DNA of 40,356 bases. Source: Candidatus Acetothermia bacterium. Lineage in GTDB: Bacteria; Bipolaricaulota; Bipolaricaulia; Bipolaricaulales; Bipolaricaulaceae. A model generated the notes under the pieces. That model ran no database searches. It was not told the DNA's origin and saw only the letters and a program-made list of their open reading frames with translations. This document shows positions 1 through 40,356 of the stretch, in pieces. The translations under genes and the position numbers were made by a program. The stretch is from positions 1 through 40,356 of the forward strand of contig PXEP01000099.1 in NCBI GenBank assembly GCA_003566155.1, read 5' to 3'. The number at the start of each line of letters is the position of its first letter. Position 1 is the stretch's first letter.

Positions 1-370
1 ATTCTGGGGACAATCCCACCGCCTCGGCCCGTCCTCGCAGCAAGCGGAGGGCCACCGCATGAAACGTACCCCCCCAAACACGCCCCACGCTGTGATCCGT
101 TCGTGAAACGATCGCCGCCGCACGGGCGAGCATGTCCTGTGCCGCACGGCGGGTAAACGTCAGGAGCATGATCCTGCTTGGTTCGATGCCCGTGGAAACG
201 AGATGGGCCACCCGGTAGGCAAGGGTTCGCGTCTTCCCGGTGCCCGCGCCAGCGACCACCAACAGAGGCCCTCCCGTATGGGTGACCGCCTTATGTTGTG
301 CCGCGTTCAGTTCCTCCAACCATGGTCTGCGTTCCTCGGTGTCCACAACGTACTCCCTCCCGCGGGGCAT
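1..370 (-). CDS. UvrD/PcrA-family DNA helicase, N-terminal part (runs off the left edge of the window)
   Basis: Reverse-strand translation MPRGREYVVDTEERRPWLEELNAAQHKAVTHTGGPLLVVAGAGTGKTRTLAYRVAHLVSTGIEPSRIMLLTFTRRAAQDML shows the Q-motif (LNAAQ), Walker A (GAGTGKT) and motif Ia (TFTRRAA) of SF1 UvrD helicases. Not in the supplied ORF track because it is open at the edge. Confidence 0.88.
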   Translation of the reverse strand, partial: MPRGREYVVDTEERRPWLEELNAAQHKAVTHTGGPLLVVAGAGTGKTRTLAYRVAHLVSTGIEPSRIMLLTFTRRAAQDMLARAAAIVSRTDHSVGRVWGGTFHAVALRLLRGRAEAVGLSPE

Positions 371-412
371 TGTCCTCCTGACACACTGCAACGCGCAACA
401 GAGGGCTTTCCG

Positions 413-1000
413 CTAGCGCGCTCCACTTACCACCGCGCGCGAACCGGGCTTGGTGAGGGGGACAGCATCAGCGCACAATGGGCAACCCTCAGGAGAGAAG
501 GTGGGGAACTGAAGCTGAAGCACAGCCTGGACCGGCAACCCATCCACATGATGCTCTTCCGAGCGGTCAACCAGCGCCATCAACCCCACCGGAGTCCCCC
601 CCTTGGTGCGCACCAGCTGCAGCACTTCCCGAGTGGTCAATCCCGTGGTTACCACGTCCTCAACCACCACCACCCGGTCGCCTTGGGGGAGCGAAAAACC
701 TCTCCGGAGGGCCAACGCACCGCTCTCATCCCGCTCGGGAAACAAGAACGGCACTCCCAATGCCCTTGCTACCTCATACCCAATCAAGATCCCCCCCATG
801 GGGGGGGCGACCACTCGGTCTACAGCAAGTCCTGCTACACGCTGCGCAAGTGTCTGCCCGAGGGCTTCGGCGTCCGCCGGTCGCTCCAGCACTTTTGCAC
901 ACTGCACATACGCCGGAGAGTGCCGACCGGAAGATAGCAGGAAGTGTCCTTCCGAAAGGGCACCCCGGTCTACAAACAGCTCGTGCCAGTTGCGGGTCAT
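413..1000 (-). CDS. pyrE: Orotate phosphoribosyltransferase
   Basis: PRPP-binding motif VVVVEDVVTTGLTT, FLLSSGRHSPAYVQCAK N-terminus, and position in a pyr operon. Start overlaps the pyrF stop (ATGA). Confidence 0.93.
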   Translation of the reverse strand: MTRNWHELFVDRGALSEGHFLLSSGRHSPAYVQCAKVLERPADAEALGQTLAQRVAGLAVDRVVAPPMGGILIGYEVARALGVPFLFPERDESGALALRRGFSLPQGDRVVVVEDVVTTGLTTREVLQLVRTKGGTPVGLMALVDRSEEHHVDGLPVQAVLQLQFPTFSPEGCPLCADAVPLTKPGSRAVVSGAR

Positions 1001-1773
1001 CCAGACCCCCTCGCCGCCCCGATTCTCTCGGCCATCGACTTTGCCGCAGCCCCGGGATCTGGTGCCCCGGCCACCGCACGCGACACATTAACGAGCACCT
1101 GGTGATCGGAGGCAACCGACAAGATTTTCCCCACATCCCCCCCTTGTGCTCCCACCCCGGGGACCAGCCAGGGCAGATGCGGGGCCGCCTGGTGTACCCG
1201 TCTTGCTTCCGGCACACGGGTGGCTCCCACCACCAGTCCAACCTGCTGCGGGTACTCCTTCTCCATCTCTGCGGCCAGCAAGGCCACCTCCGCATACAGC
1301 GGGGGGACTCCGTGGTCCACCACGCGTCGCGCTCCAGAATTGGTGGGCAAAGCCAGAACGAAGACAAAGAGTCCTTTTTCCAGAAGAGGGATGACCGAAT
1401 CCCGCCCCATATACACCGAGGCGGTAACCGCGTCCACCTTCAGCCTCGCCGCCGCGTCCGCATAAGCCTCCGCGGTTGACGAGATATCGCCCCACTTGGC
1501 GTCGAGAATCACCGGGCACGCTGTGGTGGCCTGGATATAGTCAATCGCTGCGCCCAACGCCTCCACGCCTTCCGCTCCCCATGCCAGATAGAATGCAAGG
1601 TTCGCCTTGTACGCACTCGTCCAAGGCGCGGTGGCATCCACCACCCTCTTGGCCCATTCCAACAACCAACCGCCGTCCCTTCCCCCCGCCGCGGGCCGTT
1701 CGGCCGGCCTGGGATCCAGGCCCACACACAGCCCGCTCCCGGAACGGATGCCCCCTCGCTCACCTAGTCTCAC
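997..1773 (-). CDS. pyrF: Orotidine 5'-phosphate decarboxylase (type 2)
   Basis: LCVGLDPRP, AYKANLAFY and VILDAKWGDISSTAEAYA motifs. ORF opens at 1806; GTG at 1773 is preceded by GGAGG and is a likely start. Confidence 0.92.
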   Translation of the reverse strand: MRLGERGGIRSGSGLCVGLDPRPAERPAAGGRDGGWLLEWAKRVVDATAPWTSAYKANLAFYLAWGAEGVEALGAAIDYIQATTACPVILDAKWGDISSTAEAYADAAARLKVDAVTASVYMGRDSVIPLLEKGLFVFVLALPTNSGARRVVDHGVPPLYAEVALLAAEMEKEYPQQVGLVVGATRVPEARRVHQAAPHLPWLVPGVGAQGGDVGKILSVASDHQVLVNVSRAVAGAPDPGAAAKSMAERIGAARGSG

Positions 1774-2692
1774 CAACACCCAGCCCTCCTCGATGCGCAC
1801 AACCAATGATCTCCGAACAATCGTCGATATCCCTGCGGGAAAGCCACGCTTCCAGCTCCTGCGCCAGCTTCCACGGGACCTCCGGGTCGGCCATCACGCC
1901 CAATCCCAGCCCCACCAAATCGGCCCCAGCCATCAACATCTCCAACAGGCTTCCCAGTTCGGTGACTCCTCCTGTCCCCACTATGGGGACCTCGGGAAAC
2001 GCTTCGCGCACCTGAAAGACTTTGGCCAACGCAACCGGCAGGATCGCCGCTCCGGACAGTCCCCCCCACCTCCTGGCCAGGGCAGGCCGTCCCGTATCAC
2101 GGTTGATCCGTAGCCCCCGGACTGCGTTGATCAGAGTCAGACCGCTCGCGCCAGCTTCGAGAACCCCTTCTGCGATCTCCACCACGTCCGAAACGTCAGG
2201 CGCCAGTTTGGCCAGAAGCGGCACCGAAGTGGCATCGGAAGCCGCCCGTACCATTTCCCACGCTGTACCCCGTTCACAGGCTGGCGGTCGTCCTTCAACA
2301 TTGGGGCAGGAAAGGTTCACCTCCAGTAGGTCAACCCCGCTGGCTTCTCCCAATCGCCCGGCCATGACTTCCGCCTCGCTGGGATCGGAAGCGGCAAAGC
2401 TCACGATCCTCACCGTCGACAGCTCACGTATTTCGGGAAGCACATCGGCCAGGAAGGCCTCAAGTCCAGGATTGGCCAGACCAATCGAGTTCAACGCGCC
2501 CGCAGGCGCATCCACCAGGCGGGGAGGGGGGTTCCCGGACCGGGGTTCCCGGGTAATCGTCTTGGTTGTCAGGGCACCCAGTGGGCGCCGGAGGAAAAAT
2601 GGCTTCAGTTCCAACCCGAAACCCGCCGGGCCCGAGGCCAACACCACTGGGTTGGCAAACGACCGGCCCAGGCAATTGACTCCCACACTCAC
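1760..2692 (-). CDS. pyrD: Dihydroorotate dehydrogenase class 1B, catalytic subunit
   Basis: VNCLGRSFANPVVLASGPAGFG N-terminus, VNLSCPNVEG, PIVGTGGV motifs. GTG start at 2692 overlaps the pyrK stop (GTGA). The longer ORF extends to 2794. Confidence 0.93.
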   Translation of the reverse strand: MSVGVNCLGRSFANPVVLASGPAGFGLELKPFFLRRPLGALTTKTITREPRSGNPPPRLVDAPAGALNSIGLANPGLEAFLADVLPEIRELSTVRIVSFAASDPSEAEVMAGRLGEASGVDLLEVNLSCPNVEGRPPACERGTAWEMVRAASDATSVPLLAKLAPDVSDVVEIAEGVLEAGASGLTLINAVRGLRINRDTGRPALARRWGGLSGAAILPVALAKVFQVREAFPEVPIVGTGGVTELGSLLEMLMAGADLVGLGLGVMADPEVPWKLAQELEAWLSRRDIDDCSEIIGCAHRGGLGVGETR

Positions 2693-3456
2693 CACTGCAC
2701 AGACTCCAGCGGCATCAGTGGGCCGTCCTTGCACAACCGGACCGGCCCATCCCGAGTGCCCACCACACAGCCCTGACATGCTCCGTAGCCACAACCCATT
2801 CTCTCTTCCAAGGCCACGTACACTCCCCTGTCGCCGGGCAGCCCTGCCGCCAGTTGCCTGTACATCGCCTCAGGACCACAAGCTATGATCCCCAGGCCCG
2901 GCCTCCACATGTCCAAGGCTCGGGCGCCCGCCGTCCCCTGGCCCAGCTCCTCCACCAGAACCGTCCGCTCCGGAAGCACAGCGGCATCGGCTGCACAACG
3001 GAGCCCAAACACAGTAGCTTCCACGAGCTCAGGATGTCGTCTGGCGAAGAAATCAAGCGGCGCGATCCCGCTCCCCCCGCCCACCAAGAGATAGCGTCGC
3101 CCAGGGTCAATCGTCTTCCGGTAAGCCAGCCCGTAGGGGCCACGCACCTCGCACAGAGTCCCTCGGGGAGCTTCGGCCAGCCGGGCCCGCAATAAGCCCT
3201 CATCCTTCACTAGAAACGCACACCGGTTTCCGTCGGTCCACAGCAAGGAAAGGGGACGTGGCAAGGGCGGTCCGCACTCCGTACGGGCCATGAGAAACTG
3301 CCCCGGCTCGCCTGGGATTTCGCGCTCGGTAGCCAGCTCGACAACGGCATAACTGCCCGACCGGTGCCGCGCCACCAACCGCGCCGATTGCCAACACAAA
3401 AAAAGCGACCCCTGTTCCGGGGTCGCCGCTTGCGCTACATGTTTTGTGTTTCTCAC
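2689..3456 (-). CDS. pyrK: Dihydroorotate dehydrogenase electron transfer subunit (FAD/2Fe-2S)
   Basis: GQFLMAR, RPLSL, GGGSGIAPL and C-terminal CGYGACQGC cysteine cluster typical of PyrK. GTG start at 3456 with upstream AGGAGG. About the first 23 residues precede the recognisable FAD-binding fold and contain a terminator hairpin. Confidence 0.92.
   Translation of the reverse strand: MRNTKHVAQAATPEQGSLFLCWQSARLVARHRSGSYAVVELATEREIPGEPGQFLMARTECGPPLPRPLSLLWTDGNRCAFLVKDEGLLRARLAEAPRGTLCEVRGPYGLAYRKTIDPGRRYLLVGGGSGIAPLDFFARRHPELVEATVFGLRCAADAAVLPERTVLVEELGQGTAGARALDMWRPGLGIIACGPEAMYRQLAAGLPGDRGVYVALEERMGCGYGACQGCVVGTRDGPVRLCKDGPLMPLESVQW
3398..3426 (-). terminator. Intrinsic terminator/attenuator inside the 5' codons of pyrK
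   Basis: Minus strand GCGACCCC-ggaaca-GGGGTCGC-TTTTTTT: perfect 8-bp GC-rich stem, 6-nt loop, immediate T7 tract. Confidence 0.85.
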
Positions 3457-3458
3457 GC

Positions 3459-3486
3459 CCGATGAACCTCCTCTTCAGGTCACCGG
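3459..3486 (-). promoter_or_regulatory. 5' UTR hairpin that would sequester part of the pyrK Shine-Dalgarno
   Basis: RNA from C7: CCGGUGACCU (3486-3477), loop GAAGAGG, then AGGUUCAUCGG (3469-3459); 10 pairs with one bulged U, including one G-U. The 3' arm contains the second half of the AGGAGG SD (3472-3467). Confidence 0.7.
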
Positions 3487-3492
3487 AAGGGA

Positions 3493-3522
3493 ATTATACC
3501 GCTACCGGCACCTCCGGGGCAA
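3493..3522 (-). promoter_or_regulatory. Sigma70-type promoter of the pyr operon
   Basis: Minus strand TTGCCC (3522-3517), 18-bp spacer, perfect TATAAT (3498-3493), in the gap between the permease stop and the pyrK start. Confidence 0.75.
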
Positions 3523-3540
3523 CTCGAACCTGTTCGCCTG

Positions 3541-5355
3541 TCAACCAGCAAGGGGCCACACCATCGGCAGCAGAATGATGATCAGCCCAAATAGGATTAG
3601 GCTTAGCGGCCAGCCGACCCGGGCGTAGTCGCGGAAGCGGTATCCGCCCGCCCCCATGACCAACACGTTCACCGCGTGCCCCACCGGGCTGAGGAACGCC
3701 AACGACGTAGCCAAGGCCACCGTCATACCCAGCGCCTGCACGCTCACTTCTGCGAACTGGCCTATCTGAATGGCGATCGGTGCCATCACCGCCGCAACCG
3801 CGGGCCCGGTCAGGGCTTGCGTGAGCAGTGCGGTGACCCCGAACAAGCCGGCCACGAGGGCCGTGGGCCCCGCCCTGCCCACGGTGGCCACGATACCGTC
3901 GGCGAGCAACTCCGCAGCTCCGGATTGTGCGATCGCCAAGCTCAAGGGGAGCATACCCGCCACCAGGAAAACACTCCGCCAATCCACAGCCCTGTAGGCC
4001 TGGTCCATAGACAACATGCCTATCATGACCATCAACAATGCGCCGCCCAGCATGATCTGCCCCAGCCACAGAGGCGCGGCCACGGCCAGTGCCAGCGTCC
4101 CCGCCATGATGGCCAACGCCAGCTTGCCCTTCCGCGGTACGGGGGCCGCCTCCTTCTCCGCGCTAAGGAGGATAATGTCGGGCTCCATGTCTAACAGACG
4201 CAGTCTGTCGCGCGGTCCCTGCATAAGCAAAGCATCGCCGAACTCCAGTTTCACATCCGGAAGCCCCTCACGGATAGGCTCGCCCGCCCGCCACACGGCC
4301 AGCACCGTCATACCGTATCGATCCCGGAACCGCGTCTCGCGCAAGGTCTGTCCGATCAGGCTGGATCGCGGGGAGAGCATGGCCTCGGCCACCACGGTGC
4401 TCCTGCTCTCCAGATCATGTTCCTTCCACGGCCGCTCAGGCAGTATGGTTAGGTAAGGCTCACGGTCGCGCTGCCGGAAATCTTCCCTGTCCCCCTCCAG
4501 CAACAGCACATCCCCCTCCTGAAGAACTGTATGAGGTAGCGGAGATGTGAGGATCTTCCCGCCCCGCTCGACCGCGACAACCGTCAACCCGAACTCCTCC
4601 CTGAACGTGCTCTGCGCTATCTGCCTGCCTATGAGGAACGAACCCCGAGGCACCTTGACCCGAAACAACCGCTCTCCAAGGCGATATACATCCAGAAGGT
4701 CCTTGTCCCTGCGTTCAAAAAACGCCAGTTCGTCATCGGGGGCACGGTCCGGCAATCGGCGGCGTCCCCACACCCCCATATACACCACGCCCGCAGCGAC
4801 CACGGGCAGTCCCACCAATGCAAAATCGGTGAGTCCAAATCCGGCGTATCCGTGGTCCTGCAAAACCGTGCTCACCACGATATTCATCGTGGTCAACAGC
4901 GTGGCCATTCCGCCCAGCATGGTGGCGAAAGCCAAAGGCATCAGCACTCGCGAGGCCCTCACGCCCACACGCCGCGCTGCGCCGGTCACCGCAGGCAGCA
5001 ACACCGCTGCAGCCGCCACATTGTTCATAAACAGCGATAAGAATGCCCCGGAGATCATCACCGTAATCACAAGCCGCGTCTCACTGCGCCCGCCAAGGCG
5101 AAGCAGCAATCCCCCCACTTTCTGGGTAACACCGGCCCGGTTCAGTCCTTCGGCAAGGATGAAGATCGATAGGATCGTGATGACAGCCGGGCTACTAAAC
5201 CCAGACAGTGCTTCCCGCGGGGACAGCACACCCGTGGCTCCCAATATCACCACGACCGCCAGGGCAATCACATCGGGGCGCAACCGGTCGCTCAGCAGCA
5301 ATGCCATCGCCCCGACGACCACACCCAGCGTGGCCACAAGCTGTACATCCATCAC
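3541..5355 (-). CDS. SLC13/DASS-type anion permease with central RCK_C (TrkA-C) domains
   Basis: About ten hydrophobic segments split by two TrkA-C-like repeats (RVKVPRGSFLIGRQIAQSTFREEFGLTVVAVERGGK...; SPRSSLIGQTLRETRFRDRYGMTVLAVWRAGE...). Confidence 0.85.
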   Translation of the reverse strand: MMDVQLVATLGVVVGAMALLLSDRLRPDVIALAVVVILGATGVLSPREALSGFSSPAVITILSIFILAEGLNRAGVTQKVGGLLLRLGGRSETRLVITVMISGAFLSLFMNNVAAAAVLLPAVTGAARRVGVRASRVLMPLAFATMLGGMATLLTTMNIVVSTVLQDHGYAGFGLTDFALVGLPVVAAGVVYMGVWGRRRLPDRAPDDELAFFERRDKDLLDVYRLGERLFRVKVPRGSFLIGRQIAQSTFREEFGLTVVAVERGGKILTSPLPHTVLQEGDVLLLEGDREDFRQRDREPYLTILPERPWKEHDLESRSTVVAEAMLSPRSSLIGQTLRETRFRDRYGMTVLAVWRAGEPIREGLPDVKLEFGDALLMQGPRDRLRLLDMEPDIILLSAEKEAAPVPRKGKLALAIMAGTLALAVAAPLWLGQIMLGGALLMVMIGMLSMDQAYRAVDWRSVFLVAGMLPLSLAIAQSGAAELLADGIVATVGRAGPTALVAGLFGVTALLTQALTGPAVAAVMAPIAIQIGQFAEVSVQALGMTVALATSLAFLSPVGHAVNVLVMGAGGYRFRDYARVGWPLSLILFGLIIILLPMVWPLAG

Positions 5356-5619
5356 GGACCCTTCGATTCAATAACCATATTCGCGCTCTGTCGTCGCCGG
5401 GCGGTGGAGACCGCCATCGACCCGGTTGAACCCCCCAACGTACAGCTAGGTCCAAGTCGCGAGTTGCTGCCGCCACTAGGATACCGTTCTCCCGTCAGCG
5501 GCCCAAACCACCACGGATGCTGGATCCAGTGCCGCAGTCCGAATAACCAGCGGTGATCCGTACACGCTTCTTCCTTGCGCTCGCGGGATAGGGCTTTCCC
5601 CGGACCGCGGGCCTGGTGT

Positions 5620-6825
5620 TCAGCTACCGGTCAAGGACGCAAACACTTGCGCCACTTGCTCCATCTGCTCATCGGTATGAGGAGCCATGTAGCTTGTGCG
5701 CAGAAGCGCCTTTCCGTCGGGCACCGCGGGGGGGATGGCCACATTCGTGTACACCCCGGAGTCGAACACCGCCTTCCACAGTTTCACCGCTTCCATGGCG
5801 TCCCCGATGATTATGGGAACAATGGGGGTGGCACTGCGTCCCACGTTGAGGCCCATTTCTCGATAATGCCCGCGCATCCGCTTCGCTGTCTCGTTGACAC
5901 GGTCCACCAGTTCCGGCTCCGACTCCAGTATCTCCAAAGCGGCAAGCGACGCCGCAGCATTGGATGGGGGAAGACTTGTGCTGAAGATCAGCGACCGAGC
6001 CCGGTGCTTGATCCAATGGATGGCCGATTTGTCCCCGGCCACAAACCCTCCCAGAGAGGCAAGCGCTTTGCTAAACGTCCCCATGATCAGATCAACTTCA
6101 TCGTTGACCCCGAACTCTGCCGCCGTTCCGCGCCCGCGACCCGTGACCCCGATACCGTGCGCATCGTCTACCAACAGTCGTGCCCCGTACTTCCGGCATA
6201 GCTCCACGGTCTCGGGCAGCGGAGCCAAGTCCCCCTCCATGCTGAACACACCGTCCACAGCGACCAATACACCCGCATCTTCTGGGCAAGAACGCAAGAC
6301 GCGCTCCAGATCGCTTGGGTCATTGTGGCGAAAGCGCATCATCCGCCCCAGAGACAGCCGAGATCCGTCCACTATGCTAGCGTGGTTCTCTTTGTCGCAC
6401 ACCACGATGTCGCCACGACCAAGCAACGCCGTGAGCACACCCAGATTGGTCTGGTAACCGGTGGTGAACACCAACGCGTCTTCCTTGCCCAGGTATTCCG
6501 CAAACCGTTCCTCAAGCTCCCGATGCAAAGCGACAGTCCCGTTCAAGAACCGCGAGCCTGTACAGCTGGTGCCAAATCGAGCCACCGCATCTTCAGCGGC
6601 CTTTCGGACCCGTGGGTCAGAAGTCAGTCCAAGATAGTTGTTGGAGCCGATACTGATCATCCGCCGCCCCTTGACGGAGACCACGGTCCCCTCGTTCTCC
6701 TCCAACGGAATGAAGTAGGGGTACAGTCCCATTCGCTCAGCAACCGCCGGGCTGGCCGGCATCCCCAACGTCGTAGCGTACGAGGGGTCGTTCAGGAAAC
6801 GCTCGCACTTGTCAAACAGGTCCAC
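5620..6825 (-). CDS. PLP-dependent alpha-oxoamine synthase, most like serine palmitoyltransferase (alternatives: KBL/BioF family)
   Basis: GLYPYF, GSNNYLGL, GTSCTGSRFLNGT, HASIVDG, DGVFSMEGDLAPLPE, GTFSKALASLGGF (PLP lysine). The TFSK and SRFLNGT motifs resemble Bacteroides-type SPT more than glycine C-acetyltransferase. Confidence 0.82.
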   Translation of the reverse strand: MDLFDKCERFLNDPSYATTLGMPASPAVAERMGLYPYFIPLEENEGTVVSVKGRRMISIGSNNYLGLTSDPRVRKAAEDAVARFGTSCTGSRFLNGTVALHRELEERFAEYLGKEDALVFTTGYQTNLGVLTALLGRGDIVVCDKENHASIVDGSRLSLGRMMRFRHNDPSDLERVLRSCPEDAGVLVAVDGVFSMEGDLAPLPETVELCRKYGARLLVDDAHGIGVTGRGRGTAAEFGVNDEVDLIMGTFSKALASLGGFVAGDKSAIHWIKHRARSLIFSTSLPPSNAAASLAALEILESEPELVDRVNETAKRMRGHYREMGLNVGRSATPIVPIIIGDAMEAVKLWKAVFDSGVYTNVAIPPAVPDGKALLRTSYMAPHTDEQMEQVAQVFASLTGS

Positions 6826-6883
6826 TTGTTCGGCTCCTTATCCACCCGTGACCGTGGTGGCCATCTGGCCGCCTACACGATGA

Positions 6884-7702
6884 CTAGACCCGATAATGCC
6901 ACATTAATGCCCTCTCGTACATCCTCCGGGGGATGAACGGGCGCAGGGCCACAGGCAACCGCTGCCCAATGCGTCCGGCTGAATACCAGTCTCGCCGCGC
7001 CCTTCCTTCCACCACCCGTACGACCAAGCCGGCCACTCTGTCGGGGACAGGCCCTCCTCGTTCATCGACTTCCACGCGCCGGAGTACACGGAGCATGGCT
7101 TCCCCGTACAGGCCTTCTCCTTCCCATGCTGAGGCCAGCCGTCGGTTGTCCGTGAACTCCGTGCATAGGTCCCCTGGAGCGATGACCACCACCCGGATTC
7201 CCCATCGCCTCACTTCCAGACGCAAGGCTTCCGACATTCCTTCTAATCCGAATTTGGTAGCGCTGTATAGCCCCTGAAAAGGAAGGCCCACCCGCCCGGC
7301 GAGGGAGGAGATGTTGATGATGGTTCCCCTCCGTTGACCACGCATCACAGGCAGCGCCTGGCGGCATACCCTCAGCGCTCCCAGAAGATTCGTCTCCAGG
7401 AGCGCCTGAGCCTCTTCAATCGATGTCTGCTCCACCGGTCCGGCAAGGCCAATGCCCGCGTTGTTTACCACCGCGTCGAGCCTGCCCGACGCATGCAAGA
7501 TCTCCTCCGCCGTCTCCTTGACCGATTGCTCGTCGGTGACATCCATGGGCAGCACCCGGTACCCGGTCTCGCGCGGTTCCATGTCCCGCGCGCGGCGGCT
7601 GGTGCCATACACCACATGGCCTCGCTCGGCCAACCGCTGGGCACACAATTTGCCGACCCCCGACGACGCTCCAGTCACCAGAATCACTTGGCCTTCGCCC
7701 AT
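6884..7702 (-). CDS. Short-chain dehydrogenase/reductase
   Basis: TGASSGVG cofactor motif, NNAG, ISS...YSATK catalytic residues. ORF extends to 7903, but MGEGQVILVTGASSG (7702) is the expected start. Confidence 0.88.
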   Translation of the reverse strand: MGEGQVILVTGASSGVGKLCAQRLAERGHVVYGTSRRARDMEPRETGYRVLPMDVTDEQSVKETAEEILHASGRLDAVVNNAGIGLAGPVEQTSIEEAQALLETNLLGALRVCRQALPVMRGQRRGTIINISSLAGRVGLPFQGLYSATKFGLEGMSEALRLEVRRWGIRVVVIAPGDLCTEFTDNRRLASAWEGEGLYGEAMLRVLRRVEVDERGGPVPDRVAGLVVRVVEGRARRDWYSAGRIGQRLPVALRPFIPRRMYERALMWHYRV

Positions 7703-7721
7703 CGTCCCCCCTACCCTGCCA

Positions 7722-7749
7722 GTGAATACCTTTCCAACCATGCTGTCAA
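7722..7749 (-). promoter_or_regulatory. Promoter for the SDR / SPT-like gene pair
   Basis: Minus strand perfect TTGACA (7749-7744), 16-bp spacer, TATTCA (7727-7722), 20 nt upstream of the SDR ATG. Confidence 0.55.
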
Positions 7750-7787
7750 CCCCCGGTGACGGAGCACCCCATGTGTGCAGCGCCCCC

Positions 7788-7816
7788 TTGTAGCTAACGG
7801 GCGACCCAGGTAGGCT
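7788..7816 (+). promoter_or_regulatory. Candidate promoter for glyS
   Basis: TTGTAG, 17-bp spacer, TAGGCT. Confidence 0.4.
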
Positions 7817-7863
7817 TTGAGGTCGCGCCCATGTGTGGTGGCAGAGGCAGAAGAGGAGAGCAA

Positions 7864-9336
7864 ATGGTTGAAGGCAGGCAGCTGGTTGAAAAAGTCGTTT
7901 CACTATGCAAGCGACGGGGGTTCATCTTCCAATCCAGCGAGATTTACGGCGGACTAGGGGGGTTCTGGGACTACGGCCCCTTGGGAGTGGAGCTGAAACG
8001 CAACCTTAAAGACGCCTGGTGGCAGGACATGGTTGCCCGACACGACGATACCACTGCCCCGGAGGGGCTACCCAGTCCTTATTCCATGGTTGGCCTGGAT
8101 ACGAGCATCATTATGCACCCCCAGGTATGGAAGGCATCTGGGCACTACGATCTGTTTCACGATCTTCTGGTCGATTGCAAAGCAGACGGATGCAAGGCCC
8201 GGTTCCGCGCCGATCAGCTGGACAGCAGCCACTGTCCCCTCAAGCCCAGCAAGGCACCGGGCGAGCACAGCGCCTGCCAACTCACCGAAGCGCGTGAGTT
8301 CAATCTGATGTTCAAGACGTACATCGGCGCCCTGGTCGATCCCGAATCGGAGAGCTATCTGCGGCCGGAGACAGCGCAAGGCATCTTCGTCAACTTCAAG
8401 AACGTGCTCGCCACCGCCCGCGTACGACTACCGTTCGGGATCGCGCAAATCGGGAAGAGCTTTCGCAACGAGATCACACCGCGCAACTTCACCTTCCGCT
8501 CCCGGGAGTTCGAGCAGATGGAGATCGAGTTTTTCTGCCGCCCCGGTGAATCCAGCGCATGGTACGAATACTGGCGTGATCGGCGATTTGCCTGGTATGT
8601 CGCTTTGGGATTGGACAGCAGCCGCTTGCGCCTTCGGGATCACCAATCCGACGAGCTCAGCCATTACAGCTGCGGAACTGCCGATGTTGAGTACGCGTTT
8701 CCCTTTTTGCCGGAGGGAGAGTTCGGTGAACTGGAGGGGATCGCCCACCGTGGAGATTTCGACCTGCGAAGTCACATGGAAGGGAAACTCGTGCGCGACG
8801 GCGACGAGCTGATACTCCAGCGAGATGAGAGCGGCCGTCCCCGGCATCCCGGCTCGGGGAAGGACTTGACGTACTTCGATGACGACACCGGCGAGCGCAT
8901 TGTCCCCCACGTAATCGAGCCCTCGGCGGGTGCTGATCGGGCAGCCCTGGCCTTCCTATGCGAAGCCTACAGTGAGGATGCCATCCCGGATGAAAAGGGA
9001 GTGCCACAGCCTCGGGTGGTGCTACGCCTTCATCCCCGCCTTGCTCCGGTGAAGGCCGCGGTCCTGCCACTCACCCGCAAGGAAGGAATGCCCGAGCTTG
9101 CCCAGGACTTGTACCGCACACTCAAACAGAACTGGAACGTGGCCTACGACGAGAAAGGCTCCATCGGCCGTCGCTACCGCCGCCAGGACGAGAGCGGGAC
9201 CCCAATGTGTGTCACGGTGGACCGCGAGTCATTGTCGAACGGCACGGTGACCGTTCGCGATAGGGATACGACGGAACAAGTGCGGATCCCAGCCGCTGAG
9301 CTTCACGAGCACCTGGCAGAGCGCATAAACGGCTAG
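7864..9336 (+). CDS. glyS: Glycyl-tRNA synthetase (dimeric class II type)
   Basis: CKRRGFIFQSSEIYGGLGGFWDYGPLGVELKRN, RPETAQGIFVNFKNV, GKSFRNEITPRNFTFRSREFEQMEIEFF motifs. Start ATG 7864 with GAGGAG upstream. Confidence 0.95.
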   Translation: MVEGRQLVEKVVSLCKRRGFIFQSSEIYGGLGGFWDYGPLGVELKRNLKDAWWQDMVARHDDTTAPEGLPSPYSMVGLDTSIIMHPQVWKASGHYDLFHDLLVDCKADGCKARFRADQLDSSHCPLKPSKAPGEHSACQLTEAREFNLMFKTYIGALVDPESESYLRPETAQGIFVNFKNVLATARVRLPFGIAQIGKSFRNEITPRNFTFRSREFEQMEIEFFCRPGESSAWYEYWRDRRFAWYVALGLDSSRLRLRDHQSDELSHYSCGTADVEYAFPFLPEGEFGELEGIAHRGDFDLRSHMEGKLVRDGDELILQRDESGRPRHPGSGKDLTYFDDDTGERIVPHVIEPSAGADRAALAFLCEAYSEDAIPDEKGVPQPRVVLRLHPRLAPVKAAVLPLTRKEGMPELAQDLYRTLKQNWNVAYDEKGSIGRRYRRQDESGTPMCVTVDRESLSNGTVTVRDRDTTEQVRIPAAELHEHLAERING

Positions 9337-9389
9337 CCAGACAACCGCAGTTGCGACCGGATGCGTCTCACTGGTACAGTGACGAAGTC

Positions 9390-10292
9390 ATGCAAGCGGT
9401 AATCCTTGCCGGAGGGTATGCAAAGCGGCTGTGGCCGATCACCTACGATCGACCGAAACCCCTGCTCCCGGTCGCGGGAAGACCTATTCTCGATTACATC
9501 GTAAGCCAACTGCCGGAACAACCCGCACCCATACTCTCCATCAACCGGCGGTTCGCCCCACAGTTTGAGCGCTGGGCCGCATCAAGCGCCCGTCCGATCG
9601 AACTGGCCGTCGAGGAGACCCGCGCCGAAGAGGAAAAGCTGGGCGCGGTCGGAGCCCTGGCCCACGTGATCGACAGATATCAACTGGACGACGAGCTTTT
9701 GGTAATCGGGGGAGACAACCTGTTTAGCTTCGCTGTGCAGGACTTCATCAGTGCCTTTCAGGGGCAACCGCTGGTCGCAGTATATGACCTCGGCGACCCA
9801 GAGATTGCCCGCGGCCGGTACGGAGTGGCCCTGGTGGAGAACGGTGTCATAACCGGATTTCAGGAGAAACCCGATCGCCCGGCTTCCGCCCTTGCAGCGA
9901 CCGCCTGTTACCTGTTTCCTCGCCACGTGCTACCGATGATTGATGGATTTCTGGCTCAGTCAGAGCGCGGTTGCGATGCACCTGGATACTTCCTGGAATG
10001 GCTGCGCGCCAGGGAAACTATGCACGCATATCGGTTCGCGGAAGGATGGTTCGATATCGGCGGCCGGGAAGCATACATCGCCGCCAATCTTCATTTCACC
10101 GAAGGGCGTTCATGGATTCACCCTGAGGCAACCGTCGATCAGTCTCGCCTCGAGAGAAGCATCGTGTTAGGGGATGCCTCGATTCGCAACTCGCGTCTCA
10201 CCGAATGTGTCGTCGATGAACACTCCCACCTGGAGGGCGTTGAACTAAGGGATGTCCTCGTCGGTCGGGGAACGCGAATCCGCCCCGGCTAG
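9390..10292 (+). CDS. Sugar-phosphate nucleotidyltransferase with C-terminal left-handed beta-helix
   Basis: MQAVILAGGYAKRLWPITYDRPKPLLPVAGRPILDYI signature; C-terminal hexapeptide-like repeats. Confidence 0.88.
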   Translation: MQAVILAGGYAKRLWPITYDRPKPLLPVAGRPILDYIVSQLPEQPAPILSINRRFAPQFERWAASSARPIELAVEETRAEEEKLGAVGALAHVIDRYQLDDELLVIGGDNLFSFAVQDFISAFQGQPLVAVYDLGDPEIARGRYGVALVENGVITGFQEKPDRPASALAATACYLFPRHVLPMIDGFLAQSERGCDAPGYFLEWLRARETMHAYRFAEGWFDIGGREAYIAANLHFTEGRSWIHPEATVDQSRLERSIVLGDASIRNSRLTECVVDEHSHLEGVELRDVLVGRGTRIRPG

Positions 10293-10769
10293 ACCCTCCT
10301 CCGATTCCTGAAGATCGGCCACGCTGGCCACGCCGAAGTACTGTAGGAAGATGTCCGTAACAGTGAGCCGCTTGCTGGGACCCTCTTCCTCGGCGTCCAC
10401 AAATCCCCGCCCCATGAGGTCCCGTACGTGCCCGTAGGCCCTTTGCCCCCGGATACGTACAAGCTCCGACTGCAGCAGCGGTCCCCTGAAGGCAATGACG
10501 GCCAGCGTCCTCAGAACGGGTTCGGGGATGTCCTGATGGGGGGCCAGCGGGCGTACCTTCTCGGCAAGCTCCGGTTTGACCCGCAGTACATACCCCCCCG
10601 CTTCCTGCACCAGTTCGATGCCCCGTCCTTCTTCCTCTAGGTCCTGGGCAAGGGCGTGCAGAGCGGCGCCAACTGCACCCGGATCCGCTTCCAACACCTG
10701 AGACAACCGGGCAAGCGATACGGGCCCGTCGGCCACAAACAGCGCTGCTTCAATCAGCGCCTGATCCAT
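10245..10769 (-). CDS. scpB: Segregation and condensation protein B
   Basis: ALIEAALFVADGPVSLARLSQVL, LAVIAFRGPLLQSELVRIRGQRAYGHVRDLMGRGFV, TDIFLQYFGV winged-helix motifs; adjacent to scpA and smc. Confidence 0.92.
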   Translation of the reverse strand: MDQALIEAALFVADGPVSLARLSQVLEADPGAVGAALHALAQDLEEEGRGIELVQEAGGYVLRVKPELAEKVRPLAPHQDIPEPVLRTLAVIAFRGPLLQSELVRIRGQRAYGHVRDLMGRGFVDAEEEGPSKRLTVTDIFLQYFGVASVADLQESEEGLAGADSRSPTDEDIP

Positions 10770-11463
10770 CCTCCACAACCTCGATCAGCACTTCCCCCAT
10801 GAAGTCCTGTTGGTAGACGCGCACCGCACCCTGAGCATCCAGGTGCAGAAGTTCCATGAACCGCGCTACCTCCTCCCGCCGATCACGCTTGTCAACCAGC
10901 CGACGGAAGGCCACCACCCGTTCTCCGTTCACCATAGCCGCAAGCCGCCGCAACAACCTCACAGCCCTCTTGGTGAAGGGCTCCCTCTCCAGATCTACCC
11001 CCATGTATTCCCAGTCGGCCTCCACCATGTTGGGCTTCTGCCTGCGATGAGTGGGCCTCAACGCTGCCCATAGTGCTCTTTTCAAGTCCCGCACGGTGGA
11101 ACGCCCTTCGCACCGGCGCACGATCGGCAGACGCAGTTCGGGGGCTATATAGACATCCTGCTCGAAATCCGCGTCCTCGTTTACCTCGTCCACAACCTCC
11201 TCCAACGTGGGCCCGTGACCGTTGCCGTCGTCCTCCCGAACCCAGTCGGACTTCATCCTCAGCAGAACCGAGCCGGCTAGCACCATCCGCCCCGGAACCT
11301 CCAACTCCAGCGCGGCGAACGTCGCCATGTGTTCCCGGAATCTGCGCACCAGCTCCACCAAGTCAACCGCCCAGGGATCAAGTCCCTCGGCCATCCGGCG
11401 CAGCACAGTGTCCCAATCGCCGCGCGCCAGCTCCAACGGTTCCAGCAGCCTGAGCTCACTCAC
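10750..11463 (-). CDS. scpA: Segregation and condensation protein A
   Basis: Helical N-terminal region followed by kleisin winged-helix C-terminus (VVAFRRLVDKRDRREEVARFMELLHLDAQGAVRVYQQDFMGEVLIEVV). GTG start overlaps the smc stop. Confidence 0.85.
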   Translation of the reverse strand: MSELRLLEPLELARGDWDTVLRRMAEGLDPWAVDLVELVRRFREHMATFAALELEVPGRMVLAGSVLLRMKSDWVREDDGNGHGPTLEEVVDEVNEDADFEQDVYIAPELRLPIVRRCEGRSTVRDLKRALWAALRPTHRRQKPNMVEADWEYMGVDLEREPFTKRAVRLLRRLAAMVNGERVVAFRRLVDKRDRREEVARFMELLHLDAQGAVRVYQQDFMGEVLIEVVEDGSGAD

Positions 11464-13930
11464 TTCCCACCAACTCCAACGCCACCACCTCTGAAGCACC
11501 ATCGTGCATTGTGACCCCGTACAGTCGATCCGCGTAGCGCACAACCTCTTCGTTATGGGAGATCACAATTACTTGGGCCTCTGCAGCGAACTCTTTCAGA
11601 AGTCGTGCCAGTCGCTCTGAATTGGCCTGATCCAACGCCGCATCCACCTCATCCAACAGATAAAACGGTGCCGGGCGGCCGGCAGCCAAAGACAGCACAA
11701 AAGCGATCGCCACCAATGTCTTCTCGCCGCCGGACAAAGCATCCAACAGGCGGGGCTCCTTCGCAGGCGGGCGCGCCTTGATCAGAAGTCCCGAGTCGAT
11801 GTTCCCCGGCTCAGCCAACGCCAGCTCTGCCTCTCCTCCGCCGAACAGCCGATTGAACAGCCGGGCTAGTTCCGCCGACACCGCCTCCATCACCGAGAAG
11901 AACCGTTCTTTCTTCTTAGCTTCCACCTCGCCGATGAAGCGTTCGATCTCCTGCTTCTCGCGTTCCAGTGTTTGCACCCGCTCTTTGAACTGCTGGAACT
12001 CATTCAAGAAAGCGTCGTACTCGTCGATCGCCCTCAGGTTCACCGCCCCGAGTTCAGCTATACGCCGCTCAGCTTGTTGCAGCCGGCTGTGCAACACCTC
12101 GAGGCTTCCCTCCTCGGCGCCCCCTTCCGGCGGGGATACCTCACCCAAGGCCGATATTTCTCCGTTCATTTCTGCGAGTTCTCTCTCCCTACGGGAAAGC
12201 GTCCCCCGGACCTTCTCCAACGACAGGTAGGCCTGCTTCCGTCGTTCGCGCAGCTGCCCCAGCTCGGATTCTTCTTCCGCCCGCGAAGCCTTGTTGCGCG
12301 CCTCCTGGGCGCTGTGCTGTTGCAGTTGCGCTTCAGCACTGGTCAGCTCGCCGGAAACACGTTGTATCTCCGAGCGCGCTCGCTGTAGTTCCGCCTGCAT
12401 CTTCTCTATGCGCGACTTGTACTGACCCAGATCAGGGCTGCGCTGCTTTCCTCGGGCAGCTCCACCCACGATAGCCCCACCACGCTCCAACAGATCGCCG
12501 CCCAACGTGACGACCCGCACACCCTGCAGGTCCCGTACACAATCCAAACTCTCCGCTATCACCGTGTCTGTCAGCGCGTAAGCGACAGCGGGCTTCACAT
12601 GCTCGGGGTATTCCACCAGTTCCACAGCAAGTCCGAGCACGCCGGGAAGCTTGAGCGCATTGCGGGCACGGCTGGAGACAGTCGGTGGAGACAGCTTATC
12701 CAACGGAAGGAACCGTGCCCGGCCCAAGTTGTTCTCCTTCAGGAAGTCGACGCACTCCAGCGCCACATCCCGCGTGGTCACCACAAGGTCGTGGACATGC
12801 CCCCCGAGGGCCGTTTCCAGAGCGCTCCCAACATCACGACGCGGGCGAATCAAGGAACCCACAGTGCCTAGAACCCCATCCCAACCGCGCTTGATTAGGG
12901 CATCCACCGCCTCCGGAACCCGCTTGTTCCCACCTGTCCACTGGTTCAACTGCTTCAGTGTGTCCTGCAACGAGGATAGTTCGCGCTCGACCGACCGGGC
13001 TTCCGCTTCCTTCGCCGACAGTTCGCCCCGCAACCGTTCCACCTTCCGCACCAGCTCCACGCCCGTGTCGTCAGTTTCAGAAGGCCCCTGTGACAGGGTA
13101 CGTTCCTTGGCTTCCACCTCCCGATCCAAGCGATCGACCTCGGCCTCGAGCTCACGCACCTCTTCTTGAGCGCGATCCCGCTGGGCCTGGGCCTTATCCC
13201 GCGAAGCGCATAGCGTCTCCCAGCGCCGCCAGCGCAGGGTAGCGGCAAGTTTGTCCCGCTGCTCCGTTAGCGAACGGTATTCCAAAGCGGTTTGGCGTTC
13301 GCGGTGCAGTACTGCCAAGCGCTGTCGTCTTTCCGCGAGGATGATGCGGCTGGTGTTGAGCCGTTCTTTCACCTGCCCCAGCTCCTCAATCGCCTTGGTC
13401 TTCCGCTCTTCGTAGGCCGCCACTCCCGCAACTTCATCCAGGATCTCCCGTCGTCTCTTGGGCGAGCGCTCCAACACGTCCACAACCATGCCCTGTTCCA
13501 CAATGTGGTGTCCATCTGGTTCTATGCTTAGCGCGCCCAACACGTTGTTCACGGAGCGGGCGGGAGCAACCTTCCCCTGAAGTCGGTAAGTGGAACCGGT
13601 TCGCGAAATCCGCCGGCTTAACACTAGTTCCTGTCCACCCTGGGGCAGAAAGTCCTCCAATTCGGCCCCTTCGGTGTTAAGGGTGACCTCCACATCGGCC
13701 TCCCCCACTGGATCGCCCGCTGGCGGAGCGTGCAATAGCTGTTCCATCCTCTCCGCCCGAAGCGAGCGTGAGCGCCGTCCCATGACAAACGTCAGCGCAT
13801 CGAAAATATTGCTCTTGCCCGTTCCGTTCTCCCCGATTATGGCGGTAAATCCTGGGTGAAATGGCACAACCGTCGGGCGGCGGAAAGACTTGAACCCGCT
13901 TACGCTCAGCCGCTTGACGCTACCGCTCAT
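11456..13930 (-). CDS. smc: Chromosome segregation SMC protein, short-armed
   Basis: FKSFRRP, Walker A GENGTGKSN, SMC hinge (GVLGTVGSLIRP...VVTLGGDLLERGGAIVGG), signature LSGGEKTLVAIAF, Walker B FYLLDEVDAALD. 824 aa from ATG 13930. Confidence 0.93.
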   Translation of the reverse strand: MSGSVKRLSVSGFKSFRRPTVVPFHPGFTAIIGENGTGKSNIFDALTFVMGRRSRSLRAERMEQLLHAPPAGDPVGEADVEVTLNTEGAELEDFLPQGGQELVLSRRISRTGSTYRLQGKVAPARSVNNVLGALSIEPDGHHIVEQGMVVDVLERSPKRRREILDEVAGVAAYEERKTKAIEELGQVKERLNTSRIILAERRQRLAVLHRERQTALEYRSLTEQRDKLAATLRWRRWETLCASRDKAQAQRDRAQEEVRELEAEVDRLDREVEAKERTLSQGPSETDDTGVELVRKVERLRGELSAKEAEARSVERELSSLQDTLKQLNQWTGGNKRVPEAVDALIKRGWDGVLGTVGSLIRPRRDVGSALETALGGHVHDLVVTTRDVALECVDFLKENNLGRARFLPLDKLSPPTVSSRARNALKLPGVLGLAVELVEYPEHVKPAVAYALTDTVIAESLDCVRDLQGVRVVTLGGDLLERGGAIVGGAARGKQRSPDLGQYKSRIEKMQAELQRARSEIQRVSGELTSAEAQLQQHSAQEARNKASRAEEESELGQLRERRKQAYLSLEKVRGTLSRRERELAEMNGEISALGEVSPPEGGAEEGSLEVLHSRLQQAERRIAELGAVNLRAIDEYDAFLNEFQQFKERVQTLEREKQEIERFIGEVEAKKKERFFSVMEAVSAELARLFNRLFGGGEAELALAEPGNIDSGLLIKARPPAKEPRLLDALSGGEKTLVAIAFVLSLAAGRPAPFYLLDEVDAALDQANSERLARLLKEFAAEAQVIVISHNEEVVRYADRLYGVTMHDGASEVVALELVGSE

Positions 13931-14172
13931 ACGAGGGAGTCGAACAGTTCCAGCATGACCACTCGCCGGCGGGGCTTGCTGGGCATCTCCCACACAGCAC
14001 CCCCACCCAGCAACGACTCCACCTTATGCCGATTGTAGTCGTTGGGGGTTGCCTCCCCGGCCTCCCACCGCATCACCGTAGGGATGGACACCCCCAAATA
14101 CCCGGCCACAGCCCGTTTGCTAAGACCATGCTCAAGACGATACCTCCTAAGAGCAGGACCTAGACTATCCAT
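13927..14172 (-). CDS. Small XRE-family helix-turn-helix protein (81 aa)
   Basis: MDSLGPALRRYRLEHGLSKRAVAGYLGVSIPTVMRWEAGEATP is a classic Cro/CI HTH. ATGA overlap with the smc start. Confidence 0.82.
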   Translation of the reverse strand: MDSLGPALRRYRLEHGLSKRAVAGYLGVSIPTVMRWEAGEATPNDYNRHKVESLLGGGAVWEMPSKPRRRVVMLELFDSLV

Positions 14173-14224
14173 CCGCCCCCCTTCGGTTCGTGTAACGAAT
14201 ATAACATCTGCTACGCATAGCGGC

Positions 14225-14256
14225 AAAAAGCAGGGCGCGGTTTGACCGCGCCCTGC
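14225..14256 (-). terminator. Intrinsic terminator downstream of the coiled-coil gene
   Basis: Minus strand GCAGGGCGCGGT-caa-ACCGCGCCCTGC-TTTTT: perfect 12-bp stem and T5. Confidence 0.85.
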
Positions 14257-14266
14257 CATCACTGTC

Positions 14267-15217
14267 CTAGTTCAGCAGTGTCAAGACCAGTGCTGCTCCA
14301 CCGAGCAACAGTCCTATGATTCCAAGCACCTGGGCTGTGCCCAGCGCATCCCTGAGGGCCGGCACGTCTAGCTCTTCCACCATGCCCTCCAGATCATCTA
14401 CCCGGCTTTCCTGAGTTCCCATGCGGCCTTCGAGATCCCCGATGGCCTTGTCGTGGGCAGAAAGCCTCTCGCTGAATCCGCCCAGTGTAGCTTCCACGCC
14501 TTCGATCTTCTTACGGTTGTTATCGATCTTGATCTGCAACGCTTGAGCGGACTGCTCCAGACCCAACACCCGCCGATGTAGCGAACCCAGGTCCATGTCC
14601 TCCAGCTCAGTGATCCGCTTCTCGTGATCCGAAACCTGTGCGGACAACTGGGAGAAGTCTTCCTTCAGCTCAGTCAGCTGAGTGATCAGCCGACGCATTT
14701 CCTGCTCCACTGCCTGAATCTCGGCGGACAGTTCCGCTTCCAGCTTCTCGATACCGTCGCTGAGTCCAACCTCCAGCTCGGAGATGTCGTACTCGACGCT
14801 GTCTAACCGCTTGTCGAGTCGTTCTATCTGGCGGTCAACTGTGCGCCGCAGTTCGGTCACGGTGCTCCTAAGATCCCCCAAACGCCTATCAAGGTCATGG
14901 ACCTTATCCTGCAACCCCGGCACCTCAGCGCACACCTCAGCCAGCGAGGACAGTTCTTTCTCCAAGCGGCGCAGTTTCACGGATAGTTCGTCATAGCGCG
15001 CTCTCAAGTCCTGGTCAACAGCGTTAAGCGCGGCCACGGCATCCTTCATCTCGGTGATCAACTCCGCGAAGAAGGCAGTCACCTCACCAAAAGCTCGTTC
15101 CATATCGGCGATCTCTTGTTCCGCCGGAGGCAGCTGTACGCCCGAACCGTAGCCGGACAGGGCGCCACCCCCTAACAGGATCACCCCCACCATCAACCAA
15201 CCTATTGTTCGCCTCAT
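14267..15217 (-). CDS. Exported long coiled-coil protein with C-terminal transmembrane segment
   Basis: N-terminal MRRTIGWLMVGVILLGGGALSG signal-like segment, about 250 residues of heptad-like charged/hydrophobic repeats, C-terminal VLGIIGLLLGGAALVLTLLN. Confidence 0.8.
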   Translation of the reverse strand: MRRTIGWLMVGVILLGGGALSGYGSGVQLPPAEQEIADMERAFGEVTAFFAELITEMKDAVAALNAVDQDLRARYDELSVKLRRLEKELSSLAEVCAEVPGLQDKVHDLDRRLGDLRSTVTELRRTVDRQIERLDKRLDSVEYDISELEVGLSDGIEKLEAELSAEIQAVEQEMRRLITQLTELKEDFSQLSAQVSDHEKRITELEDMDLGSLHRRVLGLEQSAQALQIKIDNNRKKIEGVEATLGGFSERLSAHDKAIGDLEGRMGTQESRVDDLEGMVEELDVPALRDALGTAQVLGIIGLLLGGAALVLTLLN

Positions 15218-15401
15218 CACCTGAACCCCTCCTTTTCCGGCGTTCGGACGCCCCAAGGTAGCCTGTGTCACGTTCAGCCACACGGCCCTCTGGGCATCCT
15301 GTAATGCCGGTTTGTCGCCACACGATCAGACAAGTGTCCGCTCGTCACGCGCTGCAGCTGCTATTCGAGGAGAAGAGAACTGCATCCCGCACCCATGTTG
15401 C

Positions 15402-15430
15402 TTGAGGCTCCCCTTAGGGATGGGTAAAGT
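15402..15430 (+). promoter_or_regulatory. Candidate promoter for the membrane pyrophosphatase gene
   Basis: TTGAGG, 17-bp spacer, TAAAGT; GGAAGGAGG SD then ATG at 15466. Confidence 0.4.
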
Positions 15431-15465
15431 ACGCCCGGTTTCTGACTTTCAGGAAGGAGGAGATT

Positions 15466-17652
15466 ATGGGTGTGTTCGTAGGCGTTGCGGGGCTGGTGGC
15501 TATGGCCGCCGTATTGTGGGCGGCATACTCCACCTGGTCGGTCGTGCGCCATTCCCAAGGGACAGATCGGATGAAGGAGATTCAACATTACATCCGGGAC
15601 GGGGCGTACGCCTTCATGCTGGAGGAGGCCCGAGTGATGGCCATCTCCATGCTGATCGTAGGCGGTGTGCTCGGGATCCTGTTCTACTGGGAAGTGATGG
15701 TGGCGTTCTGGATCGGATCTATCTTGTCCATGGCCGCCGGGTTCGTGGGGATGAACGCGGCTACGCTGGCCAACGGTCGGACGACCGAGGCGGCCCGATC
15801 CTCATTCAAGAAGGCGCTGAACGTAGCGTTTTCCGGGGGGACGGCCATGGGGATGGGCGTAGCCGGTCTCGCGTTGGGCGGTCTGGCCCTGGTGATCTGG
15901 CTGTTCCGGGGGGATTTCGCCCCCGAGACCATCGGCATCGAAACGAAGACCATCCTCGGCATCCCCGGGGCTGATGTGAACTTCATCAAGGCTGCGATCA
16001 TCGTGTCGGCGTATTCGGCCGGCGCCTCGCTGGTGGCTCTGTTCGACCGTGTTGGCGGCGGCATCTACACAAAGGCTGCCGATATGGCAGCGGACATGGT
16101 AGGAAAGGTGGAGCTTCAGCTGCCCGAGGACGATCCGCGCAACCCAGCTACTATTGCCGACAACGTCGGGGACAACGTGGGCGACGTGGGCGGACTGGGG
16201 GCCGACCTGTTGGAGTCGTTCATCGCCTCCATCATCTCGGTGGCCATCATCGGGATGTACCTGTACGTTGGTGACATCGGTGAAGGTGAGGGAATACGCC
16301 AACTGATCGCCCGCTACGGAGTCGACATCCAAGAGATTACCAGCTACTGGTGGATGCTGTTGATGCCAATGCTGTATGTGTCGGGAGGAATTGTCTCCAC
16401 GTTGATAGCGTTCGCCTACATCCGCCTGTCGCGAGCCCAGGAGAACATGCAGCCCGTACTGATGAACGGCACCCGCATCGCAGCGGTGCTCACTGTCGGG
16501 CTGGCCGCCCTTACCACATGGCTTTCGCCGACCAACTTCGTGCCCTTCTGGTGCATGCTGCTCGGTGTAGCCAGCGGAATAGGGATCGGGTTCGTATCAG
16601 AGTACTTCACATCCTCGAGTTACAAACCCACACAGCAGCTGGCCGAATCCTATCAGTCGGGGGCGGCCGTGGGCGTAACCGAAGGGATGGCGGTCGGGAT
16701 GATGTCCTCGTTGTGGCCGTGTCTCATCATCGGCGCAGCCATGGTCATCACCTACCAAGTCGGAGGGCTCCTGGGGACCGCGTTCGGGGCGCTGGGCATG
16801 CTTTCGTTCGTGGGAATGACCGTATCGGTCGACTCCTACGGACCAATCGCCGACAATGCCTCGGGGATCGCCACGATGAGCGAACTTGATCCGTCGGTTC
16901 GTGAACGGACCGACGCTCTGGACGCCATCGGGAACACCACCGCTGCCATCGGCAAGGGCTTTGCCATCGGGTCGGCCGCGTTCGCGGCGCTTGCTCTCAT
17001 CGCGGCTTACCTGTGGTCGGCCGTAGGCGCTGCCGTAGACGTTACCGTCCCGAATATCCCTCTCATTGGCCGAACGGTAGATCACCATGAGGTAGGTTCT
17101 TTGGTGTTGGCAGGGATGATCGTTGGGGGGATGGTTACCTATGTGTTCTCCTCCCTCTTGATTCGGTCCGTGTCCCGCACGGCCAACCTAATGGTGCAGG
17201 AAATCCGGCGGCAGTTCCGGGAAAACCCGGACATCATGGAAGGGAAGACCACCCCGGACTACAAGCGATGTATCACCATCACCGCCTCGGGTGCGACCCG
17301 GCAGATGGTCAAGCCGTCCGCACTCGCCTTGGGAACACCGCTTGTCGTAGGGTTGATTTTTGGCCGGTTTGCGCTGGCCGGTTTTTTGGTCGGAGCCCTG
17401 ATCTCGGCCGTGGTCCTGGCCATCTACTGCGCCAACGCGGGCGGGGCGATGGACAATGCAAAGAAGTACGTCGAAGAGGGGCATTTCGGGGGCAAAAACT
17501 CCGAGGCCCATGCAGCCGGAGTAACAGCGGATACAGTGGGCGATCCGCTTAAGGATACAGTGGGCCCAAGCCTGGACATCCTCATCAAGCTTATGTCCGT
17601 GGTTTCCCTTTTGTTTGCCTCACTGTTCCCGTTATCGCCGTTTTTCATGTAG
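15466..17652 (+). CDS. hppA: Membrane-bound ion-pumping pyrophosphatase (GNTTAA variant suggests K+-dependent; H+ or Na+ coupling not resolved)
   Basis: GGGIYTKAADMAADMVGKVE, PEDDPRNPATIADNVGDNVGDVGGLGADLLES, GNTTAAIGKGFAIGSA motifs; multi-pass hydrophobic profile. Confidence 0.95.
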   Translation: MGVFVGVAGLVAMAAVLWAAYSTWSVVRHSQGTDRMKEIQHYIRDGAYAFMLEEARVMAISMLIVGGVLGILFYWEVMVAFWIGSILSMAAGFVGMNAATLANGRTTEAARSSFKKALNVAFSGGTAMGMGVAGLALGGLALVIWLFRGDFAPETIGIETKTILGIPGADVNFIKAAIIVSAYSAGASLVALFDRVGGGIYTKAADMAADMVGKVELQLPEDDPRNPATIADNVGDNVGDVGGLGADLLESFIASIISVAIIGMYLYVGDIGEGEGIRQLIARYGVDIQEITSYWWMLLMPMLYVSGGIVSTLIAFAYIRLSRAQENMQPVLMNGTRIAAVLTVGLAALTTWLSPTNFVPFWCMLLGVASGIGIGFVSEYFTSSSYKPTQQLAESYQSGAAVGVTEGMAVGMMSSLWPCLIIGAAMVITYQVGGLLGTAFGALGMLSFVGMTVSVDSYGPIADNASGIATMSELDPSVRERTDALDAIGNTTAAIGKGFAIGSAAFAALALIAAYLWSAVGAAVDVTVPNIPLIGRTVDHHEVGSLVLAGMIVGGMVTYVFSSLLIRSVSRTANLMVQEIRRQFRENPDIMEGKTTPDYKRCITITASGATRQMVKPSALALGTPLVVGLIFGRFALAGFLVGALISAVVLAIYCANAGGAMDNAKKYVEEGHFGGKNSEAHAAGVTADTVGDPLKDTVGPSLDILIKLMSVVSLLFASLFPLSPFFM

Positions 17653-17661
17653 CAGAGCAGA

Positions 17662-17701
17662 TCAGGGCGGGAAGGGTGATAGCTCCCTTCCCGCCCCCTG
17701 A
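17662..17701 (+). other. Stable intergenic hairpin after the pyrophosphatase gene
   Basis: TCAGGGCGGGAAGGG...CCCTTCCCGCCCCCTGA near-perfect inverted repeat; no clear T tract. Confidence 0.6.
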
Positions 17702-17776
17702 CTTCGGGGACCCACTGCCCGGCCCTGGCAGGCGCAGGGAACCATGCCCCAATGGGGTGCAAGGAAGGAGCACGAC

Positions 17777-18274
17777 GTGCAGCTTAAGCTTACCTTGATC
17801 TTGCTGGCCTTCGGGCTTTCCGCCGCTCTGCTGGCGGCCCGTTCTCTCCACGGGTCAGAAGAGCGTGAACTCGGGGGGCAACTGGCCGTCAGCATCTATC
17901 TCTATCATGCTGGAACGGACATCGAGCTTCACGGGCATGTAGCATGCAGTGCCCAGGCGGTACTGCCTGTGCGTCGACACCTCCCTCCGACAGATTCGGC
18001 CATACGCGATACGCTAGAGCTACTGTTCCAGGGAGGGCCTACCCCAGCGGAGGAAGCACAAGGTTTTTCCACAGAGTTCCCGCTGCCCGGTGTGCAGCTC
18101 ACGGACGTCCACTTGACCGGGACAACCTTGGAACTTGATATCTCAGATCCCGAGCATAGGACAACCGGCGGGGCATGCCGCACAACGATTATGTGGGCAC
18201 AGATAGAAAAAACCGCGCTTCAGTTCGAGGATGTAGAAGAGGTCCGAGCACCTGATGAGTTATTTGAACCATAG
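17777..18274 (+). CDS. Membrane-anchored/exported GerMN-domain protein
   Basis: GTG start 17777 after AAGGAAGGAG; hydrophobic N-terminus LKLTLILLAFGLSAALLAA; IRDTLELLFQGGPTPAEEAQGFSTEFP...LDIS pattern typical of GerMN. Confidence 0.7.
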   Translation: MQLKLTLILLAFGLSAALLAARSLHGSEERELGGQLAVSIYLYHAGTDIELHGHVACSAQAVLPVRRHLPPTDSAIRDTLELLFQGGPTPAEEAQGFSTEFPLPGVQLTDVHLTGTTLELDISDPEHRTTGGACRTTIMWAQIEKTALQFEDVEEVRAPDELFEP

Positions 18275-18286
18275 ACCGGAATCGAG

Positions 18287-18315
18287 TTGACCACGATGGC
18301 TCGGTTCTATATGCT
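18287..18315 (+). promoter_or_regulatory. Sigma70-type promoter for the cNMP-binding / cyclase pair
   Basis: TTGACC, 17-bp spacer, TATGCT. Confidence 0.6.
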
Positions 18316-18344
18316 TGCGTATCATCCACAAGGGGGCGTACAGG

Positions 18345-18767
18345 ATGGCGAAAGAAAGCATCGCGCTGCTTAAACAGGTTCCGTTGTTTTCCCAGCTGGG
18401 AGACAAACACCTCCAGGCTATCGCCCGATCAGCCAGGGAACTCAAGTTTCCGGCAGGCAAACCCATCGTAAAAGAGGGAGAACAGAGCAATGTGGGCTTC
18501 TACCTCATCCTGGACGGTCAGGTAGAGGTGCGCCGCGGCGGGCAGGTGCTGGCAAAGCTTGGGTCCGGGCAGTTCTTCGGGGAAATGTCCGTGTTGGATG
18601 GCCAGCCACGGTCGGCCGATGTATACGCGGTCAGCGACACCACTTGCCTTGCCCTTACCAGTTGGGACATCAAAGGACTGACCACTACATACCCCGAAAT
18701 AGCGATGGGGATAATATCCGAACTGGCACGGCGCCTTCGACAGACGAGCATGCAGTTGAGCGAATAG
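18345..18767 (+). CDS. Stand-alone cyclic-nucleotide-binding (CNB) domain protein
   Basis: FYLILDGQVEVRRGGQVLAKLGSGQFFGEMSVLDGQPRSADVYA matches the phosphate-binding cassette (FGE...PRSA). No HTH follows. Confidence 0.88.
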   Translation: MAKESIALLKQVPLFSQLGDKHLQAIARSARELKFPAGKPIVKEGEQSNVGFYLILDGQVEVRRGGQVLAKLGSGQFFGEMSVLDGQPRSADVYAVSDTTCLALTSWDIKGLTTTYPEIAMGIISELARRLRQTSMQLSE

Positions 18768-18784
18768 CTTCCGGAGCGGGTGCG

Positions 18785-19690
18785 ATGGTACCTGAGCAGG
18801 AGGAAGCAGCCGTCCTGTTTGGGGATATTCGAGATTTTACTTCCTATACAGCCTCGGTGGGCGACGTTCAGGCGTATGCCGTGGCGCGGGCGTTTGCTCA
18901 GCTCGTGGACACCCAGGCAGCCAACCACGGAGGACGGGTGGTCAAGACCTACGGCGACGGGGTGATGGCCGAGTTCCGCACTGCCTCGGACGCGGTAGAC
19001 TGTGCGGTAAATCTGCACCGAAGCATTAGCCTGCACAACAAAGCGCAGCCCGAATCCGACATCGCCGCCGGAGTGGGCATAGCCTGGGGTCACCCCATTC
19101 AGGAAGGCGGAGACCTGTTTGGGCATTCGGTGAATCTTGCCAAGCGGCTTGCCGACCAAGCCCGCGCCGGTCAGATAGTGGTGTGCCCCGAAATACGCCA
19201 GCGTTACCATCGGCACGGCTCGGTTCGCTTTCTGCCCCTGCATGAACTGCAGCTAAAAGGCCTCCCTCCACAGCCGGCGTTTGAGGCCGCCTGGCGGGAC
19301 GAACTGGCCCGGCTGGGGGGGCAAGACAGCAGCCTGGTCATCATCCTTACCCAGGACAAAGTTGTCGTGGAACTGTCCAAGGAAACACAGGCGAAGCTCA
19401 AGCAAGCACAGGACCTGATCCAGAAGCGGGCGGAACAACGCGGGGCGGCCGGATTTCTCCTGCGACGACTGGAGAGACACCTTCCCCGTTGGATTGACCG
19501 AGCGTTGGAGCAGGCGGGGATCGGTTACGAACATGACCTGCAGACAGTTCAGATAACCATGGAGGGGAACACCTTGCTTTTGCAACCCGCAGGGCGCAGG
19601 GGCCTGCGCCTGGACAAGCAGGACTTCGACCACCAGCAGGTGCGCGATTTCGCCGAACGTTTTGCTGCATTGAAGCACGGCACCCAATAA
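18785..19690 (+). CDS. Class III adenylate/guanylate cyclase catalytic domain with about 125-aa uncharacterised C-terminal extension
   Basis: VLFGDIRDFTSYT and VVKTYGDGVMAEF carry the two metal-binding Asp; GHSVNLAKRLADQARAGQIVV typical of class III cyclases. Confidence 0.87.
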   Translation: MVPEQEEAAVLFGDIRDFTSYTASVGDVQAYAVARAFAQLVDTQAANHGGRVVKTYGDGVMAEFRTASDAVDCAVNLHRSISLHNKAQPESDIAAGVGIAWGHPIQEGGDLFGHSVNLAKRLADQARAGQIVVCPEIRQRYHRHGSVRFLPLHELQLKGLPPQPAFEAAWRDELARLGGQDSSLVIILTQDKVVVELSKETQAKLKQAQDLIQKRAEQRGAAGFLLRRLERHLPRWIDRALEQAGIGYEHDLQTVQITMEGNTLLLQPAGRRGLRLDKQDFDHQQVRDFAERFAALKHGTQ

Positions 19691-19743
19691 CCGCTGGTGG
19701 TCTCGGTACCCCGCTGTAAGATCACACTCTACGGTTCTGTGTA

Positions 19744-22203
19744 CTAGGTACCTTGCTCGTTACTCCCCCCCTTGTCTTCGTCTGCGTCGTCACCCTTATC
19801 ACGCAAGGCCTGGCGGATAGCCTCCAACCTACGTTGTGCCTTCCCGAACAACGTATCCTCCGGGTACACACCCTGTTCGTCGGGCTCGCCGCAGCTCATC
19901 CCGGTGAGAATCTCCAGTCCTTCCTCCACGGACGCGCAAGCCCACACATTGAACCGGCCTTCCTGGACATCGCGCACCACCTCCTCGGGCAGCATGAGCG
20001 TGTCCACATTACTTCGGGGGATCACCACTCCCTGCTCACCGTCCAGTCCCAGCTCTTTGCACACGAGGTAATGTCCCAATACCTTCTCATTGACCCCGCC
20101 GATCGCCTGTAGCCTGCCCAGCTGGTCGATGGACCCGGTGACCGCGATGCCTTGTCGCAACGGAACCCCCGCCAACGCCGACAACAACGCGCACAGTTCC
20201 GCCGACGAGGCGGAATCACCATCCACTTGTGCGTAAGACTGTTCAAAGGCCAGGCTGGCCGACAACGACATGGGATGCGCCGCCCCAAACCGGGTTCCCA
20301 AGTAGCCCTTGAGGATCATCACTCCTTTGGTATGCACGCTTCCGCCGAGCTTCGCCTCACGTTCGATATCCACAACCCCGCCCTTGCCAGCGTGTACGCT
20401 GGCTGTAATGCGGGCGGGCCGTCCAAAGGCGAAATCCCCCATATCGAGGACGGATAGCCCGTTGACCTGTCCAACCTGCTTTCCTGCAACGTCCACAACC
20501 AAACGACCGCGGGCAATCATCTCTCGAACCTTCTCCGCTATCAGGCCGTGACGTGTTCGCCGCTCTTCCACAGCTCGATGCACGTGCTCAGCGTCCACCA
20601 TTTCCGCGCCCGCTTTGCTGGCCCAAAAACTGGCTTCCCGCACCAACGCCGCCAACTGAGAGAAGCGCGTGGACAGCTTGCGTTTGTCTCCCGCCACTTC
20701 CCCGGCGTGTTCAACCAGCCGAGCCACACCAGCGGGCGAGAATGGCAGCACTCCCCGATCCTCCAGTTCGCGCGAGCGCACGAACCGAGCCACCGTCCGC
20801 TCCGCCTCCTGCGTCCACTCCATTTCCGTATCGAAGTCCGCCTTGATGGTGAAGTGCTTCTGGAAATCCTCGTCGTAGCGGTACAGCAAATGGTACAGCC
20901 ACGGGGAACCAATGATGATCACTTTTACGTCCAGCGGAACAGGTTCTGGGCGGAGACCTTCGGTAGACGAGATGCCCAACATCTGCGCAGGATCCTCTAT
21001 CCGCACCTTACCTGTTCTCAGGGCCGTCTTTAGGGCGTCCCAACTCATCCACGAGCGCAACAGATTGGGTGCCGACACCACCAGGTATCCCCCATTGGCC
21101 CTGTGGAGCGATCCCGCCCGGATCTGACTGAAGTCGGTGGACACCACGCCGAACTGAACACGTCTCTCCACCGTACCGACCAGGTTCGTGTAAGTAGCGT
21201 TCTCTTCCACCACCACGGGGGCGCCTTCCTCTCCACTTCGGTCCACCAGCACATTGACCGAATAGCGCTGTAACCGGTCCTGAGACTGCATTTGCATCTG
21301 TGCCATCTGAGCCTGCTGCATCGGAGCGGCACTCCCCGCCTGCCTATTCGCGGACCTGAATTCCTCAACGTGCTCCAGAATATCGTCTTGTACCTCGCGC
21401 AGATACTCTCGCACACGTTCGAGGTCAGCGTACTTATCGGCCAACTGGCAGAAGCGCGGCTCCATCAGAAACTGAGCTGCCCGTTTGGTCAGCTTGCGTC
21501 TTGATTCCTGCCATTCTTCTTCCAGCTGCCCTAGTCGGCTCAGCGTGTCCCGGATAACGTCCTGCAGCTCCTCCTGGCGACGCAGAATATCCGACTTCTC
21601 CTCCTCGGACAGCTCGGAGTATTCCTCTTGTGAATACGGTTCGCCGTCTGGCTTCAGGGGAACAGTGTTCATCCCCACTGGGGTACGCTGGACCGTGAAC
21701 CCCAGCTTTCGCGCCTTGTTGTCCAGCTCCTGAAACAGCTGATCTCTCTGTGAGGTATACTGATCCCGTTCTTGTTTGGCCTGAGCCTTGAATTCATCGG
21801 ATTCCAGCACCCTAGGCAGCTCGCGGCGCAGGAATTCCACGCAACGCTCCATATCCTGCCGCAGTTCCTTTCCTTTGCCCGCGGGCACGAGCAAATACCG
21901 CGGCTCCTGAGGAACCGCGAAGTTGTGCACATAGCAGATGTCGGGGGGTGTCTCCTGCCCACGAGAGACCTTGCGCAGGAAATACGATACGGCCGAAGTC
22001 TTCCCCAGCCCGGTGGCCCCGGAGACGTATATGTTGTACCGGCTTCGCTCGTCCTTGATATTGAGTCCTACCTGCAATGCATCCAACGCCCGGTCCTGGC
22101 CAACAATGCCATCCAGTGGGGCGAGCTCATCCGTGCTGGCAAAGTCCAACGTTTCAGGGTCCGAACGGCGCCGCAGGTCAGCCGTGCTGAGTTTGTTTTT
22201 CAT
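19744..22203 (-). CDS. Lon-related ATP-dependent protease (LonB/LonC-like, COG1067 type)
   Basis: Walker A GATGLGKTSAV; protease domain GDSASSAELCALLSALAGVPLRQGIAVTGSIDQLGRLQAIGGVNEKVLGHY with catalytic Ser/Lys. Confidence 0.9.
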   Translation of the reverse strand: MKNKLSTADLRRRSDPETLDFASTDELAPLDGIVGQDRALDALQVGLNIKDERSRYNIYVSGATGLGKTSAVSYFLRKVSRGQETPPDICYVHNFAVPQEPRYLLVPAGKGKELRQDMERCVEFLRRELPRVLESDEFKAQAKQERDQYTSQRDQLFQELDNKARKLGFTVQRTPVGMNTVPLKPDGEPYSQEEYSELSEEEKSDILRRQEELQDVIRDTLSRLGQLEEEWQESRRKLTKRAAQFLMEPRFCQLADKYADLERVREYLREVQDDILEHVEEFRSANRQAGSAAPMQQAQMAQMQMQSQDRLQRYSVNVLVDRSGEEGAPVVVEENATYTNLVGTVERRVQFGVVSTDFSQIRAGSLHRANGGYLVVSAPNLLRSWMSWDALKTALRTGKVRIEDPAQMLGISSTEGLRPEPVPLDVKVIIIGSPWLYHLLYRYDEDFQKHFTIKADFDTEMEWTQEAERTVARFVRSRELEDRGVLPFSPAGVARLVEHAGEVAGDKRKLSTRFSQLAALVREASFWASKAGAEMVDAEHVHRAVEERRTRHGLIAEKVREMIARGRLVVDVAGKQVGQVNGLSVLDMGDFAFGRPARITASVHAGKGGVVDIEREAKLGGSVHTKGVMILKGYLGTRFGAAHPMSLSASLAFEQSYAQVDGDSASSAELCALLSALAGVPLRQGIAVTGSIDQLGRLQAIGGVNEKVLGHYLVCKELGLDGEQGVVIPRSNVDTLMLPEEVVRDVQEGRFNVWACASVEEGLEILTGMSCGEPDEQGVYPEDTLFGKAQRRLEAIRQALRDKGDDADEDKGGSNEQGT

Positions 22204-22268
22204 CCGATCTCCTCCAGATTACATCTTATCCGCGCCTTCCGGCGCTCGCATGCGCACCCCACACAAGG

Positions 22269-22293
22269 AAAACGGGGGCTGTATGAGCCCCCG
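22269..22293 (-). terminator. Intrinsic terminator downstream of the 222-aa exported protein
   Basis: Minus strand CGGGGGCT-catac-AGCCCCCG-TTTT. Confidence 0.75.
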
Positions 22294-22319
22294 ACCACCA
22301 TGATCTCCGCCTGTGAAAC

Positions 22320-22988
22320 TCAACGGACCGTCAAGTCGCCCCCTATGCGGAACTCCGCCCGTTCACCGTGAATGTACGCAACGACAAAGCCCAAAAACGG
22401 TCTGTCCTCTGGGCGTTCGTCCGACCAAAGAGCGTACCGGAGATAACCGTCGAACCCCGGTTCCAGCGGTGTCATCCACCAACCGGTGACCAGTTTCCCA
22501 TCAACCTCTTCCGGCTCGAGCGTCCCATCGCTGACGGCATCGCCTAGGTAGGGCCGCCACCCGTCCGGAATCCGTTCCTCCAGAGTCAGCCCGCCGGTGA
22601 TCGTCTCCTTTATCCTCACGGTGATCTGGACTTCCACACGGTCAGAGCTCTTTCTGTCCACAGTGCGCATTGCCCCCAGCCGGCGGTCTGCCAGCACGCC
22701 GTACGCCGCTGTACCTACAACCGCGCCATCACGTAACACTTCAACTTCCAGAACATGATATCCTTCGGGCACGGTCCACCGTAGCGCTCCTCCGGTGCGG
22801 ACAGTCTCGCCGTCTTCTCCTTTTGTCCAGCGGAATTCGCTCCCCTCGGGCGCTCCCTCCACCCGGAACGAGACCTCGGTATCGGGGTCTGGATAGGGCT
22901 TGGAGGCCGTTATCGACATCTCAGCGGCCACGCACCCCACTCCCACCAACAGAACCAGCGTAATCAGCGCAGCCATCCTCATCTTCAT
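22320..22988 (-). CDS. Exported protein related to one module of the neighbouring 729-aa protein
   Basis: Signal peptide MKMRMAALITLVLLVGVGCVAAE; VEVQITVRIKETITGGLTLEERIPDGWRPYL resembles the repeat module of the adjacent gene. Confidence 0.75.
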   Translation of the reverse strand: MKMRMAALITLVLLVGVGCVAAEMSITASKPYPDPDTEVSFRVEGAPEGSEFRWTKGEDGETVRTGGALRWTVPEGYHVLEVEVLRDGAVVGTAAYGVLADRRLGAMRTVDRKSSDRVEVQITVRIKETITGGLTLEERIPDGWRPYLGDAVSDGTLEPEEVDGKLVTGWWMTPLEPGFDGYLRYALWSDERPEDRPFLGFVVAYIHGERAEFRIGGDLTVR

Positions 22989-23009
22989 CCCCCCTTACTC
23001 TTATGGCAC

Positions 23010-23043
23010 GGCGGGAGCCGGTCCTGTGGGCCCGGCTCCCGCC
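23010..23043 (-). other. Perfect 12-bp inverted repeat between the two exported-protein genes
   Basis: GGCGGGAGCCGG - 10-nt loop - CCGGCTCCCGCC; no T tract. Confidence 0.65.
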
Positions 23044-23074
23044 TTACTGCTCAAGGAAGATCAGCCTGTTTGGT

Positions 23075-25264
23075 TCACTTATCCTCGCACACTTCGGGCG
23101 GGGCAGCCGGGAGGTCGTCGCAGATCGGTGTATCTGTGAGCCATCGTGCAACGATCTCCTTCAAGGTCTCATACTCGACCACATGCGGGTAACAGACGCG
23201 TGATATCTCTCCTCCCTCGAGCCAGAAGGCCACCGCGCGTTGCACCTGCTGGAACGTGATCCTGTCCGACAGCAGGAGGTCGATCTCCTCGGTTCTCACA
23301 TCCCAGCGGGATATGGCCACGATAACGTCCAGACACTCACTTAGCTCCACGCGATCGTCGCCGTGCACATCTACTTCCAGACACGGCCAGCCGGAGTCGA
23401 CGCGGCCAAACAAGTATTGGACGTCCTTCTGCTTCGGGTCCTTACTCGAGTAGTCCAGCTCGTGGTCGAACGGGACCTCCACTTCGTACACAACCTGCTT
23501 CGTCTGTCCCGCCTTCAAGGTGCCCAGGTACACCCACTGGTTCGCCGTCGGCTTGTATATGAACCCGGCGTTGTCCAGCGGCGTTACCTTCCAACCCGAG
23601 GGAAGTTCCTCGTCCAGCCCTACTCCCTTGACGTCCACATCGGAAGTGATCTCCACCTTGACCGTGAATCGGTTGCCAACGGGCTCGTCCTTATCATCGT
23701 AGAACCCAAGCACCACTCCCTGACATGGGATCGGCGTCCTTATGGTCCGCTCTGCCCTTAGGTTGGGCCGGGGCAGCTCGGGAAGCGCCTGATCGACCGG
23801 AACGCACGATTCGTGATGTGCGGCGATCTCCTTCAGCTTGGACAAGCTGATGCGCTCTCCACAGGTCTCTGGAACCGGGTCGTCCTTACGCCACAGCTCC
23901 GCCGCCCGCTGGAGTTGCTCCTTGGTGATCTCCTCAGAAAGCCTGAGATCGACTTTGTCTCCGCCAGGCTGCTCGGACTCTGGCGCCACCACAAGGTGGG
24001 CAATCGCTGTCAGCACAGACAGGCAGTCCGTGATCTCCACTTTGTACTCGCCTTCGATGGGGATCTCGAACTCCGGACTCTTCGCCTGGAAGTGGCCGTG
24101 GATTTCGATCTTGTAAGGCAGGCGCGAGAATTTCAGCTCCTCGGCCTTAGGCACGGTCACGTCGTACACGATCACCCGCTCTGTGCCCGCGCGAATCTGC
24201 TCCAGGAACACCCACTGCACATCCGGACGCCGGAACACAGCTCCGGCCGAATCAACCGGCGTTATGCTCCACCCCGTGGGCACTGTCTCCTGGAGACCAG
24301 CGCCGACCAGGTCTCGCTCAGCGCGTATGCGGACCTTCACCCTGAAGGTGGACCCGGGAAGCGCCTGGGTTGTGGAAATCGAACGCTCCACGGACACGGC
24401 TACATCTTCCACGACGACAGTGAACGATGTGGTGCTTTCGCCCCCTGCACTATCCACTGCAGTCAGCGTGACCTCATACGTTCCCGCCTCGGTATACGTG
24501 TGCCTTCCTTCGGGTTCGGTTGTGGTGCGCGCGGTACCGTCGCCAAAGTCCCACCGGAACTCCGCCCACTCAAGGTCGGGGTCAAGCTCGCTGCCCCTTG
24601 CGTCAAACGTCACTTCGTCGCGCACCCGCGGCTCGACCGGGCGGATTTCCAGCCGCGCCGTAGGTTGCACCCAGGGAAATCCCGTTATGGCGATCGTGTC
24701 CCGTCTGTTGAGTTGAATCCGTTCGGGGTTGGCGACATCGCCGGACAAGAAGTACAGGCGGTGTGCTTCCGGAAAGACCTCGGGCGTAATCCGCAGGTCG
24801 AACTGCTCGCCCAACGGTCCCAGAACTCCACCTGCCGAGCGGTTCCGCATCCAGAAGCCGCCCCATGACCACTCGGCACGTTCCCCCTCCAAATCGTAGA
24901 CGTTGTTCGGCCATACATCGGCCGGATCATCCTCCACGATCCATTCGGCCCGCCCAGGCACGTCCACGATCCGAAATTCGGCATCCACGCGGGGATCGCT
25001 GGGTCCGTGGATGATGAACAGGGGGAGCTGGCCATTGGGGTCCTCGTACACAAACAGCAAACTCTCCCCCCGTTCCACCAACGGGTTCTGGCTGCGACGT
25101 GCTCCCTCGTCGTAATCGTAGAAGCTACTGGCGGACACATTGCCCTTCAACGGGCGAAAGTCCTCCTCCACATCGGCCTGGCTCATCGTGTAATAGCCCC
25201 CCGCTGACAGCGGCAAGGCGAAAACCAGGACGACTACAGCCCACAGGCTGATCTTCCTTAACAT
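23075..25264 (-). CDS. Large exported protein: PKD domain plus two copies of a beta-sandwich/helical module
   Basis: Signal peptide MLRKISLWAVVVLVFALPLSAGG; PKD motif FRWDFGDGTARTTTEPEGRHTYTEAGTYEVTLTAVD; internal duplication (about residues 304-482 and 529-708). Confidence 0.85.
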   Translation of the reverse strand: MLRKISLWAVVVLVFALPLSAGGYYTMSQADVEEDFRPLKGNVSASSFYDYDEGARRSQNPLVERGESLLFVYEDPNGQLPLFIIHGPSDPRVDAEFRIVDVPGRAEWIVEDDPADVWPNNVYDLEGERAEWSWGGFWMRNRSAGGVLGPLGEQFDLRITPEVFPEAHRLYFLSGDVANPERIQLNRRDTIAITGFPWVQPTARLEIRPVEPRVRDEVTFDARGSELDPDLEWAEFRWDFGDGTARTTTEPEGRHTYTEAGTYEVTLTAVDSAGGESTTSFTVVVEDVAVSVERSISTTQALPGSTFRVKVRIRAERDLVGAGLQETVPTGWSITPVDSAGAVFRRPDVQWVFLEQIRAGTERVIVYDVTVPKAEELKFSRLPYKIEIHGHFQAKSPEFEIPIEGEYKVEITDCLSVLTAIAHLVVAPESEQPGGDKVDLRLSEEITKEQLQRAAELWRKDDPVPETCGERISLSKLKEIAAHHESCVPVDQALPELPRPNLRAERTIRTPIPCQGVVLGFYDDKDEPVGNRFTVKVEITSDVDVKGVGLDEELPSGWKVTPLDNAGFIYKPTANQWVYLGTLKAGQTKQVVYEVEVPFDHELDYSSKDPKQKDVQYLFGRVDSGWPCLEVDVHGDDRVELSECLDVIVAISRWDVRTEEIDLLLSDRITFQQVQRAVAFWLEGGEISRVCYPHVVEYETLKEIVARWLTDTPICDDLPAAPPEVCEDK

Positions 25265-25448
25265 CCTTACCTCCTTGCTCTCCTCTTCACCGGCGTACTA
25301 CCCTTTGCGTTCCAGGCCGGTGGTGCACAAAAGCCCCCACCGAACCTGGAGCACATGGCGTTCGCTCTAGGCTCGGCGCAGGGTACCTTAGGGTGGGAGC
25401 AAGGAGTAAGGAAGCGCGGGCCCCCCCTCGACCACACTTTGTCATGAG

Positions 25449-25472
25449 CGAAGGTGACACACGTCACCTTCG
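25449..25472 (-). other. Perfect 10-bp hairpin downstream of rplM
   Basis: CGAAGGTGAC-acac-GTCACCTTCG; weak or no T tract, so terminator function uncertain. Confidence 0.55.
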
Positions 25473-25489
25473 GCGGGGCTCGGCGGCCC

Positions 25490-25933
25490 CTAAAGCTCCA
25501 GTACCTCCGGTGTTTGTGCCTGATGGGGGTGCTCGGGGCCGGCATATACCTTTAGCTTACGCAGCATGCGTCGGCCGAGTTTGTTCTTGGGAAGCATCCG
25601 TCGCACAGCGAGTCGTACGGGAAGAGCGGGGTGACGACCGCGCAATATCTCATAGGGAATTTCCTTGAGGTGTCCGATGTAACCTGAGTGCCGATAGTAC
25701 ATCTTCTGCTGCCACTTCTTCCCGGTCAGCTTCACTCGCTCGGCGTTGATAACGACTACGTAATCGCCCACATCGAAGTGCGGAGTGTAACAAGGCTTGT
25801 GTTTGCCCTGCAGTACCACAGCAAGCTTGGATGCCAGCCTCCCCAGCGGTTGGTCCGCAGCGTCAACCACGTACCACTTGCGCTCGAAGGTCGTACCCGC
25901 ATCCTCCTTCTTTGCCATATACGTCTTGTGCAT
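25490..25933 (-). CDS. rplM: 50S ribosomal protein L13
   Basis: [72 protein letters not shown] is canonical L13. Confidence 0.96.
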
Positions 25934-25995
25934 CGTTTCCTCCTCACCGACACGCATTATAGACTCCACTTGCATCGCCTCAAGCCCGTGAGCTG

Positions 25996-27249
25996 TCAAT
26001 CGATCACCACAATCTCTTCCTCAGCAGGACCAACGCCCACAAGGCTCACGCGAACGCCGACAAAATCCCCCACCAAGGACAACAGGCGCCGCGCAGCCCG
26101 CGGCAGTTCGTCCTCGCACCGCGTTCCGCCAATGTCCTCGTTCCAGCCTGGGAGCGACTCATATACCGGCGCGACAGATGACAGCTCTCTGCTCGCAGCC
26201 GGGAAATCCTCCACAGTTCCGGCGCTCGTTCGGTAGGCCACGCAGAGGTTCACCTCCGACAGGCCGCTCAGCACATCGAGTTTGGTGAGCGCCAACCCGG
26301 TGAACCCATTGATTCTGCATGCGTATCTGAGCGCCACCAGATCCAACCATCCGCAACGCCGTGGCCGCCCGGTCGTGGTACCGTACTCCCCCCCTCGTTC
26401 CCGTAGTTGTTCACCCGCTGCTCCATTATCTTCACTGGGGAAAGGACCTTCTCCCACCCGCGTAGTGTAGGCCTTGACCACCCCGATGACCTCGGTCAGC
26501 TGCTCCGACCTAATCCCCGTCCCCCAGCCCACACCGTGCACCGTGGTGCTGGAGGATGTGACATAAGGATAGGTGCCCCAATCCAGGTCCAGCAAAGTCC
26601 CTTGCGCACCTTCGAAGATCACTCGGCGTCCGCTGGCCAATGCAGCTTCCACTTCAGCGCGCATATCTCCAACCTGTTCGCGTGCCTGTTCATTAAACTC
26701 CTGCAAATCCCGCAGCACCTTTTCAACATCGTATGGATCTTTGCATCCTGCGGCTTCCAGTTCAGCGATCCCTGCCCCCAAAGCTGCGCGAACCGTGTCC
26801 TCCTCGTCTAGCTCACCCAGGCGAAGTCCCCTGCGACCCGCGCGGTCTTCGTAGCAGGGGCCGATGCCGCGGCATGTTGTGCCGATCCGCTGCGCACTGC
26901 CTTGCACCTGTTCACGCAGCTTGTGGTGGGGAAGGATCAGGTGAACGCGGTCGGAAAACCCCAGCTTAGGCCGCGGCCTGCCTTGAGCCTCCAGGGCAGC
27001 CAGCTCGTCCTGCAAGGTCCACGGGTCGATCACCATCCCGTGGCCAAGTACTCCCTTGCAGCCCTCGTGCAGCGTACCGACGGGGATATGGTGTAGTTTG
27101 GCAGTTCCGTGCCGGTCCTTGACCGTATGGCCGGCGTTCGGTCCCCCATTGAACCGGACGGTGTAGTGGGCGTCCCGGGCCAAGAAATGTGTAATCTTGC
27201 CTTTTGCTTCGTCCCCCCACTGTGCTCCGATAACGGCCGTGGTCATCAT
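25996..27249 (-). CDS. purA: Adenylosuccinate synthetase
   Basis: [43 protein letters not shown] motifs. Confidence 0.95.
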
Positions 27250-27252
27250 CGC

Positions 27253-30200
27253 TCACTCGACAACACGGCGCAGGGAAACCCTTCCCCGTCGGTTCCCCAA
27301 CGCGAGTTCTGTGTCGTATTCCGGCCCATCCATTGTCCCTTCCCACATGCGTACCGCCAGCACCTCCTGGGCCACACGTTCTTCGTGCTCCGACACGAGG
27401 GGGCTCCAGTCTCCCTGATGCGCCAGTTCGATCCGATCGGTCACGTGGAAACCGGCATCCTTGCGCGCCAGCTGCAGTCGGTGAACAAGCTCCCGGAGCT
27501 CCCCTTCCACCCGCAGCTCGTCGTCTATGCGCACATCCAACGCCACGCCACAGTCGTCGTCCTCCGTAACGACGAACCCCTCTCTCGCCGTCCAGCTCAC
27601 CTTCACATCCTCGGGAAGCAGTTCCACACGCTCACTGTCCAGCTCCACAACCCATCTGCCTCGACTCTCTAGAGCGTTGATCACCTCCCGCGCATCTGCG
27701 CGGTTCAGGGCTTTCGCCGCGGGCCCGGCTTGCGGACCCAGGCGCGGCCCCAGGTGCTTGAAGTCCGGCTTCACCTCGGGCACGCGGAAATCCCCCAGCT
27801 CGGCCCCCGCCCTGACCTCCTTCACGTTCAGTTCCTGGCACACCAACTGCCATAGTTCAGGTGAGAGCGTAGCCTCGCCGGAGACATGAAGAGCCCGCAG
27901 CGGCTGTCGCACCTTAACCTGGCCTGCATTACGAGCCGCAAGCCCCAACGAAACAATCCCTCGCGCCCTTTCCATTTCGTCCTCCAGGGCCGTATCCCGC
28001 TGTTCAAATGCAGGCCACGGAGCTAGGTGTACAGAAAGCAGGTCCTCCGAACGCCTGAGGGACTGCCATATAGCCTCCGCCAAGAACGGCATCACCGGCG
28101 CCAGCATCTGACTCAGCGCTTTCATCGCCCCGTACAGGGCCTCGTAGGCGCTCCGCTTGTCCTCGTCTATCCCCTCGCCCCAGAATCGGGGCCGGGCCAG
28201 CCTGATGTACCAGTTGGACAAATCGTCCACGTAGCGCTCCAAGGTGCGACAGGCCTCCACGATCCTGAACTCATCCAACGCTTGGCTTGCCTCCGCCGCC
28301 GCCCCTGCGGTGCGGGACACAAGCCATCGGTCCAATGCCGGGCGCTCCGCCGGTGGCTGCCCCGAAGGGGCGAACCCATCGATGCCCGCATAGAGAGACA
28401 GAAAATCGTGGCAATGCCGGATCGTCTCCAAGAAGCGGAACCGTGCCCCCTTCACACCATCCTCGGACAGTCGCCGCTCCGACCACGGAGCCGACTCCGC
28501 AGCCAGATACCATCTGATCGCATCAGCCCCATGTTTGTCCGCAAGCGGAAGGGCATCGAGGACGTTACCCCGAGATTTGCTCATCTTGTGCCCGTCCGCG
28601 TCCAAGCCCATCCCGGTGACCAACACGTTGCGATAGCACCCCTCGCCATAGAGCAGCACGCTGGTGGCAAGCAACGTGTAGAACCACCCTCGAGTCTGGT
28701 CCAATGCCTCACAGATGAAATCCGCGGGGAAGGCATCGCTGAATTGATCTTGGTTTTCGAACGGGTAATGCCACTGCGCTGTGTGCATGCTACCCGAGTC
28801 GAACCACGTATCGAGCACATACGGAACGCGCCGCATTTGTCCGCCGCACGACTCGCAGCCTAACACCACCCGATCTACATACGGGCGGTGGAGCTCCACA
28901 GATGCCGCCAGTTTCTGATCCTCCGCCCTTCGCACGAGTTCGTCCCGCGAACCGACAACCGTGTGTGAATCACAGCTCGCACATATCCATACCGGAAGCG
29001 GAGTTCCCCAGAACCGATCCCGCGATAGCGCCCAATCCCGTAGTGAGGAGAGGAAATCTCCCAATCGCCCCCGCCCCACGTGCTCCGGGTACCAGTTCAC
29101 CTGGGAGTTGGCCTCCAGAAGCTCGTCCTTCACCTGCGTGGTGGCCACAAACCACGAGTCCAGAGCGTAGTAAAGTAGAGGTGTGTCACAGCGCCAGCAG
29201 AAGGGATAATCGTGTTGATACGATTCTGAGCGCAGCAGAAGCCCCCGCTTGGCCAGATCGTCCACCAATTGCGCGTCGGCATCCTTGACGAACGCACCTT
29301 CTACCAACGGCAGCTCCTCGGTGAACCTGCCCGTGCGGTCCACGGGCTGTACCAGCGGAAGCCGTTCCTGCTGGCCCAGACGGTGGTCCTCCTCACCAAA
29401 CGCAGGTGCTATATGCACTACGCCAGTTCCTTCGCCCATGGTCACGAAGTCCGCCCCCACCACCCGATACGCCGCGGGATCGTCGGACAGCCGGTACAGC
29501 GGCTCATAGGTGCTGCCCGCCAGGCCTTCCCCACGGATCTCGCCTACCACGCGAACCTTCTCGCCCAACACCTCCTGCACACGCGCCGCTCCCAGGATCA
29601 GATACTCTCCCTCGTGCTCCACAACCGCGTAGTCAGCCTCCGGGTCCACCGCCGCCGCTACGTTGGCCGGCAGCGTCCAAGGCGTCGTAGTCCACACCAA
29701 CAGCGAAACAGAAACCGTTGTTGCATCACCGGTCGTCCGTTCCCTCACCAGTTTGCTGAGCTCCTCTCTCTCATGCAGCCGCAGGCGGACGAAAACCGAA
29801 GGATCCTCAACTTCTGCATATCCTTGAGCTACCTCGTGCGAGGAAAGCCCCGTGCCGCACCGGGGGCAGTAGGGAAGGATCTTGTGGCCTCGATACAGCC
29901 TCCCCGCTTCGTGAATGGTCTTTAGTTCCCACCACAGGGTTTCTATGTAATCGTCGGTATAGGTCATGTAGGGGTGGTCGGTATCGATCCACAACCCCAA
30001 GCGGCGCATCATCGCTTCCCACTCGCGGATATAGCCTTCTACGGAGGACTTGCAGGCCTCGATAAATCGCTCGATGCCGTAGGTCTCTATGTCCTGTTTG
30101 CTGGCCAACCCCAGGTGTCGCTCCACTTCCAGCTCCACCGGAAGGCCATGGCAATCCCATCCCGCCTTACGTCCCACGTAGTACCCGCGCATTGTTTTGT

Positions 30201-30408
30201 AGCGCGGATACAAGTCCTTATACACGCGCGGCATCAGATGGCCAAAGTGCGGTCGTCCGTTAGCCGTAGGCGGACCTTCGTAGAACACAAACCGTGGACC
30301 GTTCCGCGTTCGATTAAGCGACTGTTGGAAGATCCCGTTGTCTTCCCAGAACGCGAGTACCTCTGCTTCCCGCGCCGCGGGATCTTCCCGCAACCTATCA
30401 AAGCTCAC
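27253..30408 (-). CDS. ileS: Isoleucyl-tRNA synthetase
   Basis: PPTANGRPHFGHLMPRVYKDLYPRYKTMRGY (HIGH-type), GMGLDADGHKMSKSRGN (KMSKS), GWDCHGLPVELEVE. GTG start with AAGGAGG. Confidence 0.96.
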   Translation of the reverse strand: MSFDRLREDPAAREAEVLAFWEDNGIFQQSLNRTRNGPRFVFYEGPPTANGRPHFGHLMPRVYKDLYPRYKTMRGYYVGRKAGWDCHGLPVELEVERHLGLASKQDIETYGIERFIEACKSSVEGYIREWEAMMRRLGLWIDTDHPYMTYTDDYIETLWWELKTIHEAGRLYRGHKILPYCPRCGTGLSSHEVAQGYAEVEDPSVFVRLRLHEREELSKLVRERTTGDATTVSVSLLVWTTTPWTLPANVAAAVDPEADYAVVEHEGEYLILGAARVQEVLGEKVRVVGEIRGEGLAGSTYEPLYRLSDDPAAYRVVGADFVTMGEGTGVVHIAPAFGEEDHRLGQQERLPLVQPVDRTGRFTEELPLVEGAFVKDADAQLVDDLAKRGLLLRSESYQHDYPFCWRCDTPLLYYALDSWFVATTQVKDELLEANSQVNWYPEHVGRGRLGDFLSSLRDWALSRDRFWGTPLPVWICASCDSHTVVGSRDELVRRAEDQKLAASVELHRPYVDRVVLGCESCGGQMRRVPYVLDTWFDSGSMHTAQWHYPFENQDQFSDAFPADFICEALDQTRGWFYTLLATSVLLYGEGCYRNVLVTGMGLDADGHKMSKSRGNVLDALPLADKHGADAIRWYLAAESAPWSERRLSEDGVKGARFRFLETIRHCHDFLSLYAGIDGFAPSGQPPAERPALDRWLVSRTAGAAAEASQALDEFRIVEACRTLERYVDDLSNWYIRLARPRFWGEGIDEDKRSAYEALYGAMKALSQMLAPVMPFLAEAIWQSLRRSEDLLSVHLAPWPAFEQRDTALEDEMERARGIVSLGLAARNAGQVKVRQPLRALHVSGEATLSPELWQLVCQELNVKEVRAGAELGDFRVPEVKPDFKHLGPRLGPQAGPAAKALNRADAREVINALESRGRWVVELDSERVELLPEDVKVSWTAREGFVVTEDDDCGVALDVRIDDELRVEGELRELVHRLQLARKDAGFHVTDRIELAHQGDWSPLVSEHEERVAQEVLAVRMWEGTMDGPEYDTELALGNRRGRVSLRRVVE

Positions 30409-30488
30409 CGGCTCCTCCTTGAAACAATCACTGGTAAATGCAACACGAGCCCATCGCCATCAGAACAATCGTCTGCTACCCCCAGAGA

Positions 30489-30505
30489 GCCCCCTAGGAG
30501 GGGGC
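30489..30505 (-). promoter_or_regulatory. Hairpin at the end of the ileS leader ORF
   Basis: Minus strand GCCCCCT-CCT-AGGGGGC, 7-bp perfect stem; a second GGGGG follows at 30483-30479. Confidence 0.6.
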
Positions 30506-30538
30506 AATATGGCGCCAGGCTCGTAGTCGCTCAGTCAT
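30494..30538 (-). CDS. Candidate leader peptide MTERLRAWRHIAPS upstream of ileS
   Basis: ATG with GGAGGT SD 4-5 nt upstream, 14 codons, stop inside the following hairpin; lies in the purB-ileS gap. Confidence 0.45.
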   Translation of the reverse strand: MTERLRAWRHIAPS

Positions 30539-30553
30539 CGGTACCTCCTCGGC

Positions 30554-30559
30554 ATTATA
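30554..30559 (-). promoter_or_regulatory. Extended -10 promoter upstream of ileS
   Basis: Minus strand TGGTATAAT (TGn extended -10 with perfect TATAAT); no good -35. Confidence 0.55.
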
Positions 30560-30597
30560 CCAGCGCCCCACTGGAAGGCATCCTCGCCGCCCGTCGC

Positions 30598-31884
30598 TCA
30601 CTCCACCAGACCGGTGCGCTTGAAATTGGTGTCCAGTTTGCCCAGGAGTTCTGACAGGCGAAATATGCGCGCGCGCTCCTCGGCGGACAGCTTGCTCGAT
30701 ACCTCCGGATCCTCAGCCGCGAGTTCGGACAGATCTCTGCCCTGAGCCACAGCCCGCATAGCCAATCTACGGACCCGTGTGTGCGCCGCGCGGCGACTCA
30801 TCCCCGCTCGGACCAGCGCCAACAACAACCCCTCGGAAAACGGAAGCCCTTGGGCGGCCGTAATACGCTTGCGCATCTCCTCTTCGTGAACCTGCAGCCC
30901 GCTTATCAAGCCGCGACCTCGCGTAAGCATGAAATCGGCAACGGTAAATGTTTGCGGGAGCATCATGCGTTCCACGGACGAATGCGACATATCCCGCTCG
31001 TTCCACAGGGCGATGTTCTCCAGAGCGGGTACAATACAAGAACGCAGCAGTCTCGCCAATCCGCACAATCGCTCCGACAGAATGGGGTTCTGCTTGTGCG
31101 GCATCGCCGAGGACCCCTCCGGTCTGAACTCCGACACCTCCCCCAACTCCGTTCGCGACAGGTGTCGGATCTCAAACGCTATCGTTTCCACCACGGTCCC
31201 CGCCGCCGCTGCCGCGAACACCCCTTCGGCATGCCGGTCTCGGGGCACTACCTGGCCGGCGGGCACGCATGCCTTAAGCCCCAACTCCGCAAGAGCCCGT
31301 TCCTCCGCCTCCGGTGGGAAGTAGGCGTAGGTACCGACAGCCCCCGCAAGCTTCCCCACCGCCACTGTCTCCCGCGCCCCAGCCAACCGTTCGCCTGCAC
31401 GGGTCAGCATGTCCAGCCAGCTCAGGGCCTTCAGCCCCAGAGTGGTCGGCTCAGCCCACTGGCCGTGGGTGCGCCCGACGATAGGAGTCCGCCGATAGCG
31501 CCGGGCAAAGCTCCTCAGCTCCTCCTGGAGCGCGTTGGCCTTCTCTTGCAGGATGCCGACTGCGTCCCGCAGAACCAACGCCAGTGCCGTGTCCTTCACG
31601 TCGGAGGAGGTAAGTCCGTAGTGCACCCATCTCGCCTCGGGGCCGACCTGTTCCTCCACTACCCATAAGAATGCCACCAGGTCGTGGCCCACCTCTTTCT
31701 CCATCGCCAGCAAGCGGTCCACGTCAACGCTGGCCTTTGTCCGGACCGCCTCCGCAGTCCCCTGAGGGACCACCTCCACACTCTCCAGCGCTCGCAACGC
31801 AGCCAACTCCACTTCAAGCCAGCGGTTGTACTGAGTCTCCAGAGTCCATAACTCCCGCATCGGGGAAAGAGCGTAACGTTCCAT
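30598..31884 (-). CDS. purB: Adenylosuccinate lyase
   Basis: MERYALSPMRELWTLETQYNRWLEVELAALRALE, YGLTSSDVKDTA, GRTHGQWAEPTTLGLK, GSSAMPHKQNPILSE signature. Confidence 0.96.
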   Translation of the reverse strand: MERYALSPMRELWTLETQYNRWLEVELAALRALESVEVVPQGTAEAVRTKASVDVDRLLAMEKEVGHDLVAFLWVVEEQVGPEARWVHYGLTSSDVKDTALALVLRDAVGILQEKANALQEELRSFARRYRRTPIVGRTHGQWAEPTTLGLKALSWLDMLTRAGERLAGARETVAVGKLAGAVGTYAYFPPEAEERALAELGLKACVPAGQVVPRDRHAEGVFAAAAAGTVVETIAFEIRHLSRTELGEVSEFRPEGSSAMPHKQNPILSERLCGLARLLRSCIVPALENIALWNERDMSHSSVERMMLPQTFTVADFMLTRGRGLISGLQVHEEEMRKRITAAQGLPFSEGLLLALVRAGMSRRAAHTRVRRLAMRAVAQGRDLSELAAEDPEVSSKLSAEERARIFRLSELLGKLDTNFKRTGLVE

Positions 31885-31925
31885 AGCTAGGTCAAGGTAC
31901 TCCCACCGGGCGCCCTGCACAACCC

Positions 31926-32591
31926 TTAGACGAACCCTTGCTCACGCAGAGATAGAATCCGACCAGGACAGACTATCAGGTGATCCGCCACCGGGATCCC
32001 CAGAGTGCGCCCAGCCTCCACCAGCTGCCTGGTCAGCGCCAGGTCCTCCGCACTGGGCTCGCACACCCCGGAGGGGTGATTGTGAGCCAGTATGATGGAC
32101 GCAGCTCTGTCCGTCACTGCATCGGCGAACACTTCGCGGGGGTGCACAAGCGCGGCATCCAGCAGACCTACTGTAACCACCCGTGTTGCCAACACTTCCC
32201 CAGCACCGCTCAGAGACAGACAGACGAAATGCTCCTGTTTTTTGCCCACGATGTCCCGGACATAGGGAAGGACGTCCGCCGGCTGTTGGATCACAGGACA
32301 CCCACTCAACAGCGTACGGCGTCCCAGCTCTAACGCCGCCATCACCCGGGATGCCGCCGCCCTTCCCACTCCAGGAACCGATTCCAGCTCGTGCAAAGTG
32401 GCTCCCAACAAGTGACCGTCAAACCGCCTCCAGATCTCCTCGGCCAGCTCCAGTACGCCCCGCCCGCGTCCCCCGCTACCCAACAGGAGAGCCAGCAAGT
32501 CCTGGTCAGAAAGAGCTTGCACACCTCGCGTTCGCAGTTTCTCGCGCGGACGGTCCACTGCCGGGAGCTCATGGACACTCTTTGCTTTCAT
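31926..32591 (-). CDS. radC: RadC/UPF0758 family JAB-domain protein
   Basis: HNHPSG...S..D JAMM-type motif, VPGVGRAAASRVMAALELGRR helix-hairpin-helix. Confidence 0.93.
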   Translation of the reverse strand: MKAKSVHELPAVDRPREKLRTRGVQALSDQDLLALLLGSGGRGRGVLELAEEIWRRFDGHLLGATLHELESVPGVGRAAASRVMAALELGRRTLLSGCPVIQQPADVLPYVRDIVGKKQEHFVCLSLSGAGEVLATRVVTVGLLDAALVHPREVFADAVTDRAASIILAHNHPSGVCEPSAEDLALTRQLVEAGRTLGIPVADHLIVCPGRILSLREQGFV

Positions 32592-32686
32592 ATGCCTACC
32601 TCCGCCCCCTAACACGTCGTTTTGCATCATTATACACCGTCGTGGCCAAGGAGGCCTCCCAGGGGGCAAGTCCCCGGGCGCGTGGT

Positions 32687-32692
32687 TACAAT
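32687..32692 (+). promoter_or_regulatory. -10 element positioned for a leaderless xpt mRNA
   Basis: TACAAT ends 6 nt before the xpt ATG (32699); no Shine-Dalgarno in between or just upstream; -35 not recognisable. Confidence 0.45.
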
Positions 32693-32698
32693 TGATAA

Positions 32699-33274
32699 AT
32701 GGAAGCGTTGAAGGCCTGGATCAGAGAGCAGGGAATCGTCTTGGGTCCCGAGTTTTTGCGCGTGGATGGTTTTCTCAATCACCGCATCAACCCCGAATTT
32801 GTGCAACTGGCCGGACAGGGACTGGCCTTAGCGTATGCAGACCGTGGTATCTCCTGTGTCCTCACGGCGGAAGCAGCCGGCAATGTTATCGCCTACGAGG
32901 CTGCCCGACGGCTGGGAGCCAGTGCGGTGTACGCTAAGAAAGGTCAGGCGGTCACCATGAGCAACGCCGTAAGCCGCCGCATCCACTCGCCGACCAAAGG
33001 GATACAGCAACATCTCTTCGTGTGCCGCGATTACCTAGGACCGGGGGAGCGGGTGCTGGTAGTAGATGATTTCCTACACCGGGGAACCACATCGTCCGCC
33101 CTGGCCGACATGGTCGCCGAGTGCGGCGGCGAGTTAGCCGGGTTCGGCTTTGTAATAGAGAAATGCGCCAGCGGCGGCAGGTCAGTACTGGAGCGGTTTG
33201 CGGTGCCCGTTGTCGCGCTGGCGCCCATCAGTCGCATGGACCCAGAGAGCGGAACGATTGCGTTCGCCGCTTAA
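32699..33274 (+). CDS. xpt: Xanthine phosphoribosyltransferase
   Basis: MEALKAWIREQGIVLGPEFLRVDGFLNHRINP aligns with Bacillus-type Xpt; PRPP motif VLVVDDFLHRGTTS. Confidence 0.92.
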   Translation: MEALKAWIREQGIVLGPEFLRVDGFLNHRINPEFVQLAGQGLALAYADRGISCVLTAEAAGNVIAYEAARRLGASAVYAKKGQAVTMSNAVSRRIHSPTKGIQQHLFVCRDYLGPGERVLVVDDFLHRGTTSSALADMVAECGGELAGFGFVIEKCASGGRSVLERFAVPVVALAPISRMDPESGTIAFAA

Positions 33275-33280
33275 CTTGTT

Positions 33281-34795
33281 ATGAGTGTTGTCATACTGGA
33301 CTTCGGTTCCCAGTACACTCACTTGATCGCAAGGCGCCTTCGTGAGCTGAATACTTTCTCGGCAGTCGTCTCCGGCGACGCGCCACTGGCCGAGATCGAG
33401 CGCTACCGACCTCAGGCGCTGATCCTGTCGGGAAGCCCCGCTTCGATCTTCGAGCGGGGTGCACCACGTCCACAGCCGGAGGTGCTCCGCTGTGGGCTTC
33501 CCATGCTAGGCATCTGTTACGGCATGCACTGCCTGACGGAGGCGCTCGGGGGAGCCTTTGTGCACGGCGATCGCCGCGAGGATGGACGCGCTACGGTTTT
33601 CCATACCCGGGGGCCCCTGTTTCGCGGCCTCCCGGAGTCCATGCCAGTGTGGATGAGCCACGCCGACGCGGTCAAGGAGCTTCCTTCCGGCTGGCAGACG
33701 GCAGCGTCCAGCACCGATTGCCCCATTGCCGCAGCCCATACCGCTGACGGTCGACTGGCCGGCGTCCAATTCCACCCTGAAGTAACCCACACTCCCCACG
33801 GAACAGCCATCTTGCGCAACTTCCTTGACATGGCCGGCGTCGAGCGCGCCTGGACCCCAAGCAACATACTGGACACGCTCGTGGACCAGGTACGGACCAA
33901 AGTGGTTACTAATCGGGTGTTGCTCGGGCTCTCCGGCGGCGTGGACTCCACCACCCTAGCGGCGTTGCTAGCCCATGCCGGCGTCGATCACCACGCGGTG
34001 TTCGTTGACCACGGACTTCTCCGAGCGGGAGAACGCAGGCAAGTCGAGTCCGCTATGCACACTCAGGGAGTGAGCTTGGTGACCGTCGACGCCCAGAAGC
34101 TTTTCTTGAACCGCCTCAAGGGAATCACCGACCCCGAGGACAAGCGGCGTGCCATTGGCGCAGCGTTCGTCGAGGTTTTCGAACAAGAGGCCCTCCGCCG
34201 AGGCCCATTCGATTTTCTGGCGCAGGGCACGCTCTATCCTGACGTAATCGAATCGGCGGGGGCGAAAGGGGCGGCGAACATCAAGAGCCATCACAATGTC
34301 GGAGGGCTGCCCGAGCGGCTGGGGTTTGAGCTTCTGGAACCGTTCCGATTTCTGTTCAAGGACGAAGTACGCGAACTCGGCCGTTGCCTGGGGCTGCCCG
34401 ATGAACTGCGCCTGCGCCACCCGTTCCCCGGCCCTGGCTTGGCAGTCCGGATCTTGGGCGAAGTTACGCCCGAGCGGCTGGACATCCTGCGCCGGGCGGA
34501 CGCCCAGTTCATCGACGCCTTACGCGAGCACGGCCTGTACAGCCAGGTGTGGCAAGCGTTGGCGGTCTTGACCCCAGTGCGGAGCACAGGCGTATCCGGC
34601 GACGGCCGCACATACGGCCACGTGATCGCCCTGCGGGCGGTGACCAGCAGCGACGGGATGACGGCCGATTGGGCCCAACTGCCCCAGGAGTTCCTGGACC
34701 ACGTAGCTGGCCGGATCATCCGCCGGGTCCCCGAGGTGGGCCGGGTGGTCTACGACATCACAAGCAAGCCCCCGGCCACTATCGAGTGGGAGTGA
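33281..34795 (+). CDS. guaA: GMP synthase (glutamine-hydrolysing)
   Basis: VILDFGSQYTHLIARRLREL, GICYGMH, LGLSGGVDSTTLAALLAHA, HHNVGGLPE, HPFPGPGLAVRI. Confidence 0.97.
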   Translation: MSVVILDFGSQYTHLIARRLRELNTFSAVVSGDAPLAEIERYRPQALILSGSPASIFERGAPRPQPEVLRCGLPMLGICYGMHCLTEALGGAFVHGDRREDGRATVFHTRGPLFRGLPESMPVWMSHADAVKELPSGWQTAASSTDCPIAAAHTADGRLAGVQFHPEVTHTPHGTAILRNFLDMAGVERAWTPSNILDTLVDQVRTKVVTNRVLLGLSGGVDSTTLAALLAHAGVDHHAVFVDHGLLRAGERRQVESAMHTQGVSLVTVDAQKLFLNRLKGITDPEDKRRAIGAAFVEVFEQEALRRGPFDFLAQGTLYPDVIESAGAKGAANIKSHHNVGGLPERLGFELLEPFRFLFKDEVRELGRCLGLPDELRLRHPFPGPGLAVRILGEVTPERLDILRRADAQFIDALREHGLYSQVWQALAVLTPVRSTGVSGDGRTYGHVIALRAVTSSDGMTADWAQLPQEFLDHVAGRIIRRVPEVGRVVYDITSKPPATIEWE

Positions 34796-36170
34796 CCGGC
34801 TCGAACCGTGCTTGGAAGAAACGCAGCACCTCGGGCTCGTAGGTGAACTTGAGTCCAGGTATGCGCTCCCGCCGCCGGAAGACGTCGATCACTGACTCAG
34901 CCGCGTACTCCATATGGGTCTGTGTGTACACACGGCGCGGCACGGTTAAGCGGACCAGCTCCAAGGGGGGCCGCCTATTCTGCCCGCTTTCCGGGTCCCG
35001 TCCCGCGCTTACATTCCCCCGTTCCATGCTGCGCACCCCCCCCTCCATGTAGATCTGGGCAGCAAGCATCTGGGCGGGAAACAGGTCCTGGTCAAGATGT
35101 GGAAGAAACGCCTGTGCGTCCAAGAACACTCCGTGTCCCCCACACGGGTGCACCAGTGGGACGCCCTCCTCGTCGAGCATTCCATGCAGAAGCCTCAGCT
35201 GGCTTACGCGAGCAGCGAGATAGTCAGCGTCACACACCTCGCCCAGCCCGATGGCTAAAGCTTCCATATCGCGCCCGGCCATGCCGCCGTACGTGTGCAA
35301 TCCCTCGTACACCACGACCATTCTGCGGCAGCGCTCGAACAGTTCCTCCTGCCCTTTGTGAAAGGCCAGGAACCCGCCGATGTTGACCAGTCCATCCTTC
35401 TTAGCGCTCATCCACGCCCCGTCGCTGTGGGCACAGATCTCCCGCATAATGTCCCGTACGGACCAGTCCGAGTACCCCTCCTCGCGTTCCTTGATGAAGT
35501 AAGCGTTCTCCGCGATACGGGTGATATCCATGAAGATCCGGATGCCACGACGCTCGCAGAATTGGCGGACTTCCTTCAGATTGGCCAAGCTGAAGGGTTG
35601 ACCGCCGGCCATGTTGACGTTGGGCGCCATACTCACCATGCGCACCCGCTCCGGACCGTACTTGTCGACCAATGCCCGCAGCTTCTCCAGATCGACGTTT
35701 CCTTTCCACAGACACTTGGAAGCCGGATCATGGGCCTCGTCCACAATCACATCTTGGAACACGCCTCCAGCCAGCTCGGCGTGTTGGCGGGTGGTGGTGA
35801 AATACATGTTCATCGGCACCACATCACCAGCCTGAACGAAATTCTGGAAGAAGAGGTGCTCCGCCCCACGGCCTTGATGGGTGGGAACCGTGTACGCATA
35901 TCCGAGTATCTCTTCCACCGCTTCGCACAGGTGGTCGAAATTGCGGCTCCCGGCATAGGCCTCATCGCCTCGCATCAGACCTGCCCACTGCACCTCGCTC
36001 ATCGCGCTGGTGCCACTGTCGGTCAGAAGATCGATGAACACGTCCTTGCTCTTTAGGAGGAACGTGTTGTAGCCCGCCTCCTCCATACACTGCTGGCGAT
36101 ACTCCCTAGTGGTGACCTGAAGGGGTTCCACCATCTTGATCTTGTACGGCTCGGGGATGCAACGCGGCAT
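34779..36170 (-). CDS. Beta-eliminating lyase, tyrosine phenol-lyase-like
   Basis: YNTFLLKSKDVFIDLLTDSGTSAMSE, VPTHQGRGAEHLF, MYFTTTRQH, SAKKDGLVNIGG (PLP Lys), and GGVRSMERGNVSAGRDP. SMERG and MYFTTTR match tyrosine phenol-lyase rather than tryptophanase. Confidence 0.85.
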   Translation of the reverse strand: MPRCIPEPYKIKMVEPLQVTTREYRQQCMEEAGYNTFLLKSKDVFIDLLTDSGTSAMSEVQWAGLMRGDEAYAGSRNFDHLCEAVEEILGYAYTVPTHQGRGAEHLFFQNFVQAGDVVPMNMYFTTTRQHAELAGGVFQDVIVDEAHDPASKCLWKGNVDLEKLRALVDKYGPERVRMVSMAPNVNMAGGQPFSLANLKEVRQFCERRGIRIFMDITRIAENAYFIKEREEGYSDWSVRDIMREICAHSDGAWMSAKKDGLVNIGGFLAFHKGQEELFERCRRMVVVYEGLHTYGGMAGRDMEALAIGLGEVCDADYLAARVSQLRLLHGMLDEEGVPLVHPCGGHGVFLDAQAFLPHLDQDLFPAQMLAAQIYMEGGVRSMERGNVSAGRDPESGQNRRPPLELVRLTVPRRVYTQTHMEYAAESVIDVFRRRERIPGLKFTYEPEVLRFFQARFEPVTPTR

Positions 36171-36273
36171 ATTCCGCCTCCTCTCATGGGATTGTGCGTG
36201 ATGATAGTGCAGTAGGTGCGTTTTGGCCATCGGCCGTGGCACCCGGCGCGTTGCTTGCGCAATATGGGTGACT

Positions 36274-37446
36274 ATGGACAGAGCGCAGGTCGCCCTCGTT
36301 CGATGTACGACCTACCGGCAGCGGGAACTGACCCCTGCCGTTCACCGGGCATGTGATCTGCTCGGCGGACTGGAGAAGCACCTCCGACCCACCGATCGGG
36401 TACTGGTCAAGGTGAACCACCTGTCCCCACCGTCGCCGCCGGAGCGGGCCATCGTCACCCATCCGGAGTTCACCCGCGCAGTACTGGAACACATCATGGA
36501 GATAACGCCGCACGTTGCGTTCGGCGACGATGTTCAGGGCGAGGGCGACCCGTTTGCGGTCTCAGGCTATCGCAAGCTGGCCAGCGAGCTGGGGGCTCAG
36601 TTGATCAACTTCAAGGAACACGGTTTTCACGAGATCGACTGCTCTGGACAGGTGCTGGACAAGCTGTTCGTGGCCCGTGACATCCTGGAAGCGGATGTCG
36701 TGGTCAACCTCCCTAAACTCAAGACGCACAGTTTGACCACGCTCACCGGGGCGGTGAAGAACCTCTACGGAACCATACCCGCAGGCCACCGTTCACATTG
36801 CCACGGACGCTTCAGCAAACCCGAGGAGTTCGCCCAGGCGCTCGTGGACATCTATGCCGCCGTGCCTCCCACCATCCAGCTAATGGACGCCGTCAAGGGA
36901 ATGGAGGGGGAAGGGCCGGCCGGCGGCCAGCCACGAGACATAGGGTACATCGTGGCGGGGTTCGACGGGGTAGCCGTGGATGCGATCGCAGCACGCCTCA
37001 TAGGGCTTGATCCCCAAGATATCGGCATGATAAGCGCAGCCCACTGGCGCGGAGTTGGCGTCGGAGACACCGATGACATCGACCTGGTCGGCGACACGCT
37101 CGAGGATGCCGTCGTACCAGGCTTCCAGCTCCCCAGCGCCGCCACCACACGCTACCTGCGACGTGTGCCCGCTCCGATCGCCCGTCTGTTTACCGGCCAG
37201 CTGTCGCCCCGTCCGACGATTCACACCGCCCGCTGCGTGGGCTGTGCCGCGTGCGCCAACATCTGTCCAACAGGAGCCGCGGCCATGCACCAAGGCAAAG
37301 CGCACATAGCACGACGCAGATGTATTCGCTGCATGTGTTGCCACGAGGTATGCCGCTACGACGCTGTTCTGCTGCAGCGCCCGCCGCACGGACGAGCCCT
37401 GCACAGGATCCTTCAGGCCGCTCGCCGCGGACTGAGCACGCTCTGA
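36274..37446 (+). CDS. DUF362 protein with C-terminal two [4Fe-4S] ferredoxin domain
   Basis: DUF362-type core (VLVKVNHL, VVNLPKLKTHSLTTLTGAVKNLYGTIP) plus CVGCAACANICPTGA and CIRCMCCHEVCRYDAV clusters. Confidence 0.88.
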   Translation: MDRAQVALVRCTTYRQRELTPAVHRACDLLGGLEKHLRPTDRVLVKVNHLSPPSPPERAIVTHPEFTRAVLEHIMEITPHVAFGDDVQGEGDPFAVSGYRKLASELGAQLINFKEHGFHEIDCSGQVLDKLFVARDILEADVVVNLPKLKTHSLTTLTGAVKNLYGTIPAGHRSHCHGRFSKPEEFAQALVDIYAAVPPTIQLMDAVKGMEGEGPAGGQPRDIGYIVAGFDGVAVDAIAARLIGLDPQDIGMISAAHWRGVGVGDTDDIDLVGDTLEDAVVPGFQLPSAATTRYLRRVPAPIARLFTGQLSPRPTIHTARCVGCAACANICPTGAAAMHQGKAHIARRRCIRCMCCHEVCRYDAVLLQRPPHGRALHRILQAARRGLSTL

Positions 37447-37460
37447 CGCTGATGGGAAAG

Positions 37461-38363
37461 CTACGCCTCCCCTCGGCGCCGCGCCATCCAAGACCAGTGT
37501 CCTCCAACGCGAGCTCCCCAACGCTCAACCGTCCGGCGCGTCTCCATGTCGCTGTCCCATAGCGCAACCCGCAGGCTGCGCACGCCTCTCCTGCTCAGCT
37601 CCTCGGCCACTACCCTAAGGAGCAGCACATTGTGGCCTCTCTCCGCAGGGGGGCACAACCGCACTTGCCCCCACTCCCGGTATTTGCTGTACTCAACTCC
37701 CGCAGGCTCCCCCCGGGGGCCCACCACGAGCCCGTCCACGAGCCCAAGCCAAGAGAGCACCGGTGCGCCATAGGCGCCATCAACCGTCACCGCCCGCGCA
37801 AGGTCCCCCGCGGCCATCGCGCGCCCAACGAGCGCCCGTCGCTGTCGCCAACGCAACCACCGAACCCGTTCCTCTGAGGACAAACTCACCGACAGCGGAA
37901 GCGCCAATTCATAGTCCTGCACCCCGCCCAACTGGGCAAACCCCAGGCGAGCCAGCGCCCCCCGTCCCCAGCCCTCATATGCCGGTAGAGCTCGGATGAG
38001 GCGCGTTCTCATGCCGTCGTGTTCAGCGACCACCCGCTGGAGAAATGCCCCGGCCACTCCTGTACCACGGACATCACCATGCAGCACGAGACCAGTCAGG
38101 CGAGGAATCTGCTCGCCCAGTTGCCCCAGCACCCCGACCAACTGCCCGTCCTGGTAAGCCACCCAGAGTTCAGCTGCACTGCCCAAGACGTGAAGCGCCC
38201 CCAACGGCAACCGCCGACAGCGGAGGAGCTTGCGCATGAGACTTCTTACCGCCCCTAAGTCCAGCGCATCCGGTGCCCAGTCGGCGGGGAAACTCTCCCG
38301 CCACAGATCGATCGCCGAGGCGGCCTCCACGGTTGTCCCCCGTCGCACGTACAGTTCTGCCAC
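37461..38363 (-). CDS. GNAT-family N-acetyltransferase (probably two GNAT-like halves)
   Basis: LWVAYQDGQLVGVLGQLGEQIPRLTGLVLHGDVRGTGVAGAFLQRVV acetyl-CoA-binding pattern; second half with a similar C-terminal arrangement. Confidence 0.7.
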   Translation of the reverse strand: MAELYVRRGTTVEAASAIDLWRESFPADWAPDALDLGAVRSLMRKLLRCRRLPLGALHVLGSAAELWVAYQDGQLVGVLGQLGEQIPRLTGLVLHGDVRGTGVAGAFLQRVVAEHDGMRTRLIRALPAYEGWGRGALARLGFAQLGGVQDYELALPLSVSLSSEERVRWLRWRQRRALVGRAMAAGDLARAVTVDGAYGAPVLSWLGLVDGLVVGPRGEPAGVEYSKYREWGQVRLCPPAERGHNVLLLRVVAEELSRRGVRSLRVALWDSDMETRRTVERWGARVGGHWSWMARRRGEA

Positions 38364-38458
38364 ACTCCATTTTAGAATCTCGTCGGAGGAATATCGCGCT
38401 CGCAGATGCTATGCTTTGGGGTACAGCGACCAGGCAAGAACTTGGAGGGGATAGGACG

Positions 38459-38680
38459 ATGGAACAGGAAGTGCGCCAAGCATTGGAGACCGTCCGCACA
38501 GCGCTGCAGGCTGATGGCGGGGATGTAGAGCTGGTGGAAGTCACCGAGGACAATGTAGTCCGAGTACGGCTTACCGGCGCCTGCCATTCCTGCCCCATGG
38601 CCTCGATAACGCTTCAGGAAACTGTGGCACGATACCTGAAGGAGCAGGTCCCACAAGTGGCAGACGTGGAGGCAGTCTAA
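38459..38680 (+). CDS. NifU C-terminal-like (Nfu) Fe-S scaffold protein
   Basis: VRTALQADGGDVELVEVTEDNVVRVRLTGACHSCPMASITLQETVARYLKEQVPQV with the CxxC motif. Confidence 0.92.
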   Translation: MEQEVRQALETVRTALQADGGDVELVEVTEDNVVRVRLTGACHSCPMASITLQETVARYLKEQVPQVADVEAV

Positions 38681-38746
38681 ACGGCAGCGACATAAACGGT
38701 ACGCCACTACGCGACCGGATTCGCCCCGCACATCGGGCAGCAAAAT

Positions 38747-38770
38747 GGCCCGCCTTCGGCGGGCCTTACT
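38747..38770 (+). terminator. Intrinsic terminator downstream of nfu
   Basis: GGCCCGCC-TTC-GGCGGGCC followed by TTACT TCTT. Confidence 0.75.
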
Positions 38771-38799
38771 TCTTAAATACGACTGCCGCGCCCCCCTGT

Positions 38800-38832
38800 C
38801 AAGGGGTCATGCCCCAGCGAGCCGACCCCTTG
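38800..38832. other. Intergenic inverted repeat
   Basis: CAAGGGGTC ... GACCCCTTG (9 bp, 15-nt loop), flanked by direct repeats CCCTGTCAAG at 38794 and 38842. Confidence 0.5.
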
Positions 38833-38876
38833 TGCTGACGACCCTGTCAAGTCCTCCCTGGACAACACCGGGAGCT

Positions 38877-39119
38877 CTACGGAGAGCAATCATCGGCCCA
38901 CGCGGGAAGTCCGCGCATAAAGAGGTCCGCCCTCCTTAGCGCACGTTCTCGATCGATCCCTTGCCATTCGGCCATCCAGCTTGCGATCCCCTGTTGGACC
39001 TGTTCTCGCGACAGCAGTCTCCCCTGCTCGTCCGTGCAGTACTTGCAGTAGTTGTCCGATGGACCTTGAACTTCAGGCGCCTCCAGCGGCATGGTACACG
39101 CGTGGCAATAACGCCCCAT
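38877..39119 (-). CDS. Small zinc-ribbon protein
   Basis: MGRYCHACTMPLEAPEVQGPSDNYCKYCTDEQGRLL: CxxC...CxxC putative zinc ribbon. Confidence 0.8.
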   Translation of the reverse strand: MGRYCHACTMPLEAPEVQGPSDNYCKYCTDEQGRLLSREQVQQGIASWMAEWQGIDRERALRRADLFMRGLPAWADDCSP

Positions 39120-39267
39120 GTTGCCTCCTTGTGCGGGAATCCCCGCATACGTGTCCCCGCATCATATCCCCCAGGGAGTCCCCCCGCACGCGGCGTCCCC
39201 GGCGGTCCCCGATGGCGGTAAAATGGTCGGCAGTTGTGAACTAACTCCAAGGAAGGAGCGATGCCCG

Positions 39268-40356
39268 ATGGCAGAACAGAAAGCCCAGGCAGAACACAAG
39301 AGCAACGCAGACTCTGGAGAGGGCAAGGAAAAGAAGCGACAGCTACTGGGGATTGAACCGGTAGAGACCAAGCATCAACTGTCAACAAACGGAAAAACCC
39401 TCCAGTACACCGCACGAGCGGGGGCAATACCTCTGAAGGACGAGTTCGGAGAGACCGAGGCGGAAATCTACTTCACCGCCTATGAACTGGATGGCATCGA
39501 TGAACGGTCGCGTCGCCCGCTGACGTTCGCCTTCAACGGCGGTCCCGGATCGTCCTCCGTGTGGCTTCACATGGGGGCCATAGGGCCGAAGCGCGTGGTG
39601 ATGGAGAAACAAGGATGGATGCCTTCCCCTCCCTATCGGTACGAAGACAACGCGTCGTCCTGGCTTGAACAAACCGACCTAGTGTTCATTGACCCGGTGG
39701 GAACAGGATTTAGCCGCGCGGCCAAAGAGGAGCTGGACAAGAAGTACTGGAGCGTCGACGGCGACATCCGGTCGACGGGAGAGTTCATCCGGCTTTACAT
39801 AAGCCGTTACGGCCGGTGGTCCTCGCCGCTGTTCCTTGCCGGCGAAAGCTACGGCACCACGAGGGCGGCGGGGCTGGCCAGCCACCTGGTGGACCGGGGG
39901 ATAGCGTTCACCGGCATCGTTCTCATCTCCAGTGCGCTTGACATCAGCCCCTTGCGGTTCATGCCGGCCAACGACCTGCCTTTCCAGCTGTTCGTTCCCA
40001 CCTACTGTGCCACCGCTTGGTACCACAAGAAGCTCGCGCCCGACCTTCAGAAACGACAGCTTCAGGAACTCCTGGCCGAGGTAGAAGCTTGGGCGGAGGG
40101 AGAACTCACCGTCGCACTGATGAAGGGCGACCGACTGACCGATGCCGAGCGGCGCTCCGTTGGGGAGAGGCTGGCCCACTACACCGCGCTCGACCTGGAA
40201 TACGTCCTGGGAACAAATCTCCGCGTGCATATCCAGCGATTCTGCAAGGAACTCCTGCGCGCCCAGCGGCGGAGCGTGGGGCGGCTCGACTCACGCTTCA
40301 CCGGCATCGAGGCCCTTGAGGTGACCGAACAACCGGAGTTCGACCCATCGTCCGTG
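39268..40356 (+). CDS. Serine carboxypeptidase (peptidase S10 family), open at the right edge
   Basis: Own translation (not in ORF track): MAEQKAQAEHKSNADS...LTFAFNGGPGSSSVWLHMGAIGPKR...FIDPVGTGFSRA...SSPLFLAGESYGTTRAAGLASHL, the S10 NGGPGSSS and GESYG motifs. Confidence 0.92.
   Translation, partial: MAEQKAQAEHKSNADSGEGKEKKRQLLGIEPVETKHQLSTNGKTLQYTARAGAIPLKDEFGETEAEIYFTAYELDGIDERSRRPLTFAFNGGPGSSSVWLHMGAIGPKRVVMEKQGWMPSPPYRYEDNASSWLEQTDLVFIDPVGTGFSRAAKEELDKKYWSVDGDIRSTGEFIRLYISRYGRWSSPLFLAGESYGTTRAAGLASHLVDRGIAFTGIVLISSALDISPLRFMPANDLPFQLFVPTYCATAWYHKKLAPDLQKRQLQELLAEVEAWAEGELTVALMKGDRLTDAERRSVGERLAHYTALDLEYVLGTNLRVHIQRFCKELLRAQRRSVGRLDSRFTGIEALEVTEQPEFDPSSV

Follow-up and report, generated by a model that had tools for sequence, protein, structure and literature searches.

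A Probable Housekeeping Smc With Half-Length Arms in Bipolaricaulota

A housekeeping Smc-ScpAB complex is proposed for Bipolaricaulota in which each arm strand of Smc has been shorter by about 178 aa, or about two superhelical turns, since the common ancestor of the Smc-bearing members of the phylum, and which would operate by the standard cycle (probability roughly 0.85). The Smc on which the analysis centres is encoded in the window, the whole stretch of 40,356 nt analysed, which belongs to a fragmented MAG (1.93 Mb in 236 contigs; estimated 83% complete) of Candidatus Acetothermia, a name filed by NCBI under Candidatus Bipolaricaulota. No earlier report of a short-arm Smc in Bipolaricaulota was found in the literature.

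Architecture and Arm Length of Smc

The smc gene (11456–13930, minus strand), identified from its open reading frame, domain matches and relatives, encodes a half-length-arm Smc ATPase of 824 aa, with an unbroken frame from an ATG at 13930 to a stop at 11456. The earlier note's account of an 824-aa Smc with canonical parts is borne out by matches to SMC_N (PF02463; E-value 2e-63) and SMC_hinge (PF06470; E-value 3e-26, at aa 352–463). All parts lie on the minus strand: the N-terminal head half with Walker A (aa 1–185; 13376–13930) was placed by PF02463 and by PDB alignments to solved Smc heads; the hinge dimerisation domain (aa 340–500; 12431–12913), with GG motifs at its C-terminal end, by PF06470 and alignment to solved hinges; and the C-terminal head half with the signature LSGGEK and Walker B (aa 640–820; 11471–12013) by domain and PDB alignments. 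Profile anchors delimit an N-terminal arm strand of 154 aa (aa 186–339; 12914–13375), compared with about 327 aa in ordinary Smc, and a C-terminal arm strand of 139 aa (aa 501–639; 12014–12430) that includes, near aa 627, a conserved joint-type motif, LGAVNLRAIDEYD.

Profiles (HMMs) were used to set the limits of the two head halves and the hinge, and the residues lying between these limits were counted as arm. On these anchors, arms at 54 phylum loci from four families average 150 aa (SD 5; range 144–158), with about 154 (N) and 139 (C) aa in family f1 and about 162 and 150 aa in families f2, f8, and f9, as against a mean of 325 aa (SD 6; about 327 N and 322 C) in 25 ordinary Smc proteins from other bacterial families. 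The Bacillus subtilis Smc arm comprises 344 aa, in a rod of 47 nm (Burmann et al., 2017; PMC5344682); the anchors read about 19 aa low, such that ordinary Smc needs an offset of about 19 aa to match this value. Calibrated to B. subtilis, the window arm is about 166 aa (0.48 of normal) and arms across the phylum are 164–178 aa. The description of the arms as roughly half-length, made in the earlier note, therefore stands; its counts were 165 and 185 residues, against 154 (N) and 139 (C) aa by the HMM anchors.

The deficit of about 178 aa per strand amounts to 1.96 times the 91-aa functional period and 1.8 times the 99-aa superhelical period of Smc arms (PMC5344682), a two-period match that comes from a single lineage and hinges on the calibration offset. 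In the profile alignment, the neck and joint-type segments are contiguous with the heads, and gaps fall in the middle and hinge-proximal arm, where coiled-coil alignment is weak and breakpoints are approximate. The loss would have been confined to the middle and hinge-proximal arm, sparing the hinge, head, and neck as well as the joint region next to the head, and presumably took out two periods, leaving the hinge-to-head phase unchanged. Because the AlphaFold model of the window Smc is poor (pLDDT 51.6; three-sequence alignment), this account of arm structure rests on sequence anchors.

A standard Smc-ScpAB cycle is most likely, because the catalytic and subunit-contact parts are all conserved. 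Two Smc proteins are predicted to be joined via the hinge, with the ring closed by ScpA-ScpB; ATP-driven head engagement would open the zipped arms, and DNA capture and loop growth would follow. The rod is predicted to be about half the usual length, at about 23 nm rather than about 47 nm (scaled from 47 nm for 344 aa; PMC5344682), and the DNA segment handled per cycle would be smaller if step scales with arm length. An effect on the loop-extrusion step and on arm zipping, as suggested in the earlier note, is possible.

Distribution and History in the Phylum

Homologues of the short Smc were found in 74 of 100 Bipolaricaulota genomes; wherever the alignment is intact, it runs collinear with the short protein. 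The earlier note had asked for the length distribution of Smc in the phylum: among intact homologues in the 100 genomes all are short, with no long Smc and none near 1180 aa. Some open frames extend to 1250 aa, as stop-to-stop frames that take in upstream sequence; the longest (G013, 1250 aa) belongs to the same arm class (mean 145.5 aa). In a tree based on head and hinge, the 54 phylum Smc proteins form one clade (support 0.995), and the simplest reading would be a single shortening in the common ancestor of Smc-bearing Bipolaricaulota, before the families split. In one genome (G072; L097), smc appears to be divided between two sites on one contig, with an in-frame TAG, probably through an assembly or sequencing fault.

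Of the 26 genomes with no homologue, 19 make up families f3–f7 (G046–G064), and the remaining seven are mostly incomplete genomes. Neither an Smc hinge, nor ScpB, nor MksE was detected in these 19 genomes, several of which are >90% complete, and families f3–f7 appear to have undergone clade-wide loss of all tested condensins. MksE (PF13835) was found in 0 of the 100 phylum genomes, and MksBEF was not found as a substitute in the Smc-less families.

ParB and Smc Loading

ParB is the usual loader of Smc. Among the 100 phylum genomes, TIGR00180 (ParB) matches 16, two of them over the cut-off, and PF02195 matches 15. ParB is matched in 8 of 71 Smc-bearing genomes of the phylum vs. 192 of 204 elsewhere (Fisher p 2e-40, on genomes of one clade that are non-independent and count as one event). 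Because ParB is nearly absent from these genomes, Smc loading in Bipolaricaulota most likely needs no ParB-parS. Loss of ParB alone does not shorten Smc, since ParB is missing from 12 Smc-bearing genomes outside the phylum, and wherever their frames are intact the Smc is full length: G108 (1176 aa), G137 (1205 aa), G145 (1254 aa), G148 (1188 aa), G219 (1139 aa), G256 (1169 aa), G282 (1190 aa), G290 (1183 aa), and G367 (1206 aa). One of the two phylum ParB-family proteins over the cut-off (L121, in G021) has repeats resembling a CRISPR array downstream.

The short-arm Smc might instead act mainly as a local DNA-bridging or repair clamp without large loops, with chromosome segregation carried out by something else; the near absence of ParB would fit such a role, as would families f3–f7, which indicate that Smc is dispensable in the group. 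This alternative is considered unlikely: conservation extends to head, hinge, kleisin, and kite, and the tight arm length (SD 5 aa) argues for a length-dependent motor function.

Partner Genes and Identity of the Smc

Gene ends overlap along smc, scpA, and scpB, all on the minus strand. The scpA gene (10750–11463), which shares 8 bp with the end of smc, encodes a 237-aa kleisin (PF02616, E-value 5e-7, above the cut-off; synteny in relatives), and scpB (10245–10778) encodes a 177-aa kite subunit (PF04079, E-value 2e-37, over the cut-off). The order smc-scpA-scpB is kept in 41 of the 42 phylum loci examined. The best NCBIfam models for the window Smc are SMC_prok_A and SMC_prok_B, and the solved structures closest to it are Smc heads and hinges. 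On this evidence the sequence supports assignment as the housekeeping Smc of Smc-ScpAB, the prokaryotic condensin, in agreement with the earlier note, which had taken it for the main condensin and not Rad50/SbcC.

It is very unlikely that the protein belongs elsewhere in the SMC family, with Rad50/SbcC, MksB/JetC, or the archaeal SMC-related proteins. It narrowly misses the NCBIfam Smc cut-offs (SMC_prok_B, 566.8 vs. 567.35 bits; SMC_prok_A, 642.8 vs. 729.4 bits), a shortfall that would be expected from the missing portion of the arm, which the bits lost fit; the hinge is a true SMC hinge, scpA and scpB adjoin, and the phylum genomes lack MksE. Rad50/SbcC was rejected on a search for the zinc-hook, in which a true SMC hinge was found, and on the partners, which are ScpAB and not Mre11/SbcD; MksBEF/Wadjet was rejected on the absence of MksE from the 100 phylum genomes together with the presence of ScpAB.

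It is scarcely credible that the short arms come from misassembly, an in-frame deletion or a pseudogene peculiar to this genome, even for so fragmented a MAG: dozens of independent assemblies, among them the single-contig relatives G004 and G005 (one short Smc each), give the same length to within a few residues, and the closest relative is 80% identical across aa 1–824 (next locus 69%; both Candidatus Acetothermia MAGs); the misassembly or frame-preserving deletion that the earlier note wished to see checked is answered by the same agreement. A second, full-length smc, also raised there, was not found in the 83%-complete source genome, which has a single protein over the SMC_N cut-off and a single hinge.

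Smc Length Outside the Phylum and Comparison With Known Systems

No comparably short intact Smc was found among about 170 Smc genomes sampled from other bacterial families, from which 172 hinge-bearing open frames were listed (median 1203 aa), with 33 further genomes, having weak hinge matches, left out of the listing. Outside frames below about 1040 aa were rejected as short Smc. Of those fetched, L076, L077, L078, and L080 are cut at contig ends, L075 has a frameshift, and L074 is a code-4 sequence that reads through TGA codons; G112, G258, G296, and G353 were judged by position only, each lying in a very fragmented assembly or at, or close to, a contig end. A real intermediate is the 1044-aa Smc of G117 (L079), with arms of 256 and 227 aa on the same anchors as used for the phylum; calibrated to B. 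subtilis, they measure about 261 aa, within the 253–267 aa viable window and the one-period-shorter class (PMC5344682).

The arm lengths of natural prokaryotic Smc cluster in modes of 238, 341, and 515 aa, with two further minor modes, of 163 and 423 aa, given as possible (PMC5344682). The 163-aa mode is practically equal to the arm of the phylum Smc; it is given as "possible" only, with no taxon in the main text of PMC5344682, whereas the whole phylum is placed there here, and the mode itself may derive from other taxa. Because arm length varies naturally within the Smc family (PMC5344682), short arms that fall outside the 340-aa class would mark a variant of Smc-ScpAB rather than an exclusion from it. 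The phylum complex resembles B. subtilis Smc-ScpAB in its head motifs, hinge, joint-type motif, and scpA and scpB partners, but differs in its arm (about 166 vs. 344 aa), in having almost no ParB, and in the position of smc after a small HTH gene. MksBEF/Wadjet and archaeal SMC-related proteins are likewise shorter SMC-type ATPases, but the families differ, and the partners in the phylum are ScpA and ScpB.

In a B. subtilis screen of 258 shortened constructs, with a stated range of 6–60 nm, the only viable shortened arms were those of 253–267 aa and those near wild type (PMC5344682); from that range, arms of about 166 aa were presumably tested and failed. The phylum Smc is like the engineered B. 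subtilis Mini-Smc in its short arms, intact head and hinge, and length in superhelical steps (PMC5344682), but is natural and lies about one period below the shortest viable engineered class (253–267 aa). The arm of about 166 aa found throughout the phylum is what the 91-aa periodicity rule would predict if it extends two turns down. Bipolaricaulota offer a natural test of arm length as the setter of Smc loading and movement on DNA. For SMC motors at large, arm length might govern the DNA step, the loading reaction, or ring size only, a question so far probed with engineered Mini-Smc proteins, which mostly fail. The small complex (824, 237, and 177 aa) could also suit cryo-EM and single-molecule step measurement.

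Genes Upstream of smc

A small XRE-type HTH protein of 81 aa (13927–14172, minus strand), identified by domain match and synteny, is encoded by a gene that overlaps the start codon of smc in an ATGA. Of 42 phylum loci, about 25 have such a gene directly upstream of smc, most of them with the ATGA stop/start overlap, and a PNDYNRxKIE-like motif is conserved in the protein across families f1 and f9. The 81-aa protein is possibly a DNA recruiter or autoregulator. A fuller scheme, in which a quantised, two-turn-shorter Smc is combined with ParB-free loading in Bipolaricaulota, and the smc-coupled HTH protein acts as a sequence-specific recruiter that replaces ParB, is doubtful.

Farther upstream, a gene (14267–15283, minus strand) encodes a coiled-coil protein with an N-terminal hydrophobic and a C-terminal TM-like segment, associated with smc by synteny only; because coiled-coil matches are promiscuous, synteny is the stronger evidence, and a gene of this type precedes the smc-side HTH position in about 39 of 42 phylum loci. 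It is adjoined by a gene (15466–17652, plus strand) that, from a reading of its sequence, is named as a divergent V-type H+-pyrophosphatase.
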